Assembly: GCF_002067135.1 (NCBI RefSeq)
Contig: NZ_CP020105.1
Location: forward strand, 2,294,001 to 2,358,000
From: Spirosoma rigui
GTDB lineage: Bacteria > Bacteroidota > Bacteroidia > Cytophagales > Spirosomataceae
Length of the DNA stretch: 64,000 nt
Direction of reading: 5' to 3'
The translations under genes were made by a program, and so were the position numbers. Under the pieces are notes generated by a model that saw only the letters and a program-made list of their open reading frames with translations, was not told the origin of the DNA and did no database searches. The first letter of the stretch is position 1, and the number at the start of each line of letters is the position of its first letter. Below, in pieces: positions 1-64,000 of this stretch.

Positions 1-2683
<2,683 letters not shown>

Positions 2684-2787
2684 TATTCCTAGGGAGTCGA
2701 ATGAAATCAGGTCAATTCATTGATCGAATTAAATTTCGACCAAAATTAGAATAATCAAAAACAATCGCTCTTAGTGGCCTGTTAATT

Positions 2788-2816
2788 GGGTGTAATTTCG
2801 ATTACACCCTTTTTTT
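2788..2816 (+). terminator. UUCG-tetraloop hairpin terminator after pgi
   Basis: Nine-base arms GGGTGTAAT and ATTACACCC enclose the loop TTCG and are followed by seven T residues. Its T-run ends only 27 nt before the ATG of the outer-membrane gene at 2844, so a complete -33/-7 promoter for that gene would have to overlap the hairpin. Confidence 0.85.
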
Positions 2817-2843
2817 GTACAACTCAACGTAAATTCAAACGCG

Positions 2844-3749
2844 ATGAAAACTCAAGTTACTCTGCTGGCAGCCTGCCTGCTGGGTGTTAGTCTGGCAAAC
2901 GGTCAGACCACCTCAAATACCAACTCGTCCAGTACGACGACGAACTCTACCTACAGCACGTCGCCGGTAACGACCGACAGCTCGAGAGCAGCCAACACTA
3001 CGTACAGCACGTCGCCATCGAGCATGTCGACGACGGATGGCTCCACGATGAGCAATGGTACGATGAACAACAACGGTACCATGAACAATGGCAGTGCTAC
3101 CACCAACAGCACGATGTCGCCAGCTTACGGAACGACTACGACCACAACCACCACTACAAACAGCAATACAAGCTCTGACATGCAGAGCGACGTTAACACG
3201 CGGGACAAAAGCAACCGGGCATGGGGCAAAGACGGCAAATTTGGCGTTTATGCTGGTGCAAACTTCTCCCGTTTCGTGAACGAGCCCATTCCTGATGGTG
3301 CCTATCGCGCTGGCTGGCAGGTGGGTATCTACGGCCGGTCGGCTGGTACCATTTTCGGTCAGATTGGCTTGGAGTACCGGAACTCAACGTCTAATCTTGT
3401 GCGGAACGGCGCTAACCAGCCAACGCAATCGCCCAGCGAAATTCGTGGTCAGATCGACCAACATTTCATCGCTATTCCTGCGTACGTAGGTGTGCGTATC
3501 GGTAGCGCTCTGGGTCTTCGTCTACAGGCTGGTGCTGAACTGTCAACGCTGGTTCGTAACCCTAACAATAGCTTTGGTATTCAGGAAGACGATTTCCGTC
3601 GGACTATCCTGAACGGTCTGTTAGGTGCTGGTATCAACTTAGGACCCCTTACTCTGGATGCCGTTTATAATACCGGTCTGCAGAATGTATTTGAAGGAGC
3701 TGACACCAAGCGTCGCCTGATTGCTTTAAATCTTGGCTTCCGCTTCTAA
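2844..3749 (+). CDS. outer-membrane beta-barrel protein with Ser/Thr/Asn-rich linker
   Basis: The 301-residue protein has a signal peptide (cleavage probably after residue 20, ANGQ). Residues about 21-118 are almost only Ser, Thr, Asn, Gly and Met, including a run of nine Thr. A conserved barrel follows from about residue 132 (KFGVYAGANFSRF) and ends in LIALNLGFRF, an aromatic C-terminus typical of outer-membrane strands. It is clearly paralogous to the next gene: both share the YAGAN start, an IPA-VGV/IGV strand and a TKRR plus GF-F ending. It resembles the PF13568-type small barrels of Bacteroidota. No substrate can be inferred. Confidence 0.85.
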   Translation: MKTQVTLLAACLLGVSLANGQTTSNTNSSSTTTNSTYSTSPVTTDSSRAANTTYSTSPSSMSTTDGSTMSNGTMNNNGTMNNGSATTNSTMSPAYGTTTTTTTTTNSNTSSDMQSDVNTRDKSNRAWGKDGKFGVYAGANFSRFVNEPIPDGAYRAGWQVGIYGRSAGTIFGQIGLEYRNSTSNLVRNGANQPTQSPSEIRGQIDQHFIAIPAYVGVRIGSALGLRLQAGAELSTLVRNPNNSFGIQEDDFRRTILNGLLGAGINLGPLTLDAVYNTGLQNVFEGADTKRRLIALNLGFRF

Positions 3750-3762
3750 GCTGGAACTTTAT

Positions 3763-3798
3763 AAAAAAAGCTGCCTTCCAACGAAGGCAGCTTTTTTT
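3763..3798 (+). terminator. strong intrinsic terminator, probably bidirectional
   Basis: Sixteen-base complementary arms (3763-3778 and 3783-3798) with a CAAC loop; the outer seven pairs are A/T, giving a T-run on either strand. It lies 13 bp after the stop of the first barrel gene. Confidence 0.9.
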
Positions 3799-3894
3799 GT
3801 TTTAGGCCTCTCCGTCGCTCAGTTTGACAAACATTCCATTTCGTGAGCGGTTGTAAGAGAGACGATCAACCGTCATCTTTTAACTCAACACGTT

Positions 3895-4815
3895 ATGAAA
3901 AATCAGTTTAGAACGGCCCTGTTTATAGCGGGGGTATGCAGCACGGGCCTAGTGTTCGGGCAACAGAATTCAAACGACAGTCGATACGACCGGAATGATG
4001 AACGCGATTCGCGCCGGGACGAACGCCGGTATGACGACCGCGACTCCCGCCGGGATGAACGTCGCGACGACCGCCGGATGGAAGACCGTTTCGATGATCG
4101 GCGGGAGTACAACCAGCGTAACGAAGAATACCGCAAATATGACAACCGCTACGAAGACCGGAACCGGGGTGGACAATATGACGAGCGGGATCTGAGCAAA
4201 GCCTACGACGAAGGATTCGAGGATGGCATGCGTAACAAAGAAGTTGAAGAAAAACGGGAGCGACGCGAAAACTACAAAAACTTTACATTCGGAATTTATG
4301 CCGGCGCCAACTCGACCCGTTTTGAGGGTGAGACGGTGCAGGGTGATAAGCTGAGTGGCCGACTGGGCTACCAGCTGGGTTTCTTTGTCCGGGGGGGCGG
4401 CCGTGTATATGGCCAAATCGGGGCGGAGTACCTGACATCAAGTTCTGATTTCTACCAGCCCGGTGATGGTTCGGTCAATAATCCCGGCGACATTATCAGC
4501 AATGTGGATCAGAAATACCTGCACATCCCTGCCCTGATCGGGGTTAAACTGGCGCAGTCGGAGCGGGGTGTATCAGCCGTGCGGCTGGCGGTAGGTGCTG
4601 AGTACGCAGCACCACTGGGGGTGAACAACAATGCATTTAATTTCCAGCAGGGCGATTTCCGGGCCGCTACCATCAACGGGGTTGCTAACCTGGGCTTCGA
4701 CGCGGGTCCGCTGATGCTGGGCTTTATGTACCACCATGGCTTTGCCGATGTTATTGAAGGAACGACCAATACCAAGCGCCGGATCGTGAGCGTGAACGTA
4801 GGGTTCAAGTTTTAA
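3895..4815 (+). CDS. outer-membrane beta-barrel protein with Arg/Asp-rich linker
   Basis: The 306-residue paralogue of the preceding barrel has a signal peptide (cleavage near VFGQ, residue 23). Residues about 24-125 are dominated by Arg, Asp, Glu and Tyr with repeated RDERR/RDDRR-like units. The barrel starts at FTFGIYAGANSTRF (about residue 130) and ends RIVSVNVGFKF. The barrel begins at almost the same residue as in the neighbour although the linkers share no composition. Its charge suggests surface or peptidoglycan contact, but that is speculation. Confidence 0.85.
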   Translation: MKNQFRTALFIAGVCSTGLVFGQQNSNDSRYDRNDERDSRRDERRYDDRDSRRDERRDDRRMEDRFDDRREYNQRNEEYRKYDNRYEDRNRGGQYDERDLSKAYDEGFEDGMRNKEVEEKRERRENYKNFTFGIYAGANSTRFEGETVQGDKLSGRLGYQLGFFVRGGGRVYGQIGAEYLTSSSDFYQPGDGSVNNPGDIISNVDQKYLHIPALIGVKLAQSERGVSAVRLAVGAEYAAPLGVNNNAFNFQQGDFRAATINGVANLGFDAGPLMLGFMYHHGFADVIEGTTNTKRRIVSVNVGFKF

Positions 4816-4836
4816 AAAAAAAGTCACAAGTCCTGA

Positions 4837-4900
4837 GTCGTAGGAGTCGTAAATTTGTCGGTACCAGTACTGGCGATTTACAACTTCTACGACTTTTTTT
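4837..4900 (+). terminator. imperfect terminator hairpin abutting the next start codon
   Basis: Eighteen-base arms (4837-4854 and 4876-4893) pair throughout if two G-T pairs are allowed, and are followed by TTTTTTT (4894-4900). The ATG of the precorrin-2 dehydrogenase gene is the next base, leaving no room for a separate promoter or ribosome site. Confidence 0.7.
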
Positions 4901-5467
4901 ATGAATACCCTCTTTCCCATTTTTGTTAAGGCGGAGAAACTACGCATCCTGATCGTGGGTGGGGGCTACGTAGGACTCGAAAAGCTGACCGCCGTACTGG
5001 CTAACTCCCCCGAAGCCCGCGTGACGCTTATCGCGCCCGAGATACGGGCAGAGATACCAGAACTTGCCCAACAGCATCCCCTGGTAACGCTGGTACAGCA
5101 ACCGTATCACATCGACAATCTGGAAGGCTTTGACCTGGTGATTGTCGGTACAAACGATAAGGCGGTAAACCGCCAGGTGCAGGCCGACTGTAAAGCCCGG
5201 CATCTTCTCGTCAACGTTGCCGATACGCCCGACCTCTGCGATTTCTACCTGAGTTCGGTGGTGAAAAAAGGAGATCTGAAAATTGCCATTTCTACTAATG
5301 GTAAATCACCCACGTTTGCCAAACGATTCAGGGAAGTGCTGGAAGAAATACTGCCCGACAGTTTACAGGAAACGCTGGATAACCTGACGGCTATACGCAA
5401 CCAGCTCAAAGGCGATTTTGTCCAGAAAATGGAGAAACTAAATGAGATCACGAAGGTGTTGCGCTGA
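4901..5467 (+). CDS. precorrin-2 dehydrogenase / sirohydrochlorin ferrochelatase (CysG N-domain, Met8-like)
   Basis: This 188-residue protein begins MNTLFPIFVKAEKLRILIVG, with the NAD-binding Rossmann motif GGGYVGLEK at about residues 20-28. The middle carries DTPDLCDFYLSSVV and KGDLKIAISTNGKSPTFAKR, typical of the Met8/CysG N-terminal family. It makes sirohydrochlorin and inserts iron to form siroheme, the cofactor of sulfite and nitrite reductases. No uroporphyrinogen methyltransferase or reductase gene is adjacent. The stop is followed 19 bp later by the FMN reductase start, so the two may be cotranscribed. Confidence 0.88.
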   Translation: MNTLFPIFVKAEKLRILIVGGGYVGLEKLTAVLANSPEARVTLIAPEIRAEIPELAQQHPLVTLVQQPYHIDNLEGFDLVIVGTNDKAVNRQVQADCKARHLLVNVADTPDLCDFYLSSVVKKGDLKIAISTNGKSPTFAKRFREVLEEILPDSLQETLDNLTAIRNQLKGDFVQKMEKLNEITKVLR

Positions 5468-5486
5468 GTACAGACGTCACCTCCCT

Positions 5487-6023
5487 ATGCTCATCCTCGC
5501 TATCTCCGGTAGTTTGCGGGCCGCGTCGGCCAATACGTCTTTACTGCGAACCATAGCCGGAATCGCTCCGGCTGGTGTGACGGTCACGCTCTACGATGGA
5601 TTAGACGATCTGCCGCATTTCAGTCCCGAGCGCGATATAGCCAACCCGCCCGTCGCCGTCTCAGCATTACGGACGCAATTGCGGGCCGCCGATGCCGTTC
5701 TGATTTGTACGCCCGAGTATGCCCACGGTATACCCGGCGTTCTGAAGAACATGCTGGACTGGACGGTGTCGTCGGGTGAGTTTGTCGATAAGCCAACTGG
5801 TGTCATTACGGCAGCAACCGAAGGCGCATTTGCTCATACGTCCCTCCTGGAAACCCTGCGTATGGTGTCGGCGCACCGGGTGGAAGGCGCTTCACTATTG
5901 ATTCCGCTCGTCCGCACCAAAGTCATGCCCAACGGCGAAATAACCGATCTGCCAACGGCCCAGGCGGTACAGGCAGTGCTCAACGCCCTGATTTACGCCG
6001 TAACGTGTCAGTCGCCCGCCTGA
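5487..6023 (+). CDS. NAD(P)H-dependent FMN reductase family protein
   Basis: Flavodoxin-fold protein of 178 residues. The start ILAISGSLRAASANTSLL contains the phosphate-binding GSLR-x-S-x-N motif, and CTPEYAHGIPGVLKNMLDW is the conserved flavin/dimer segment of the NADPH-dependent FMN/quinone/azo reductase family. It probably reduces flavin or quinones in the cytosol; the physiological substrate is unknown. The frame also extends upstream over the previous stop codon, but ATG at 5487 fits the family. Its stop lies 5 bp from the stop of the convergent atl gene. Confidence 0.88.
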   Translation: MLILAISGSLRAASANTSLLRTIAGIAPAGVTVTLYDGLDDLPHFSPERDIANPPVAVSALRTQLRAADAVLICTPEYAHGIPGVLKNMLDWTVSSGEFVDKPTGVITAATEGAFAHTSLLETLRMVSAHRVEGASLLIPLVRTKVMPNGEITDLPTAQAVQAVLNALIYAVTCQSPA

Positions 6024-6028
6024 TACGG

Positions 6029-6361
6029 TCACAGAGCCAGCTCGCTGGACGGGTCCCAGAAGACGGTTTTGAAATCGACGACCCGGTCGTCGACAACCCG
6101 TATACCTTCATCTTCGAGCAGTTGCTGCATAATGGTGGGCCCACCAAAAAAATGCTTTCCCGACAAGACGCCCTGGCTGTTGATGACGCGGTGGGCCGGT
6201 ACCTTATGGCCGTGTGATGCATTCATCGCCCAACCCACCATGCGCGCCCCCGCCCGCAGGCTCAGGTACCGCGCAATGGCGCCGTAGGTAGTCACCCGTC
6301 CGCGCGGGACCAGTCGCACTACGTCGTATACTTCACCAAAATAATCGCGTGCTGTTGTCAT
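6029..6361 (-). CDS. MGMT-family alkyltransferase-like DNA-binding protein
   Basis: At 110 residues this is only the DNA-binding domain of the O6-alkylguanine alkyltransferase fold. The fingerprint VPRGRVTTYGAIARYL is followed by the active-site region PAHRVIN. True alkyltransferases have PCHRV with a catalytic Cys; here the position is Ala, so the protein should bind alkylated DNA without repairing it, as described for alkyltransferase-like (ATL) proteins that flag lesions for nucleotide excision repair. The start at 6361 (MTTARDYFGEVYDVV) gives the family length; a longer upstream reading runs into the terminator. Confidence 0.88.
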   Translation of the reverse strand: MTTARDYFGEVYDVVRLVPRGRVTTYGAIARYLSLRAGARMVGWAMNASHGHKVPAHRVINSQGVLSGKHFFGGPTIMQQLLEDEGIRVVDDRVVDFKTVFWDPSSELAL

Positions 6362-6394
6362 AGGGCTGTTTCGGCAAAGGTCGGGTATTCCGCG

Positions 6395-6435
6395 AAAAAG
6401 CGAAACCCCCGCCCGGCTTACCGGATGGGGGTTTC
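6395..6435 (-). terminator. terminator of the YtxH gene
   Basis: Nine-base arms (GAAACCCCC at 6402-6410 and its complement at 6427-6435), extended by CCGG/CCGG pairing inside. Read on the minus strand it is followed by TTTTT (6395-6399). It ends 33 nt before the atl start codon. Confidence 0.75.
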
Positions 6436-6467
6436 TTTCAGAACGTTGAGTAAATAAGGTATGCGTT

Positions 6468-6836
6468 CTAGTTAACTTTGAACGAGTCACGCGCATCTTC
6501 GATACCAGACTCCGTCTTGTTAGCCAGTTCATCCACTTTATCGTTGTATTGCGACTTGACGCGCTCTTTATCATAGGCATCCTGTGCCTGACCTTTGAGC
6601 TGCTCGTACTGGTCTTTGGCTTTGTCAGCGTATTGACCCACCTGCGTTTTAGCCTGCTCGTAGCCGTCTTTCACCTGCGCTACGCCTTTTTCCCACTGGT
6701 CTTTTAGATCGCCGGAGCGCTTGTTTGCTTCTTCGGTCAGTTTCTCGCGCGTTTCTTTACCGCTGCGGGGAGCGGTTAAAATGCCGATGACTACGCCTGT
6801 GATGATGCCGGTCAAAAAATCGCGTGTACTTCTCAT
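6468..6836 (-). CDS. YtxH domain-containing protein (122 aa)
   Basis: A short hydrophobic N-terminus (FLTGIITGVVIGILTAPRSG) with the YtxH signature LxAPxSGKExR is followed by about 95 residues of charged, Gln- and Lys-rich helix likely to form a coiled coil. YtxH proteins are general-stress proteins in several phyla, with an N-terminal membrane segment or glycine-zipper hairpin. It lies 30 bp downstream of a second YtxH gene in the same direction, so the two are probably one transcript. The molecular role is not established. Confidence 0.85.
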   Translation of the reverse strand: MRSTRDFLTGIITGVVIGILTAPRSGKETREKLTEEANKRSGDLKDQWEKGVAQVKDGYEQAKTQVGQYADKAKDQYEQLKGQAQDAYDKERVKSQYNDKVDELANKTESGIEDARDSFKVN

Positions 6837-6866
6837 AATGATCGTTGTTTTGGGGTAATGAATGGA

Positions 6867-7118
6867 TTAATAATTGGTCCGGCGTTTCGCCTGCTTAACG
6901 ACATCCTGCGTTTTGGACGCTGCCGTATCGACATAGTCGTTATATTGACTCTTAATATTTTCTAGTCCTGTCTGAAGTTGATCCTGAAGATCTTTAAAAA
7001 ACGAATCCGACTCCGACGAAATGCGCTTGCGTGTTTTCTTGCCACTTTCGGGAGCCAGCAGAAGACCAACTACGGCGCCTACTGCTAAACCTACCAAAAT
7101 TCCGGGTAACGATTTCAT
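6867..7118 (-). CDS. YtxH domain-containing protein (83 aa)
   Basis: N-terminal hydrophobic glycine-rich segment PGILVGLAVGAVVGLLLAPE, followed by the SGKKTRKR motif and an amphipathic helix. It has the same architecture as the following 122-residue protein with a shorter C-terminal helix, suggesting tandem duplication. This is the first gene of the pair, so the promoter should lie in the intergenic region above 7118. Confidence 0.85.
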   Translation of the reverse strand: MKSLPGILVGLAVGAVVGLLLAPESGKKTRKRISSESDSFFKDLQDQLQTGLENIKSQYNDYVDTAASKTQDVVKQAKRRTNY

Positions 7119-7418
7119 GTGCGCTTGTTTTAGTGTGTGACTTGATACCCCCTTGCTATAGAAAATTTTGTACCACTTTTTCGTATTCGGATTAATGCGC
7201 TGATAGCTAGTTATTTGTATAAGTAGTCTGCTAAGTGGGTCTACTGATTCAATGGGGAGTAATTTCTACAGGGGCGTCCATGTTTTACCCGACCTATCCC
7301 AATTTAGATTCATCTGTCAATGATCTATTATATAAGTATCCCATAAACAAATGGCTGTAGTATTCAGGTTTACCTCTTAAATACCATTCAAACCCGACTA
7401 CACAACTTACTCCGACGA
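7119..7418. other. divergent intergenic region, no gene seen
   Basis: About 300 bp of A/T-rich sequence between the divergent YtxH pair and the membrane phosphatase gene. It should carry both promoters, but no convincing TAnnTTTG element, repeat or open frame was found. Confidence 0.5.
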
Positions 7419-8501
7419 ATGTCTACAGCACATCTGGTTCTCTCCTATTATAGTAGTTTTGTAATCGTTGCTTCCTTCGCCCACTTAATCAGGCTCGACT
7501 ACTGGTGGATACGGATGTGGGACTTCCCGCACTTGCAGGTAGCCTTGCTGACGGTTCTGGGGTTGTTTGCCTGGGTTACGATCGGCCCTAATGTAGACGG
7601 GTTACTCTGGATTCTGCCCATTGGGCTGATAGCCGCTGCCGGCTACCAGGGATGGCTTATTTATCCTTACACTCCATTGCACAAACGGGAAGTGCAGTCG
7701 CGACCCCGGTCGAAAGACGAGCAGGGGAATGATCCAAATACGTTGCGGCTGCTTACGGCTAATGTATACCAGGAGAACACTCACCAGCCCGACGTACTGG
7801 CACTGATCAACAAACACCAGCCCGATATTGTCCTGCTTCTCGAAACGAACGAGGTATGGAAGAAAGCAATGCAGCCGATCGAAAAGACGTACCCGCACCA
7901 GATTCACTGTCCGCTGGAAAACATGTATGGGTTGCTGTTCTATTCGCGCTTGCCTATGGTATCCCACGAACTGCGGTTTCTCATCCAGGACGACATACCA
8001 TCGATATACGTACAACTGACCATGGCGTCGGGCCAGCTTGTTCACTTCTACGGCGTGCACCCCATGCCGCCCAGCCCTACTGAGCACTACCGGTCTACGG
8101 AGCGGGACGCCGAACTACTGCTGGTGGGTAAGGAAGCCCGGCGTAAATCAGGCCCCATTATCGTAGCCGGTGATCTGAACGACGTCGCCTGGTCGCACAC
8201 CACTCGCCTGTTTCAACGAGTAAGTGGCTTGCTCGATCCCCGTATCGGGCGGGGGTTATTCAGTACGTTCAATGCCAATTATTTTTTCCTGCGTTGGCCG
8301 CTCGATCACGTGTTTGTCTCCCATCATTTTCAGCTGGCTCAGCTCACCCGCCTGCCCAACTGTGGATCGGACCATTTCCCCATACTGGTATCGCTTACCT
8401 ACAAGCCAGATCCCGCCAATACCGAAGATTTGCCCGAACCAGAAGGCGATGATCTGAAAGAGACGCATGAAATAATCAAGAAGGCGGCCGAAACAGAATA
8501 G
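7419..8501 (+). CDS. membrane-anchored endonuclease/exonuclease/phosphatase family protein
   Basis: The 360-residue protein starts with about 90 residues containing three hydrophobic segments. An EEP-fold domain follows: LRLLTANVYQEN (about residue 108), PDIVLLLETNEVW (metal-binding Glu), FYGVHPMPP, PIIVAGDLNDVAW, PLDHVFVSH and GSDHFPILVSL (catalytic His). All catalytic motifs are intact. The substrate could be nucleic acid, phospholipid or inositol phosphate. A second gene of the same design lies at 43814-44836. The C-terminal 35 residues are acidic and probably disordered. Confidence 0.88.
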   Translation: MSTAHLVLSYYSSFVIVASFAHLIRLDYWWIRMWDFPHLQVALLTVLGLFAWVTIGPNVDGLLWILPIGLIAAAGYQGWLIYPYTPLHKREVQSRPRSKDEQGNDPNTLRLLTANVYQENTHQPDVLALINKHQPDIVLLLETNEVWKKAMQPIEKTYPHQIHCPLENMYGLLFYSRLPMVSHELRFLIQDDIPSIYVQLTMASGQLVHFYGVHPMPPSPTEHYRSTERDAELLLVGKEARRKSGPIIVAGDLNDVAWSHTTRLFQRVSGLLDPRIGRGLFSTFNANYFFLRWPLDHVFVSHHFQLAQLTRLPNCGSDHFPILVSLTYKPDPANTEDLPEPEGDDLKETHEIIKKAAETE

Positions 8502-8519
8502 AATAGTTGCCTGGTCCCA

Positions 8520-8560
8520 CCGGTGGTCAATAATGGAGTTCATCCACTGCTGACCACCGG
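8520..8560. repeat. perfect 10-bp inverted repeat after the EEP gene
   Basis: CCGGTGGTCA (8520-8529) and TGACCACCGG (8551-8560) form a stem with a 21-nt loop, 18 bp after the stop codon. No T-run follows, so it may stabilise the mRNA end or be a weak terminator. Confidence 0.5.
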
Positions 8561-8574
8561 GGGGGTAGGGGCAT

Positions 8575-8609
8575 AAAAAAATCCCTGCGCTCAACTTGGC
8601 GCAAGGATT
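8575..8609 (-). terminator. minus-strand terminator
   Basis: Arms 8580-8590 and 8599-8609 (one G-T pair) are followed on the minus strand by a T-run of seven. It ends transcription from the Lmo0937-type gene, leaving a 3' untranslated region of about 150 nt. That region also holds a small CACGAG/CTCGTG stem near 8650. Confidence 0.7.
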
Positions 8610-8757
8610 CCGTACCCACCGTAACTTGTACTTAACCTAAAATGCTTTTCACGAGTTAATCTCGTGGCTGGACTTGTTAACCAAGGACCCAGTGATGTTG
8701 ATGAGCGTGCTGGGCCGCTGCCCGATTACGCTATAATATGCTTTAGTACTCTATACT

Positions 8758-8919
8758 TCACACACCCCGTCCCTGAATCAGTCGAAGGACGACTGCGATG
8801 ATCGCGATAACCAGCAGGACGTGAATCAGATTTCCCAGGCCGAAACTATTGAAGCCAAGAAACCCGAGTAGCCATATGATTATCAAGATAACCGCTATCG
8901 TGTAAAGTAAATTTCCCAT
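8758..8919 (-). CDS. Lmo0937 family small membrane protein
   Basis: A 53-residue protein that is nearly all hydrophobic: two transmembrane helices separated by FGLGNL and ending in RLIQGRGV. This matches the Lmo0937/DUF5670 family of tiny stress-associated membrane proteins. The start at 8919 (MGNLLYTIAVILIIIWLLGF) matches family members; a longer upstream frame adds an atypical 23-residue extension. Function unknown. Confidence 0.82.
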   Translation of the reverse strand: MGNLLYTIAVILIIIWLLGFLGFNSFGLGNLIHVLLVIAIIAVVLRLIQGRGV

Positions 8920-9105
8920 GACGTTTCGTGAGTAAATCAGAAAAAAAAGTCTCGATCTTGCCAATACGGCTAGAAAAAGTTGTGCCAAATCGTGGTGGGT
9001 AATCCTATGGAGTAAGCAGTATTTGCTTATAGGCTTGAAAATGAGCCCCTACGACGGGTTAAATGTTTTGCCGAGTTTTTTTGAGCAATGGGGAGAGGGT
9101 TGAAA

Positions 9106-9129
9106 AGTTGTGGATATTTATCCACAACT
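9106..9129. promoter_or_regulatory. palindrome containing a perfect DnaA box in a 420-bp A/T-rich gap
   Basis: Eleven-base arms AGTTGTGGATA and TATCCACAACT are separated by TT. The right half contains TTATCCACA (9118-9126), the exact DnaA-box consensus, and the left half holds an 8/9 match in the opposite direction. It lies in the gene-free interval 8920-9340, which otherwise has an A/T-rich stretch (about 9200-9340) and a small GGGGC-type hairpin near 9165. It could be a DnaA-controlled promoter, a DnaA titration site or part of an origin; only one box pair is visible. Confidence 0.5.
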
Positions 9130-9340
9130 GTAGAATATATGTAGAAAAATAACCCGCCAGCAGTGCCCCATTTCCGGGGCCGGTTCACCAGTTTGTGTAT
9201 TCGAAAAAGCCAAAATTCTTATTTAAGTGGCTAATATATTGTGAATTAGTAAGTGTTTATACCCTGTTTTTTTTTAACAGATTAGTTTGGGCATAGAATT
9301 GTAAGTGTATTAGTTATACAAGCGAAAATTACTACTGACC

Positions 9341-9769
9341 GTGATAAGGATGATGACGAGAGTTGACGCGGGATCGCAGTTCAGACCTACCGTTATGAAT
9401 GGAGTTACAACTGCCAAACGCGTGTTGATTATTGACGATGAAGCTGACATTTGCCTGCTGTTATCGGGTCTTCTACGCCGGCTGGGTTACCAGCCAACCT
9501 GCGCCCACTTCATCGAAGAAGGGCGCCAATGCCTCAGCTCCCAGCAGTTTGACGCGATCTTTCTCGACCTGAATCTTCCCGATGGTCTCGGGTTCGATTT
9601 GTTGTCGGCTATTAAGGAAATGCAGGCCGATGCCAAGATCATAATGATCAGCGCTTTCGACGGTCAGGCCGAACGACGTCGGGCTACCGACCAGGGAGCC
9701 AACTATTTTATTGGTAAACCGTTCACTCGCCGGTCAGTGGAGATGGCTTTGCAAACCATTCAGGATTGA
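9341..9769 (+). CDS. single-domain response regulator
   Basis: Receiver domain only. RVLIIDDEADICLLLSGLL carries the acidic pair, FDAIFLDLNLPDG carries the phosphoacceptor Asp, and the conserved Lys lies in YFIGKPFTRRS. There is no output domain, so it probably relays phosphate or acts by binding a partner. The start is uncertain: GTG at 9341, ATG at 9350 or 9353 (after AAGG) or ATG at 9395 (MNGVTTAKR) are all in frame; the last gives the usual lead of about 10 residues. It lies 105 bp upstream of the sigma-54 activator and shares its IIDD-x-x-DICLLL start. Confidence 0.85.
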   Translation: MIRMMTRVDAGSQFRPTVMNGVTTAKRVLIIDDEADICLLLSGLLRRLGYQPTCAHFIEEGRQCLSSQQFDAIFLDLNLPDGLGFDLLSAIKEMQADAKIIMISAFDGQAERRRATDQGANYFIGKPFTRRSVEMALQTIQD

Positions 9770-9874
9770 GTAACTTTGTTCATACGGCTACGCTTACCCA
9801 CTTCGTTCAATAAGTACGTTCACTAAGCAAGCGTTACTTGAGCCAAGGCTACCTGAACAAGTTACTACCCATAC

Positions 9875-11341
9875 ATGGAAAAAATCCTGATCATCGACGA
9901 TAATAATGATATTTGTCTACTGCTGGAGCGCTTTTTAAGCAAACAGGGGTACAAGACAGATTCAGTTCAGCGGGGCGAAGATGGTCTGACTTTGCTTCGA
10001 AAAGAAGCTTATGAATTAGTTATATGCGATTTCAAACTCCCGGATATTGACGGTCTGGAGATGTTACGGCGGATAAAGGTCATGCACCCCAACACCGCCG
10101 TCATTATCATTACCGGCTATTCCGACGTTCGGGTAGCTGTACAGACGGTAAAGCATGGTGCGTATGACTACGTAACAAAACCCCTTTACCCGGACGAGAT
10201 TCTATATACCATAAAAAGCGCTCTGGAACGGCGCAGTCAGTCGCTTAGCCAGCCCGCCGGTTCTACGGCCGTCTCCGGCTCAACTACCAAAACTACCGCG
10301 GCCAAAACATCAGCCAAGACGATCCTCACGCCCGATGGCAAGCGATTTATCTTTGGTAAAAGTCGGGTAGCCGATCAACTCCAGAAACACATCGATCTCA
10401 TTGCCCCAACCGATATGTCGGTGATTATCACCGGCGAAACGGGTACGGGTAAAGAGTTTGTCGCCAATGCTATTCATCTCAAGAGCAAGCGTTCTGACAA
10501 GCCATTCGTCGCTATCGACTGCGGTGCCCTCAGCAAGGAACTGGCAGGCAGTGAGTTATTTGGTCACGTAAAAGGATCGTTTACCGGCGCTATGGCCGAC
10601 AAGGCCGGTAGCTTCGAATTTGCCAACGGCGGCACGCTCTTCCTCGACGAGATCGGTAATCTGTCCTACGATAACCAGATTAAATTACTGCGTGTGTTAC
10701 AGGAGCGCAAGATCCGGCGGATCGGCTCAAATCAGGATATTCCGGTCGACGTTCGAATCATTGTGGCGACCAACGAAGATCTGCGTGACGCTGTGCGGCA
10801 GGGACGTTTCCGCGAGGACATCTACCACCGCATCAATGAGTTTGAGATGCACCTGTCGCCCCTGCGGGAACGCAAGGCCGATATTATGATATTTGCCGAG
10901 CATTTCCTCGAACTGGCTAATCGGCAACTGGAGAAAGACATCCAGGGGTTTGAGGAAGAAGCCCGTGAAAAGCTGAAAGAATACTACTGGCATGGTAACC
11001 TGCGGGAGCTTCAGAACGTAGTGAAACGGGCCGTGTTGCTAACCCAGGGCGATTACATTGAGGCCGATGTGCTGCCCCACGAGATTCTGTCACCGCAGTA
11101 CCTGACACCCGTTGAAACGGCTCCTGATGTTGAAGTAAGCTACCATCCCAATCGACCCGGTATGCCCGTAATCAGCCAGTCGGCAGCCAATCTTAAATCC
11201 GTTTCGGAAAGCGCCGAGCGGGCGGCTATTTTGAAGGTGCTCGAAAAAACAGGCTACAATAAAACGAAAGCTGCCGAAGTACTCAATATCGACCGCAAGA
11301 CGCTATATAATAAACTCAAAGCCTACGATATTCACCTTTAG
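9875..11341 (+). CDS. sigma-54-dependent response regulator, NtrC family
   Basis: The 488-residue protein has three domains. The receiver spans about 1-120 (ILIIDDNNDICLLL, phosphoacceptor Asp in VICDFKLPD near 52, Lys in VTKPLYP). The AAA+ domain spans about 155-390: Walker A GETGTGKE near 188, the sigma-54 contact loop as GSFTGA near 234, Walker B GGTLFLDEIG near 252, and an arginine-finger region FREDIYHRINEF. A Fis-type helix-turn-helix lies at the C-terminus (YNKTKAAEVLNIDRKTLYNK). It activates sigma-54 promoters when phosphorylated. GSFTGA is a tolerated variant of GAFTGA. No kinase is adjacent; the nearest are at 12311 and 15743. Confidence 0.95.
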   Translation: MEKILIIDDNNDICLLLERFLSKQGYKTDSVQRGEDGLTLLRKEAYELVICDFKLPDIDGLEMLRRIKVMHPNTAVIIITGYSDVRVAVQTVKHGAYDYVTKPLYPDEILYTIKSALERRSQSLSQPAGSTAVSGSTTKTTAAKTSAKTILTPDGKRFIFGKSRVADQLQKHIDLIAPTDMSVIITGETGTGKEFVANAIHLKSKRSDKPFVAIDCGALSKELAGSELFGHVKGSFTGAMADKAGSFEFANGGTLFLDEIGNLSYDNQIKLLRVLQERKIRRIGSNQDIPVDVRIIVATNEDLRDAVRQGRFREDIYHRINEFEMHLSPLRERKADIMIFAEHFLELANRQLEKDIQGFEEEAREKLKEYYWHGNLRELQNVVKRAVLLTQGDYIEADVLPHEILSPQYLTPVETAPDVEVSYHPNRPGMPVISQSAANLKSVSESAERAAILKVLEKTGYNKTKAAEVLNIDRKTLYNKLKAYDIHL

Positions 11342-11356
11342 TCTGGTAGGTCAGTA

Positions 11357-11435
11357 ATCATAGATCACGGCAATAAGAAGGGGCTGACGCAGGTTTTATC
11401 CGCGTCAGCCCCTTCTTATTGCCGTGATCTATGAT
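11357..11435. terminator. 34-bp perfect inverted repeat between convergent genes
   Basis: Arms 11357-11390 and 11402-11435 are perfectly complementary over 34 bp with an 11-nt loop. It fills the gap between the sigma-54 activator stop and the porin stop (11446). No long T-run is present on either side, so it may act as an RNA 3'-end structure for both genes, not a classic terminator. Confidence 0.75.
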
Positions 11436-11445
11436 CGATTTTAAC

Positions 11446-12090
11446 TTAGTTAATGCTGAAGCCGACCGACAGCATACCAACGCCATTCTTGGCATTGCCA
11501 AGCAATGTTTGTGCTGCACCGCTATTGGCGATCTTTTGCAGACCCTGCTCGTAACGGGCACCAATAAACGCCTTACCGAAATATACGTTCAGACCACCGG
11601 CAATACCGTAGTCGACCTTATTGAAGTTGTCGCGGTTGATAGCGCCACGTCCGGTACCAAAATCACCATTGGAAGTCAGGTCCGAATTTAGCAGGTATGA
11701 TACGTACGGACCCGCCTGCAACTCAACAGCCTGACCCAGTTTGAAGGTAGCCAATACGGGTAGTTCGGCGTAGTTGAGTTTGAATGTATTCTGACCCGTG
11801 AAGCCAACAATGTTATAATCGGCGGCTGCGCCTTTAGTTGTGTAGAGCAATTCGGGTTGGATCGCGAAGAATTCGCCGGCTGGAATCTGGGTAAATACGC
11901 CTGCGTGGAAGCCAATCCGTTCGTTTTTATTGCTTACACCCTGGCTGTCATAGAACAACGAACTGGCGTTCAAACCACCTTTTATACCTGTCCGTACACG
12001 GTTCTGAGCCGACGCATCGGAGGCTGAAAGAAACAAAGCGCCGGTTGCCAGAACGGCTGCGGCTACGAGTGTTTTTATTGACTTTTTCAT
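11446..12090 (-). CDS. outer-membrane beta-barrel protein (PF13568-like porin family)
   Basis: A signal peptide (residues 1-28, ASDASAQ) precedes a 185-residue barrel. Typical segments are TGIKGGLNASSL, GFHAGVFTQIP, FAIQPELLYTTKGA, YAELPVLATF, LQAGPYVSYLL and a final GVGMLSVGFSIN. The LNYAELPVL and QPELLY motifs are characteristic of small Bacteroidota outer-membrane barrels. It is convergent with the sigma-54 activator, and a sigma-54-like sequence lies 56-72 bp upstream, so it is a plausible target of that regulator. Confidence 0.88.
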   Translation of the reverse strand: MKKSIKTLVAAAVLATGALFLSASDASAQNRVRTGIKGGLNASSLFYDSQGVSNKNERIGFHAGVFTQIPAGEFFAIQPELLYTTKGAAADYNIVGFTGQNTFKLNYAELPVLATFKLGQAVELQAGPYVSYLLNSDLTSNGDFGTGRGAINRDNFNKVDYGIAGGLNVYFGKAFIGARYEQGLQKIANSGAAQTLLGNAKNGVGMLSVGFSIN

Positions 12091-12145
12091 AACGAATGTA
12101 TGGTTAATAAGCAGACAAATTTTACTTCTGCAATAATGTGTAATG

Positions 12146-12162
12146 TGTCAAAATCGTGCCAA
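12146..12162 (-). promoter_or_regulatory. candidate sigma-54 promoter of the porin gene
   Basis: Read on the minus strand: TTGGCACG, a perfect -24 element, then ATT and TTGACA. The consensus is TGGCACG-N4-TTGCA; here the -12 half is TTGAC and shifted by one base, so the match is incomplete. It lies about 56 bp upstream of the porin start and next to a gene for a sigma-54 activator. Confidence 0.35.
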
Positions 12163-12310
12163 GATGCCCGCCATGCTCTCCAATAGCCCTATCGTCTTGC
12201 ATTTTACCACTTTATGACATTGAACAAGCCGATTGGTTTAAATCGCCGATGAGTAGAATGCGTATTATTTTCCCCACTTTGTGGAGTACGTCATTCAATT
12301 CCCCTCTTTT

Positions 12311-15001
12311 ATGACATCTTCGCTGAAGGCATCGACTGCGTCGGAAGAAGTGCCTTTTTTACTGGCTATTCTGGACCAGTCGCCAACGCCCATTCTGGCG
12401 TTTGAGCCATTGCGTAATGAGCAGGGTATCGTTCACGACTTTCGGGTCAACTTCGCCAATGGGGCCGCCCTGCAGTTGGTGGGTATCCCGTTTTCGGCCA
12501 TGCGGGCGTCATCATTGCTACAGGAATACCCCTCTGCCGGGCCGTTCGGGCTCATCCACCGGCTAATTAATACCGTTGAGTCAGGTCAGGAAATTCGCGA
12601 TGAAATATACATCGACTACCTGGGGGTGTGGGTCGATGCGTCAGTAACCCCACTGGGTGGGGGTTTTGTAGCCACTCTGCTGGACATTACCGCCCGCAGG
12701 CAGGCCGAAACTGAACGGGAGCAGCAGGCCCGGCGTATGGAACAGGTATTGAACGCGTCCATGAACGGCATCATTACCTGCGAATCGATCCGGGAAACTT
12801 TACCGGATGGCAAGGTAGGGGCTGTTACGGACTTTCGCTTTTTAACCGCTAACCAGGTGGCTCTCCAATTGCTCGGTTTGGTAGAAGTTCCGGTTGGCCA
12901 AACGGTACTGTCGCTCTTTCCGGCACCCCGCGCCTTCATGGATACGTGCATACAGGTGGTTGAAACGGGGATATCCACGCGGTTTGAAACACCCTATCCA
13001 GTCGGTAACGTAGCGGGTTGGTATGACGTAGCGGTGGTAAAGCTGGACGATGGTTTCGTGCTCACCTTCAACGACATGACACACCTGAAACGGTCGGAGC
13101 AGTTTCAGCAGGAGCAGTCCCGCCTGCTCGAAAGTGTGTTCAATACGTCGATGAATCAGATTCTGGCGATTCGGGCGGTCCGGGACCCTGACGGCGTGAT
13201 TACCGATTTCCGGATAGAAGCCGTCAACAGGGCCATGGTGAAGACATCCGGCTACACCCCCGAACAACTCACGGGGATGTCGGTCCATACACTCGATACG
13301 GGACTGAGGACATCAGGCGTTTTCGATCAGTACGTAACCGCATGCCAAACGGGTGTGCCCCAACAGGGAGATTTTTACTACCCGGCCATCGATCAGTGGT
13401 TCAACGTATCAACCGCCCGGCAGGATACCGACCGGCTGGTGGTTACCCTGACCAACATAACCGATAGCCAGCGGGCGATTCGCCAGATCGAACAGCAAGC
13501 CGAACTGGTAAACAGCGTGCTCGATGGATCCATTAACAGCATCATGGCTTATAAGTCGCTGCGCGATCCCGAAACCGGGGCAATCGTCGACTTTGAAGTG
13601 ATCATTGCCAACAAGGCTGCTGAGGCCTATCTGGAAACGATGGGTGCCGACCTGATTGGCAAACGGCTACTGGAGCTCTATCCTGAGGAGGCCGAAATGG
13701 GCCTGATGGCCCGCTACGTAGCCACGGTTGAAACCGGCCGGCCGTTCCGCACAGAAGCCTTTTACCGCGAATCGAACACTTGGATCGATTTGTCGGGTAC
13801 TAAACTGGGCGACGGTCTGGTCGTTACGTTTACCGACGTGACTATGAACAAGCGGGCCGCCCTTGAGCTAACCCGGCAGGCTGAGTTCGTGAGCCGGTTG
13901 CTCGACGGGTCGCTCAACGGCGTTGTGTCCTACGATCCCGTCTACGACAGCAGCGGTGGCTTGGTTGATCTAACGATCCTGTCGGCCAATCAGGCTGCCG
14001 AAGTGTATCTGGGACGATCCGAGAGCGACCTGGTTGGAAAACGGCTGCTTGACCTGTATCCCCGGCACGTAGAAACGGGTCTGTTTGCGATGTATGAGCG
14101 CGTACTGACAACCAAGCAGGCCGAGCGTCTGGAAACCTACCTGCTTGATGAAAGCGGAGAAACCTGGCTCGATTCGCTGGCTACCCCACGCGACGAGGAG
14201 GGGTTGGTGATATCCTTCATGGATATTACAGAGTGGAAAAAAGCGCAGCGCCAAACGGATGCGCTGGTGGGTGAGTTGCAGAAATCCAACGCCAATCTGG
14301 AGCAGTTTGCTTACATAGCCAGCCACGATTTACAGGAGCCGTTGCGTAAGGTTATGGCATTCGGCGATATTCTCCAGAGCCAGCATGCGGCCGAACTGAG
14401 CGAGACCGGTGTGGACATGATTCGTCGGATGCAATCGGCCGTCCAGCGAATGCAAACACTGATTCAGGATTTGCTCATGTTCTCGCGCGTGACCAGCAAC
14501 AATGATGAGTTCAGGTTGATTGACCTGAATGTGATCCTGGCTGACGTTGTAGCCGACCTCGATACGGTCATTATGAAGACGGGTGCAGCCGTAACGATTG
14601 ATAGTCTGCCCAGTATTAAAGGCAACCACATGCAGCTGCAGCAACTGTTTCAGAACCTGCTCAGCAATGCCCTGAAATTTATCCGTCCTGATACGGTTCC
14701 GGCCGTTCAGATAACATACCGCCTGGTTACGAATAAGGAGCTGGCGGATCTGGTAGCTAGTACGTTACATCGTCCAGCCTACCACCGCTTTGAGGTTGTG
14801 GACAACGGGATTGGTTTTGACCCGCAGTACACGGATCAGATCTTTCAGCTGTTTCAACGGCTACATACCCGATCGCAATACACGGGAACTGGTATCGGGT
14901 TATCGATTGTGCAAAAAGTTGTCGAAAATCATGGTGGCTCTATTCAGGCAATTGGCCGTCCGGGAGTGGGGGCCAGCTTCGTGATATTATTGCCTGCCTG
15001 A
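12311..15001 (+). CDS. five-PAS sensor histidine kinase
   Basis: This 896-residue protein has no transmembrane segment. Five PAS-like modules are arrayed in tandem, each opening with a form of ILAFEPLR/SIMAYKSLRD followed by D-F or DL and an N-x-A motif. HisKA follows with FAYIASHDLQEPLRK (phosphoacceptor His near 670), then HATPase_c with NLLSNALKF (N box near 782), VVDNGIGFDP, a QLFQRLH segment and GTGIGLSIV (near 858). The DLQEPLRK H-box is the phytochrome-like type common in Bacteroidota. ATG at 12311 is preferred to the in-frame GTG at 12281. The Rcp1-like receiver downstream is a plausible partner. Confidence 0.93.
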   Translation: MTSSLKASTASEEVPFLLAILDQSPTPILAFEPLRNEQGIVHDFRVNFANGAALQLVGIPFSAMRASSLLQEYPSAGPFGLIHRLINTVESGQEIRDEIYIDYLGVWVDASVTPLGGGFVATLLDITARRQAETEREQQARRMEQVLNASMNGIITCESIRETLPDGKVGAVTDFRFLTANQVALQLLGLVEVPVGQTVLSLFPAPRAFMDTCIQVVETGISTRFETPYPVGNVAGWYDVAVVKLDDGFVLTFNDMTHLKRSEQFQQEQSRLLESVFNTSMNQILAIRAVRDPDGVITDFRIEAVNRAMVKTSGYTPEQLTGMSVHTLDTGLRTSGVFDQYVTACQTGVPQQGDFYYPAIDQWFNVSTARQDTDRLVVTLTNITDSQRAIRQIEQQAELVNSVLDGSINSIMAYKSLRDPETGAIVDFEVIIANKAAEAYLETMGADLIGKRLLELYPEEAEMGLMARYVATVETGRPFRTEAFYRESNTWIDLSGTKLGDGLVVTFTDVTMNKRAALELTRQAEFVSRLLDGSLNGVVSYDPVYDSSGGLVDLTILSANQAAEVYLGRSESDLVGKRLLDLYPRHVETGLFAMYERVLTTKQAERLETYLLDESGETWLDSLATPRDEEGLVISFMDITEWKKAQRQTDALVGELQKSNANLEQFAYIASHDLQEPLRKVMAFGDILQSQHAAELSETGVDMIRRMQSAVQRMQTLIQDLLMFSRVTSNNDEFRLIDLNVILADVVADLDTVIMKTGAAVTIDSLPSIKGNHMQLQQLFQNLLSNALKFIRPDTVPAVQITYRLVTNKELADLVASTLHRPAYHRFEVVDNGIGFDPQYTDQIFQLFQRLHTRSQYTGTGIGLSIVQKVVENHGGSIQAIGRPGVGASFVILLPA

Positions 15002-15183
15002 GCCATTTAATGTGTTATTTTTACTTAATTTTGGTTGGTAAATAAAATTGCAGTGGTATATTGAGTGGCTTATGACGCTGATTATGAACACCTATAATGC
15101 AATTAACAACGCTTACTAAAATGTTAGAATAGGAAAATTTTAATTCGTATTCTTTCCGTAACGCCAATTACTTGACCGATTGT

Positions 15184-15624
15184 ATGCACCGTAAGCCTAC
15201 GTTAATGACGATTTTGATTGCCGACGACGACGCTGATGATCGTATGTTCCTGGAGCAGGCTATGCGCCAGAACGGATACGATCAGGAGATCCGTTTCGTT
15301 GAAGATGGCGAGGAGTTGATGGAATACCTGAAACGGCAGGGACGGTATAACGAGCTGAATGCACCTTGGCCAAATATGCTTATTCTTGACCTGAACATGC
15401 CCCGCAAAAACGGGTTTCAGGCGCTCTCGGAGATAAAGGATGACCCAAAATTACGGCGGCTCCCGGTAATTGTCATGACTACATCGTCGGCCGATGAAGA
15501 TGTGGTGAAAACGTATAATCTGGGCGTTAATTCATTCGTTACTAAGCCGTTCAACTTCAATCGATTGGTTGAGATGGTTGGAACGCTCAAGACCTACTGG
15601 ATGGATACGGTTAAACTGCCCTAG
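15184..15624 (+). CDS. Rcp1-like single-domain response regulator
   Basis: A 146-residue receiver: ILIADDDADDRMFLEQAM, EDGEELMEYL, NMLILDLNMPRKNGFQAL (phosphoacceptor Asp), VIVMTTSSADED and NSFVTKPFNF. The long loop after the third helix and the DLNMP-x-KNG signature are those of Rcp1-type regulators paired with phytochrome-like kinases. Alternative in-frame starts are TTG at 15172 and ATG at 15205. It sits 182 bp after the five-PAS kinase and 118 bp before the hybrid kinase, all in one direction. Confidence 0.9.
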   Translation: MHRKPTLMTILIADDDADDRMFLEQAMRQNGYDQEIRFVEDGEELMEYLKRQGRYNELNAPWPNMLILDLNMPRKNGFQALSEIKDDPKLRRLPVIVMTTSSADEDVVKTYNLGVNSFVTKPFNFNRLVEMVGTLKTYWMDTVKLP

Positions 15625-15742
15625 CGCAGTTTGGGGTGCGGCAACTCTCAACTTCCCGGATCGTATTCCAGGCTGGTTTTGTTATGGCGCTGCCAACTGG
15701 CTATTTTATACCGTTCATTTCATTAGTCTTCACTTACTGTTT

Positions 15743-17221
15743 ATGAATGCAGTTGCTCCAATACTCGACGTTGCTGAGAAGAAAGTTATAATCCGCGTTT
15801 TGCTCGTAGAAGACGACGAGGACGATTACATGCTGACCAGGGCGCTGGTGTCAGCCAAAGAAAATGCGAATATCAAACTTGACTGGGTAGATAGCTACGA
15901 TCGGGCGCTGGTGATGATCGAAGCCAACGAACATGATGTCTACCTGGTCGATTACCGGTTGGGTCACCACACGGGTATCAACCTGATTCAGGAAGCCTTT
16001 CAGCTTGGGTGCCGCGCGCCCATGATCCTCCTGACCGGCCAGGATGACCTGACAGTCGACCAGTCGGCGCTGGAACTTGGTGCGGCCGACTACCTGGTCA
16101 AAGGTCGTATTGATGCCCAACTGCTGGGTCGTAGTATTCGATATGCCCTTCGCCAGGCCAGCGTTCTGGCTGAGGTAGCTCAGAAAGAAAATAAATACCG
16201 CTCGCTGTTTGAGCGGTCTATCGATGCTATTTTCGTTGCCAACAACGAGATGCATTTCCAGGATGCCAATCCATCGGTGGAACGCCTGTTGGGCTACAAC
16301 CGCGATGAACTCCGGCAGCTGAATCCCGCCCGCCTGTTTGCCGACCTGAACTGCCTGCGTGAACTCCGGTTCAACGTTCGTGAACATGGGCAGATCAAAG
16401 ATTTTGAATCGGTACTGATTACCAAGAACGGCCGGAAACGTATCTGCCTTATTTCGGTGTGGGCAGTAGACGACGTCATTGGCCGACCTGAATGGTACCA
16501 GGGAATTGTGCGCGACGTAACCGACCAGAAACGGGCGCAGCAGGATCTGATCCTGGCCGAAAAACTGACTATGACGGGTAAAATTGCCCGGAGTATCGCC
16601 CACGAAGTCCGGAATCCGCTCACCAACCTGAGCCTGGCGCTGGAGCAGCTTAAAGACGAACTCGATACCGACAGTGAGTACATCACGATGTTTACCGACA
16701 TCATTGGTCGTAACGTAGACCGGATCGGGCAGCTGATAACGGAGATGCTCAACTCGTCGAAACCCCGTGAACTGGACCGCAAGCGGCAGGATTTCAACGC
16801 GATCGTTAAAGCGACACTGCAACTGGTAGCCGATCGGATCAAACTGAAGCGAATGCGGATGGAAACGTCTTTCGATCCCGGCGATTGCCGCGCTCTGCTC
16901 GACAGCGATCAGGTTAAAACGGCCCTTCTTAATATCCTGGTCAATGCTGTTGAGGCAATGGAAGAAGGTAAGGGGGTTCTTACCGTGAAAACGGGCTGTA
17001 CGGAAGACAAACGGGTGTATGTGGAGGTCGCCGATAATGGGGGCGGCATCAGCGATGCCGATCGGCAGCGTCTCTTTGATCCATTCTTCACCGGTAAATC
17101 GGGGGGAATGGGCCTCGGTCTGACCGCCACTCAAAATATTATCAATAGCCACAAAGGCTCCATTGAAGTCGACAGTCTGCTGGGACAGGGAACAACGTTC
17201 CGCCTGTATTTTCCCATGTAA
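15743..17221 (+). CDS. receiver-PAS-histidine kinase hybrid
   Basis: 492 residues. An N-terminal receiver (VLLVEDDEDDYMLTRAL, phosphoacceptor Asp in VYLVDYRLG near 69, Lys in DYLVKGR) is followed by a PAS domain (KYRSLFERSIDAIFVANN, GYNRDELRQLN). The kinase core has ARSIAHEVRNPLTNLSLALE (His near 285), NILVNAVEAMEEG (N box), VADNGGGIS and GGMGLGLTATQNI. The HEVRNPL H-box and compact ATPase are NtrB-like, so it could phosphorylate the NtrC-type activator at 9875; that pairing is inference. ATG at 15743 is chosen because the receiver starts about 17 residues later; the frame is open upstream. Confidence 0.92.
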   Translation: MNAVAPILDVAEKKVIIRVLLVEDDEDDYMLTRALVSAKENANIKLDWVDSYDRALVMIEANEHDVYLVDYRLGHHTGINLIQEAFQLGCRAPMILLTGQDDLTVDQSALELGAADYLVKGRIDAQLLGRSIRYALRQASVLAEVAQKENKYRSLFERSIDAIFVANNEMHFQDANPSVERLLGYNRDELRQLNPARLFADLNCLRELRFNVREHGQIKDFESVLITKNGRKRICLISVWAVDDVIGRPEWYQGIVRDVTDQKRAQQDLILAEKLTMTGKIARSIAHEVRNPLTNLSLALEQLKDELDTDSEYITMFTDIIGRNVDRIGQLITEMLNSSKPRELDRKRQDFNAIVKATLQLVADRIKLKRMRMETSFDPGDCRALLDSDQVKTALLNILVNAVEAMEEGKGVLTVKTGCTEDKRVYVEVADNGGGISDADRQRLFDPFFTGKSGGMGLGLTATQNIINSHKGSIEVDSLLGQGTTFRLYFPM

Positions 17222-17263
17222 TGCGCCACGTACGGGCTTACGCCCTGCTCGATAATCTATTGG

Positions 17264-17292
17264 AAAACCAACCCAGCCGGGTTGGTTTTTTT
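17264..17292 (+). terminator. intrinsic terminator after the hybrid kinase
   Basis: AAAACCAACCC (17264-17274), loop AGCC, GGGTTGGTTTT (17279-17289), with T residues continuing to 17292. It closes the signalling cluster. Confidence 0.9.
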
Positions 17293-17302
17293 GTGTACGG
17301 GA

Positions 17303-17392
17303 GTGTGTAAAAACGTACACACATGCTGGTGGTTGTCCCCAAAAATACACAATTAAAATACAGCCTGAAAACGTGTTGATGTGAACACGTTT
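17303..17392. promoter_or_regulatory. two inverted repeats upstream of the small stress genes
   Basis: GTGTGTA-6 nt-TACACAC (17303-17322) and AAACGTGTT-6 nt-AACACGTTT (17369-17392). Both have equal 6-nt spacers and lie between the kinase terminator and the gene at 17491. They look like regulator-binding sites or small RNA hairpins; no known operator is recognised. Confidence 0.4.
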
Positions 17393-17462
17393 GTCGTGGT
17401 ATCTATTGATTATCAATGTGATGGGTGCGGTGTCAATGGCTGGGAGCAAGCCGGGAAACCTG

Positions 17463-17478
17463 TGGCACAGTTTAAGCA
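17463..17478 (+). promoter_or_regulatory. candidate sigma-54 promoter
   Basis: TGGCAC then AGTTTAA then GCA gives the GG-N10-GC spacing that defines sigma-54 promoters (GG at 17464-17465, GC at 17476-17477). It differs from consensus at one base of the -24 element and at the TT of the -12 element. The predicted transcript would start next to the ATG at 17491, so translation would be nearly leaderless or begin at an internal ATG (17509 or 17539). Confidence 0.4.
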
Positions 17479-17490
17479 TAGGTAGTTGTA

Positions 17491-17736
17491 ATGATGACGA
17501 CCAAGCTTATGTGGACCAACACCCATTTTCCCGCAGCGATGCGTTCGCTTAACACCAGCACCCGGGCAAAGGCAATTGAAATTGCCAACCAGTTGCTGGA
17601 GCAGGGTCAGCTTGACCCGCAGCGTATAATCACTATCAGTGTGCTCGAAGCGCGCCGATGGGCACGTAACGGACGGGCTGAACTGGAGGTAGTATCCAGT
17701 CCGCTTGGCAGTCAATCAGTGCGCCCTTTTGCCTAA
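17491..17736 (+). CDS. hypothetical protein, 81 aa
   Basis: Not recognised. The core RAKAIEIANQLLEQGQLDPQ followed by RIITISVLEARRWARNG is predicted helical and has the look of small conserved Bacteroidota proteins. In-frame alternative starts occur at 17494, 17509 and 17539. It is 43 bp upstream of the copper-binding four-helix protein in the same direction and sits directly behind a sigma-54-like site, so it may open a small stress operon. Confidence 0.6.
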   Translation: MMTTKLMWTNTHFPAAMRSLNTSTRAKAIEIANQLLEQGQLDPQRIITISVLEARRWARNGRAELEVVSSPLGSQSVRPFA

Positions 17737-17779
17737 CCTCATACCAACAACGACCCCCTTTTTAAACGAAACCCCGGTT

Positions 17780-18193
17780 ATGATCTGGAAGAAAAATATC
17801 TACGACTCCCTGACATCGTGTGCTGCCCTGTGCGACGAGTTCGCTACCGAATGCTCCCGATCTGAAGATATTGAAAACTGGTACCGCAGTATTTTTCTGA
17901 GCCTTGACTGTGCCGACATGTGTCGTCAACTGGCTATGCTCTACGTTCGGGGTTCCGAGAACACGCGCTTACTGGCCAAAGCTTGCATCGAAGTGTGTGA
18001 GAAATGCGCTCAGGAAGTTAGTGAGTTCGAGACGCAGCGTTGCAAGCAGGTATATGCCCTGTGTCAGCAGACGATCCTGAGCTGCGTAAGTATTCTGGAC
18101 ATGACCCATCAGTCTGATTCATCAAATAGTCCTGCTGTTACACCTGCTACGTTGTTCTACGGCATCGACCTGCGCGAAACGCTTTATAATTAA
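17780..18193 (+). CDS. four-helix bundle copper-binding protein (DUF326/Csp-like)
   Basis: 137 residues with many Cys spaced along helices: SLTSCAALCDEFATECS, SLDCADMCRQLAML, ACIEVCEKCAQEV, RCKQVYALCQQTILSC. This is the pattern of the DUF326/Csp family, in which cysteines line the core of a four-helix bundle and store copper(I). No Tat or Sec signal is evident, so it should be the cytosolic type. ATG at 17780 gives the family start; the frame extends upstream but overlaps the preceding gene. Confidence 0.88.
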   Translation: MIWKKNIYDSLTSCAALCDEFATECSRSEDIENWYRSIFLSLDCADMCRQLAMLYVRGSENTRLLAKACIEVCEKCAQEVSEFETQRCKQVYALCQQTILSCVSILDMTHQSDSSNSPAVTPATLFYGIDLRETLYN

Positions 18194-18204
18194 TTACATA
18201 CCGT

Positions 18205-18263
18205 CATAAGGCGTAAGCTGGCTGGTATGGGCACAACGCCTATGCTGTCACTTACGCCTTATG
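18205..18263 (+). terminator. hairpin after the copper-binding gene
   Basis: CATAAGGCGTAAG (18205-18217) and CTTACGCCTTATG (18251-18263) pair perfectly over 13 bp around a 33-nt loop, followed by CTTTTC. The next start codon is only 24 nt further. Confidence 0.65.
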
Positions 18264-18287
18264 CTTTTCACTTACACCCAATACGTT

Positions 18288-18791
18288 ATGGAAAGTAAAC
18301 CACAGAAAAACGAGCAAATGGAAAAAGTACGCGATATGGTTGAAGATATCCGCATCGCCATGATGACCACCGTCGATGAACAGGGTAATCTGGTTAGCCG
18401 GCCGATGGCTGCCCTGCAATTTGATGAGGAAGGCAATGTGTGGTTCTTTACCCAGCGTTCGTCGCCAAAGGTCGACCAGATTGAACAAAACGAGAAACGG
18501 GTCAACGTAGCCTTTGCCTCGGTTAGCGACGCCGATTATGTATCCATCTCGGGTACGGCCAGCGAAGTAGACGATCGGGCTAAAATCAACGAGTTGTGGA
18601 ATCCCCAGGCCAAAGCCTGGTTTCCCAAAGGAAAGGATGATCCGGAGCTGACGCTTCTGAAAGTACACACCCAGATGGCAGAGTATTGGGACTCTAACGA
18701 CAGCACAATGGTCCGGTTGTTTCAGCAGGCTGCAGCTGTTGTAACGGGTAACCCGCCAAAAATGGGTGAGAACGAAAAAGTATACAACTAG
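18288..18791 (+). CDS. pyridoxamine 5'-phosphate oxidase-fold protein (general stress protein 26-like)
   Basis: A 167-residue split-barrel flavin-binding protein. MVEDIRIAMMTTVDEQGNLV, SRPMAALQFDEEGNVWFFT and VNVAFASVSDADYVSISGTA are characteristic of the YdaG/GsiB-type general stress PPOX subfamily, which binds FMN or FAD but is not a vitamin B6 enzyme. ATG at 18288 (MESKPQKNEQMEKV) fits; the frame extends 9 codons into the preceding hairpin. The C-terminal GENEKVYN tail is usual for the group. It lies within a run of stress-type genes. Confidence 0.88.
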   Translation: MESKPQKNEQMEKVRDMVEDIRIAMMTTVDEQGNLVSRPMAALQFDEEGNVWFFTQRSSPKVDQIEQNEKRVNVAFASVSDADYVSISGTASEVDDRAKINELWNPQAKAWFPKGKDDPELTLLKVHTQMAEYWDSNDSTMVRLFQQAAAVVTGNPPKMGENEKVYN

Positions 18792-18803
18792 GCAACAAAC
18801 AGG

Positions 18804-18859
18804 AAAAAGAGCGAAGGAGCGATCAGTGCCGGCAGGCGGGTCGCTCCTTCGCTCTTTTT
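18804..18859 (+). terminator. intrinsic terminator, 19-bp stem
   Basis: AAAAAGAGCGAAGGAGCGA (18804-18822) pairs perfectly with 18841-18859, ending in TTTTT. Only 21 nt separate it from the DUF3891 start codon. Confidence 0.9.
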
Positions 18860-18880
18860 GTTAATCAGGTTATCCCATTT

Positions 18881-19606
18881 ATGATTGTAAACCAAACAGA
18901 TACCGGCTGGGAAATAATTAACCAGCAGGCCCACGGATTACTGGCCGTTCAGACCGCCATGCGCTGGCAAACCGAGAAACGACCGGCCCATTGGATTGAA
19001 ACCCTCATTGCGCTGACGGAGCATGATGATGGACAGGAGCCGTGGGAAGGGCGGAACCACCTGACAACGGCTGGCGCGCCACTACCTTTTCAAATCCCGG
19101 AGTATTCGGTGGAGCAGTGCCGGAACATGATTGAGATCGGACTGCAGAAAAGCCGCTGGAATGCGCTCATGCTATCTATGCATACGACGTTTCTCTACGG
19201 TCAGAAACAGGGCGAAGACAAAGAACTGGACGCGTTTCTGGAGCAGCAGACAACGAACCAGACCAAGTGGCGTAAACAGTATAAGGCCTCAAAAGCCGAT
19301 GCCGCTTACGCGTACGATTTCGTGCAGTGGTGTGATGCGCTGTCACTGGTACTCTGCCTGGGCCAGGTGCCTCCCGAAGGCCGCCGGCTGGAAGTGAGCA
19401 AGGGACCCGATGGGCTTTCGTATACTATTCTTCAGCGCCCTGACGAGAGTCTGTGCATGGAGCCGTGGCCCTTCGACGAATCCGTATTTTCGGTTCATGT
19501 TGAAACGTTCCAGTTGAACAAGCTGGTGTTTGCCGATGATAAAGAACTCTACAATGCCATACAGGATGCCCCTATGGTGCTGAGAGAATGGGTTTTCCGT
19601 AAATAA
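18881..19606 (+). CDS. DUF3891 family protein
   Basis: 241 residues, soluble. The opening MIVNQTDTGWEIINQQAHGL, the conserved ALTEHDDGQ segment and the FVQWCDALSLVLCL helix match the DUF3891 family, whose His/Asp arrangement suggests an HD-like all-helical fold; the biochemical activity is unknown. It follows the PPOX-fold stress gene after a terminator and is convergent with glgX. Confidence 0.78.
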   Translation: MIVNQTDTGWEIINQQAHGLLAVQTAMRWQTEKRPAHWIETLIALTEHDDGQEPWEGRNHLTTAGAPLPFQIPEYSVEQCRNMIEIGLQKSRWNALMLSMHTTFLYGQKQGEDKELDAFLEQQTTNQTKWRKQYKASKADAAYAYDFVQWCDALSLVLCLGQVPPEGRRLEVSKGPDGLSYTILQRPDESLCMEPWPFDESVFSVHVETFQLNKLVFADDKELYNAIQDAPMVLREWVFRK

Positions 19607-19622
19607 AGAGCTATGCACGTAA

Positions 19623-19677
19623 ACAGGGAGGGGGTGACTGAATCGACGTTACGTTGATTCAGTCACCCCCTCCCTGT
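19623..19677. terminator. 22-bp perfect inverted repeat between convergent genes
   Basis: Arms 19623-19644 and 19656-19677 are perfectly complementary (ACAGGGAGGGGGTGACTGAA start) with an 11-nt loop. It separates the DUF3891 and glgX stop codons and probably ends both transcripts; no long T-run is present. Confidence 0.75.
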
Positions 19678-19701
19678 ATTGATATTCAGCCCGCAGGCCG
19701 A

Positions 19702-21813
19702 TTAGCGCAGTCGGAGCAGCGCAGACGTACGGCCTAGAATTACGTACTCATGACCGCCTTTGACATCTTTCCAGCCCGGTGTTAGCAAGCCGGTGTTCGT
19801 GTCGACCACAACTTCCCACGACGACGTTTTGCGGCCGATCTTGGGTAGCATGAATGAAATGTCTCCCCAGTAGGCGTTTAGGATCCATAGCAACTGCTCA
19901 TCGCCGATGTCCTGCCCGTCTTCCGTCTGTTCTTCCACCCGTAGTCCATCAATGAAGAGCGCAAGGCACTGCGTATGCGGATTGTTCAGATCTTCTGAAG
20001 TCATCTCCTGCCCATCGGGACGCAGGAACGCAACCTGCTCGCTACCGAAGAACTTACGGCGGCTCAACAAAGGAATGTCCCGACGCAGGGCTGTCAGCTG
20101 GCTTGTGAAGTCGAACAGGGCCTGCTGCTTTTCGTCCCAGTCCCAGTTCATCCAGCTGATCTCACTATCCTGGTTGTAACCATTGTTGTTACCGTGCTGG
20201 GTACGGCCACACTCGTCGCCCATAACCAGCATGGGAGTACCCTGGCTTAGCAGCATAGTGGCCAGGAAGTTTCGCTTCTGGCGTTCGCGGAGACTGTTGA
20301 TTTCCGGATCATCGGTTGGCCCTTCGGCACCGCAGTTCCAGCTCATGTTATCGTTAGACCCGTCGCGGTTGTCTTCGCCGTTGGCCTCGTTGTGCTTGTC
20401 GTTGTAGCTGACCAGGTCGTTCAGCGTGAAACCGTCGTGCGCTGTGATCAGGTTTACACTGTTAGCCGGCGAGCGTCCGTCGCTGTACAGGTCAGGGCTG
20501 CCCAGCAGACGTAAGGTTGTTTCGTTAGCTTTGCCTTCGTCCCCTTTCCAGAAGCCACGCAGCGTATCCCGGTATTTACCGTTCCACTCGGACCACCGAA
20601 CGGGGAAGCCACCTACCTGGTAAGACTGAATGTCCCAGGGCTCAGCAATAAGTTTTACCTGAGCCAGAATCGGATCCTGCGCTACGGTATCCAGGAACGA
20701 CGATACACGGCCTACCTCTTCATCGGTACGTGCCAGCGCCGAGGCCAGATCAAAGCGGAACCCATCTACGTGCATGTCTGTCACCCAGTACCGGAGGCTG
20801 TCCATCACCAGTTGTAGTGCGCGGGGATGGCTCAGGTTGAACGTATTGCCCGTACCGGTATAATCCATGTAGTGCTCTGGGCTGTCGCCTACCTGGTGGT
20901 AGTAAGCCCGGTTGTCGATACCCTGGAAAGACAGCATCGGTCCAAAATGGTTGCCTTCAGCCGTGTGGTTGTACACAACGTCCAGAATGACCTCGATCCC
21001 TGCCTTGTGCAGGCTCTTTACCATTTCCTTGAACTCGGTCACCTGCTGACCGTCCATACCCGACGAGGAGTAAGTATTCTGGGGAGCAAAGAAACCAATG
21101 CTGTTGTAGCCCCAGTAGCTCTCATCGGTAAACTGGTGCACAGGCAGCAATTCAACGGCGGTTATACCCAGCCGTTTCAGATAATCAATGCTCTCGGTCG
21201 TGGCCAGACCCGCGTAGGTACCCCGCACCGATTTGTCGATGGTAGGGTGGAGGTAGGTGAAGCCCTTCACGTGCATTTCGTAGATCACCGAACGGTGCAT
21301 AGGAATGGCCGGGGCTGTATCATCTTCCCAGTCAAAGTTGGGATCAACTACGACCGACTTGGGCATGGATGGCCCGCTGTCTTCCTCACTTTTGATCAGG
21401 TACCGCTCATCAGACGTATTGGTGTAATCATACCCTAACCAGCTATCGTTGTGATTGATGGGGGCGTTAATAGCCCGCGCGTATGGATCGAGAAGGAGTT
21501 TGTTGGCGTTGAAGAAACTGCCGGACTTGGGATCATAAGGACCATCGACCCGGTAGCCATATAGCTGTCCCGGATGCAGATTATCGATTTGAATGTGCCA
21601 TACCAAGTCAGTCTGCTCCACGAGGGGTATACGAACCGTCTCAACGGATGGATCAGTAGCATCGTACAGGCAGAGGTAAACGGCCGTAGCATGTTCGCTG
21701 AAAAGCGCAAAGTTGACACCATCGCCGTCGTAGGTTGCTCCTAACGGATATGGTTTACCGGGTTTTGTTTGTAGCTGCTCTAGTGTGAGCGCTGTTTTCT
21801 TAGCTTTACTCAT
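19702..21813 (-). CDS. glgX: glycogen debranching enzyme GlgX (GH13 isoamylase type)
   Basis: 703 residues, complete. The N-terminal CBM48 region starts GKPYPLGATYDGDGVNFALF. The GH13 catalytic barrel shows EVILDVVYNHTAEGN, VDGFRFDLASALAR (nucleophile Asp near 355), LIAEPWD (acid/base Glu near 390) and NLITAHDGFTL. It hydrolyses alpha-1,6 branches of limit dextrins in glycogen breakdown, in the cytosol. No other glycogen genes adjoin it. Its position among stress genes suggests a reserve-mobilisation role under stress. Confidence 0.95.
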   Translation of the reverse strand: MSKAKKTALTLEQLQTKPGKPYPLGATYDGDGVNFALFSEHATAVYLCLYDATDPSVETVRIPLVEQTDLVWHIQIDNLHPGQLYGYRVDGPYDPKSGSFFNANKLLLDPYARAINAPINHNDSWLGYDYTNTSDERYLIKSEEDSGPSMPKSVVVDPNFDWEDDTAPAIPMHRSVIYEMHVKGFTYLHPTIDKSVRGTYAGLATTESIDYLKRLGITAVELLPVHQFTDESYWGYNSIGFFAPQNTYSSSGMDGQQVTEFKEMVKSLHKAGIEVILDVVYNHTAEGNHFGPMLSFQGIDNRAYYHQVGDSPEHYMDYTGTGNTFNLSHPRALQLVMDSLRYWVTDMHVDGFRFDLASALARTDEEVGRVSSFLDTVAQDPILAQVKLIAEPWDIQSYQVGGFPVRWSEWNGKYRDTLRGFWKGDEGKANETTLRLLGSPDLYSDGRSPANSVNLITAHDGFTLNDLVSYNDKHNEANGEDNRDGSNDNMSWNCGAEGPTDDPEINSLRERQKRNFLATMLLSQGTPMLVMGDECGRTQHGNNNGYNQDSEISWMNWDWDEKQQALFDFTSQLTALRRDIPLLSRRKFFGSEQVAFLRPDGQEMTSEDLNNPHTQCLALFIDGLRVEEQTEDGQDIGDEQLLWILNAYWGDISFMLPKIGRKTSSWEVVVDTNTGLLTPGWKDVKGGHEYVILGRTSALLRLR

Positions 21814-21941
21814 AACGTGTGTTAAAGAATGGCGTGTTTACCACTGTCGTCCGTTCCGCAGGTTAACTCAGCGTACAACTGAATGGTTTATGGAAGTGAG
21901 GAATTGAAAATGGTAAATAAAACCAATAGGGATAGTAGATT

Positions 21942-21979
21942 AAAAACAAAAAAGCCTGCCCTCAACGAGGGCAGGCTTT
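21942..21979 (-). terminator. terminator of the PA2169-family gene
   Basis: AAAGCCTGCCCTC (21951-21963), loop AAC, complement 21967-21979; on the minus strand the T-run lies at 21942-21953. It begins 16 bp after the stop of the upstream gene. Confidence 0.9.
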
Positions 21980-21995
21980 CCGATCCCACCATTCA

Positions 21996-22451
21996 CTACA
22001 CTACCAAGGCCAAACGAGCCATCGACGCGTGAGCTGATTCGATGCTCTGTTTTTGACGCAGCAACAATTCGCGCGTACTGGCAACTAAGTCCGTCTCCTG
22101 TAATACGGAGTTATAATTATCTAATGCTTCCTGATCGCCCCGCTGGCATTCCTGCACCGTTGCTTTGTCGTCATCGCTGGCGAACGTCGATTTAATATTG
22201 ATCCAAGCGCGGTGCAAATCCGAGGCAATACTGGTACCACCATCCGGCTCACCACCCAGGGTGCGAACTTCACGATCCAGTTCCATGGCAAACTCGCCAC
22301 GCTGGCGCGATTGTGCCATAAACAAGCTCTTCAGTTCCGCATCTTTTGCATTTTCTGAGGCTTCTTTATAGCCCCGTTCAGCTTCGTGGTTACGGGTCAA
22401 CAATTTGTTCAGTTGATCCAGAACTTCGTCTCTTGTCTCTTTAACGTTCAT
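21996..22451 (-). CDS. PA2169 family four-helix-bundle protein (DUF2383)
   Basis: 151 residues of ferritin-like helices. The family motifs LNKLLTRNHEAERGYKEAS, LFMAQSRQRGEFAMELDREV and LGGEPDGGTSIASDLHRAWI are clear, followed by ECQRGDQEALDNYNSVL. Carboxylate and His residues could bind a di-metal site, as expected for the superfamily; function in this family is not established, but it is repeatedly stress-linked. It is upstream of glgX but separated from it by a terminator. Confidence 0.9.
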   Translation of the reverse strand: MNVKETRDEVLDQLNKLLTRNHEAERGYKEASENAKDAELKSLFMAQSRQRGEFAMELDREVRTLGGEPDGGTSIASDLHRAWINIKSTFASDDDKATVQECQRGDQEALDNYNSVLQETDLVASTRELLLRQKQSIESAHASMARLALVV

Positions 22452-22522
22452 AACGGTAAGTTGTTTGGTTGTTTATTGAAAAGAACCGGTTAATCACTGG
22501 TTGAGTAAAATGAAATGCGCTG

Positions 22523-22873
22523 TTATTTTTTACTAGGGTCATGGCCCCAGTTTTTTAGGGAAAATTCCCAGTTAGAGCCCGCTACCTCTTTGGGTTTCTG
22601 AGCACTATGCCGTTTGACATAACTGACTACTTTTCGCATATGTACGTAGTCATCGTCTGTCAGGTCCGCTTTTTTCTTCTTCAGAATAGCGATGATTCGC
22701 TCACCTGACTGGTGACCAATTGATTCATCGTCACCACCTTTCTTCTGTCCAACCGATTTCGATTCGTCGGTGTCGAGCCATTTTTCAATAGCCGATGCAG
22801 TCATATTGACTACATCGTCGAATTCCGATTGCACTGCCTTTTTTTCCTGATCGTCGAGGGTTGCCGTTGCCAT
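22523..22873 (-). CDS. DUF3140 domain-containing protein
   Basis: 116 residues, charged and soluble. FDDVVNMTASAIEKWLDTDE, SVGQKKG, ESIGHQSGERIIAILKKKKA and HMRKVVSYVKRHSAQKP are the DUF3140 pattern. Start codon lies 8 bp after the stop of the DUF2945 gene, so the two form an operon. This pairing is frequent in soil bacteria. Function unknown; the basic helical content would allow nucleic-acid binding. Confidence 0.88.
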   Translation of the reverse strand: MATATLDDQEKKAVQSEFDDVVNMTASAIEKWLDTDESKSVGQKKGGDDESIGHQSGERIIAILKKKKADLTDDDYVHMRKVVSYVKRHSAQKPKEVAGSNWEFSLKNWGHDPSKK

Positions 22874-22881
22874 AGCCGGGT

Positions 22882-23097
22882 TTATTTTTTGGACACTTCG
22901 CTGGCCGATTTAACGACCTTCTTTTTATCCTTTTGTTCGATAAGTAAAGCAGGTTCCTCCGCCGATCCTTTGCGTTTCACTTTCGTACCCTGAACCGTTT
23001 TTTCAAAGTCTTCTTTATGGACTTCGGCAACGGTGCCTTTAGCTCCCCCTTTACCATATTTCCACACTACCTCGTCGCCTTTTTTCACCGTTGCCAT
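22882..23097 (-). CDS. DUF2945 / HVA1 Tudor-like small protein
   Basis: 71 residues: KKGDEVVWKYGKGGAKGTVA is the SH3/Tudor-like core, followed by a Lys-rich stretch and KKVVKSASEVSKK. This is the hypervirulence-associated (HVA1) Tudor-like domain family. The start at 23097 (MATVKKGDEV) is preferred over the in-frame ATG at 23127, which lies inside the preceding terminator. First gene of the pair with DUF3140. Confidence 0.88.
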   Translation of the reverse strand: MATVKKGDEVVWKYGKGGAKGTVAEVHKEDFEKTVQGTKVKRKGSAEEPALLIEQKDKKKVVKSASEVSKK

Positions 23098-23112
23098 TTG
23101 TCCGTTTCTGTT

Positions 23113-23158
23113 AAAAAAAGCAGGCACCGCTACTGACTTGTTAAAACGGTGCCTGCTT
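23113..23158 (-). terminator. terminator of the OmpA-family gene
   Basis: Arms AAGCAGGCACCG (23118-23129) and its complement (23147-23158), with a minus-strand T-run at 23113-23119. It starts 5 bp after the OmpA stop and ends 15 nt before the DUF2945 ATG. Confidence 0.88.
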
Positions 23159-23162
23159 AGGG

Positions 23163-23876
23163 TTAGTTACTAAGTTTACCATCTTTGGCGTCACGCTGCA
23201 TTTGCTTGTTGGCAAACACGGCAATGTCAACCCGGCGGTTTTTACTACGACCTGCTTCGGTCGAGTTGTCAGCTACCGGTTGCGCTTCGCCATATCCTTT
23301 TTCATCGACCCGCGACGATCTCACACCCTGTGTTTCCAGGAACGAGGATACTGCCTTGGCACGCCGTTCCGACAGGGTCTGGTTGTGACTGTCCGATCCC
23401 GTAGCGTCGGCGTGACCTTCGATCCGGATGTCGGTATCTTCGTATTTGTTGAGCGTTTGCGCAAACTCCGTTAGTTCGCGTTTGGTAGCCGGTTTCAACT
23501 GATATGAGTCGACATCGAACAGGATGTCGGAGCCGAACGTAATTTTGATCCCTTCACCAACGCGTTCAACCTGTGCGTTTGGCATCTGGCGTTTCATTTC
23601 TTCGGCTTGCTTATCCATCCGACGACCAATAACGGCACCGGCAGCGCCACCAACTGTAGCACCCAGAATAGCGCCTAAAGCTGTGTTGCCCGATCGGCGT
23701 CCAACAACGCCACCGATTACTGCACCACTACCGGCACCAATGCCGGCACCGCGCTGCGTTTTATTCGTATTGTTTTTAATTGACTGGCAACTTGTAAGTA
23801 CATCTGCCGACAAAAGACTACCGGCCATAAGCACGATGAGCGACTTTTTGCCGATCGAATTGAACTGACTTTTCAT
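23163..23876 (-). CDS. OmpA-family lipoprotein with glycine zipper (YiaD-like)
   Basis: 237 residues. The N-terminal hydrophobic segment ends in a possible lipobox (LTSCQS). Residues about 43-87 are a glycine zipper (GAGIGAGSGAVIGGVVG and GAILGATVGGAAGAVIG). An OmpA C-terminal peptidoglycan-binding domain follows: ITFGSDILFDVDSYQLKP, IRIEGHADATGSDSHNQTLS, LSERRAKAVSSFL and SKNRRVDIAVF. It probably anchors the outer membrane to the cell wall. It is the most upstream gene in the minus-strand run leading to glgX. Confidence 0.92.
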   Translation of the reverse strand: MKSQFNSIGKKSLIVLMAGSLLSADVLTSCQSIKNNTNKTQRGAGIGAGSGAVIGGVVGRRSGNTALGAILGATVGGAAGAVIGRRMDKQAEEMKRQMPNAQVERVGEGIKITFGSDILFDVDSYQLKPATKRELTEFAQTLNKYEDTDIRIEGHADATGSDSHNQTLSERRAKAVSSFLETQGVRSSRVDEKGYGEAQPVADNSTEAGRSKNRRVDIAVFANKQMQRDAKDGKLSN

Positions 23877-24317
23877 ACGTGTTGTGAATAATTGGTATTA
23901 CCTGTAGACACCCAAACGTTGTACCAGTTTAATGGGGGACAGTGGTATATTTTATAGTAAGTGGTTTATTATGCTGATAAACAGCCAGTTGATTTACGGC
24001 TGATTCTGTGCTGTTTGTGACGTATAGAGGTCTTATCAGATATGATCAGTAGAGTAACCGGGCAGTAGGATGCCTACTTGTGTAGAGGGCGTTCTACACA
24101 CACGGCAGGTAAAAATGATTGAATTTAAATTCAATCAGTTGATTTGGCTTTGCAGAATGGCAATGGGTATCTCACTGGGGAAGCGGCTACGACAAACGGC
24201 TGTTTTTCAAACCGCTGTTTGCTGTAGGAACGCACACGTATTGCTACGACAGACAAACGAAAAGGATGATATTCATGTTAATCTATAGACTGATTTACAA
24301 ATTTCACCGCCTATTTC
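23877..24317. promoter_or_regulatory. 440-bp gene-free region with two inverted repeats
   Basis: No convincing gene lies between the OmpA and hydrolase genes. Two sites stand out: TGTGTAGA-GGGCGT-TCTACACA (24079-24100) and a 22-bp perfect palindrome without spacer centred on AATTTAAATT (24116-24137). A near-direct repeat CAAACGGCTGTTT / CAAACCGCTGTTT lies near 24195-24225. The palindromes resemble dimeric regulator sites for the hydrolase gene at 24318. Confidence 0.5.
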
Positions 24318-25526
24318 ATGCTCTTAACAAAGTCCCTGTTTACGTTGCTGCTGATTGGTGTCCTGGTCGTCGTGGCACCAACGGCCTGCCAGACATCCAG
24401 CGTTCCGGACCCGGCCGCTCCCGCCCCGGCGCGAACATTGGTCAGTAGTTCACTCCTGAATGAATTTTCGGCTGCTCAACTTAGAAATCGGTATACAGGC
24501 GCCACGTCCCTGCTACGGTTGTTCATCCGCTACGGCGTACGGGCCTACCGGCTGGAATACAACACGACGGATACTGACGGTAAACCGATAAAGGCGTCGG
24601 GGGCAGTTATCATCCCGACCGATGCCACAACGCTGGTGCCGATGCTGAGTATGCAACACGGCACCATCCAGAGCGATGCCGATGCTCCGTCGAATTTCAA
24701 CACCAGCAGCGAAGCCTATACCTTTGGGTCGGTGTTTGCTTCGCAGGGGTATATCATTGCCGCGCCCGACTATATTGGTTATGGCGCGTCAAAGGATCGT
24801 CCGCATACGTATGAGCAGCGGGCGGGTTTAGCAACGGCTTCGCTGGATATGCTGCGGGCAACGCGGGAGTTTCTGGCGGATAACAATGTGGGCTGGGACA
24901 AGCGACTCTTTATTGCCGGCTACTCGGAGGGCGGATACGCAACGATGGCGCTGCAAAAGAAGCTGGAAGAAGAAACGAGCAACGAATTTAACCTGGTTGC
25001 GTCGAGTTGCGGAGCAGGAGCTTATGACAAACCGGCGTTCATGCGGCAGGTCGTGAACGAACCAACCAGCGGTATTGCCAGTATCAACCGGCTCTACATA
25101 TGGGTGCTTTTGACCTACGACCGCATCTACGGTCTGAACCGGCCTATGAGTTATTACTTCAAAGAACCCTATGCTACTCAGATAGCCGACCGGGGAAAAG
25201 ATGTGGATATTACGGTTAGTCTGCACACGATCTTCACCGACAGTTTCAGGAAAGGAATAAACGACGGTACCGACACCGCATTTCTGAAAGCGGTTCAGGA
25301 TAACGACATCCACGATTGGAAGCCGCGGACGAATACGCGACTGTACCACGGCGACGCCGATAACACCGTATTTTACCTGAACTCGCAGAACACCTATCAG
25401 GCTATGCAAAACCGGGGTGCGACTAATGTCACGCTCGAAACCCTCAAAGGGGCTAACCATGCTACGGGTATTCTCGGATTCATTACGGGCACTTATTCGT
25501 TTTTTGGAACAGTTCCGGCTCAATAA
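24318..25526 (+). CDS. secreted alpha/beta hydrolase, lipase-like
   Basis: 402 residues with an N-terminal hydrophobic segment ending in a possible lipobox (PTACQT), so probably a lipoprotein. FIAGYSEGGYATMALQKKLE contains the nucleophile elbow G-x-S-x-G, YHGDADNTVFY the acidic residue and LKGANHATG the catalytic His. APDYIGYGASKDRPHTY is the oxyanion-side loop typical of secretory lipase and cephalosporin-esterase-like members. It hydrolyses an ester or amide of unknown identity in the periplasm or on the surface. Confidence 0.82.
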   Translation: MLLTKSLFTLLLIGVLVVVAPTACQTSSVPDPAAPAPARTLVSSSLLNEFSAAQLRNRYTGATSLLRLFIRYGVRAYRLEYNTTDTDGKPIKASGAVIIPTDATTLVPMLSMQHGTIQSDADAPSNFNTSSEAYTFGSVFASQGYIIAAPDYIGYGASKDRPHTYEQRAGLATASLDMLRATREFLADNNVGWDKRLFIAGYSEGGYATMALQKKLEEETSNEFNLVASSCGAGAYDKPAFMRQVVNEPTSGIASINRLYIWVLLTYDRIYGLNRPMSYYFKEPYATQIADRGKDVDITVSLHTIFTDSFRKGINDGTDTAFLKAVQDNDIHDWKPRTNTRLYHGDADNTVFYLNSQNTYQAMQNRGATNVTLETLKGANHATGILGFITGTYSFFGTVPAQ

Positions 25527-25541
25527 GGCCTAAAAGCTTAG

Positions 25542-25615
25542 AAAAAAACAGACGTGATGCTGGTGGTGGCGCTTCCCTCGTTGCTCCCTTTCCGGCATTA
25601 CGTCTGCTTTTTTTT
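25542..25615 (+). terminator. terminator after the alpha/beta hydrolase
   Basis: CAGACGTGATGC (25549-25560) pairs with GCATTACGTCTG (25595-25606) with one G-T pair; A-rich left flank and eight T residues on the right make it bidirectional. The 34-nt loop is rather long. Confidence 0.75.
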
Positions 25616-25635
25616 GCTTCAACGCCACCGACCGT

Positions 25636-26745
25636 TCAGCGCTGCCGGATGGTTATGATCGTGTAGGGAGCCTGGTTAGGTTGCCGTATCTTGTTGCCAA
25701 CGGGTAGCTGAAAGCGATCGTCGTCATGAACGATGAGTAGTCGGTTTTTATCCAGAATGGTCAGGTCTTCCCCTTTGTGCCCAAAGCGAAGCGGCCGGCC
25801 TGCTGCATCGCGAACGAGCGTAAAAGGCTTGTCAGCCATCAGGTCATCGGGTGTGCTGTACCACAGGTAGGCATCAAGCTGGTTCTGGGTTTCAATCGAT
25901 GTCAGCATCCAGAAACAGTTGCGGCCAGGATCATACTCCAGACTCGACAGACTGAGCGGTCGGGGCAGGGACGCTTCTTTCCGGGCCGGGTCAAAGTCGG
26001 CAATGACGCGCCAGTCGTCGCGCAGCCGGATACGTTCTCCGGCCCCGGTTTTTTCCACGGCGTAGGATACGGCAACGATCTTGTCGACGGGTTTAAAGAG
26101 TTTGTACGACGTTCCTACTTCCCGAATCCCAAACAGAAACTGACGATCGGTAACGGCCAGTCCTTCAACCTTAAAGTAAGGTACGCTCCCCGGAAATTCA
26201 CTGGTGGCCAGCGCCTGCGCGAGCCTAGTGCGGTAGGCAATTGAAGTACGGCTGGTGTCGTCGGGGGCCAGAACCAGCGGGTGCTGTTCGTCGCCGGTAC
26301 GCCAGTACAATATAGTGTTGTAGCCGTCCCAATCGGTGCTGCTGGGCTTTACGCGGTCAAATGCCGTTGTGAGCAGAATAAATTTCCGATCAGGTGTCTG
26401 CGTAAAGTCTTCGTACTTGCGGCCATTGGCGTAAGCAGCAGGCATCAGGTAGGTGGGTAGCTGGGTTGAGTCGGCCAGGGTAGCAAGCGTCTTGGTAAAT
26501 ACCGGGCTCAGGCTGGCCGGCATATCCTTGTCATTGGCAAACAGCAGCTTCTGTCCATCGTAGGCCACTGCCGATACCTCGCACCAGACCGGCTCATTCT
26601 GCAGCTTCGTTCCCGGCGCAAAGCAGGTTAGTAGCCCTTCTTCGGTGATGGTGGCTGTAAGAGGGGCTGAGGGGATTTTCGCTGTTTTACAGGCGAAGAT
26701 CAGGATGAACGCAGCAAGGGGAAGCAGTCGTCGGGAAAAAGTCAT
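25636..26745 (-). CDS. lipoprotein of unknown function, probable beta-propeller
   Basis: 369 residues, not assigned to a named family. The signal peptide ends in a lipobox (LIFACKTA). The body is rich in short beta-type segments such as VSAVAYDGQKLLFANDKDMP, FKVEGLAVTDRQFLFGIREV and LSSLEYDPGRNCFWMLTS, with an EGL motif like that of SdiA-regulated or phytase-like propellers. A late KGEDLTILDKNRLLIVHDDD segment would fit the final blade. It is downstream of the GH130 gene in the same direction, separated by a hairpin, so a role in sugar handling is possible but unproven. Confidence 0.65.
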   Translation of the reverse strand: MTFSRRLLPLAAFILIFACKTAKIPSAPLTATITEEGLLTCFAPGTKLQNEPVWCEVSAVAYDGQKLLFANDKDMPASLSPVFTKTLATLADSTQLPTYLMPAAYANGRKYEDFTQTPDRKFILLTTAFDRVKPSSTDWDGYNTILYWRTGDEQHPLVLAPDDTSRTSIAYRTRLAQALATSEFPGSVPYFKVEGLAVTDRQFLFGIREVGTSYKLFKPVDKIVAVSYAVEKTGAGERIRLRDDWRVIADFDPARKEASLPRPLSLSSLEYDPGRNCFWMLTSIETQNQLDAYLWYSTPDDLMADKPFTLVRDAAGRPLRFGHKGEDLTILDKNRLLIVHDDDRFQLPVGNKIRQPNQAPYTIITIRQR

Positions 26746-26779
26746 GGCACCAGCGCTAAAAATTGGCGCAAACTAACGG

Positions 26780-26818
26780 GATTCCGGTCGGAACGCAAAC
26801 GATGCTCCGACCGGAATC
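26780..26818 (-). terminator. hairpin after the GH130 gene
   Basis: GATTCCGGTCGGA (26780-26792) and its exact complement (26806-26818), 13-nt loop. No T-run. The next start codon (26745) is 34 nt beyond it. Confidence 0.6.
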
Positions 26819-26843
26819 GCCTGGCTGCGCGTTGGTGAGCCGC

Positions 26844-27890
26844 CTAGTCGGTGACCAGTTCGGCCAGGCCCACGCCCGAATCAGCGGCTCCGTAGTAGAC
26901 CCATATTTTGCCGCTGTCGGGCCACTGTACCCAGCCGTTGGAAAAGACCACATTCGGGAAAAAGCCCACCCGCTCCCAGTCAAGCTCGGGCGTGAGCAGT
27001 GGCTCGTGGGAACGATCGAGCACAATGGAAGGATCATTTTTGTCGAGCAGGGCCAGCGCCAGTGAGTAAGCGTGGCCGGGATCGGCACCATGGTAGCAAA
27101 CCAGCCAGCCCTCATCGGTCAGGATCGGCTCCGGCCCGGCGCCAATCTTACCCCCTTCCCACGCGTACTGAGGGTCGGTAAGCCCCCGGCCGCCGAACAG
27201 GAAACGGTGGTTTCCCCAGTGGATACCATCTTCCGATTCGGCCAGCCAGACCGATGGTTTGCCAATGTCGGATACCATAGGCCGGTGCAGAAGAACGTAT
27301 TTTCCGTTGATCTGTCTGGGAAACAGGGCCACGTCTTTGTTGGGGGGCGGCAAAATCATTCCCACCCGGTCAACGGTGCGGAAGTCGGTTGTAACGGCCA
27401 GCCCTACGCCCGGCCCGTGTTCGGATACGGCCGTGTAGGTAATCCAGTATTTTCCATCCAGGTGCGTAATTCGGGCGTCTTCGATCCCGTATGACTCGTC
27501 CATACGGGCCGGAAACAAAAACGGCTCGTCGTCGATGTCAAACGTAATCCCATCCTTACTGCGGGCCAGTCGGAGGTGACTGAGGGAAGTCAGGTATTGT
27601 TTGCCGTGGACGGTAACGACCCGCGGGTCATAATCGCCGTCCGGCTCGGCCAGGTGCTTGACGGTCAGCGTAGGAACGCCGTCCTGCTCTTCGATGAGCG
27701 GAATCGAGAGAACGCCTTTCTCCGCTTTGGGCGCTTCCGCAACGCGCAGCAACAGAATCACTTCGTCGCCAACCAGGCAGGCGGCCGGGTTGAACGCACC
27801 GAGTACCTCAAATCCTTCTACGGATGGTTTAACATCAGATGTTTTTAAAATTGGTTGGTTAGAGAGACGCCGAAGTTTATAATTGCGCAT
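26844..27890 (-). CDS. glycoside hydrolase family 130 protein (beta-mannoside phosphorylase/hydrolase type)
   Basis: 348 residues forming a five-bladed propeller. Diagnostic segments are GFEVLGAFNPAACL, VILLLRVAEAP, DGDYDPRVVTV, YGIEDARITHLDGKYWITYT, PPPNKDVALFPRQING and KIGAGPEPILTDEGWL. GH130 enzymes phosphorolyse or hydrolyse beta-mannosides and feed mannose 1-phosphate or mannose to metabolism; a mannose-6-phosphate isomerase gene lies 12 kb away. No signal peptide, so cytosolic. The start at 27890 (MRNYKLRRLSNQPIL) matches the family; an upstream in-frame ATG (27956) adds an atypical leader. Confidence 0.9.
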   Translation of the reverse strand: MRNYKLRRLSNQPILKTSDVKPSVEGFEVLGAFNPAACLVGDEVILLLRVAEAPKAEKGVLSIPLIEEQDGVPTLTVKHLAEPDGDYDPRVVTVHGKQYLTSLSHLRLARSKDGITFDIDDEPFLFPARMDESYGIEDARITHLDGKYWITYTAVSEHGPGVGLAVTTDFRTVDRVGMILPPPNKDVALFPRQINGKYVLLHRPMVSDIGKPSVWLAESEDGIHWGNHRFLFGGRGLTDPQYAWEGGKIGAGPEPILTDEGWLVCYHGADPGHAYSLALALLDKNDPSIVLDRSHEPLLTPELDWERVGFFPNVVFSNGWVQWPDSGKIWVYYGAADSGVGLAELVTD

Positions 27891-28077
27891 AATTTTGTGC
27901 TGGACTGGCAGTCGTTTCGTAATTAGTGGTTCATTTGTAATGCTACAATTAACCAACCAGATACGTACCCAGCTGTTTAGAACCGTTTACTCAATTACTT
28001 TTTAAACCAAATAACCTTACCTGATTGTGTGGGTTATTTGCAATGCAAACCTGATACATACTGAAACCATTTCACCC

Positions 28078-28338
28078 ATGATTAACCAGACACTGTTCGA
28101 TCAGGACGATGACGTACTGATGATGAATCCCGATCCTGAAACTGCCGCGCTCGATGATGACGACGACGACGATTTTGATGGCGGTGCCGATTTTGATGAA
28201 CTGGGCTCCGGTGCCGCCAGCGGCTACGGAGATGCCGATCTCGACGATATCGACGAGGCTGACCTGGATGACATCGATCTAAGCGAAGAACTGGATGATG
28301 ACGATGTTGAGGACGATCTCGACGACGACAGCATGTAA
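28078..28338 (+). CDS. very acidic Asp-rich small protein
   Basis: 86 residues, about 40% Asp plus Glu and almost no basic residues. It begins MINQTLFDQDDDVLMM, contains a run of seven Asp, and then repeats DLDDIDEADLDDIDLSEELD. No known domain. It is predicted disordered and could bind cations or basic proteins, or act as a nucleic-acid mimic. ATG at 28078 is favoured over an earlier in-frame start at 28027. The downstream small gene is also acidic and in the same direction. Confidence 0.72.
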   Translation: MINQTLFDQDDDVLMMNPDPETAALDDDDDDDFDGGADFDELGSGAASGYGDADLDDIDEADLDDIDLSEELDDDDVEDDLDDDSM

Positions 28339-28487
28339 TGGCTGACCGTTTTCATTGTTTCTTTGCCATAAACGGCCATCGTGTCTGGTGACACGTAGCG
28401 GTCCGGGCGTCGATCGGTCACGTAAAAAAGCCGGAGCCGTAAACACATTGGCAAGAAGGTCGTTTATGCCTACAACCAACCAACGCT

Positions 28488-28658
28488 ATGGCTACATCAG
28501 ATTCACCGGAGGAAGAACCAATTGTTACAACCCAGGACGCGGACGAAGAAGGTACCGCCCCTGACAGCGATACACAATCATCGGCGGCCAGTGAGTCGGG
28601 TGGACGTACCAGCGAGGCTGGTTCCCGTGCGCCCAACGATCCAGCCGAAGGTGCCTGA
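28488..28658 (+). CDS. small acidic disordered protein, 56 aa
   Basis: A short frame from ATG at 28488 to TGA at 28658 encodes a Ser/Glu/Asp/Gly-rich sequence opening MATSDSPEEEPIVTTQDADE and ending NDPAEGA. Its stop lies 15 bp before a strong terminator, it follows an acidic gene in the same direction, and its composition is like that of its neighbour rather than random. An overlapping frame in the +1 phase (from 28466) encodes an Arg-rich sequence and is less likely. No family recognised. Confidence 0.55.
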   Translation: MATSDSPEEEPIVTTQDADEEGTAPDSDTQSSAASESGGRTSEAGSRAPNDPAEGA

Positions 28659-28673
28659 ACAATCGCCCTTACT

Positions 28674-28724
28674 AAAAAAGCACATCCGCCAGGAAGAGAT
28701 TTTTCTGGCGGATGTGCTTTTTTT
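28674..28724. terminator. strong bidirectional terminator
   Basis: Eighteen-base arms 28674-28691 and 28706-28723 with A-run and T-run at the ends. It serves the acidic small genes on the plus strand and the isochorismate synthase gene on the minus strand. Confidence 0.92.
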
Positions 28725-28754
28725 AATAAGGGCCTGGCGTGATAAAAAGTACGC

Positions 28755-30059
28755 TTACCCCACTTCGTTAATGACATTCAGGAGAGTCTGACATTTCATT
28801 TCAGTCTCCTGCCATTCGCGCTCGGGAACGGAATCCTCCGTCAGGCCCGCACCCGCATACAGCGTAGCAACGGTACCTTCCAGCTTCATGCATCGGATGT
28901 GCACAAACAAGCTGCTGGAGGGCGCATCTTCCGGGTCGGGGTAGGGGGCTTCGCTCAGGTCGCGGTTATCAATGTTGATCGGTCCCAGAAACCCAGCGTA
29001 AAATTCGCGGTCGTGGGTTTCGTGGCGTTTGATGAGGGAGAAAGCCGCATCGCGGGGCATCCCGCAAACGGCCGACGTGGGGTGCAACAACCGAAGCATG
29101 ACCGTACCCAACTGGGGGTACCGCACGGCCTGCGTGTCGACGGAGTAGAACGTACTCAGGTGCATCAGGTTGCCGGCAATGATGGTTTTGGGGCCTTCCT
29201 CGGTGTACTCCCGCAGCCGGATGCGCTTGAAACACTCAATAATGTAGCGGCTTACCAACGCCTGTTCTTCAATTTCCTTCTGCGACCACATGGCTTCCGA
29301 AGGCCGTTTGGGCGTACCATCCGGCTCGTAGGCCGACTGCGTACCGGCCAGCGAAACGGTCTGGAAAATGCCGGAAGCACTGTTGCTTACCAGCCGCTCG
29401 GGCGTGGCGCTGATCCAGATCTGGTCGGTCTCGGGCAGGTAAACGGCCGACACAAATGCGGTTGGGTACGTAGTGCAGAGTTTGTCAAACAGCGCTACGG
29501 CGTTTGGTACATCATCGAAAGCCACGCGTTTGGTTCGCGACAGCACAACTTTGCGGAGCTCGCCCCGCTGCATGGCGGCAACGGCTTTCGCAACGTTTTG
29601 TACGTAGCGTTCCTGGGCCTCGGGATCGGGTAGGGGAGTTGGCCGGGTAGGCGCGGGACGTGCCGCAGCCGGTTGGGCAGCGGTCGTTGCCAGCGCCTTG
29701 CGAAACTGCCGGGCGTCGTCCTCACTGACGGTAGTCACCCGTTGCTGAACGGATTTGTTCTGGGCGAAAATCGCGTGAATATCGGCGCGCATGAACAGCG
29801 TTCGGGCGGGGCTATCGGTACCCGTATCGAGGTTGTCGAAGGGACTGATGGCAAATCCGGCGGGTAATTCTTCCAGGTCAACCGAAACACGGGGCAGCGT
29901 TTTTTCGAACGAAACGATCAGGTGCTTGTCATGCTGGTTGGGAAGTCGCCAGAGGGCACTCGGAAAGCCAAGCGTTCGGGCGGTTTCCCAATAGTCAAGG
30001 GCGGTCGGTTGGGACGTTCTAACAGAATTGATGACGAAGTCAGGTTGCATAGCCAACAT
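28755..30059 (-). CDS. isochorismate synthase (chorismate-binding family)
   Basis: 434 residues. The C-terminal chorismate-binding domain shows LRKVVLSRTKRVAFDD, IWISATPERLVS, TSAVCGMPRDAAF, HDREFYAGFLGPI, LYAGAGLTEDSVPEREWQE and a terminal Lys-rich helix. It converts chorismate to isochorismate, the first step to menaquinone (the usual quinone in this group) or to salicylate siderophores. The ATP/GERL-type and AGAG motifs are intact. No other men genes are next to it. An alternative start at 30050 is equally possible. Confidence 0.88.
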   Translation of the reverse strand: MLAMQPDFVINSVRTSQPTALDYWETARTLGFPSALWRLPNQHDKHLIVSFEKTLPRVSVDLEELPAGFAISPFDNLDTGTDSPARTLFMRADIHAIFAQNKSVQQRVTTVSEDDARQFRKALATTAAQPAAARPAPTRPTPLPDPEAQERYVQNVAKAVAAMQRGELRKVVLSRTKRVAFDDVPNAVALFDKLCTTYPTAFVSAVYLPETDQIWISATPERLVSNSASGIFQTVSLAGTQSAYEPDGTPKRPSEAMWSQKEIEEQALVSRYIIECFKRIRLREYTEEGPKTIIAGNLMHLSTFYSVDTQAVRYPQLGTVMLRLLHPTSAVCGMPRDAAFSLIKRHETHDREFYAGFLGPINIDNRDLSEAPYPDPEDAPSSSLFVHIRCMKLEGTVATLYAGAGLTEDSVPEREWQETEMKCQTLLNVINEVG

Positions 30060-30199
30060 AGCGGCCGGTTTGGAGTCCGGCTACAGGGGTAACAGATTGT
30101 GCAGCGAATTTGTGCGTCGTTTTTCCGATTTGTCGGGTCCGTAGCCCGTCCGCTACGAATTGCAAAGCCCAATGTCGACCGCCCGCGGGCTTAATCGCT

Positions 30200-30207
30200 T
30201 ATCTTTG
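30200..30207 (+). promoter_or_regulatory. Bacteroidetes -7 element of the M20 hydrolase gene
   Basis: TATCTTTG matches TAnnTTTG exactly, 20 nt upstream of the ATG at 30228. A good TTG -33 element is not obvious at the expected distance. Confidence 0.45.
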
Positions 30208-30227
30208 CGGGCTCAACCCGCGACACT

Positions 30228-31292
30228 ATGCACCAACCCACTGCCCTCGCTTCCGATGCCCTGGCGCTGCTCAAACGCCTGATCGCTACACCGTCTTTCA
30301 GCCGGGAAGAAGAGCAGACGGCCGCGCTGATCGCCGATTTTTTTCGGGACAGGCATGTGCCGATCGAGCGGGTCAAAAACAACATCTGGGCCAAAAACCG
30401 TCATTTCGACCCGGCAAAGCCAACCATCCTGCTCAATTCGCACCATGATACGGTGCGACCCAACAAGTCCTATACACTCGATCCGTTTTCGCCTATCGAG
30501 CGCGACGGAAAGCTGTTCGGGCTCGGCAGCAATGACGCTGGTGGATGCCTGGTATCGCTGCTGGCTACGTTCATTTATTTCTACGACCGGCCTGGGATGA
30601 GCCACAATCTGGTGATGGCGGCAACGGCCGAGGAGGAAATTTCGGGACGCGACGGACTGGAACTGATCCTGCCCGACCTGCCGCCCATCAGCTTTGCCCT
30701 GGTGGGTGAACCCACCGAAATGCAACTCGCCATTGCCGAAAAAGGACTGCTCGTACTTGATTGTACCGCCCACGGCGTGAGTGGTCATGCCGCCCGGGAT
30801 GAGGGCGACAATGCCATCTACAAAGCTATTCAGGATATAAACTGGCTTACAACCTACCAGTTTCCCCGGGTTTCGCCTACCCTCGGACCTATCAAATTGT
30901 CGGTTACGATGATCAATGCCGGTACGCAGCACAACGTAGTGCCGGATACCTGCACATTTACCATCGATGTTCGGGTAACGGAACAGTATACCCTCGAAGA
31001 AGTCATTGCTACCATCCGGGAGCATATTAAAGCGGATGTAAAGCCGCGCTCCATCCGGCTGACGCCATCGAGTATACCCGCTGATCACCTCATTGTGCAG
31101 GCAGGTATTGCCCTCGGGCGGCACACCTACGGGTCGCCCACTACCTCCGATCAAGCCGTGCTGAGTTGTCCGTCGCTCAAATGCGGTCCGGGCCATTCCG
31201 CCCGCTCGCACTCTGCCGACGAGTTCATCTACCTGCGGGAGATTGGTGAGGGGGTAGAGGGCTATATCCAGATGCTGGAGCAAGTGCTCTAG
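30228..31292 (+). CDS. M20 family metallo-hydrolase, ArgE-like (acetylornithine/acetylcitrulline deacetylase type)
   Basis: 354 residues. Metal ligands are seen in ILLNSHHDTVRPN, KLFGLGSNDAGGCL, MAATAEEEISGRDGLE, LVGEPTEMQLAIAEKG and the late GPGHSARSHSADEF. The dimerisation insert GVSGHAARDEGDNAIY is present. In Bacteroidota, proteins of this length and pattern serve in arginine synthesis as N-acyl-citrulline or N-acyl-ornithine deacylases; that substrate is inference because no arg genes flank it. It is divergent from isochorismate synthase. Confidence 0.85.
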   Translation: MHQPTALASDALALLKRLIATPSFSREEEQTAALIADFFRDRHVPIERVKNNIWAKNRHFDPAKPTILLNSHHDTVRPNKSYTLDPFSPIERDGKLFGLGSNDAGGCLVSLLATFIYFYDRPGMSHNLVMAATAEEEISGRDGLELILPDLPPISFALVGEPTEMQLAIAEKGLLVLDCTAHGVSGHAARDEGDNAIYKAIQDINWLTTYQFPRVSPTLGPIKLSVTMINAGTQHNVVPDTCTFTIDVRVTEQYTLEEVIATIREHIKADVKPRSIRLTPSSIPADHLIVQAGIALGRHTYGSPTTSDQAVLSCPSLKCGPGHSARSHSADEFIYLREIGEGVEGYIQMLEQVL

Positions 31293-31326
31293 TTGGGGGG
31301 ATGACGAGGTGATCGCCTTTAGAACT

Positions 31327-31395
31327 ACTACCAGAGTCTACGACCACTGGCAGGGTATTGCCCCAACTCTGCCAGTGGTCGTAGACTCTGGTAGT
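31327..31395 (+). terminator. 27-bp perfect inverted repeat after the M20 gene
   Basis: Arms 31327-31353 and 31369-31395 are perfectly complementary with a 15-nt loop. No T-run. It lies between two co-directional genes, 96 bp before the next start. Confidence 0.7.
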
Positions 31396-31491
31396 GGTAA
31401 AACAACCGTACCCCATCAGATAGCGTCACTACGGTGCATAGGTTAGAAAGGCTGGTCTGTCTTCTTTACCTGACGAAATCCTACCATCCTG

Positions 31492-33432
31492 ATGGCCATA
31501 TCCCACCCCCTTCGGTTTTTGTTTTTGCTGACGTATCTGCTCATCGCCTATGACCGGTCAGGGTTTGCACAGGACCAGCCCTACTCCGTCCGGATGGCGA
31601 ACAGTATCATGGCCGTTCACCCGGACGCTATCATCACGAAGGAAGGGCAACCAGCCCGCTGGGATTACGAACAGGGGCTGGTGCTGAAGGCGCTTGAACG
31701 GGTGTGGGAGCGTACTGCCGATGCCCGGTATTACAACTACATTCTCAGCGATATAAACCGCTACGTGGGCGCCGATGGGACTATCCGTACCTACAGCGTC
31801 GACGAGTTTAACCTCGACAACATGCCGGGTGGTCGTATCCTGCTCATGCTGGCCCAGCAAACTGAAGCCAACCGGATGAAATACCGGAAGGCTGCCGATG
31901 TGCTTCGAAACCAACTGGCGCAACAACCCCGCACCAAAGAACAAGGGTTCTGGCACAAGCAGCGGTATCCGTACCAGATGTGGCTCGATGGTCTGTACAT
32001 GGCTGCCCCCTTCTACGCCGAATATAGCACACTCTATAACAAGGGTAACGATCTGGATGATGTTGCCCGCCAGTTTGCGCTCATCGAGAACCACCTGGTC
32101 GATCCCAAAACGGGATTGCTTTACCACGGCTATGACGAAAGCCGGGCGCAGAAATGGGCTAACCCCAAAACGGGTCAGTCGCCTAATTTCTGGGGGCGAT
32201 CCATTGGCTGGTATGCCATGGCGCTCGTCGATGTGCTCGACTATTTCCCCGCCAATCATCCCCGGCGGGCTACGCTTATCGGCTATCTCCAGCGGCTTAT
32301 GCCCGCCGTTATCCGCTACCAGGACAAAAAGTCGGGCTGCTGGTACCAGATCGTAGACCAGGGAAGCCGGAAGGGTAATTATCCCGAAGCGTCGGCGTCG
32401 TGTATATTTGTTTACGCACTGGCCAAGGGCGTACGGATGGGATACCTGCCCGAGGCCCTGCAGGCCAATGCGAAACGCGGCTACGATGGTATTCTGAAAA
32501 CCTTCGTGGAGCAGGTGCCCGGCGGAAGCCTGGCTCTCAATGGTACGGTCAGCGTGGGGGGATTGGGCGGTACGCCCTACCGCGACGGTAGCTACGACTA
32601 TTACCTGAGTGAACCCATCCGTAAAAATGACCTCAAAGGTGTAGGACCGTTTATCATGGCCAGTGTGGAGATGGAAATGGCCGAGGAGCGGAAGCTGGGA
32701 CGTAACAAAACCGTTGGCCTGGATTACTATTTTAACCACGAGTTTCGCAAGGACGATTCGGGTGGGCCGGAAACCGGTAGCCCCGTTCGGTTTCATTATA
32801 CCTGGGAAGACCGGATGCACTCCGGATTCTGGCTCTGGGGTAATACCATCCGGGAGTTAGGAGCAAAAACGGTTTCGGTGCCGGGCGCACCCACCGCCCA
32901 GACGCTGAAAAACGTGGATGTATACATCATTGTAGATCCTGACACGCCGAAAGAAACTACCAAACCTAACTACGTTCAGAAACCTGATATCGACGCTATC
33001 GAAACCTGGGTCAAAGCAGGTGGTGTTCTCGTCCTGATGGCGAACGACACGGCCAATGGTGAGATCCGGCATTTTAACGAACTGGCCGGCCGGTTCGGAA
33101 TACGGTTTCTGGACGAGCAGGTGAATCCCGTTGTTGGTACCCAGTGGGAGGGGGGCAAGCTGACAATTCCGGCCAGTCATCCCATTTTTCCGGCTACCCA
33201 AACCATTTACGTAAAGGAGCTGGCCCCGCTGGCCCTGACGCCCCCCGCCAAACCCGCACTCACCAAGGGCAACCATGTTATTATGGCAACGGCGAAGGTG
33301 GGCAAGGGAACCGTGTTTGCCATCGGCGATCCCTGGCTTTATAATGAATACACCGACGGCCGACGGATTCCGGCTTTGTACCAGAACTTCCGGGCGGGCA
33401 AAGAACTAGCCATGTGGCTGTTGAAACAGTAG
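31492..33432 (+). CDS. GH88/GH105 unsaturated glycuronyl hydrolase fused to a DUF4350-like domain
   Basis: 646 residues with a signal peptide (cleavage near residue 25). Residues about 30-400 are an (alpha/alpha)6 barrel of the YteR type: YPYQMWLDGLYMAAPFYAEY with the catalytic Asp, SPNFWGRSIGWYAMALVDVL, and GSRKGNYPEASASCIFVYAL. It removes unsaturated uronic acids from rhamnogalacturonan or similar lyase products. Residues about 435-645 (HSGFWLWGNTIRELGAKTVS, VDVYIIVDPDTP, WVKAGGVLVLMANDT, GKGTVFAIGDPWLYNEYTDG) look like a glutamine-amidotransferase-like DUF4350 domain that may bind ligand. Next to fucosidase and isomerase genes. Confidence 0.88.
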   Translation: MAISHPLRFLFLLTYLLIAYDRSGFAQDQPYSVRMANSIMAVHPDAIITKEGQPARWDYEQGLVLKALERVWERTADARYYNYILSDINRYVGADGTIRTYSVDEFNLDNMPGGRILLMLAQQTEANRMKYRKAADVLRNQLAQQPRTKEQGFWHKQRYPYQMWLDGLYMAAPFYAEYSTLYNKGNDLDDVARQFALIENHLVDPKTGLLYHGYDESRAQKWANPKTGQSPNFWGRSIGWYAMALVDVLDYFPANHPRRATLIGYLQRLMPAVIRYQDKKSGCWYQIVDQGSRKGNYPEASASCIFVYALAKGVRMGYLPEALQANAKRGYDGILKTFVEQVPGGSLALNGTVSVGGLGGTPYRDGSYDYYLSEPIRKNDLKGVGPFIMASVEMEMAEERKLGRNKTVGLDYYFNHEFRKDDSGGPETGSPVRFHYTWEDRMHSGFWLWGNTIRELGAKTVSVPGAPTAQTLKNVDVYIIVDPDTPKETTKPNYVQKPDIDAIETWVKAGGVLVLMANDTANGEIRHFNELAGRFGIRFLDEQVNPVVGTQWEGGKLTIPASHPIFPATQTIYVKELAPLALTPPAKPALTKGNHVIMATAKVGKGTVFAIGDPWLYNEYTDGRRIPALYQNFRAGKELAMWLLKQ

Positions 33433-33446
33433 CCCTGTAGAATGTT

Positions 33447-33507
33447 AAACGTGCCTGGGTCCAGATCGGTTGTCGTTCTGGCTCCAGGCACGTTTGGTAT
33501 TTTTTCG
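33447..33507. terminator. terminator between convergent genes
   Basis: AAACGTGCCTGG (33447-33458) pairs with CCAGGCACGTTT (33484-33495); the inner TCCAGA/TCTGG part also pairs with two mismatches. A T-run (33501-33506) follows on the plus strand after 5 nt. Confidence 0.75.
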
Positions 33508-33519
33508 CTGCGTAGCCGC

Positions 33520-34275
33520 CTACTTCAATCCTTTCAGGTAGGCAATGCTCTGCGGCACCTGCGCGTGGATGCTGGGGCTTTCGTCTTCGATGTAATAATG
33601 CTGAACACCGGCCTTTTTGGCGGCTTTGAGCACGGCGGGCAGATCGATCTGGCCCGTGCCGAGGGCCACGTCATTCTCAACGGGTGTGCCACCCGACAGA
33701 TTACCCACAACGCCCTTGCGGAGGTCTTTGAGGTGCATGAGCTGAAACCGCTTGCCGTACTTGTTGAGCAACGCGACCGGGTCCTGTCCGGGAAAAACCG
33801 TCCATAAAATGTCCAGCTCAAAGCTTACATAGTTGGGATCGGTGTTCTTGACGATGTAGTCGAACAGCGTACCGTTTTCATATTTTTCAAATTCGTAGCC
33901 GTGGTTGTGGTAACAGAACGTAAGCCCAAATTCGTCTTTCAGTTGCTTGCCGAACCGATTGAAGTCGGCAACGGTTTTTTTTGCCAGATCAAGCGTGAAA
34001 GGACCATCGTGCGGTACCCAGGCAACGCGCACGTACTTCGCGCCCAGTGTTTTGGCATTCTGACCTACCTCCGGCAGTTTGTTGAGCAGATCGGGATAGC
34101 CCACACCGAACGACGAGCAGTGCATACCCCGTTCATCGAGCAGCCCGCGCAGTTCCGCAGCCGTTTTGCCAAACAGGTTGGAGAACTCCATGTCGGTAAT
34201 TCCCAGCGCTTTGATGGTGTCGAGGGTGGCTGCTACGTTGTTCTTGAAACTGTTGCGGTAGGTATAAGAGACCAT
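33520..34275 (-). CDS. sugar phosphate isomerase/epimerase, TIM barrel, cut off from its signal peptide
   Basis: The 251-residue open part has MVSYTYRNSFKNNV, ALGITDMEFSN, GLTFCYHNHGYEFEKY, VSFELDILWTVFPGQDP, RFQLMHLKDLRKG and HYYIEDESPS, i.e. the AP-endonuclease-2/xylose-isomerase-like barrel with metal-binding Glu, Asp and His. It is very similar to the complete paralogue at 37031-37912, which is exported. In this copy a TAG codon at 34285-34287 separates the domain from an in-frame signal peptide encoded at 34288-34368. ATG at 34275 (inside the former PGM motif) could restart translation to give a cytosolic enzyme lacking the first few barrel residues. Confidence 0.75.
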   Translation of the reverse strand: MVSYTYRNSFKNNVAATLDTIKALGITDMEFSNLFGKTAAELRGLLDERGMHCSSFGVGYPDLLNKLPEVGQNAKTLGAKYVRVAWVPHDGPFTLDLAKKTVADFNRFGKQLKDEFGLTFCYHNHGYEFEKYENGTLFDYIVKNTDPNYVSFELDILWTVFPGQDPVALLNKYGKRFQLMHLKDLRKGVVGNLSGGTPVENDVALGTGQIDLPAVLKAAKKAGVQHYYIEDESPSIHAQVPQSIAYLKGLK

Positions 34276-34368
34276 ACCGGGCGTCTACGGAAAAATTGCG
34301 TTTCGCCCTTGGGCAAACAGAGGGCTGGTTATCAGCAGGCAGAGCCCAACCAGGAGTGAATGTTTCAT
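34276..34368 (-). pseudogene. signal-peptide fragment ending in an in-frame TAG, 5' part of the isomerase gene
   Basis: ATG at 34366-34368 opens a typical Sec signal peptide (MKHSLLVGLCLLITSPLFAQ) followed by GRNAIFP and then TAG. The next codons read TPGMVSYTY, in the same frame as the isomerase. The paralogue has SKSIFPQAPGMQTYTY at the same place, so a single C-to-T change (CAG to TAG) explains the break. Without the stop the gene would run 33520-34368 and encode a 282-residue exported protein. Confidence 0.72.
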
Positions 34369-34413
34369 ACTTGAGTGATAAGGGTCTTTTTGCGGCCAGG
34401 CCACCCTGTTAGC

Positions 34414-34449
34414 AAAGCGACTGCCGTGTCATAACAAGGCAGTCGCTTT
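34414..34449 (-). terminator. hairpin after the DUF5916 gene
   Basis: AAAGCGACTGCC (34414-34425) and its exact complement (34438-34449), 12-nt loop; weak T content beyond the stem. It lies 36 bp after the stop of the minus-strand gene. Confidence 0.55.
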
Positions 34450-34485
34450 CTCAATTTACTCCTGTCTCAAACTCGGTTGACTTGC

Positions 34486-36777
34486 CTAGACATTCAGCCA
34501 GTAGGTCATTTTAAGCACCAGCGCCCGGTTTTTGGTACGGGGTGACTCGAAAAACTGACTGGAATAGTAGTTGTCGGTATAAACCAGGAAGAGATCCGAT
34601 ACGGGTCGGAATCGCCACTGCAACCGTGAGTTGATGTTGACGTTGTTGGCCTGGGTATTGTACTGGATGAACGTACTGAAAAACACCGACCGGCTGAAGG
34701 ATAGCTCGGCCCGGGGACCAACGAGCCAGAAGTTGGCGCTGGCATAGGGTTTGGGCAGGCTAATGGTGGTGTAGCTATAGTCCACGGCGAAAACGCCGTA
34801 GGGCTGATAGCGGTAGGTAAACCCGCCCTGCAGGTTAGACGAGTGCCCGTTGAAATACTGACCGGTCGATCCATTGATCGCAAACGAAAAATTCTTGCGC
34901 CGGTTCGACTCGAAACTGGCAAACAGGCCCGAATTGGTATAGCCTGTTCCCTCCGATAGGTCGAGGCTACCCGTATTGGTGGGGTCGAAACCAAAAAACA
35001 GGTACGTATAGTTGTTGTAGGCACCCACATATGCTTCGGCCTGGCTCAGGAAACTGCTGAATACGTAGACGCTGTTGTTGCGATCGGTGAGTTGGTTGCC
35101 GGAGATGTTGGCCGAGAACTCGTTCTCACTACCAAAGCCCCAGGTATTGATAATCCGGGCTATGGCAGGCTGTTTGGGATATATCTTGTACTGGATTTTC
35201 GGAAACGAATTGATGACACCCCGGCGTGGTACGTATCCTACGTCGGCCCGGTAGTTACGGCCGATGTATTGCCCGTTTACGCTGATCTCCCAGCGCCGGT
35301 CCGTGTAGTCGAGAGAAGCACCGCCGGTTTGTGCATCGGTTGCCGCTTCCTGCGGGCTAAACGAACGGTGGTAGTAAAACTCGCCCGTCCACTTATTATC
35401 TTTTGAATACAGGTTGTATTCCAGTCCGGCTACCCGGTTAAAGGCGGCTGGTCCGGTCGTGAGGTTTTGCTCGTTGGGCTGCAGGATGTTCTGTTTATTC
35501 ACGAATACAGCCCCGATGGTACTGCGGCTGAAGATCCGGCGCTGTAATACGCCTACGCTGTAGTTAGCGCCGGGCAGCCCAATGCTGTTGACGCGCGCGG
35601 TTTGCATGTTCAGTAAACCAAGGCGCCAGTTTTTGTCGAGCTTACCGCTGAGCCGGGCGCCAAACTGGATGGGTACGTTCACGGCGCTGCTGTACCGAAG
35701 CGTATCGCCGTCGGTGCTGATTCGGGTAAGCGTACCGCGGGCAATGCCAATCCGCCGGCTAAAGAAGGGGCGGCTGTTGGGAAAACCAAACGCGCCGAAG
35801 AGGTCGTTGTTTTCAAGAAAAAACTGGCGTCGCTCGGGGAAAAACAATTCAAACCGGCTCAGGTTCGTCACCTGCTTGTCTACTTCCACCTGCGAAAAGT
35901 CAGGATTTACCGTCAGGTCGAGATTCAGGGATGGCGTAATGGCAATTTTCGCGTCGCCCCCTACCTGCATGCTGTTATCGGTAGGCGTGCGCAGCTCGGC
36001 GTCCCGATTCGACCGGACCGAGAGGTACGGAATGACGGAAATGTTTGGACCTGGTTTGGGGGGGGCATCGTCCCAGACGAGTAGCCCGGTAAAAGCCAGA
36101 TTGTTGGGTCTGAACTGACGCGGCACGGGAAACCAGGTCGTTGTCTCGTTCTGACTTAGGGCGTTGCGGCCAAAGTTGATCCGCCAGGCGTTCTGTCCCT
36201 CCACCTGCCGATACCGAAGGGTTTTAAACGGAATCGCAATTTCGGCCACCCACCGGTCGTCGTAATTTTTTACTTCCGCGTACCATTTGTTGTCCCAGTC
36301 GAGCGACAGGTCGGAGCCGTTGGCAATCAACCCTTCACGCTGCACCCCATAGGGCGAGAGGGCAAAGTGGAAGCCGTTGAGCTTGTCTTTGAACGGGTCG
36401 ATGTTGATGATGAACACGTCGCTGGTGCCGCCTTCAAAATCGCGTTTGAGTGAGCGGGTGATGTAGCTGCTGCGGGGCTGGGTAACAACAACGCCTACGT
36501 ACAGAAAGTTGGCATCGAAGGTGACGCGGACATCAGTGGGGAGTTTGGCAAAGGATGAGTCGAAGGGAAAGTTCTGAAAAAACCGGCCCGCTACCGGTGC
36601 CGCTGTCCAGTCTGACTCGTCGAGAAGTCCGTCGAGTTTGATCGGGCTTTTGGTGCGGCTGATGTGTAAGGTGTAATTGGCATCGGGGTCAACCGGCTCT
36701 GCCGATTGGGCAACCAATGGTCTGGCTATGGCTAGGCAACCGATAATGAGCACCGTAAAACGGTAAAGAAACGACAT
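34486..36777 (-). CDS. DUF5916 outer-membrane protein with CBM9-like N-terminal domain
   Basis: 763 residues with a signal peptide (cleavage near residue 24). Residues about 35-240 form a carbohydrate-binding-module-9-like fold: SPIKLDGLLDESDWTAAPVA, YVGVVVTQPRSSYI, SDVFIINIDPFKDKLNGFHF and WVAEIAIPFKTLRY. The rest (from about 250) is the DUF5916 domain, ending in an outer-membrane strand-like ALVLKMTYWLNV. Such proteins are common in Bacteroidota, probably surface exposed; the ligand is unknown. Divergent from the exported isomerase gene. Confidence 0.88.
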   Translation of the reverse strand: MSFLYRFTVLIIGCLAIARPLVAQSAEPVDPDANYTLHISRTKSPIKLDGLLDESDWTAAPVAGRFFQNFPFDSSFAKLPTDVRVTFDANFLYVGVVVTQPRSSYITRSLKRDFEGGTSDVFIINIDPFKDKLNGFHFALSPYGVQREGLIANGSDLSLDWDNKWYAEVKNYDDRWVAEIAIPFKTLRYRQVEGQNAWRINFGRNALSQNETTTWFPVPRQFRPNNLAFTGLLVWDDAPPKPGPNISVIPYLSVRSNRDAELRTPTDNSMQVGGDAKIAITPSLNLDLTVNPDFSQVEVDKQVTNLSRFELFFPERRQFFLENNDLFGAFGFPNSRPFFSRRIGIARGTLTRISTDGDTLRYSSAVNVPIQFGARLSGKLDKNWRLGLLNMQTARVNSIGLPGANYSVGVLQRRIFSRSTIGAVFVNKQNILQPNEQNLTTGPAAFNRVAGLEYNLYSKDNKWTGEFYYHRSFSPQEAATDAQTGGASLDYTDRRWEISVNGQYIGRNYRADVGYVPRRGVINSFPKIQYKIYPKQPAIARIINTWGFGSENEFSANISGNQLTDRNNSVYVFSSFLSQAEAYVGAYNNYTYLFFGFDPTNTGSLDLSEGTGYTNSGLFASFESNRRKNFSFAINGSTGQYFNGHSSNLQGGFTYRYQPYGVFAVDYSYTTISLPKPYASANFWLVGPRAELSFSRSVFFSTFIQYNTQANNVNINSRLQWRFRPVSDLFLVYTDNYYSSQFFESPRTKNRALVLKMTYWLNV

Positions 36778-36966
36778 AAAGTAGTGGCTGGAAACGAACG
36801 GGGAACGTTTGTGACAGAGAAAGGTACTTTGCCGGGGTCAATTTTCTCGCCAAAGTCGGTTAAACGGATTTTTTCCGGGATGACGTGCCCGTCAGATAGC
36901 GTATTTGCTCGGGTTGGGCCATGTTTTGCCGATTCAGCTTGCAGTAAAACGAAATCGGCCAGACCT

Positions 36967-36983
36967 TTACACCGGAGGTGTAA
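36967..36983. promoter_or_regulatory. small inverted repeat upstream of the isomerase gene
   Basis: TTACACC-GGA-GGTGTAA, 48 bp before the ATG at 37031 and inside the 253-bp divergent intergenic region. It could be an operator for the sugar-isomerase/fucosidase pair. The rest of that region shows nothing else recognisable. Confidence 0.35.
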
Positions 36984-37030
36984 CCGGTACTGAAACGGGT
37001 GTAGCCCAACTCTAAATCCTACATTGACTC

Positions 37031-37912
37031 ATGAAACGTTTAACCTATTCGGGTACGGTAGCTATGGCTGCGCTGCTGCTCAACGTACTCAGTGAAGGGC
37101 TCGTAAGCGCCCAGTCTTCGAAGTCTATTTTTCCGCAGGCACCCGGTATGCAGACGTATACGTACCGACGGGGGATGAAGACAAACGTGGAAGCCTCCCT
37201 CGACAGTATCAAAGCGCTGGGTATCACCGATCTGGAATGTGGCGTGTTTCCCGGCAAAACGGCCGCCGAATCCCGCAAGATGCTCGACGACCGGGGGATG
37301 CACTGTTCCTCGTTCGGGGGTGGGTACGAAGCGTTGCAGGACCCCGAGAAACTGCGGGAGATTGGCCGGAATGCCAAGATCATGGGAGCCGACTACATCA
37401 TGCTGGCCTGGATTTTGAAGAAGCCACCCTTTACAATCGACGACGCTAAAGCGGCCGTGACCAACTTTAATCGCATTGGCAAGCAGCTGAAAGATGAGTT
37501 TGGGCTTACCTTCTGCTACCATAACCACGGCTACGAGTTTCAGCCCTATGAGAACGGTACCCTGTTCGATTACATCGTTAAGAACACCGACCCAAAGTAC
37601 GTAAGTTTTGAACTGGACCTGCTCTGGGCGGCTTTCCCGGGCCAGAAGCCGGAAGAACTGCTCAACAAATACGGCAACCGGTTCAAGCTGATGCACCTCA
37701 AAGACCTGCGTAAGGGCGTGCCGGGTGACCTGTCGGGCGGTACATCGGTAGAGAACGATGTAGCCCTTGGTACGGGGGCTATCAACATGCCTGCTGTGCT
37801 GAAAGCCGCCAAAAAAGCCGGTATCAAACATTATTATATTGAAGACGAAAGCTCATCCTTTGCTACGCAGGTACCCCAGAGCCTCGCCTATCTGAAGAGC
37901 GTAAAAGAGTAA
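37031..37912 (+). CDS. exported sugar phosphate isomerase/epimerase (TIM barrel)
   Basis: 293 residues with a signal peptide (cleavage near residue 27, LVSAQ). The barrel shows MQTYTYRRGMKTNVEASLDS, ALGITDLECG, GLTFCYHNHGYEFQPY, VSFELDLLWAAFPGQKP, FKLMHLKDLRKGVPGDLSGG and HYYIEDESSS. Metal-binding Glu/Asp/His residues of the xylose-isomerase-like superfamily are kept. Related secreted proteins occur next to glycoside hydrolases and 3-keto-sugar enzymes. It is 36 bp upstream of the fucosidase gene and probably cotranscribed with it. It is the intact paralogue of the broken gene at 33520. Confidence 0.88.
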   Translation: MKRLTYSGTVAMAALLLNVLSEGLVSAQSSKSIFPQAPGMQTYTYRRGMKTNVEASLDSIKALGITDLECGVFPGKTAAESRKMLDDRGMHCSSFGGGYEALQDPEKLREIGRNAKIMGADYIMLAWILKKPPFTIDDAKAAVTNFNRIGKQLKDEFGLTFCYHNHGYEFQPYENGTLFDYIVKNTDPKYVSFELDLLWAAFPGQKPEELLNKYGNRFKLMHLKDLRKGVPGDLSGGTSVENDVALGTGAINMPAVLKAAKKAGIKHYYIEDESSSFATQVPQSLAYLKSVKE

Positions 37913-37948
37913 GTTCGTTATCCTGTTTTGTCACCTAACCACCAGCCA

Positions 37949-39319
37949 ATGCACATCCGTCGCGCAGCTTCCGTGCTGTTTGCCTGTCTTGTAAGCACCT
38001 TCGTTCAGGCACAGTCCGATCCCGCCGGTACAGTCCGTCCCACGCCCCGCCAACTGGCATGGCAGCAACTCGAAACCACCGCTTTCCTGCACTTTACGGT
38101 CAACACCTATACCGATAAGGAGTGGGGCGACGGCACCGAAAGCCCCGCTATTTTCAATCCGGTCAAACTCGATGCCCGCCAGTGGATTCGGTCGCTGCGT
38201 GATGCGGGATTCAAGATGGCCATTATCACGGCCAAGCACCACGACGGTTTTTGCCTGTGGCCATCGAAGCAAACGGAACATTCGGTAAAAAACAGCCCCT
38301 GGAAGAATGGCAAGGGTGACGTAGTACGGGAGGTGGCCGATGCCTGCCGCGAGTATGGTCTTAAGTTTGGCGTCTATCTCTCGCCCTGGGATCGGCACGA
38401 AGCCCGCTACGGTACGGCTGCTTACAATGACTATTACAAGGCTCAGTTGCGCGAACTGCTCACCAACTACGGCCCGGTGTCGGAGGTTTGGTTCGACGGG
38501 GCGAAGGGAGAGAATGCAAAAGACATGACCTACGATTTTGCCGGCTACTGGGCGCTGGTGCGGGAGTTACAGCCGCAGGCAGTGCTGTTCTCCGACGCCG
38601 GACCCGACGTGCGCTGGGTAGGTAACGAAGCCGGTAATGCGGGTGAAACCTGCTGGTCGACCATTAACACCAAAGGGCTGGCTCCCGGCGTTGCCGATCC
38701 TAAATACCTGAACCAGGGTGACCCCGCCGGAAAGCAGTGGGTACCGGCTGAAACGGACGTATCTATCCGTCCGGGCTGGTTCTACCACGCCAGCGAAGAC
38801 GCGAAAGTACGGTCGGCCCAGAGCCTGGTAAACCTCTATTATCAGTCGGTGGGCCGTAACAGCCTGTTGCTGCTCAACGTACCGCCCAACCGCGACGGTT
38901 TGCTGGCCGACTCGGACGTAGCCAGTCTGGCTGCGTTCCGGCGAGTGCTGAACGAGACGTTTAAAACCAATCTGGTAGCGAAGAATTCGAAGCTTACCGA
39001 TAAACAACTTACTACGTTCGTGCCGCTGGCGGCCACCCAACCGCTGGTGATCGATTTAAACGGCGAGCAGACGTTTGACCGGATCATGCTGCAGGAAAAC
39101 ATCGCCAACGGCCAGCATATTGCTGCCGGCCGGGTAGAGTACTGGACGGGCAGCGAATGGAAGCTGCTCCAAAATTTCACAACGGTAGGCTACAAGCGAC
39201 TGATGCGGTTTCCGGCCGTGCGGTCGTCCCGCATTCGCCTGATGATCACTAACGCCAACGGGCCTGTGCAATTGGCCGAAGCAGGCGTTTACAAGGCGTC
39301 GGCGGGTGAAGAAAAATAG
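37949..39319 (+). CDS. alpha-L-fucosidase, GH29
   Basis: 456 residues with a signal peptide (cleavage near residue 22). FLHFTVNTYTDKEWGDG, MAIITAKHHDGFCLWPS, LKFGVYLSPWDRHEARYG and SEVWFDGAKGE (nucleophile Asp) are GH29 motifs; a C-terminal beta-sandwich (from about 335) could be a discoidin/F5-8 type module. It releases L-fucose from glycans or xyloglucan in the periplasm. ATG at 37949 is preferred over the in-frame TTG at 37928. Preceded by the exported isomerase gene. Confidence 0.92.
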   Translation: MHIRRAASVLFACLVSTFVQAQSDPAGTVRPTPRQLAWQQLETTAFLHFTVNTYTDKEWGDGTESPAIFNPVKLDARQWIRSLRDAGFKMAIITAKHHDGFCLWPSKQTEHSVKNSPWKNGKGDVVREVADACREYGLKFGVYLSPWDRHEARYGTAAYNDYYKAQLRELLTNYGPVSEVWFDGAKGENAKDMTYDFAGYWALVRELQPQAVLFSDAGPDVRWVGNEAGNAGETCWSTINTKGLAPGVADPKYLNQGDPAGKQWVPAETDVSIRPGWFYHASEDAKVRSAQSLVNLYYQSVGRNSLLLLNVPPNRDGLLADSDVASLAAFRRVLNETFKTNLVAKNSKLTDKQLTTFVPLAATQPLVIDLNGEQTFDRIMLQENIANGQHIAAGRVEYWTGSEWKLLQNFTTVGYKRLMRFPAVRSSRIRLMITNANGPVQLAEAGVYKASAGEEK

Positions 39320-39459
39320 CGGGGGCACCCCTGGTGTAAGTGGCGGTGGGGCAATGGCCTGCCGCCACTTTTTTTATACCCATCGGAAAGCCGTCAACAA
39401 ATCGACCCGCCATACGTTAATTTACTGTCGTGGCGATACCGTAAATCCGTTGCCCTTTG

Positions 39460-39467
39460 TAGGTTTG
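39460..39467 (+). promoter_or_regulatory. Bacteroidetes -7 element upstream of manA
   Basis: TAGGTTTG matches TAnnTTTG, 70 nt upstream of the manA ATG. No clear TTG -33 element is present at the normal distance. Confidence 0.35.
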
Positions 39468-39537
39468 CTCCGTCAAACCCGCCCGGCGTGACGGGCTGAT
39501 GTCGTCTTCTTGCGACAAACCAAAAACTGAACTAACT

Positions 39538-40518
39538 ATGCTTTACCCGCTTACGTTTGAGACCATTTACAAAGATAAAATATGGGGTGGCCAGAAGATA
39601 AACACCGTTCTGGGCAAGGATTTCAGTCCGCTGCCCAACTGTGGCGAAACCTGGGAGGTATCCGACGTAGAAGGGAACGTGTCGGTGGTGAAAGAAGGCA
39701 GCCTGCAGGGTAAATCGCTCCGGGAACTGCTAGCACAGTACAAAGGGGCTCTCGTGGGTGAACACGTCTACGAGCAGTACGGCGATCGCTTTCCGCTGCT
39801 TATCAAATTTATCGACGCTAATGACGACCTGTCGATTCAGGTTCACCCGGACGATGAACTGGCTAAACAGCGGGGCGTTGGATACGGTAAAACGGAGATG
39901 TGGTACATCATGCAGGCTGATGAGGGAGCCAAACTGAACTCGGGCTTCAGCCGGGAGGTGACCAAAGAGGAATACTTCAAAGCCGTTGCCGACAATACCA
40001 TCCAGGACATTCTGAACATTGAACCAGCCGCGCCCGGCGACGTGTTTTTCCTGCCCGCCGGTCGGGTTCACTACATTGGTAAAGGGCTGTTGCTGGCCGA
40101 AATTCAGCAAACGTCTGATACGACCTACCGGATTTACGATTTCGACCGCGTGGATGCGACTACGGGGCAAAAGCGCGAACTTCATACGGAGCTGGCCGTC
40201 GATGCTATCGACTACCACCACTACGATCAATACAAGACGCAGTACGAGAAAAAGACCAACGAGAGTGTTAACGCGGTGACGAGCGACTATTTCGTGACGA
40301 ACGTGTTGAATTTCAATCAGGAGGTGGAGCACGACTACACCCACCTGGACTCGTTCGTTGTCCTGATCTGCGTAGCGGGCGGGCTGACGGTCAACGCGCC
40401 CGGTGGCTACAGCGTTTCGATGAAGATGGGCGAGTGCACCCTGATTCCGGCGTCGGTAAAGAACGTAACGCTCGTACCCGATGGCGATATGACAGTGCTG
40501 GAAACCTACGTTCCGTAA
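39538..40518 (+). CDS. manA: mannose-6-phosphate isomerase, class I
   Basis: 326 residues. Zinc-binding cupin motifs: IQVHPDDELAKQ (near residue 100), GKTEMWYIMQ and LPAGRVHYIGKGLLLAEIQQ. It interconverts mannose 6-phosphate and fructose 6-phosphate, linking mannose use with glycolysis and supplying GDP-mannose. The start MLYPLTFETIYKDKIWGG is the usual family start; the upstream extension to 39499 is not. GH130 in the same window would feed it. Confidence 0.93.
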   Translation: MLYPLTFETIYKDKIWGGQKINTVLGKDFSPLPNCGETWEVSDVEGNVSVVKEGSLQGKSLRELLAQYKGALVGEHVYEQYGDRFPLLIKFIDANDDLSIQVHPDDELAKQRGVGYGKTEMWYIMQADEGAKLNSGFSREVTKEEYFKAVADNTIQDILNIEPAAPGDVFFLPAGRVHYIGKGLLLAEIQQTSDTTYRIYDFDRVDATTGQKRELHTELAVDAIDYHHYDQYKTQYEKKTNESVNAVTSDYFVTNVLNFNQEVEHDYTHLDSFVVLICVAGGLTVNAPGGYSVSMKMGECTLIPASVKNVTLVPDGDMTVLETYVP

Positions 40519-40538
40519 GCGTTTCCGGTCGATAAAAC

Positions 40539-40617
40539 AGGTTAAACGTAGGGGGGATTCAGGCAATAGCGTTTTTTTGGAACGGCTATTTTCTGAATCC
40601 CCCTCTACGTTTAACCT
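40539..40617. terminator. 24-bp hairpin between convergent genes, overlapping a stop codon
   Basis: Arms 40539-40562 and 40593-40617 are complementary apart from one bulged base; the inner part adds an AATAGC/GGCTATT pairing. The right arm runs into the stop codon (40616-40618) of the minus-strand FG-GAP gene. Confidence 0.75.
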
Positions 40618-42193
40618 ATTTCTTTAGGGTATTCTCCAACAGCATCAGGCCCGCGCCGGGTTTCCGCCAGTTGTTCATCAGGTCGGCATGGTCGGCCGAT
40701 GTCGGTTTGAAAAATGAACCCAGTATAAGGTCCTCGTCACCATCCTGATCAATATCGCCCGAAGTCATGCGCAGCCAGCGCCCCCGGTTCGCTTCGGGAA
40801 AGGTGCGGGGCGTGAACGTCATCTTGCCCGTATTCTCGAAGTAGACAAACCCAGCATAGGGACGCTCGGAGAAATCCGGGAAGTGGGCAATGGCGGCAAT
40901 GTCGAGGTCGCCGTCCTGATCGAAATCACGGGTAACGGTTTGCGATGCGCCATGCAACGGATAGAACCACGCCTGGTTGAAGTGGAACGTGCCGTCGTTC
41001 AGAAAAACGCGAACGCCGTGGTACGCTTTCAGAACGGGTGAGTAATCGGCGTTGTCACCATTGGTATAGACCAGGTCGGGAATACCGTCTCTGTTCATGT
41101 CCGTCAGTTCGAGGTAGCTCGACCCGTAAACGGGCGGAAAGCGCAGAACGGGTAGTTTACGAAAAGTGCCATTGCGGAGGTTGTGGTAAACTACCACCTG
41201 CTCGTCACCCTGCGTAAGCAGCGCCACAATATCGGGCCAGCCGTCTTTGTCCATGTCGTGCACGATGGACAGTCGGGCACCGGGCAGGGCCTCCAGTACG
41301 TGTTCGCGGTAGAGGCTACCCGACGCGTCGGGCTTTGCCAGCCGCTCGTGCCAGGTCAGCTTACCGGTGTAGTGCCCAAACTGGCAAACGACCAGATCGG
41401 GGCGACCATCGCGGTTGAGGTCGACGGGGCTGGCCTGAACGGGGCGTTCCAGTTGATTGATCTGTGGTTTTGGGGTTTGGCCGGTTTGTGCCTGGTGCGA
41501 CCACATACCGCTCAGCTTATCGTTCGGGTTCAGCATACCAACCGTTAGCCAGTCGGCACTGCCGTCGGCATTGGTATGCCGGTCGGTGGCGGGACTGGAG
41601 AGTCGGATGGAGTCGACACGGTGCAGCGTTTTGTCAAGGGCGTAGTTATTGCTGCGGCCATCGCCCGCCCAAATCCGGTTGGTCAGCGAATCGTAGGTGA
41701 GCAGGGTCACGAAGCCGTCGATCGTTGGCGTCGGCGATGTTGGCCGGAACAGGGGCAGCCCGGTTGTGAGGGGTACATGCGCGGGCTGGGGGAGTGGCTT
41801 GTCGGGAGCCTGGGCGGTGTAAAACGCAACGATCTTTTCCCAGTCGCTGGGGTGCATCATGGGCGTTTCGGGGAGCACGTTCGCGGCCAGCACCCGCGTC
41901 ATTTCCTCCGCATCACTAAATTCGGTTAGCGTAGTCATCCGCTTGTTCGACAGGCCCATACGCAACGCCATCTGCGGCAGAACGCCCTTTTGCCAGGTTT
42001 TCTTGTCGAGCAGGGCGGGTTCCGGATACAAGTGACAGCTGCCGCAATACCGCTGGCTAAGCGCCTGACCACTAAGCTGGGTGGCGGTCGGTAGCGTTGG
42101 GGCGGTATCGGCTTGTTGGGATGATGTCGACTGGCAGGCCGTTATGAGGTGGGCGGCAAGCAGTACGATAGCCGACAGGCGAAAAAAATACAT
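40616..42193 (-). CDS. FG-GAP/VCBS repeat lipoprotein with N-terminal haem-c motif
   Basis: 525 residues with a lipobox (HLITACQS). A cytochrome-c-like segment near residues 45-90 has YCGSCHLYPEPALLDKKTW, a single CxxCH haem site. Then at least five Ca-binding FG-GAP/VCBS repeats follow: DLNRDGRPDLVVCQFG, DMDKDGWPDIVALL, DMNRDGIPDLVYTNGD, DFDQDGDLDIAAIA and DIDQDGDEDLILGSF, making a seven-bladed propeller. Probably exported and anchored in the outer membrane. The haem plus propeller architecture suggests an electron-transfer role, but no partner dehydrogenase lies alongside. Confidence 0.88.
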   Translation of the reverse strand: MYFFRLSAIVLLAAHLITACQSTSSQQADTAPTLPTATQLSGQALSQRYCGSCHLYPEPALLDKKTWQKGVLPQMALRMGLSNKRMTTLTEFSDAEEMTRVLAANVLPETPMMHPSDWEKIVAFYTAQAPDKPLPQPAHVPLTTGLPLFRPTSPTPTIDGFVTLLTYDSLTNRIWAGDGRSNNYALDKTLHRVDSIRLSSPATDRHTNADGSADWLTVGMLNPNDKLSGMWSHQAQTGQTPKPQINQLERPVQASPVDLNRDGRPDLVVCQFGHYTGKLTWHERLAKPDASGSLYREHVLEALPGARLSIVHDMDKDGWPDIVALLTQGDEQVVVYHNLRNGTFRKLPVLRFPPVYGSSYLELTDMNRDGIPDLVYTNGDNADYSPVLKAYHGVRVFLNDGTFHFNQAWFYPLHGASQTVTRDFDQDGDLDIAAIAHFPDFSERPYAGFVYFENTGKMTFTPRTFPEANRGRWLRMTSGDIDQDGDEDLILGSFFKPTSADHADLMNNWRKPGAGLMLLENTLKK

Positions 42194-42208
42194 AATGACT
42201 TCTTTTCA

Positions 42209-42216
42209 CAAAGATA
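42209..42216 (-). promoter_or_regulatory. Bacteroidetes -7 element of the FG-GAP gene
   Basis: TATCTTTG on the minus strand, ending 15 nt upstream of the ATG at 42193. It matches TAnnTTTG; no -33 TTG at the usual spacing. Confidence 0.35.
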
Positions 42217-42338
42217 GCCGCAAAACAGCGATCGCAGCGCCCCGGCGTTACAATCATAAAAACCGAATTGGCGGCACGACTTACGGGGTAGTCTAATCAA
42301 AAAAGCGTTGTTTTGCGTACTTTACTTACGACCAGCCT

Positions 42339-43808
42339 ATGACTTGTTTCGTTGGGGTCGACGTTGGAACGACCAACGTCAAAGCCCTCGCCCTGCCCCC
42401 TGATGACTTGAGCCAGATCATCGCCCATGCGTCGGCTCCGGTTACTACGCTCAACCCCGAACCGGGCTATGCCGAACAGGACCCCGCCGAGATCTGGTCG
42501 GCGTTTGTGCAGGTAATGGCCGAGGTAAGTCGGGAGGTGGCCGAAGCGGGTCATACCATCACTCACGTGGCGTTCAGCACGGCCATGCACAGCCTGCTGC
42601 CCATGGATGCCAGCGGAGCGCCCCTTGGTAACGTCATTCTCTGGTCTGATAACCGGGCCGAAGCGCAGGCGACTGCCCTTCGGACGAGTCAGGCTGATCT
42701 GGGCAAGGCGATCCACGCCGAAACCGGTACGCCCATTCATCCCATGATTCCGCTTTGTAAACTCGCCTGGCTGCGTGAACATGACCCGCGTATGCTCCGG
42801 CGGGCGGCCCGGTTCGGCTCGGTGAAGGAATTTTTGTGGACCAGACTCACCGGTGAATTTGCCGTCGACTACTCCATCGCGTCGGCCACCGGCCTGTTCA
42901 ATGCCGAAAAGAAGCAGTGGAGTGATCAGGCCATTCAGTATGCTGGTGTCCGGCCTGAACAACTGGCAACGCCCGTTCCCACGACCCACCAGCACCCGTT
43001 CAACCCCTCACCCGAAGCAGATGCAACGGGCCTGACGGCGGAGGTATCGCTCGTTATTGCCGCATCGGACGGTTGTCTGGCAAATCTGGGGGCCGGTGCT
43101 ATCAAAGCGGGAACGGCTACGCTCACCATCGGTACCAGCGGAGCCATCCGGCAAACGGTTCGTAAACCCATCCGCGATGAACAGGGGCGACTGTTCTGCT
43201 ACATCCTTGACGATGATCACTACGTGGTCGGCGGGCCAACCAATAACGGAGGTAACGTACTGGAATGGGCTACGGAGAAGTTAACCCGGCTGGATACCGA
43301 AGCGGTGCTGGCCGAAGCCGAAGCGATTCCGGCGGGCAGCGACGGGCTGCTGTTCATGCCTTACCTCCAGGGCGAGCGCGCTCCCCTCTGGGATGCCAGC
43401 GCCCGCGGGGCCTACCTGCACGTCGACTGGCAGCATACGCAGGCTCATTTTGCGCGGGCCGCCCTGGAAGGGGTGCTGTTCAACCTGTTAAGCATCAATC
43501 AGCTCCTGGTCGATTATACGGGCCCGGCCCGGGTTATTCACGCCAATGGTGGCTTTGCCCAGTCTAGGTTCTGGGTGCAGATGCTGGCCGATATGGCCGG
43601 TATTCCGGTGCGGCTCAACGCCAGTAACGAAAGCGGATCGATGGGCGCTATTCTGCTGACCATGAAAGCCGTTGGGCTGGTGTCATCCCTCGACGAAGCG
43701 GCAGAACGCGTCGCTTTTGGCGATACGTTCCAACCCGACCCCCTGCGACACCGCACCTACCTCGACGCGTTTAAGACGTGGCAGGCAGGCAGGAGTAAAT
43801 TGTATTAA
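42339..43808 (+). CDS. gntK: FGGY-family carbohydrate kinase, probably gluconokinase
   Basis: 489 residues of the ribokinase-independent FGGY fold. VGVDVGTTNVKALAL is the ATP-binding start, HVAFSTAMHSLLPMDASG and NVILWSDNRAEAQA are typical of gluconokinases of this family, and TLTIGTSGAIRQTV plus HANGGFAQSRFWVQMLADM complete the ATPase domain. It phosphorylates gluconate (xylulose is an alternative) to enter the pentose-phosphate or Entner-Doudoroff route. Its stop is 5 bp from that of the convergent EEP gene. Confidence 0.85.
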   Translation: MTCFVGVDVGTTNVKALALPPDDLSQIIAHASAPVTTLNPEPGYAEQDPAEIWSAFVQVMAEVSREVAEAGHTITHVAFSTAMHSLLPMDASGAPLGNVILWSDNRAEAQATALRTSQADLGKAIHAETGTPIHPMIPLCKLAWLREHDPRMLRRAARFGSVKEFLWTRLTGEFAVDYSIASATGLFNAEKKQWSDQAIQYAGVRPEQLATPVPTTHQHPFNPSPEADATGLTAEVSLVIAASDGCLANLGAGAIKAGTATLTIGTSGAIRQTVRKPIRDEQGRLFCYILDDDHYVVGGPTNNGGNVLEWATEKLTRLDTEAVLAEAEAIPAGSDGLLFMPYLQGERAPLWDASARGAYLHVDWQHTQAHFARAALEGVLFNLLSINQLLVDYTGPARVIHANGGFAQSRFWVQMLADMAGIPVRLNASNESGSMGAILLTMKAVGLVSSLDEAAERVAFGDTFQPDPLRHRTYLDAFKTWQAGRSKLY

Positions 43809-43813
43809 AACGA

Positions 43814-44836
43814 TCAGCGGCTGAAACTCAGATCTGCTACGATAGCCCGGTGGTCGGAACCGGGATGGTCGAGGGTCTGGAAATGAAACGGACGGAAGCC
43901 CTGGTTGGTGAAGATGTGATCGATAGGAATCATCATAGGCGGTATAAACCGGGGCCAGGTTGGCTGCAGGAGCGACCGCCTGGCAGCGGACAGTGTACCC
44001 GCGCCGGCGGGAACCGACCGGAAGATCGCTTTGTAGACAGGCGAGAAAATGCTGATGTTGAAATCGCCCAGTAATACGGTTGGCAGGGGCTGTGTCCGGG
44101 TCTTTTGGGCTGCGTATGCCAGTTGATCGTTGCGTTCGCGGAACCAGGACGGAAACACGGGCGTCCGCGGGTGTACCGTTACCAATCCTATTGCCCGTCC
44201 CCGAACCTGGGTCGTCAGCGCAATAATTCGTTTCGTCTCGGCCAGTGGTTTGTCAATCGATATGGGAGTCCGGCTGCCTACCAGCACCCAGCAGGGGCCT
44301 TTTGACCAGCAGGCAAACCAGTAGGGGAACTCGTTGCCCAGCTGTCGGGTAACGAGCCGGATACTGGCGGGTGTCATTTCCTGAAGAACGTATAGATCGG
44401 GCCGTTGGCTGCGAACCAGGTTAAGGGTCGGGGCGTAGTCACTGCGGCTGTAAAGCACGTTGGCCTGTACAACCCGCACATCGCGGACCAGGGCGGAATC
44501 GGCGGACGGATCATTATGGGGAAGCCAGTTGGTGTCAGACGAAAACGTGCCCAGCCCAATGATCAGCATTGGCGCGATGGTGAGGGGAGCCCGGCCCCGT
44601 TTGCCCCAGACGAGCCGGCTGACCAGCCCGGCAACTACCAGCAGGACCGATAGAACGTAGTACTGCAGCTGAAAATGGGTGAACAGTTCAAAGAAATAGA
44701 ACCGCCCCAGCAGCGCGCCCAGTAACCAGCTTATGGCGACGGCAACGGCTAGAAGGTTGAGCCAGTGACCAGCGTGTTGGGGTCTTAATGGATGCCAGCG
44801 TTTCGATGGCGTTGGCGAAGAAGGCGTAGTAATCAT
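43814..44836 (-). CDS. membrane-anchored endonuclease/exonuclease/phosphatase family protein (second copy)
   Basis: 340 residues. Three transmembrane segments in the first 110 residues (LLAVAVAISWLLGALLG, YVLSVLLVVAGLVSRLVWG, LTIAPMLIIGLGTF) precede an EEP domain: VRVVQANVLYSRSD, RPDLYVLQEMTPA, VTVHPRTPVFP, PTVLLGDFNISIFSP, IPIDHIFTN and HPGSDHRAIVADLSF. Same architecture as 7419-8501, distant sequence. ATG at 44836 (MITTPSSPTPSKRW) is chosen; the frame extends 33 codons further without a typical leader. Confidence 0.87.
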   Translation of the reverse strand: MITTPSSPTPSKRWHPLRPQHAGHWLNLLAVAVAISWLLGALLGRFYFFELFTHFQLQYYVLSVLLVVAGLVSRLVWGKRGRAPLTIAPMLIIGLGTFSSDTNWLPHNDPSADSALVRDVRVVQANVLYSRSDYAPTLNLVRSQRPDLYVLQEMTPASIRLVTRQLGNEFPYWFACWSKGPCWVLVGSRTPISIDKPLAETKRIIALTTQVRGRAIGLVTVHPRTPVFPSWFRERNDQLAYAAQKTRTQPLPTVLLGDFNISIFSPVYKAIFRSVPAGAGTLSAARRSLLQPTWPRFIPPMMIPIDHIFTNQGFRPFHFQTLDHPGSDHRAIVADLSFSR

Positions 44837-45052
44837 GATTCGACAGTCAAACAGTTCGATCAGCCGATTAGAATGGGTTGCCGACCTGCTTTCCCGTAAA
44901 GAAACAATCCATTTGGACACCGCAGGCCACCCCATGCAATTTAGTACGCCGAAACAACGGTAGTTGCCGTGTTTCTTATCGACTCGTTTGCTGGCCGCCT
45001 GCTGTTACCCGCTTTTGCTGACTGTACCATCTGCTTCTCTATTTTTTTTACT

Positions 45053-46024
45053 ATGATCAATCTGAAACGTCCCTTGCTCTGTGGACTGGGTCTCGTTGGG
45101 AGTCTGGCCGTGCACGCTCAGACCTGGCAACCCGTTACGACCCAGAATAGCTGCGCCACCCGGCACGAGAATGCCGCTACACTCATCGGCGATAGTCTGT
45201 ACGCTGTGGGAGGCCGGGGCATGAAGCCGCTGGAAGCTCTTAACCTAAAAACGCTGGTCTGGCAGGCGCACCCCGCGCCACCCGTTGAGATGAACCACTT
45301 TCAGGCCATCACCTACAACGGTGAACTGTACGTGATTGGCGCTTTTCAGGGCAAATATCCGCACGAAACGCCCATTCCCAATATCTATATCTATAACCCG
45401 AAGCAGGGCCAGTGGCGGATAGGGCCGGAGATTCCGATAGAGCGACTACGGGGTTCGGCGGGCGTTGTCGTTTACAAAAATAAGATCTACGTAGCCTGTG
45501 GCATTATCGACGGGCATTACGATGGCCATGTCGCCTGGTTCGACGAGTACGACCCCATAACGAACACCTGGAAACGCCTGCCCGACGCGCCCCGCACCCG
45601 CGACCATATAACGGCTGCTGTCGTAGGCGACAGACTGTACCTGGCGGGTGGTCGCAACTCGACGGCCCGGATCAACAAAGTACTGGAAACGACCATTGCT
45701 GAAGTGGATATGTACGACTTCAAAACTGGACGGTGGCAAACCCTGCCTGCTACGTCAAACATTCCAACCCAGCGGGCGGGCGCTACGGCCGTCACGCAGG
45801 GCGGTAAGGTCTGGATCATTGGGGGCGAAACGGTGCAGCTGCTGGCGCATAACGAAGCCGAAGCCCTCGACCCCAAAACGAATACCTGGACGACCGGGCC
45901 ACGGTTGCAACAGGGGCGGCATGGAACGCAGGCAGTCGTTCACGATGGTAAAATTTATATCGTGGCCGGATCGGCCAACCACGGTGGCGGACCGGAACTG
46001 AATACGGTAGAAGTGTTAAAGTAA
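45053..46024 (+). CDS. secreted Kelch-repeat protein
   Basis: 323 residues with a signal peptide (cleavage near residue 22, AVHAQ). Kelch blades are visible: ENAATLIGDSLYAVGGRG, GELYVIGAFQG, IYVACGIIDGH, DRLYLAGGRNS, KVWIIGGETVQ and GKIYIVAGSANHGGG, each with the GG or G-G pair and W/Y residues. It forms a six-bladed propeller in the periplasm or on the surface. The ligand is unknown. Neighbour of the DUF1080 protein. Confidence 0.88.
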   Translation: MINLKRPLLCGLGLVGSLAVHAQTWQPVTTQNSCATRHENAATLIGDSLYAVGGRGMKPLEALNLKTLVWQAHPAPPVEMNHFQAITYNGELYVIGAFQGKYPHETPIPNIYIYNPKQGQWRIGPEIPIERLRGSAGVVVYKNKIYVACGIIDGHYDGHVAWFDEYDPITNTWKRLPDAPRTRDHITAAVVGDRLYLAGGRNSTARINKVLETTIAEVDMYDFKTGRWQTLPATSNIPTQRAGATAVTQGGKVWIIGGETVQLLAHNEAEALDPKTNTWTTGPRLQQGRHGTQAVVHDGKIYIVAGSANHGGGPELNTVEVLK

Positions 46025-46031
46025 GTAAAGC

Positions 46032-46061
46032 CAGCGGGCCCGGTAGCTACCGGGCCCGCTG
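46032..46061. terminator. 30-bp perfect palindrome between convergent genes
   Basis: CAGCGGGCCCGGTAG followed directly by its reverse complement (46032-46061), without spacer. As RNA it would fold with an AGCT loop. It lies between the Kelch and DUF1080 stops. Confidence 0.7.
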
Positions 46062-46073
46062 CGTTAAATTCGT

Positions 46074-46802
46074 TTATAACCGGCGAAACTTGATGTTTCG
46101 AAACCAGACGGGGCTTCCCCAGTCCTGCAGCCCTATCCGGCCGTTGAACTGACCTTTGCTGATGGGGGCGTCTTTTAGTTTACTGCCCGCCACACGCTGT
46201 TTCCAGTCGGCGCTATTGAGGTCATGTTCGTGGATGGTAAACCCGTTCATGGTGATGAGAAGCTTATTCTTCTTCAGCTGCACAACAACCTGATTCCACG
46301 AACCAACGGGGTTTAGCTCCCGAACCCGGGCGTTGGCAACACTGAAGAAATCGCCCGCACGGTGCTTGTTTTCGCTGGCCCCCTCATAAATGGCATCGTC
46401 CAGCACCTGAAGTTCAAGGCCCGTGTCGTAGATGTTTTTATTGGCGGGGCTCTCCTGCACGAAGAAAAAGATGCCGCTATTGGTGAGCCGGTCGACCTTC
46501 CAGTCGGCTTTGAACTCGAAATCGCCGGAGAATGCGGCATCGGTGACCAGGTCGCCCCCGTTCACGGCCTTGTTACCCGCCCGGTTGGGAACGCTCAAAT
46601 GCAGCGCCCCCTGCTCAACGCGCCAAGCCGACCCTACGCCTTTGCCGCCGTAGGTGTGCCACCCCGATACATCCCGCCCGTTGAAAAGTAGTGACCAGCC
46701 GTCTTTCTTTTCCTGCGCGGAAAGGCTATTGAGGGGTTGAGCCTGCGCCGACAGACCAGAAAAAACGGCGAGTACCAGAAGAGAAACAAAGCGAAGCAAC
46801 AT
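46074..46802 (-). CDS. DUF1080 (3-keto-disaccharide hydrolase-like) protein
   Basis: 242 residues with a signal peptide (cleavage near residue 21, AQAQ). WSLLFNGRDVSGWHTYGGKG, FSGDFEFKADWKVDRLTNSG, IFFFVQESP, TGLELQVLDDAIYEGA and NGRIGLQDWGSPVWFRNIKF are characteristic of PF06439. Family members act on 3-keto glycosides after oxidation by secreted dehydrogenases. No such dehydrogenase is in the window, although the exported isomerases may belong to the same route (inference). Confidence 0.92.
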   Translation of the reverse strand: MLLRFVSLLVLAVFSGLSAQAQPLNSLSAQEKKDGWSLLFNGRDVSGWHTYGGKGVGSAWRVEQGALHLSVPNRAGNKAVNGGDLVTDAAFSGDFEFKADWKVDRLTNSGIFFFVQESPANKNIYDTGLELQVLDDAIYEGASENKHRAGDFFSVANARVRELNPVGSWNQVVVQLKKNKLLITMNGFTIHEHDLNSADWKQRVAGSKLKDAPISKGQFNGRIGLQDWGSPVWFRNIKFRRL

Positions 46803-46973
46803 AAAGAAAGTGGCTGATTAGCCGGAAAAGACAAAAGAAGGGGCCGCGCTACTGTCTGTCTCCGAAAATGGCTACCGGTAGGACCGTACGCCAACGCAAG
46901 GGAAACACGGCCGATGGTATACCCCTAAACGTCGTTCCGTTCGGGAGCGGTATGTCTGACAAGGGGCACCGAC

Positions 46974-46998
46974 AAAAAGAAACCGGCCGGGGCCGGTT
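46974..46998 (-). terminator. terminator of the 142-residue protein gene
   Basis: AACCGGCC-GG-GGCCGGTT (46981-46998), followed on the minus strand by TCTTTTTG. The rest of the 46803-47028 gap shows no gene. Confidence 0.7.
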
Positions 46999-47028
46999 CA
47001 GAAGATACATTCAGGATGTAAACAGGGG

Positions 47029-47457
47029 CTATCGACGAAACTGCGTCTGCGAAGCGGTCGGTGCACTGCCAATGATGGCCTTCACCAGCGGAGCCAGGGC
47101 CTTGGGCGCACTGGGGTGGTCGTAGGTGACCGACTCGTAGGTTTGGGAAGCCGTGGTGACGCTGACATGCGCCATGAGGGCTGCATCGACCGACGAACGC
47201 GATACGTCGGCGGGGAGAGATGCCATCTGCGCGAGTTCAACGGGTTTCAGGGCTGCCAGAATTGATTTCCAGCGCGCGGGCTTTGTTGCCTGCTGGTGAT
47301 GTTTGCCATTAACATCAATCAGGGTTTGTTTGGGCGTTACGCGGATGGACTTATGAACACCCCGCGTCTGGAGGGTTAACTCGACCGATTGAACAGGCTC
47401 CTGAGCCGTGGTCAGTGTCATCAGGGCGCTTACTAGTAACGTGAGTAGTGATATCAT
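47029..47457 (-). CDS. hypothetical secreted protein, 142 aa
   Basis: Signal peptide of about 19 residues (LLTLLVSALMTLTTAQE), then a small soluble domain: SVELTLQTRGVHKSIRVTPK, a helix SILAALKPVELAQMASLPAD and VTTASQTYESVTYDHPSAPK. No known domain. Its ATG lies 2 nt after the T-run of the terminator of the upstream M43 protease gene. An in-frame extension upstream would run through that hairpin and is unlikely. Confidence 0.7.
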   Translation of the reverse strand: MISLLTLLVSALMTLTTAQEPVQSVELTLQTRGVHKSIRVTPKQTLIDVNGKHHQQATKPARWKSILAALKPVELAQMASLPADVSRSSVDAALMAHVSVTTASQTYESVTYDHPSAPKALAPLVKAIIGSAPTASQTQFRR

Positions 47458-47459
47458 CG

Positions 47460-47487
47460 AAAAAAAAGGCCCTCCCGGTGGGGAGGG
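47460..47487 (-). terminator. terminator of the M43 protease gene, touching the next start codon
   Basis: GCCCTCCC-GGTG-GGGAGGGC (47468-47487) with the minus-strand T-run at 47460-47466. The ATG of the next gene ends its own leader 2 nt later (47457). Confidence 0.88.
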
Positions 47488-47498
47488 CGCGGTATAAA

Positions 47499-48500
47499 TT
47501 AGAGCGTAGACGCAAAACTCTGGCGGGCACCGCCGGCGGCAAAGATAGCCTGCGAACGACTTTTCTGGCCGTTGGTGAACATATACATGCAGGCGTCGTT
47601 GGTATAGTCCATGTAGTTCATGAACAAATCGCCGTTGGGACCGTTCGAGCAAGTTACGTGCGGGAACGATGGGCAGCCGTAGTTGGCCGTCTGTTGGGTA
47701 GGTGTATCGGCTACCTGATCATTGCCGCAGCTGGCATCGCCCCAGATATGACGCAGGTTCAGCCAGTGACCAATTTCGTGGGTTGCCGTGCGGCCTTTGT
47801 CGTAAGGGGCAGCTACGTAGCCCGTGTTACCGAAGTACTGGGGTCCGATAACGACACCATCCGTTGCCGCCGATCCGCCGGGAAACTGTGCATAGCCCAG
47901 GATACCGCCACCAATGTTGCACACCCAGATGTTCAGGAACTTGCTCGGATCTACCGGGTCAATGCCTCCTTTTTTCGCGCTCTTCATGGCGTCGCGCGTA
48001 CCCCATGACGTTTTATTGGACTGCTTGCGATCAACACTGCTCAGCGTGAACTTGATGTCCATGTTGGCCGCCAAACCGGCGAATGCGCCTGGTAACAGGG
48101 TACGATCGGCATTGGTGTTGCTGAAGTCCTTGTTCAGCACATCAATTTGTGACTGGATCTGCGCCTGGCTGATGTTTTCCTGCGCGGTGTTGTACAATAC
48201 GTGAACGACTACCGGAATCGTAACTGTCAACGACGTAACCGCCGACGGCTGAATAGCCAGGTTATCGACGTACTTTTTGGTGAAGGCTTCTACCTCTTCA
48301 TATTTTTTTGCCTGACCGGGGTTGTCTTTGATCTGCTGGTCGCGCACTTCCATCGTTGCGCAGGCACGGATGGGCGCATCGTCGCGGGCCGCACCGGTGG
48401 GGTTCAGGGCCGAACTGGCTGATTCAACGTTTGGGTCCAGGCAGGAAGAAACCGCAAAAACAGCGGCAACAAACAAAGCGGGTACGGTAATTCTTTTCAT
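47499..48500 (-). CDS. M43-family (pappalysin-like) zinc metalloprotease lipoprotein
   Basis: 333 residues with a lipobox (VSSCLDP). A propeptide-like helical region precedes VVVHVLYNTAQENISQAQIQ. The zinc site TATHEIGHWLNLRHIWGD has the full HExxHxxGxxH motif, followed by DTPTQQTANYGCPSFPH and the Met-turn LFMNYMDYTNDACMYMF. It is a secreted or surface endopeptidase. Divergent from the propeller lipoprotein gene at 48656. Confidence 0.93.
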   Translation of the reverse strand: MKRITVPALFVAAVFAVSSCLDPNVESASSALNPTGAARDDAPIRACATMEVRDQQIKDNPGQAKKYEEVEAFTKKYVDNLAIQPSAVTSLTVTIPVVVHVLYNTAQENISQAQIQSQIDVLNKDFSNTNADRTLLPGAFAGLAANMDIKFTLSSVDRKQSNKTSWGTRDAMKSAKKGGIDPVDPSKFLNIWVCNIGGGILGYAQFPGGSAATDGVVIGPQYFGNTGYVAAPYDKGRTATHEIGHWLNLRHIWGDASCGNDQVADTPTQQTANYGCPSFPHVTCSNGPNGDLFMNYMDYTNDACMYMFTNGQKSRSQAIFAAGGARQSFASTL

Positions 48501-48538
48501 GCTGTTGGTTTAAGTTGGATATTGCACTTGGTTTTTTC

Positions 48539-48546
48539 CAAATATA
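48539..48546 (-). promoter_or_regulatory. Bacteroidetes -7 element of the M43 gene
   Basis: TATATTTG on the minus strand, 38 nt upstream of the ATG at 48500, in an A/T-rich divergent region. A -33 TTG is not evident. Confidence 0.4.
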
Positions 48547-48655
48547 TAAAAAATAAGTTCACGAGTTATTTTATTCTGCTGGACGTATCAGTGGGAGTAT
48601 AATATCCTGTCGTTGGGGCGGTATAGCCTTCTTCATATTACCTTTATTCATATAT

Positions 48656-49495
48656 ATGAAACATTTGCTGGTTGCTTTTGCCCTATTATTGGCGGGCTGC
48701 GGGCCATCGTCGACTAAGACGGGACAACAGCCTGACGCCGAAACCCTCGATGCTCCCTTCACCCTGCCGTATACGCTCAGCGCGCCAGCCGAGAACGTGA
48801 CGCTGCCCAAAGAGCTAAAGGAAATTTCGGGATTGACCTATTACAAAGACGATAAGCTGCTGTGTGTGCAGGATGAGGAGGCCGTCGTGTACGTCTACGA
48901 TACCAAAAAGAAGAAAGTCGTGCAGGACTTCGGCTTTGGCGGCTATGGTGATTTTGAAGGCATCGAATACGTCAACGATGAAGTCTACGTACTGGAGAGC
49001 AACGGGAATCTGTTCCGGTTTAAACCTGAGTCAACCCAGATTGGACGCACGCAAATGGGCCTGCCCGCCAAGACCGAAGTGGAGGGATTAGGCTACGATC
49101 CTAAAACGAAACGGCTGTTGATCGCGGTCAAGAAAGGGGGAGGGCCGTCGAGCGACAAAGCCGTTTATTCGTTCGATCTGCGAAACAAAGCCGTTTTCAA
49201 AGACATGAGCCTGAACGATGACCAGCTAAAAGGAGCGGGTATTAACCCGAAGGACTACAAGCCGTCGGGCATTGCCGTACATCCGATCACGGGCGAATGG
49301 TACATATTGACATCGGTGGGAAAGCGGTTGCTTATCACGAATCGACAGGCTAAAATAATCTATTCGGAACCGCTCGACCCGAACCTGTTCCGTCAGCCGG
49401 AAGGCATCTGCTTCGCGCCCAACGGTGATCTTTATATTGCCAGCGAAGGGGATGGCAAGAAGGGATATATTCTGACGTTTCCCTACAAAAAATAA
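48656..49495 (+). CDS. SdiA-regulated-type beta-propeller lipoprotein
   Basis: 279 residues, lipobox LLAGCGPS. The propeller part shows LKEISGLTYYKDDKLLCVQD, FGGYGDFEGIEYVNDEVYVL, TEVEGLGYDPKTKRLLIAVK, KPSGIAVHPITGEWYILTS and LFRQPEGICFAPNGDLYIAS. The EISGL and EGI motifs match the SdiA-regulated domain family. Function unknown; probably outer-membrane anchored. Confidence 0.85.
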   Translation: MKHLLVAFALLLAGCGPSSTKTGQQPDAETLDAPFTLPYTLSAPAENVTLPKELKEISGLTYYKDDKLLCVQDEEAVVYVYDTKKKKVVQDFGFGGYGDFEGIEYVNDEVYVLESNGNLFRFKPESTQIGRTQMGLPAKTEVEGLGYDPKTKRLLIAVKKGGGPSSDKAVYSFDLRNKAVFKDMSLNDDQLKGAGINPKDYKPSGIAVHPITGEWYILTSVGKRLLITNRQAKIIYSEPLDPNLFRQPEGICFAPNGDLYIASEGDGKKGYILTFPYKK

Positions 49496-49496
49496 C

Positions 49497-49581
49497 CCTG
49501 TACCAACGTAGCGCGGCCTTTGGTTTATACAGTACAGAGTTGTGTGTGTATGAACCAAAGGCCGCGCTACGTTGGTACAGG
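49497..49581. terminator. 29-bp perfect inverted repeat between convergent genes
   Basis: Arms 49497-49525 and 49553-49581 are perfectly complementary with a 27-nt loop that itself has partial pairing. It begins 1 bp after the propeller gene's stop and ends 8 bp before the stop of the minus-strand gene. Confidence 0.75.
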
Positions 49582-49589
49582 TTCGTGAT

Positions 49590-49952
49590 CTAGCTGACCA
49601 GAAAATTCATGGCTTGTTTCAGGGTGCGTTCGTTGCCCGTTTCGGGGTCATTGTACGAGCGCTCGCCCACTTCAATATCGATCTGTTTGCCAATCAACTG
49701 CTTGGTATCCAGCTCGGCGCCTTCTTTCACATCGATACCGGCTTGCTCAAACAGACTTACGATACTGGACATACCCGCCTGCGACTGGTAGAACCGATGT
49801 GATACGTAGCCGTCTTCATTCTCAAAGCGGGCGGCAAAAAAGGGGATACCCTTATTCTCGCTCGATCCTTCCTGAATATCGGTGATGGTAACGGTCTGGT
49901 GGCCATCGGCCAGCAGGGGCTTTTCCTGTCCTTTTTCTACGGCAATTTTCAT
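49590..49952 (-). CDS. hypothetical protein, 120 aa, DUF669-like
   Basis: Soluble protein with GHQTVTITDIQEGSSENKGI, FFAARFENEDGYVSHRFY, MSSIVSLFEQAGIDV and LIGKQIDIEVGERSYNDPET. The layout (beta strands, a helix, then a G-K-x-x-x-I-EVG strand) resembles phage DUF669 proteins, which bind single-stranded DNA. The likeness is by pattern only. No phage genes are near. It could equally be an unrelated OB-fold. Confidence 0.55.
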   Translation of the reverse strand: MKIAVEKGQEKPLLADGHQTVTITDIQEGSSENKGIPFFAARFENEDGYVSHRFYQSQAGMSSIVSLFEQAGIDVKEGAELDTKQLIGKQIDIEVGERSYNDPETGNERTLKQAMNFLVS

Positions 49953-50150
49953 AACGTTGTGACTATGTTTTGTTTATATTATAAACTGATAATTTATGTC
50001 ATTGTTTTGCGCTAGTCACTAAAAAAAGACGTGTTTCCGGTAGTTGCCCAGCTGACTGCGTAACCACATAAATGACCGTATGCTCAAAGGTGGCGTTTTA
50101 CCTGTTTCCGTTTCTGAATGCCCATCGACTAAGCAGGTAACTCCGCAAGC

Positions 50151-50168
50151 GGATGGATGGATGGATGG
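50151..50168. repeat. GGAT tetranucleotide repeat in a 300-bp gap
   Basis: Four and a half GGAT units 85 bp upstream of the serine hydrolase ATG. The remainder of the interval 49953-50252 shows no gene and no clear promoter element. Slippage could change promoter spacing. Confidence 0.5.
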
Positions 50169-50252
50169 GACGAAGGGCTCACACGGGCGCTGTCAACCTT
50201 TCTGGAATTAATCCGCTGCGGGTCACCTCTAAACAGATTTGTTCAGCAACTC

Positions 50253-51494
50253 ATGAAACCTGTCATTTATTTTTTCCGCCACGCTGTTCTGCTCCTGGGC
50301 CTGATGATTGGCCTGCTCGCCTGCGATAAAACGGTTGAAGTAGGACCCAACGGAGCGACCCTCAACACCGACGATCTGGCCAAGGCCATTGCCAAACGGC
50401 TCGATGGTACATGCGTGGGGTATCAGTTCGTTATCTCGGTCAATGGCTCCCAAAAAAGTATATATGCCAATGGCGATGCCCGCCTGGCGCAGGATGGAAA
50501 TGCCCGGGCCATGTTCGTCAACGACAAGTTCAATATTGCCAGTTGCAGTAAAACCATTACAGCAGCTGCGATGCTCCGGGCGCTCAACGCCAAAAAGAAA
50601 AGCGTGGACGACGTCATTGATGCGTACCTGCCTGCTCACTGGTCACTGGGTACAGCCAAGTCCATTACCTTCAAACAACTGCTGACACATAGTGCAGGCT
50701 ACGCCGATAAATCGTACGGGTCTGACTATGCCAGCCTTAAAAAACTGGTAAGTGAGGGGCTGGTCGATGCGAAGAAACCAAGGGTTTATAACAACGCGAA
50801 CTTTGCCCTGATGCGCTTTCTGATCGCCACGCTGGCCGACTATCCCATTACCAAAATTCCGGTTAACGCGAGCAGTGAAGTACGCAAAGCAACCGAGGAT
50901 ATTCAGGCGCAGGAGTATGCCAGTGCCTACATCGACTACTGCCAGAAGTTTGTGCTGGGTGTATCAGGCAGCGGCATGAACACCATCGTCTGCAAACCGA
51001 CCGATACCAATCCGGGCTTGTGCTACCAGTTCCCTAAAGACAACGGCAAAGGGACTGACTTTGGCGATATGACCCTTACTAACGCCGAACGGGGCTGGAA
51101 CATGACCACGGTGCAGATGGCCGCTTTTATGAGTGCACTGCATTTTTCGGAGAAGATCATCCCGAAGAGTCTGTCGGATATGATGCGTACCGATCTGGCG
51201 GGTTATGATTTTCGGAGCGCTACGCCCAATAACATGGGCTACTACGCTAAGAACGGTGGTTACCCCGGTAAGTTTGCCGACAAGGCGAAAGACGGAGCAA
51301 ATTTTGGCAAAAACTACAACGCTGGCCAGCTCGAATCCTGGCTGATCGGCTTCGATAATAACGTTCAGATTTCGTTCATCGCTAATTCGCAGGTTTTCAT
51401 TGGTGCGAACAGCAAAGAGTATCCCAATGGAGAGAATGCGCTCAACTCCATTGTGGCGGCTTTCGACGAATGGTATAAAGCAGGGGCAAAATAA
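50253..51494 (+). CDS. serine hydrolase, beta-lactamase class C fold, lipoprotein
   Basis: 413 residues with a lipobox (GLLACDKT). FNIASCSKTITAAAMLRAL carries the S-x-x-K nucleophile (Ser near residue 95), FKQLLTHSAGY is conserved, and PRVYNNANFALMRFLI supplies the Y-x-N motif. The third motif (HxG or KTG) is not obvious. Such proteins include D-amino-peptidases and esterases as well as lactamases. An in-frame ATG at 50157 in the GGAT repeat is not favoured because the signal peptide starts at 50253. Confidence 0.85.
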   Translation: MKPVIYFFRHAVLLLGLMIGLLACDKTVEVGPNGATLNTDDLAKAIAKRLDGTCVGYQFVISVNGSQKSIYANGDARLAQDGNARAMFVNDKFNIASCSKTITAAAMLRALNAKKKSVDDVIDAYLPAHWSLGTAKSITFKQLLTHSAGYADKSYGSDYASLKKLVSEGLVDAKKPRVYNNANFALMRFLIATLADYPITKIPVNASSEVRKATEDIQAQEYASAYIDYCQKFVLGVSGSGMNTIVCKPTDTNPGLCYQFPKDNGKGTDFGDMTLTNAERGWNMTTVQMAAFMSALHFSEKIIPKSLSDMMRTDLAGYDFRSATPNNMGYYAKNGGYPGKFADKAKDGANFGKNYNAGQLESWLIGFDNNVQISFIANSQVFIGANSKEYPNGENALNSIVAAFDEWYKAGAK

Positions 51495-51503
51495 GGACAA
51501 CAC

Positions 51504-51546
51504 GAATCGTATGGATAAACGTGTGCAGCGCTGATCCATACGATTC
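51504..51546 (+). terminator. hairpin after the serine hydrolase
   Basis: GAATCGTATGGAT (51504-51516) and its exact complement (51534-51546), 17-nt loop, 10 bp after the stop; no T-run. Confidence 0.6.
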
Positions 51547-51672
51547 CCGCCTTTTCCGGAACCCTGATTGGCCACATCACCGACAAGTGTACCATACCGC
51601 CGGGAATCAACGCCGGACAAAACGCCGACCCGGGTACGATTCTATTACTAAAAAGGGCGGCTGTATACTAAC

Positions 51673-51707
51673 GCAGGAAGGCCGGGTTTGTAGCCCGGCC
51701 TTCCTGC
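51673..51707 (-). terminator. hairpin after the GH63-like gene
   Basis: GCAGGAAGGCCGGG (51673-51686) and its exact complement (51694-51707), 7-nt loop, 3 bp beyond the stop of the minus-strand gene. Confidence 0.7.
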
Positions 51708-51709
51708 AT

Positions 51710-54403
51710 TTACTTCCCTGCCTCCAGCACCGCTACGTTCTCGGTTCGGTACTTGTAGACGTATTCGATGAGGTCTGCTACCAGGCCCGTCCAGCCTGTT
51801 TGGTGGTTTGCACCCAGCCCTGCACCCACATCGCCGTGGAAATATTCGTAGAAGAGGTACAGTCCCTGAAAGTTCGGGTCGTTCTGCAGCTTGGCGTCGA
51901 AGCCATAGGCGGGAATACGCCCGTCGGCCCCACGGCGAAAAATGCTGATGAGCCGCTCGGCTACCAACACCGTCGCTTCTTTTACGCTCATCACCTGGCC
52001 AGAATTGGTGGGATACTCAATTTCAAAATCGTCGCCGTAATACTGGTAGAACTTCAGCAGCGAGTCGATAAGGAGGAAGTTGACGGGGAACCAGATGGGA
52101 CCACGCCAATTGGAGTTACCGCCAAACATGCTCATCTCCGACTCGGCCGCTACGTAGCGGACCTGGAAAATCTCGCTGTTCAGTTCGAATTGATACGGTG
52201 TTTTTTCGTGGTACTTGGATAGCGCCCGGATACCGTAGTCCGATAGAAACTCGGTTTCGTCGAACATCCGTTTCAGAATCATTTTCATCCGGTGGCCGCG
52301 CAGCAGACTCAGCAGGTGCGTTTCGCCCTTGCCCGGCTCGTGCCAGCGCGATACCAGTGAGGCCAGATCGGGCCGGTTAGTAAGCACCCATTCCACCCGC
52401 CGTTTGAAATCGGGCAGCTTCGAGAGCAGGTCCTCGTCCAGAATCTCGACGGCGAAGAGCGGGATAAGCCCTACCATTGACCGGATTTTCAGCAGCCGCG
52501 CGTTCTGGTCCGGGGTGTGCAGTACGTCGTAGTAGAACTGGTCGACTTCGTCCCAGAGGCTGATGTGCTGTTTGCCCAGGTTGTTCATGGCCGACGCGAT
52601 GTGCAGGAAGTGCTCGAAGAACTTGCTGGCCATGTCCTGATAGCTGGGCCGGGTCAGCGAGATTTCGCACGCAATCCGCAGCATATTCAGCGTGTACATA
52701 GCCATCCAGCCTGTGCCGTCGGCCTGTTCAATACGCCCGCCCATGGGCAGCGGCTGGCTACGGTCAAATACCCCGATATTGTCCAGCCCCAGGAATCCAC
52801 CCCCGAAGATGTTATTGCCTTCGACGTCTTTCCGGTTGACCCACCAGGTAAAGTTGAGCAGCAGCTTATGGAAAACCCGCTCCAGGAAACCAACGTCGCC
52901 TACGCCGTTCTGCTCCTTATCGATTTCGTAGACTTTCCACGTTGCCCAAGCGTGAACGGGTGGGTTCACGTCACCAAAATTCCATTCGTACGCGGGAATC
53001 TGGCCGTTGGGGTGCATGTAATACTCGCGCAGAATAACCGCCAGCTGCCGTTTGGCAAAGTTAGGGTCGAGTCGGGCGAGAGTTAGCGTATGGAACGCCA
53101 GATCCCAGGCGGCAAACCATGGGTATTCCCATTTGTCGGGCATACTCAGGATGTTGGCCGTATACATATGACGCCAGCTCTCGTTACGGGCATATACGCG
53201 TCCCTGGAACGGAACCGGCATTTTTGGGTCACCTTTGAGCCACTCGTTGACGTTGTAGTAATAGAACTGTTTGTTCCAGAGCATACCCGCGTAAGCCTGC
53301 CGCTGAATAGCCCGCAGCTCCGGGTCGGTTACGTTCCGCTGGAGGTTATCGTAAAAGGCTTCCGTCTCGTTCAGGCGCTGCTGCCAGATCTCGTCGAAAT
53401 CGGCAAAGGGGCGGGCGGGGTCGGGCTGGGCCAGCAGCGTCTGGTCGCTGAACCGGAGCCGGATGGTGGTGCTGCCCCCCGCCGGTATCTGCCGGGTATA
53501 CTGTGCCGACGCCTTGGTGCCGATCTGGTTGGGATTGATAAAGTTCTTTTTCCCGCCCGACGTAATATAGTTATTGATGCCGTCTTTGGGGTATTTGGCT
53601 ACGTTGGGCCGTCCGTAGAGCCGTTCGGTGTTGGTGTCGTTGTCGCAGAACAGCAGGGCGTCGGCATCTTCGCAGTAGAGCTTGTACTTGCCCAACTGGC
53701 GGTGGTTCACCTCGATCTGGCTTTTGCCGATGCCGTTGAGGATGGGACGGGAGTTGTACTGGTCGTAGCCCCAGGACCAGGTGTTGCGAAACCAGATGGT
53801 GGGCAGCAGCGTCAGCGGGGCCTCCTGCGCCGAACGGTTATGAGCCGTCACCGTTACCAGCCAGTCATTCTGATCGGCTTTGGCATACTCGATGAATATA
53901 TCGAAGTACTCATCCTGTTCAAAAATTCCCGTATCGAGCAGTTCGAATTCCGGCTCCTGCCGACCCCGCCGGGAGGATTCGATCACGAGTCGGTTATAGG
54001 GATATTCCTGCTGCGGGTATTTGTACAGCATTTTCATGTAGGAGTGAGTAGGGGTACTGTCCAAGTAATAGTACAGTTCCTTCACATCCTCACCGTGGTT
54101 TCCCTCGGGTCCTGCCAGGCCGAACAGCCTTTCTTTCAGGATGTTATCTTTATGGTTCCAGAAGGCCAGCGCAAAGCAGATATGACCTTTGTTGTCAGAA
54201 ATGCCGCCAATGCCTTCTTCGCCCCAGCGGTAAGCCCGGGAACGGGCCATGTCGTGGGTAACAAAATTCCAGGCATCGCCATAGGGGCTATAGTCTTCCC
54301 GAACGGTTCCCCAGGCGCGGTCAGACAGGTAAGGTCCCCATTTTTTCCAGCCTTTATTATCGGCCCGTTCATAAATACGTTCGCGTTCAGCTATGGTGGT
54401 CAT
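51710..54403 (-). CDS. GH63-like glucosidase (MGH1-like glycoside hydrolase)
   Basis: 897 residues, cytosolic. N-terminal: WKKWGPYLSDRAWGTVREDY and HDMARSRAYRWGEEGIGGIS. The (alpha/alpha)6 catalytic part has FPWAAWDLA-type sequence PWFAAWDLAFHTLTLARLDP, YEWNFGDVNPPVHAWATWKV, GGFLGLDNIGVFDRSQPLP and FGGNSNWRGPIWFPVNFLLI, which are features of GH63 and mannosylglycerate/glucosylglycerate hydrolases. The substrate cannot be decided; compatible-solute or alpha-glucoside hydrolysis is plausible. Convergent with the serine hydrolase. Confidence 0.85.
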   Translation of the reverse strand: MTTIAERERIYERADNKGWKKWGPYLSDRAWGTVREDYSPYGDAWNFVTHDMARSRAYRWGEEGIGGISDNKGHICFALAFWNHKDNILKERLFGLAGPEGNHGEDVKELYYYLDSTPTHSYMKMLYKYPQQEYPYNRLVIESSRRGRQEPEFELLDTGIFEQDEYFDIFIEYAKADQNDWLVTVTAHNRSAQEAPLTLLPTIWFRNTWSWGYDQYNSRPILNGIGKSQIEVNHRQLGKYKLYCEDADALLFCDNDTNTERLYGRPNVAKYPKDGINNYITSGGKKNFINPNQIGTKASAQYTRQIPAGGSTTIRLRFSDQTLLAQPDPARPFADFDEIWQQRLNETEAFYDNLQRNVTDPELRAIQRQAYAGMLWNKQFYYYNVNEWLKGDPKMPVPFQGRVYARNESWRHMYTANILSMPDKWEYPWFAAWDLAFHTLTLARLDPNFAKRQLAVILREYYMHPNGQIPAYEWNFGDVNPPVHAWATWKVYEIDKEQNGVGDVGFLERVFHKLLLNFTWWVNRKDVEGNNIFGGGFLGLDNIGVFDRSQPLPMGGRIEQADGTGWMAMYTLNMLRIACEISLTRPSYQDMASKFFEHFLHIASAMNNLGKQHISLWDEVDQFYYDVLHTPDQNARLLKIRSMVGLIPLFAVEILDEDLLSKLPDFKRRVEWVLTNRPDLASLVSRWHEPGKGETHLLSLLRGHRMKMILKRMFDETEFLSDYGIRALSKYHEKTPYQFELNSEIFQVRYVAAESEMSMFGGNSNWRGPIWFPVNFLLIDSLLKFYQYYGDDFEIEYPTNSGQVMSVKEATVLVAERLISIFRRGADGRIPAYGFDAKLQNDPNFQGLYLFYEYFHGDVGAGLGANHQTGWTGLVADLIEYVYKYRTENVAVLEAGK

Positions 54404-54453
54404 ACGGTATTCGTCGGGTGGGTGAATTGTGTGTCGTTACAATCAACGTTACT

Positions 54454-54461
54454 CAAAAGTA
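54454..54461 (-). promoter_or_regulatory. Bacteroidetes -7 element of the GH63-like gene
   Basis: TACTTTTG on the minus strand matches TAnnTTTG, 50 nt upstream of the ATG at 54403. No TTG at -33. Confidence 0.35.
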
Positions 54462-54593
54462 AGATGAAACGATAGTTGAGGAATTAAAAAGTTTGCGGAC
54501 GGTTGTGTTTTACGAAGTAACCAGCTGGAAACCAACTATGTTTTGCGGATGGGGCGGATCAGTTTAGAGCAAGTGGTACTTTTCCTGAACCCG

Positions 54594-54623
54594 TTGCGTA
54601 TTTAGGACAACCGATTAACTTTG
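54594..54623 (+). promoter_or_regulatory. complete Bacteroidetes promoter
   Basis: TTG (54594-54596), a 19-nt spacer, then TAACTTTG (54616-54623), an exact TAnnTTTG -7 element. The ATG at 54653 lies 29 nt further, giving a short leader. This is the best promoter in the window. Confidence 0.65.
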
Positions 54624-54652
54624 ATTGTTTCTTTTTGTACTATCCGACAATC

Positions 54653-55435
54653 ATGCGACTTTATTCCTATCACATCTGTGCATCATTGCTCGCTGGGTTA
54701 CTGGCGTGCGCGCCTGCCGAACCGGATGTACAGCCACCGGGAACGTCAAAAGCTACCGGCATCAGTGACGTGTCGCGGGGTGATATTACCGGTTTTGTAA
54801 CGTTGTGCGATGAGTTTGGCGTGACCAAGTCCAAAAGTGACAGTATGATCGTTTCGCTCGAAGGGCTACAAACGGCTTTTCCTGTCCGCACTCGGCCCGA
54901 GGGTCGTTTTGTCATTGCCAATGCTTATGCCGGACGCTACAACCTAAGTTATAACAAGCCTGACTACGGCAACTACAAGCTGATTGGCATTCAGCACAGC
55001 GGCAGTATACAAACGATAGTTCCGTCAGTAACCATTTGGGAGCGGCCTAAAACGGCACCATCGAATCTGGCCGTTACCGTTGATGGTCTTAAGCTGGTCT
55101 TGTCTGGTCTGTCGACGCCCATTCAGCCGGTGGGTACCGTTCCGGAGAAACAACGGCGGATTCGTATCTTCTTCGGTCGTGACGAGAAGGTGAGCCAGCT
55201 CAACTACGTTACAACGCTGGACCAGACAATCATCCCGCCGGGTGGCACGGGCGCTTTTGCCGCCAAACTCCTGGCCGACGATTTGCTGGCCTTCAAACCC
55301 GGCGACCGGGTGTACGCTATTGCTTATGGCATTACAGCCTTCGAAAATGCCTATGACGACCCGGACACCAAACAGAAACTATACACGGGCATCAATCCAG
55401 TCCCGTCAAACGTCGTAAGTTTTGTACTGCCGTAA
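54653..55435 (+). CDS. lipoprotein with carboxypeptidase-regulatory-like domain
   Basis: 260 residues. Signal peptide with lipobox LLACAPAE. Residues about 45-125 (DITGFVTLCDEFGVTKSKSD, MIVSLEGLQTAF, RFVIANAYAGRYNLSYNKPD) have the look of a CarboxypepD-regulatory-like beta-sandwich. The C-terminal half is probably a fibronectin-like sandwich (LAVTVDGLKLVLSGLSTPIQ). No catalytic motif. Probably a surface lipoprotein. It is preceded by a clear promoter and followed by a degenerate intergenic repeat. Confidence 0.68.
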   Translation: MRLYSYHICASLLAGLLACAPAEPDVQPPGTSKATGISDVSRGDITGFVTLCDEFGVTKSKSDSMIVSLEGLQTAFPVRTRPEGRFVIANAYAGRYNLSYNKPDYGNYKLIGIQHSGSIQTIVPSVTIWERPKTAPSNLAVTVDGLKLVLSGLSTPIQPVGTVPEKQRRIRIFFGRDEKVSQLNYVTTLDQTIIPPGGTGAFAAKLLADDLLAFKPGDRVYAIAYGITAFENAYDDPDTKQKLYTGINPVPSNVVSFVLP

Positions 55436-55442
55436 TTGCTCA

Positions 55443-55535
55443 CTCCTGGCCCCCTCCCGAAGGAGGATAGGTGAAAACCATCCGGCAGGCGCTTCCCTTT
55501 TCCTTAGGGAGCGGGGCCGGGGGTGAGGGGGAAAG
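55443..55535. repeat. degenerate intergenic G/C-rich inverted repeat
   Basis: CTGGCCCCCTCCC (from 55445) faces GGGAGCGGGGCCGGGGGTGA (55507-55526), with GAAGGAGG in between. This resembles the widespread Bacteroidota interspersed repeats with CCCCTCC...GGAGGGG...GGGGGTG patterns, here much decayed. It lies between the convergent lipoprotein and serine hydrolase genes. Confidence 0.4.
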
Positions 55536-55539
55536 TCCT

Positions 55540-56715
55540 TTACTTCACCGCGGCCAGTACCCGCTTAATCAGTTCGTTGGGGCTGCCGTTGTGCCAGCGC
55601 CACACAATCACAAGGTCGTGCTCGGGGTCGACCCAAATGGTATTCTGACCAGCCCCCAAGGCGGCATAGCTGCTTGCGGGAGCGTCGGGCCAGGCTTTCT
55701 TGCCCGTTGATCCTTTGCCCGTGTTGAGCCACCACAGGTAGCCATAATCGGGTCCTACGGAGCTGGGGGTTGTGGCCCGTTTCACCCAGTCTGACGAAAC
55801 GATCTGGCGATTTCCCCAACGGCCCTGCCGCAGGAAGAGGTAGCCAAACCGGGCTTCGTCGCGGGCGCTGATCCGCAAACCACCGCCCCAGCGGGTGCCG
55901 CCACTCACCGACGGCATCTTCCTGCCATCGACATCGGCTACGGCATTGGGGTAGGGAATGTACTGCCAGGTGTTCGAGGCTCCAATGGGATCCATGATTT
56001 CGTCGCGCACTACGTCGGGCAGGGGTTTCTTCCACAACCGGAGCAGCGACAGGGCCAGCCGGTTAATCCGCACATCGTTATACTCGTAGTAAGAGCCGGG
56101 TTTCTGAAGGGTGCGGGGTTTGCGCTCGCCTTTACCAAACGCTTCTTTTCCCACGAAGTCGCTGTTCTTACCCCACAGTTCACCTTCCCACTCGCTGGTC
56201 TGCTGAGCGTGGTGCTCCCAGGTGATCGCCTTGTTCTGATCCGATTCGTAGCCACCGTCGTGGATACGTTTAGTCACCGGTTCGTGGATATCCGGAATCA
56301 TACCCCGCTCGATTGTAATGCCCAGTATGGTCGACAGCACACTTTTGGCTACGCTGTAGGTCGGGTCGGCGCGCTGGGTATCGCCCCATTCGGCTACGAT
56401 ATAGCCGTGGCGCAGGATGATGCCGTTGGTAGCCGCCCGACTCGTAGGCATAGGGCCAAGGAGCTTGCCGAAGATTTCTTCCTGTGTCGAAAAATCCGGG
56501 GCCATTTGTGTGGTTTCCTGTGTTTTGGCAAAGGCTACCGCCTGATCGAGCAACGCCGGGTCCATATCGACTTTGGCAGGTGCGACATGAACCCAGTTAT
56601 TCCCTTTGGCCGGAAAGTAGGTTGCTGACTGGGTCGCGGGGCGGTGACAGGCAGACAGACCGGTCAGTATGACGACTGAAAAATGTATGGAAAAGCGTCG
56701 GTAGAAAGACACCAT
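55540..56715 (-). CDS. serine hydrolase, beta-lactamase class C fold, lipoprotein
   Basis: 391 residues with lipobox GLSACHRP. DPTYSVAKSVLSTILGI carries S-x-x-K (SVAKS), YYEYNDVRINRLALSLLRLW has a Y-x-D in place of Y-x-N, and the C-terminal SYAALGAGQNTIWVDPEHDL contains the conserved late strand. Different subgroup from the enzyme at 50253. ATG at 56715 (MVSFYRRFSIHFSVV) is chosen; the frame is open upstream to 56778 but that adds a second hydrophobic leader in the terminator. Confidence 0.87.
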   Translation of the reverse strand: MVSFYRRFSIHFSVVILTGLSACHRPATQSATYFPAKGNNWVHVAPAKVDMDPALLDQAVAFAKTQETTQMAPDFSTQEEIFGKLLGPMPTSRAATNGIILRHGYIVAEWGDTQRADPTYSVAKSVLSTILGITIERGMIPDIHEPVTKRIHDGGYESDQNKAITWEHHAQQTSEWEGELWGKNSDFVGKEAFGKGERKPRTLQKPGSYYEYNDVRINRLALSLLRLWKKPLPDVVRDEIMDPIGASNTWQYIPYPNAVADVDGRKMPSVSGGTRWGGGLRISARDEARFGYLFLRQGRWGNRQIVSSDWVKRATTPSSVGPDYGYLWWLNTGKGSTGKKAWPDAPASSYAALGAGQNTIWVDPEHDLVIVWRWHNGSPNELIKRVLAAVK

Positions 56716-56756
56716 AGTACAGGCTGATTTTAGGAACTGGATGGAGAGAAACAAAA

Positions 56757-56823
56757 GAGCAGGCTGACTGGATTGCACCGGATTTGTAGGGGGTACATTC
56801 GGCGCAATCCAGTCAGCCTGCTC
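56757..56823 (-). terminator. 20-bp perfect inverted repeat after the M28 gene
   Basis: Arms 56757-56776 and 56804-56823 are perfectly complementary; 27-nt loop. It lies 7 bp after the M28 stop and 41 nt before the next start codon on the same strand. No T-run. Confidence 0.7.
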
Positions 56824-56830
56824 AGCAACT

Positions 56831-58348
56831 TTATCGTTCTAACTTGAATCCCTTGTCAATGGTCGGGCGCTGGGCGCGGTTGGCAATGTCCCAGCCGGTC
56901 AGGTACATCCAGCGGGTAATGTTCGTCACCTTGCGGGTGTCAATGCGCTCAGGCTCGTCTTTCGGTGTGTGGTAGTCGGGGTGGAGGAGGCTGGTAAACG
57001 CGATAGCCGGGATGTTGACACGGGCATAGGGGAGGTGGTCCGACCGGAAATACCAACCTTCCGGATGGTCAGGCTTGTCCCAGAGAGTATCAAGCTTAAA
57101 CGTCATTCCCGTCAGCGTATTAGCCGTCAGCGCTGCGTTCACCAGATCGGCCGAGTTGCGGTGGGGAGGCTGCTGGCCCAGAATACAGGCGCTGTCGGGG
57201 GCGTTGCGGCCAATCATTTCGGCATTCAGAACGGCTACGATCGACTCGCGGGGTACGGTAGGCTTGTCGACGTAGTAGCGCGAGCCTAGCAAACCGCGCT
57301 CTTCGGCGCCGTGAAAAACGAACAGCGCCGACCGTTTGGCGGGTTTCTGAACGAACGCCCGGGCCAGGGCCAGCGTAGCCACGCAGCCACTGGCGTTGTC
57401 GTCGGCCCCGTTCCAGATCGAATCGCCCGCTACCGCCTTCCGGACGCCATCGTGATCCTGGTGGGTACTGAAGAGCACATACTCATTTTTGAGCGTTGGA
57501 TCGGTGCCGGGGGCTTTGGCAACAATATTGACGGACGGGTAATTGAAGCTTTCCACGTTGACTACATTCGTGAACTGCTGGCCGGGTTGTTTGATCCACT
57601 CCAGAGCGCTGGCGGGCAGCCAGACGGTGGGAGCCTGCGAAAAAACGCGGGTGTTGGGGCCTCCGGGCAGGTCATAACGACCCCGTTCGAGACCCGTTGT
57701 CCAGCGTTCGAAATACGACTGCGCCTGCTTGTCGGATACCCATACCACGGCAAGGGCACCGGCTTTGATGAGTTCGGCAGCCCGGCGCGTCATGGTACCG
57801 AACAAAAACCGGCGGTAGCTCAGTTCCGGCGGGCCCGTTCCCGAGAAGGCAATGGCAACGGCTTTGCCTTTGATGTCCGCTTTCGCCAGTTCGTCGGGAG
57901 TGCCGGTACCCACAAAGACCAGGGGGGCGTCGACCGAGGCAATGGCGGGGGCCAGCAGAAATGCATCCTGCCCGTGGGTAAGCTGGTGACTGCCGATGCT
58001 GAGTCGGCTCGTTTCGGTAATGCGCGTCCGCTGGATGTGAAAAAACTGGAAGAACGTACCGTCATCGCCCGCAGGCTGCAGGCCAATGGCGCGGAGCTGT
58101 TCGGCGATCCAGACCGACGCTTTCAGCTCATCAAGCGACCCACCTTCGCGCCCCCGGAAATGGTCACCCGCCAGGGCAAACAAGTCGCGTTTGATGTCGC
58201 TTTCCTTGATGGCCGAGATGGCGTTGGCATTTTTAGCCGTGCCGGATTTTGACTGCGCGAATCCGGCAATGGAATTGATAACGAGGAGAGCCAGCAAAAT
58301 GGCCAGACGCGGCACTGGCTGGAGGAACAGGTACTTATGACGAAGCAT
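56831..58348 (-). CDS. M28-family zinc aminopeptidase with PA domain
   Basis: 505 residues with a signal peptide (cleavage near residue 32, GFAQ). A protease-associated domain lies at about 130-240 (APLVFVGTGTPDELAKADIK). The peptidase domain has the ligands STHQDHDGV, NGADDNASGCVATLALARA, FVFHGAEERGLLGSRYY, NAEMIGRN and DYHTPKDEPERIDT. The second ligand Asp, catalytic Glu and late His are all present. Exported exopeptidase. Downstream of the ECF sigma/anti-sigma pair on the same strand. Confidence 0.92.
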   Translation of the reverse strand: MLRHKYLFLQPVPRLAILLALLVINSIAGFAQSKSGTAKNANAISAIKESDIKRDLFALAGDHFRGREGGSLDELKASVWIAEQLRAIGLQPAGDDGTFFQFFHIQRTRITETSRLSIGSHQLTHGQDAFLLAPAIASVDAPLVFVGTGTPDELAKADIKGKAVAIAFSGTGPPELSYRRFLFGTMTRRAAELIKAGALAVVWVSDKQAQSYFERWTTGLERGRYDLPGGPNTRVFSQAPTVWLPASALEWIKQPGQQFTNVVNVESFNYPSVNIVAKAPGTDPTLKNEYVLFSTHQDHDGVRKAVAGDSIWNGADDNASGCVATLALARAFVQKPAKRSALFVFHGAEERGLLGSRYYVDKPTVPRESIVAVLNAEMIGRNAPDSACILGQQPPHRNSADLVNAALTANTLTGMTFKLDTLWDKPDHPEGWYFRSDHLPYARVNIPAIAFTSLLHPDYHTPKDEPERIDTRKVTNITRWMYLTGWDIANRAQRPTIDKGFKLER

Positions 58349-58380
58349 CGGGCGTTTGATCAGAAGGTGATTGCGAAAAG

Positions 58381-58388
58381 CAAATCTA
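58381..58388 (-). promoter_or_regulatory. Bacteroidetes -7 element of the M28 gene
   Basis: TAGATTTG on the minus strand, 32 nt upstream of the ATG at 58348. Matches TAnnTTTG; overlaps the last codons of the anti-sigma gene. Confidence 0.4.
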
Positions 58389-58826
58389 CTTCCAGACGCC
58401 CGATTGATTGATGTGAGCCGCTAAAAAAGGACCATTAAATGACGCTGGTTTGATCAGTGTTGTGGGTGCATTGGTCGGCACTTGTTTTTGATTGTGTTTT
58501 GGCGCGAAAAAGATGAAATATATGGCCATTGCCAACATGAACAGAATGGCGGCCGTAGTGGTAGCAATCCAGAGAGGCCACAGCCGCTTGCGGGTTGCCG
58601 ACTCATGAATGCGCTGGTGAAGGGTGTCGCGCAGGTCGGCCAGCTGCTCGGCGGTGGGGCGGCCTGATGCGTTGATGGCGGTCTGCTGCATGGCTTCGAG
58701 GCCCGCCAGCGCATCGGCGTAGAACGGGTCTTCGAGCAGGATGCGCTCCACACGGTGCTGCGCCGGTCCGCTCAACAGCCCGGCCTGGTAGGCCCGAAGG
58801 TCATCGAAAGTGAGTTGGTGGTTCAT
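58386..58826 (-). CDS. anti-sigma factor-like membrane protein
   Basis: 146 residues: a soluble N-terminus (LTFDDLRAYQAGLLSGPAQH, a form of the anti-sigma N-domain, without a HxxxCxxC zinc site), one transmembrane helix (LWIATTTAAILFMLAMAIYF) and a short periplasmic tail. Its start codon overlaps the sigma-factor stop by 4 bp (58823-58826), so the two are translationally coupled. It should hold the ECF sigma factor at the membrane. Confidence 0.8.
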   Translation of the reverse strand: MNHQLTFDDLRAYQAGLLSGPAQHRVERILLEDPFYADALAGLEAMQQTAINASGRPTAEQLADLRDTLHQRIHESATRKRLWPLWIATTTAAILFMLAMAIYFIFFAPKHNQKQVPTNAPTTLIKPASFNGPFLAAHINQSGVWK

Positions 58827-59419
58827 GGTTGTTTACTCATGCAAAGTTTCAGATTTCGTCGTCCATTTTGCAAATAACTTTTTACTTGTTTCAGGTCATA
58901 GCCTGTTTGATGGGCTACGTCGGTATAACTTTTCTGCTCGAGGTAAAAAAGCGTCAGGCAGGTGCGCTGCTCGGCAGGCAGGGTTTGCAGGCAGGCTTCC
59001 ATGCGGGTCAGGTCTTCTTCCAGCTCGGCCCCGTCAGATACGGCATCGGCCAGCAGCAGGAAGTCGTCCGATTCACCTTCGCCCGCATCCTGCGTCAGCA
59101 GGGTTGCCAGCGGGTGCGCCTGTTTTTTACGGAGTTGCATCAGGCAGTAGTTGCGGGCAACGCTGTGCAGCCAGGACTGAAACTGCTGAACATCGTGTCG
59201 GCGCAAATCAGTCACGAGTTGCTCAAAGAGGTGCATAACGGCATCTTTAGCCTCGTCTTCATCGCGCAGGTAGTTGTAGCATACGGCGTAGACGAGTTCC
59301 ATGTGCCGTTCGTAGAGCTCACCCAGCACGGCCAGATCACCCGTAGCGCGGTAAGTCGCTACGTATTCCGCGTCGGTAGTGGGTTTGGGTCTACGAAACC
59401 GTTTTAAAAACATGCGCAT
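58823..59419 (-). CDS. ECF-family RNA polymerase sigma factor
   Basis: 198 residues. Region 2: LYERHMELVYAVCYNYLRDE, DEAKDAVMHLFEQLVTDL and FQSWLHSVARNYCLMQLRKK. Region 4: LQTLPAEQRTCLTLFYLEQK, SYTDVAHQTGYDLKQVKSYL and QNGRRNLKLC. No region 3. The targets are unknown. ATGs at 59419 and 59413 are both possible starts. Confidence 0.92.
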   Translation of the reverse strand: MRMFLKRFRRPKPTTDAEYVATYRATGDLAVLGELYERHMELVYAVCYNYLRDEDEAKDAVMHLFEQLVTDLRRHDVQQFQSWLHSVARNYCLMQLRKKQAHPLATLLTQDAGEGESDDFLLLADAVSDGAELEEDLTRMEACLQTLPAEQRTCLTLFYLEQKSYTDVAHQTGYDLKQVKSYLQNGRRNLKLCMSKQP

Positions 59420-59553
59420 CGGATTACTTACCTACGTGATGCAATTGCGGATTGAATTCCATAAAATGATCGGACCCGAATGGTGCGGATTATGCAAATT
59501 AACCCTGATTTTTACCACCGGTTCAACCGAAAATCATCTAACCCCGCTATCCT

Positions 59554-60741
59554 GTGTCTACGACCCGCCAGCCTGTCACCGGCCCTTTGCTGGGCCTGCG
59601 CATTCTCGACCTAACCCGGCTGCTGCCCGGACCCCTCGGTACTATGCTGATGGCCGATATGGGGGCCGATGTGATTAAGATCGAAGATCCCGGCGCACCC
59701 GACTACGTTCGGGCTTTTCCCCCTTACGTTAACGGCGAATCGGCAAACTATATGGCCTATAACCGTTCCAAGCGCAGTGTTTTTCTTGCCTATCAAACGC
59801 CGGAAGGCCGTGCGCAGTTTCTGGCGTTAGTGAAAACGGCCGACGTTGTAGTCGAGCAGTTCCGGCCGGGGCACCTGGACCTATTGGGTATGGGCTATGA
59901 AGCTGCCCGCGCCGTCAATCCCCGCATCATCTACGTATCGGTTACGGGTTACGGGCAAACCGGCCCTTATGCCCACCTGGCGGGGCACGACCTCAACTAC
60001 ATAGCATTGGCGGGTGTGCTGGGCTTAACGGGCGAGAGCGGAACCGGTGGGGAGCCGCATCCGCCCGTAGTGCCGGGGGTGCAGCTGGCCGATATTGCCG
60101 GGGGCTCGTACGGCTGCGTGATGGCTACCCTGGCAGCCATTTACGCCCGGGAACGAACGGGCGAGGGGCAGCACGTCGATGTGTCGATGACCGATGCCGT
60201 CATGCCGCTGTTGTCAGTTGCCTACGCCAGTTTTGCGGGGGGGCAGCCGCCGGTACGCGGTGCTATGCCGCTGTCGGGTGGCCTGCCCAACTACGGGGTG
60301 TACCTGTGCCGCGACGGCCGGTATGCCGCGCTTGGTACGCTGGAGCCCAAATTCTGGCAGAAGTTCTGTACGCTTATCGGTAAACCTGACTGGCTGGCTT
60401 TTAGTCAACCCGCCAGTGCCACGCAGCTAACCGACTTCAAGGCCCGGCTGCAAACCGTTTTTCTGGAAAGGAACTGCGATGAATGGACCCGTTTCGGGCT
60501 GGAGAACGACATTCTCATTACGCCCGTTAACACGCTCGCTGACCTCGAAACGGACCCGCATCTGACGGCGCGGCAGATGGTGGTGACGCAGACGCATCCG
60601 GTGGCGGGTCCATTCCGAAGCATCGGGGTTCCGCTGAAATTTTCGGGTACCCCGGCCCGGCCCGCCTGGCCCGCCCCGGCACCGGGAGAGGACACCGACG
60701 ATATACTGGCGCAAACGCTCGGAAACCCGCCCCCGGCGTAA
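59554..60741 (+). CDS. CaiB/BaiF family CoA-transferase
   Basis: 395 residues. LRILDLTRLLPGPLGTMLMA, DVIKIEDPGAPDYVR, VVEQFRPGHLDLLGMGYEAA, PRIIYVSVTGYGQTGP, YAHLAGHDLNYIALAG (catalytic Asp near 143) and QLADIAGGSYGCVMATLAAI are family III CoA-transferase motifs. It moves CoA between organic acids such as 2-hydroxy or branched acids; the substrate is unknown. The start is GTG at 59554, chosen because the family motif begins 13 residues later and no ATG fits. Confidence 0.9.
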   Translation: MSTTRQPVTGPLLGLRILDLTRLLPGPLGTMLMADMGADVIKIEDPGAPDYVRAFPPYVNGESANYMAYNRSKRSVFLAYQTPEGRAQFLALVKTADVVVEQFRPGHLDLLGMGYEAARAVNPRIIYVSVTGYGQTGPYAHLAGHDLNYIALAGVLGLTGESGTGGEPHPPVVPGVQLADIAGGSYGCVMATLAAIYARERTGEGQHVDVSMTDAVMPLLSVAYASFAGGQPPVRGAMPLSGGLPNYGVYLCRDGRYAALGTLEPKFWQKFCTLIGKPDWLAFSQPASATQLTDFKARLQTVFLERNCDEWTRFGLENDILITPVNTLADLETDPHLTARQMVVTQTHPVAGPFRSIGVPLKFSGTPARPAWPAPAPGEDTDDILAQTLGNPPPA

Positions 60742-60787
60742 CTTTCCTGGTCGGTGTTGGTTAAACTGAGGTATATAAACCAACGTT

Positions 60788-61066
60788 ATGAAACGGACCC
60801 TATTTCTCACCGCGTTGCTGTGCGCCGGCATTGCCGGCAGTACGCTGGCACAGAGCGGACAGTCGCCTACGATGCAGCAGTCGACATCGACTGCCGACAA
60901 ACCGTCGACAAACTTGCCTACGCCAAAAATCAAGAAGCCCGGCCGCCGTCAGCAGATGAGGATGGAGCAGGGGCTGGACACAACGTTGCCCAAAGACCGC
61001 AAGCAAAAGCGGCTACGGCCCGATTCGCTACGCCGGGGTGGAGCCGTTAAGGTCGATACCATCTAG
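60788..61066 (+). CDS. small secreted basic protein, 92 aa
   Basis: Signal peptide (MKRTLFLTALLCAGIAGSTL, cleavage near residue 21), then a Ser/Thr/Pro-rich stretch and a basic tail (IKKPGRRQQMRMEQ, PKDRKQKRLRPDSLRRG). No domain recognised. With the following gene it makes a pair of small, secreted, Pro- and Lys-rich proteins in one direction, 79 bp apart. Confidence 0.7.
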   Translation: MKRTLFLTALLCAGIAGSTLAQSGQSPTMQQSTSTADKPSTNLPTPKIKKPGRRQQMRMEQGLDTTLPKDRKQKRLRPDSLRRGGAVKVDTI

Positions 61067-61145
61067 TCAGCGCAGCAATGAACTTACGGCCTCAGGGCCA
61101 CAACCTGATCTGCCCGCCTGGCCGGGTATTAACTTTTAACAACGT

Positions 61146-61460
61146 ATGATAAACTACCTGATCGGAGCGCTCGTTGCCACAACGATGGCCGTAGCGAATC
61201 CAGCGCAGCAACCTGCAACCGGAAAAGCAACAAAACCTGCCTCAACGACGGCTACTACACCCGCTGCTGGCGCGGCCGCAAAGTCATCGCGTCCAATACC
61301 GGAACAACCGTTGAAGACGAAACTGGAAAACCGGAACTCAGCGATTCCGGGCTATAAAAAAGCGAAAGATAATGGCCAGCGGGGTGTCCAGCCCAAGTAT
61401 ACCCCCCGCCGTACGGATTCTGGTGCTCGCAAGGACACCATGAACAAATACAAGAACTAA
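61146..61460 (+). CDS. small secreted basic low-complexity protein, 104 aa
   Basis: Hydrophobic N-terminus (MINYLIGALVATTMAVANPA, signal-like), then Ala/Thr/Pro/Lys-rich linker and a basic C-terminus (IPGYKKAKDNGQRGVQPKYT). Its TAA stop lies inside the hairpin that also covers the stop of the convergent gene. Function unknown. Confidence 0.65.
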   Translation: MINYLIGALVATTMAVANPAQQPATGKATKPASTTATTPAAGAAAKSSRPIPEQPLKTKLENRNSAIPGYKKAKDNGQRGVQPKYTPRRTDSGARKDTMNKYKN

Positions 61461-61508
61461 TAAAGCGCTGTATCCTGGACGGCCCCGTCCAGGATACAGC
61501 GCTTTATT
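61459..61508. terminator. 24-bp hairpin covering the stop codons of two convergent genes
   Basis: Arms 61459-61482 and 61485-61508 pair perfectly. The plus-strand TAA (61458-61460) and the minus-strand TAA (61504-61506) are both within or at the edge of the stem, so the structure reads the same from either gene. The A/T end pairs give short T-runs both ways. Confidence 0.85.
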
Positions 61509-62688
61509 TATTGCGTTCCCCGCGTTTGGCTTCCCGCTTGGCTTTCCGTTCTGCCTTTCGTTCAGCGCGTTTCTCTTTGCGTTCGGCCTTGCGCTCGGCA
61601 CGGCGGGCTTTAAAATCTTCCTTTACGTCTTTAAGGGCGTCCTGCAGGGTGATATTATTATCAAATTCACCCCGAAAGGCTTCGATGTAAGCATTTCGGA
61701 GGACACCGAAGATAGTTGGCCAAATGGCTGTCTCCACCTGATCGACGGTGCCGTTGAGGGGAATTCGGGTGGCTACCTGATCCTTTTTCTGGTTCTTCAG
61801 TACCGCCGTTCCGGCCTGTGCGATCAGTTCGGTAAAGAATTTGCCGATCGACCGGCCCTCGTACTCATTGAGCTTAAAAATCTTCATTTCCTTCGTCAGG
61901 GGCTTCAGGTAGCCGTTTAGCTTACCATTCAGCATCGCCATCTCACTAAATACGCTCATGGTGCCGCGCTCGAAATCGATGTTGGCATACCGGCGGGCGA
62001 GTGGGTTGACTTTCACCAGCTGCAACTCGCTGAACTCAAGATTGTAGTCGAAATCCGGCATCTGCTTGAGCAGGTTCATATTGGCCGAAAAATTCATCTT
62101 GCCGCCATAGCCCGGCACGTCGCCCGACGCCACAACGGGGGAGGGTAGCTTGTTGTCTTTATCCTCTACATTGCGGATGTTGTGAATGTCGGCCTGGAAG
62201 TTTTGCAGCGATAAGTCCGCGCGTGGCTGCGTTACCAGACTGGTCAGATTGACTTTGCCGTTGACGACCGAGAATCGGTTGATGCTGATGGGAAGGAGTT
62301 TCTTGAGGTACTCGGTCCAGTCTACTTCGGCTCCGGTCTGGTTGGAAGCTTCGTCGTCACTAAAGGCAAAGTTCAACACTGGTTCGTAGGCCTCGACTTC
62401 GCTCACGAGTTTGCCCTTAAAGAGCGATTTCCACTCGATCGACAGGTCTGTTTTGGGCATGTACAGGAATGGTTCTTTGATTTTGCCATTCACTTTGCGG
62501 ATGCGAAGTCCGTCGATCTGGTAAGCACCCCGGATGAGTTGAATGTCGATATCGTCGACGTGGCCGGTGTAACTTCCCATGTCGGCCAGGGTTTTGTTCA
62601 CGTACCGAAGCACGAAATAGGGTAGCAGGAGCCGTGCCACAATCAACAACACGAGCAGGGCAACGAGAATTTTTGTGGTACGTTTCAA
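61504..62688 (-). CDS. AsmA/DUF748-like envelope protein with Lys/Arg/Glu/Ala tail
   Basis: 394 residues. One N-terminal transmembrane helix (ILVALLVLLIVARLLLPYFV), then an extended beta-rich domain: GHVDDIDIQLIRGAYQIDGL, LSIEWKSLFKGKLVSEVEAY, INRFSVVNGKVNLTSLVTQP, FSANMNLLKQMPDFDYNLEF and LNGKLNGYLKPL. The pattern matches AsmA-like/DUF748 proteins that span the periplasm and may carry lipid. The last 35 residues are highly charged repeats of RAERKAERK type, probably an exposed helix. Confidence 0.78.
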   Translation of the reverse strand: MKRTTKILVALLVLLIVARLLLPYFVLRYVNKTLADMGSYTGHVDDIDIQLIRGAYQIDGLRIRKVNGKIKEPFLYMPKTDLSIEWKSLFKGKLVSEVEAYEPVLNFAFSDDEASNQTGAEVDWTEYLKKLLPISINRFSVVNGKVNLTSLVTQPRADLSLQNFQADIHNIRNVEDKDNKLPSPVVASGDVPGYGGKMNFSANMNLLKQMPDFDYNLEFSELQLVKVNPLARRYANIDFERGTMSVFSEMAMLNGKLNGYLKPLTKEMKIFKLNEYEGRSIGKFFTELIAQAGTAVLKNQKKDQVATRIPLNGTVDQVETAIWPTIFGVLRNAYIEAFRGEFDNNITLQDALKDVKEDFKARRAERKAERKEKRAERKAERKAKREAKRGERNK

Positions 62689-62872
62689 GGCAGTACGTTG
62701 AATGATGGATCCTATGGATAACGCGAAAAAGAAGATGGAGGTTAGATAATGGCCTTTACCTCAGTTCAATCGACCCATTGTTCATCCTGACCGTTGGCTG
62801 CCTGGGCATGGTCATTGGTGCCCCGGCATACTCCTCTGACCAGTACTACCCGGAATAAGTCCGCGTGTAAAC

Positions 62873-62909
62873 GAATCGCCCCGGAAGAGGTACTCTCCCG
62901 GGGCGATTC
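62873..62909. terminator. hairpin near the end of the pentapeptide gene
   Basis: GAATCGCCCCGG (62873-62884) and its exact complement (62898-62909), 13-nt loop, 18 bp beyond the stop of the minus-strand gene at 62927. The rest of the gap 62689-62926 has no gene. Confidence 0.6.
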
Positions 62910-62926
62910 TGAAAAAAAAGAATTGT

Positions 62927-63706
62927 TTAGCGGCTGGATGGGGCAAACTTACGCCCGTCGAGGGTCGTGTATTTGAAGTCGGTAGACCCATCGAACCGGG
63001 TATTGTCGAAGCTGGTACCGCGCGGAAATCGGGTGTATTTGAAATCGGCCGTGCTAGCAAAGCGGGCCTGGCTAAAATTCACGCCTTCATCGAATTTAGT
63101 GTATTTGAAGTCGGCGTAGCGCTCGAACGTTACGTTCCCGAAGGCCGACGACTCATCGAATTTGGTGTACTTGAAATCGGCGTAGTCCCCGAACGACGAA
63201 CCGCTGAAGTCGGCCGCGCTACGAAACTGTGCATACTTGAACAGGGCACCATCCCGGAACGTATTGCCCGTAAAAATAGCCTGTTGCTTAAAGGTCGAGT
63301 ATTTAAAGGCAGCGTCCTTTTCAAATACGCAGTTTTCCACGGTTACGGCTTCGGTAAAGTCGGTGTTGTACACTTTGTTGCTTATTTTCAGCAACCGGCG
63401 CTCATTCTCTTCATCGGTTCGATAAGCAAGGAATTTACCGGTAAATGTGCAGTTTGTGAACGATATGGGTGCTTTCACGACGCTCAGAAACTCCTGCGAT
63501 TCACCCTTCCAGCTTCCCTCCCGGATTTCTTTCCGGTTGGCCAGGCTGGTTAGATCAAGATCACCGGTGACGGTCACATCACGGTAGGAAACAGATTCGT
63601 TGCGGTTAATTCTGTCGATGATCTCGCTGGCACGTACTGTTTTCTGAGCCAGTGTGGGAGCTACACCGATGAATACTAAAAGCAGGGAAGTAAGCAGCGT
63701 TTTCAT
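62927..63706 (-). CDS. exported pentapeptide-type repeat protein
   Basis: 259 residues with a signal peptide (cleavage near residue 21, LAQ). Residues about 115-250 are a beta-helix of ten-residue pairs; FKYTKF alternates with a second type: AAFKYSTF, AIFTGNTF, ALFKYAQF, ADFSGSSF, ADFKYTKF, SAFGNVTF, ADFKYTKF, VNFSQARF, ADFKYTRF, TSFDNTRF, TDFKYTTL. The period is 20 residues. N-terminal region includes NRNESVSYRDVTVTGDLDLT. Known pentapeptide proteins mimic DNA; secretion makes that unlikely here. ATG at 63706 fits the signal peptide. Confidence 0.82.
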   Translation of the reverse strand: MKTLLTSLLLVFIGVAPTLAQKTVRASEIIDRINRNESVSYRDVTVTGDLDLTSLANRKEIREGSWKGESQEFLSVVKAPISFTNCTFTGKFLAYRTDEENERRLLKISNKVYNTDFTEAVTVENCVFEKDAAFKYSTFKQQAIFTGNTFRDGALFKYAQFRSAADFSGSSFGDYADFKYTKFDESSAFGNVTFERYADFKYTKFDEGVNFSQARFASTADFKYTRFPRGTSFDNTRFDGSTDFKYTTLDGRKFAPSSR

Positions 63707-63914
63707 AAGCGGACGTCGGGGTTGTTTTCGTAATGATGTAAACCCGCGCCCGAAGGTTGCCTGCAGCCTAAAATAAAAATGGCGACCCAGTCTGAGGTTC
63801 GCCATTTTCTGTAGGTGATGGTTTACAAAATACCCTTCTTCATCGTGTCAACGGTGGGGTTCATTTTCGTGTGAACCTGTGGTCTGGCTTTAAGCAGGAT
63901 AGCGGAGAGGAAAA

Positions 63915-64000
63915 TTATTTCACGCAGTCTTTTTCTCCAGCGGCAAGCGAACGGTCTAGCAGGCCCAGTTTGTCATTCGCTCCGGCTTGACTGGGGAAAA
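63915..64000 (-). CDS. C-terminal end of an unidentified gene, start outside window
   Basis: The frame ending TAA (63915-63917) and open to the window edge reads FPSQAGANDKLGLLDRSLAA and GEKDCVK. Composition is protein-like and codon use fits, but only 28 residues are visible, so identity cannot be told. Between it and the pentapeptide gene (63707-63914) lie about 208 bp without a gene. Confidence 0.4.
   Translation of the reverse strand, partial: FPSQAGANDKLGLLDRSLAAGEKDCVK

Follow-up and report, generated by a model that had tools for sequence, protein, structure and literature searches.

A probable recent nonsense allele between the signal peptide and the TIM barrel of a putative exported 3-keto-glycoside lyase in Spirosoma rigui

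BT1 from Bacteroides thetaiotaomicron (PDB 8tct) and AL1 from Alistipes (8tcd, 8tcr) are 3-keto-beta-glucopyranoside 1,2-lyases with a TIM-barrel fold, and AtOGE from Agrobacterium (8bvk), a beta-eliminase that cleaves O-glycosides, belongs to the same superfamily. In the published literature, PMC13273386 concerns, in excerpt, a 3-keto-C-glycoside lyase, while BT2157, which is also mentioned in an excerpt of PMC11501099, is described in an excerpt of PMC9007349 as a DUF1080 hydrolase and lies outside the family of the present enzyme. A literature search on 3-keto-glycoside lyases found no recognised BT1/AL1 paper, so the function assigned below rests on PDB titles. On the side of translation, the closest described systems are close stop/start pairs at which ribosomes terminate and reinitiate; according to the excerpted text of PMC6728339, only about 10% of overlapping Bacteroidetes gene pairs have a Shine-Dalgarno (SD) motif at the downstream start. 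In Flavobacterium johnsoniae, A at positions -3, -6, -12, and -13 promotes initiation (PMC6847099, in excerpt).

We analyzed a gene of the same TIM-barrel fold in Spirosoma rigui, lying in a stretch of 64,000 nucleotides that is called the window here. Translation of the minus strand from 34368 to 33520 gave a hydrophobic leader ending in LFAQGRNAIFP, an in-frame TAG, and then, from TPGMVSYTY onward, an enzyme that runs intact to the stop codon at 33522-33520 (Table 1). The first-pass annotation had placed the TAG at 34287-34285 and an internal ATG at 34275, and translation confirmed both positions. The signal peptide of the broken gene was assigned by eye and by homology. A consensus promoter and terminator scan called nothing at the leader, and mRNA folding around the TAG was unremarkable (z -0.9). 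The locus is probably a very recent nonsense allele of a gene for an exported enzyme, present in a single genome among those examined.

Table 1. Positions of the features of the broken gene and its neighbors in the window
Feature	Position	Strand	Basis or remark
Leader, 27 sense codons	34288..34368	-	Sec-type signal peptide by eye (MKHSLLVGLCLLITSPLFAQ...), followed by GRNAIFP
In-frame TAG	34285..34287	-	Translation; aligned residue mostly Q in homologues
ACG CCC GGT, 9 nt between the TAG and the next in-frame ATG	34276..34284	-	Encodes the conserved PG of FPQxPG
First in-frame ATG past the TAG, start of the 251-aa ORF	34273..34275	-	Initiation context poor
Enzyme body, 251 residues, PF01261 (AP_endonuc_2) TIM barrel	33520..34275	-	Pfam, structure model, PDB matches
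Terminator-like hairpin, 12-bp stem	34414..34449	-	z -3.4; separates the DUF5916 gene from the broken gene
DUF5916 protein gene, uninterrupted, 763 aa	34486..36777	-	Directly upstream; 83% identical to Spirosoma utsteinense
Intact paralogue with signal peptide	37031..37912	+	72% identical over the enzyme part
GH88 gene	31492-33432		Domain search
Alpha-L-fucosidase gene	37928-39319		Domain search

The domain search assigned the enzyme part to PF01261, the Xylose isomerase-like TIM barrel, and an identity as IolE (TIGR04379) was rejected at 59.3 bits, below the curated NCBIfam cut-off of 290. For the 251-aa form, AlphaFold gave a model with a mean pLDDT of 94.4, and the structures at Foldseek ranks 1-4 of this model all belonged to BT1/AL1 (E 1.0e-14 to 8.7e-14, TMq 0.79-0.83), with the BT1/AL1 entries and 8tcs also being the best PDB matches by sequence. 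The S. rigui enzyme has the TIM-barrel fold in common with BT1 and AL1 but is only 25-27% identical to them, and its leader is severed by the stop; AtOGE matches residues 4-240 of 251 but is likewise distant, at 24-26% identity. An alignment of 29 homologous sequences has invariant His, Glu, and Asp residues. At the identity found to BT1 and AL1, an exported 3-keto-glycoside lyase is the putative activity and more likely than an isomerase. The label of sugar isomerase given in the first-pass annotation is a loose name for the PF01261 family; the solved structures closest to the enzyme are those of 3-keto-glucoside 1,2-lyases. A profile search identified 31 PF01261 matches in the S. rigui genome, none of them with an internal stop; these and 80 TonB plug matches make up a large sugar-processing and uptake repertoire for 5.8 Mb.

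A same-genus search with the full-length protein returned matches at E 1e-120 or better in 12 of 36 genomes, all covering the TAG site. In the 11 genomes other than that of S. rigui the match was free of stops, and S. rigui was the one reported with "1 TAG". An open in-frame leader, with an upstream ATG, GTG, or TTG at 18-45 codons, was identified in all 71 of the homologous loci that were counted; these are the loci with alignable leaders (L038-L105, L113-L115) out of 79 in named genomes, with 8 distant loci (L106-L112, L116) left out, and they include close paralogues, same-genome pairs, and one partial match, and overlap the set of 11 same-genus genomes. The hydrophobicity of the leaders was assessed by eye. 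Because the leader is in frame with the homologous Met throughout the 71 loci, the arrangement of leader and enzyme is not a chance juxtaposition, and the unrelated upstream sequence in orthologues that the first-pass annotation had named as evidence against its reading was not found.

Among relatives with DNA, Spirosoma utsteinense is the nearest, at 92% identity over 251 residues; it reads IFPQTPGMVSYTY, and its collinearity with the window extends across about 44 kb. In 12 aligned relatives, the site codon is CAG in 6, CAA in 5 (the codon of S. utsteinense), and GAA in 1. The intact paralogue, 2.7 kb from the broken gene, has CAG at the site and reads IFPQAPGMQTYTY, and from it the first-pass annotation had concluded that CAG became TAG. 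The loss of a sense codon is borne out; the one-step change from CAG is presumed, since the relatives' codons are mixed and S. utsteinense has CAA. Among the best-listed 120 of 7998 homologous proteins, a set in which P0001 is counted, the site residue is Q in 97, K in 7, E in 5, D in 2, R in 2, P in 1, and F in 1, with a gap in 5. Four of the 5 gap entries are 251-aa proteins that begin at the internal Met, namely P0005, the window's own, and P0095, P0104, and P0106; the latter 3, available as proteins only, may reflect start-site calls, cut genes, or further lost leaders. The FPQxPG segment directly before the internal Met is widely conserved in the homologues.

The paralogue also has a counterpart in S. 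utsteinense, where it adjoins the orthologue of the broken gene. For the DUF5916 protein upstream, a representative at 91% stood first among the matches listed. The hairpin that separates these two genes in S. rigui has a core found once in the genome and lacks a clear U tract; the consensus terminator scan did not call it, and the corresponding S. utsteinense spacer held no similar stem.

The age of the TAG can be judged from P0001, a public protein of 282 residues that has Q at the stop site and is the same as the broken gene at the other 281 residues. It is available as protein sequence only and is found on 2 contigs, the longest of 24,731 b, while the chromosome of 5,828,404 b carries the 251-aa P0005 instead. 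Q is likewise the residue at the site in P0002, P0003, P0004, and P0006, which rank next in nearness and come from elsewhere. The existence of an otherwise identical intact protein indicates that the TAG is recent: on these comparisons, it is either a very recent change in a single genome or a base error. If P0001 comes from another isolate, the site would be polymorphic; if it comes from another assembly of the same strain, a base error would be the explanation.

Substitution rates were compared with S. utsteinense. The enzyme part had a dN of 0.045 and a dS of about 1.6, which is near saturation, with a ratio of about 0.03, while the leader, with a dN of 0.34 over 27 codons and saturated dS, was under much weaker constraint than the enzyme part; the leader was likewise weakly constrained when S. 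utsteinense was compared with S. fluviale (dN 0.70). When amino-acid changes were assigned to branches by majority among 11 other relatives, the enzyme part had 7 changes on the S. rigui branch, 10 on the S. utsteinense branch, and 3 unassigned, and the leader had 3, 4, and 4, respectively. These counts, over enzyme part and leader, gave no acceleration of amino-acid change on the S. rigui branch, as expected of a young allele; given P0001, the TAG is too recent for relaxed selection to show in them. The enzyme part is free of the decay that would prove loss. The first-pass annotation had noted that the other parts of the gene look under selection, and strong purifying selection on the enzyme part was indeed found, but it does not serve as a hint of retained function. 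This selection predates the TAG, as the intact and otherwise identical P0001 indicates, and so is no sign of present function. The case carries a caution in that strong purifying selection over a whole gene is silent on what the gene does now if there is an intact form that is otherwise the same.

The strongest rival of a recent nonsense allele, and one that the first-pass annotation had also named, is an error in the assembly, with the DNA of the strain having a sense codon and an intact gene, which we consider unlikely. P0001 would explain the whole case in this manner if it derives from reads of the same strain, and another PF01261 paralogue is frameshifted beside runs of G6 and A4, where assemblies err. 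On the other side, the genome is a single contig and 99.81% complete, and by inspection the broken gene is the sole break inside a conserved gene of the collinear region. Finished genomes contain fewer substitution errors than indel errors, which also counts against a base error. Of 52 S. utsteinense ORFs compared with the window, 40 matched, and 5, the broken gene among them, were flagged for a stop and 0 for a frame change; in the reverse comparison of 58 window ORFs with S. utsteinense, 40 matched and 7 were flagged, 2 of these for a frame change. General decay of the region was rejected on inspection of the other flagged rows, which are gene ends, overlong or antisense ORFs, or a second paralogue. 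Genome-wide decay of genes was rejected as well, with 80 TonB plug and 31 PF01261 matches lacking an internal stop; the exception is a weak match at C1:3472506-3473033, which contains a TAG and is the frameshifted PF01261 paralogue. This paralogue (L008 900-1830, about C1:3472342-3473272, plus strand) has GGGGGG and AAAA runs at the break and the TAG in the shifted frame, and it is either a real pseudogene or an assembly indel. Taken together, these results make the assembly look good, though not beyond doubt.

A functional alternative to loss of the enzyme is termination-reinitiation, in which ribosomes halt at the TAG and restart at ATG 34275 and the cell uses a cytosolic enzyme. The gap between stop and ATG is merely 9 nt, and ribosomes can resume at a nearby internal Met after an artificial internal stop, as reported in the excerpt of PMC6728339; the scarcity of SD motifs at downstream starts described there for Bacteroidetes also favors a restart. 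The mean pLDDT of the 251-aa form predicts good folding, and M32 lies nearly at the start of the barrel, with the first strand formed by residues 31-33 in the full-length model, which is less sure than the 251-aa model (mean pLDDT 84.7). Against this stands the poor context of the ATG. We scored starts by log-odds, contrasting 72 ATG starts with 2187 internal ATGs in 464 kb of DNA, 6 kb of which was counted twice, and the score had a cross-validated AUC of 0.94. ATG 34368 scored 6.74, above 60% of the 72 training starts. ATG 34275 scored -1.81, above 84% of the internal ATGs and above 3% of the training starts, and by the latter measure it lacks an initiation context typical of the organism; the homologous internal Met in four relatives scored -0.10 to -5.73. 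Of the F. johnsoniae positions (-3, -6, -12, and -13), not one is occupied by A before ATG 34275, while ATG 34368 has A at -3.

A restart would also lose the widely conserved FPQxPG segment, the TAG is present in none of the relatives examined, and, given P0001, there has been no time yet for selection on a short form to show. Weighing the poor context and the lost FPQxPG against the documented restart and the predicted folding, restart at ATG 34275 is possible but probably weak, although reinitiation over the 9-nt gap could give more product than the context implies. Use of the restarted enzyme by the cell is accordingly graded as rather improbable. Distinctly improbable, too, is the broader proposal that one base change has moved a keto-sugar lyase from the periplasm to the cytosol by way of termination-reinitiation across 9 nt, and that this is seen at its very beginning, while the intact form is still circulating.

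Readthrough of the TAG, yielding some full-length exported enzyme and hence both forms, finds the enzyme part intact and in frame behind the stop but is highly improbable, as the genome search gave no amber-suppressor tRNA, TAG is an ordinary stop that ends 82 of 313 ORFs, and this TAG is conserved neither in the 11 other same-genus genomes nor in the 71 loci. ARAGORN called 42 of 43 tRNA matches, none with anticodon CTA; inspection by eye of the 43rd, uncalled match showed no CTA, and a search for a CTA anticodon-T-loop pattern returned 7 places, none holding a called tRNA. A 458-kb scan for stops flanked by strongly coding sequence yielded a single candidate, which was a TAA and not a TAG; it also missed the TAG at 34287-34285 and is therefore insensitive to stops near N termini. 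With TAG ending so many ORFs and the scan giving no TAG candidate, general recoding of TAG was rejected. Low-level readthrough could be allowed by a near-cognate tRNA. A weak tRNA called Asn, with anticodon ATT, lies at C1:2706500-2706570 (L180 51-122) and adjoins a tRNA-like match uncalled by ARAGORN.

The first-pass annotation had left three outcomes side by side, namely a fresh pseudogene, an internal start, and readthrough. Loss of the exported enzyme is now favored, the internal start suffers from its poor context, and readthrough has no sign in its support. In a recent nonsense allele, the gene for an exported TIM-barrel protein resembling 3-keto-glycoside lyases would have had a glutamine codon just past its signal-peptide region changed to TAG, and ribosomes starting at 34368 would make a leader peptide of 27 residues and then terminate. 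The exported enzyme would be lost, presumably with no useful product, and at most a low-level restart at ATG 34275 would give a cytosolic product lacking FPQxPG. The loss would presumably be neutral, and other family members, including the one 2.7 kb away, may make it tolerable, although the 31 PF01261 relatives are a diverse set.

As it stands, the locus is most likely one more single-strain nonsense allele and not a new mechanism. Were a restart shown, the locus would offer a natural example, and a clean one, of an enzyme shifted from one compartment to another by a single base, in a phylum that initiates translation largely without SD motifs. Like the termination-reinitiation pairs treated in the excerpt of PMC6728339, the locus has an AUG 9 nt past the stop, but it differs from them in being a single change inside a gene, without a conserved restart signal. 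With young nonsense alleles and pseudogenes of bacteria it shares a reading frame that is interrupted where its relatives, and a protein identical in all else, are intact, and it differs from these alleles in having a single break and a downstream in-frame Met that is able, in principle, to restart translation.
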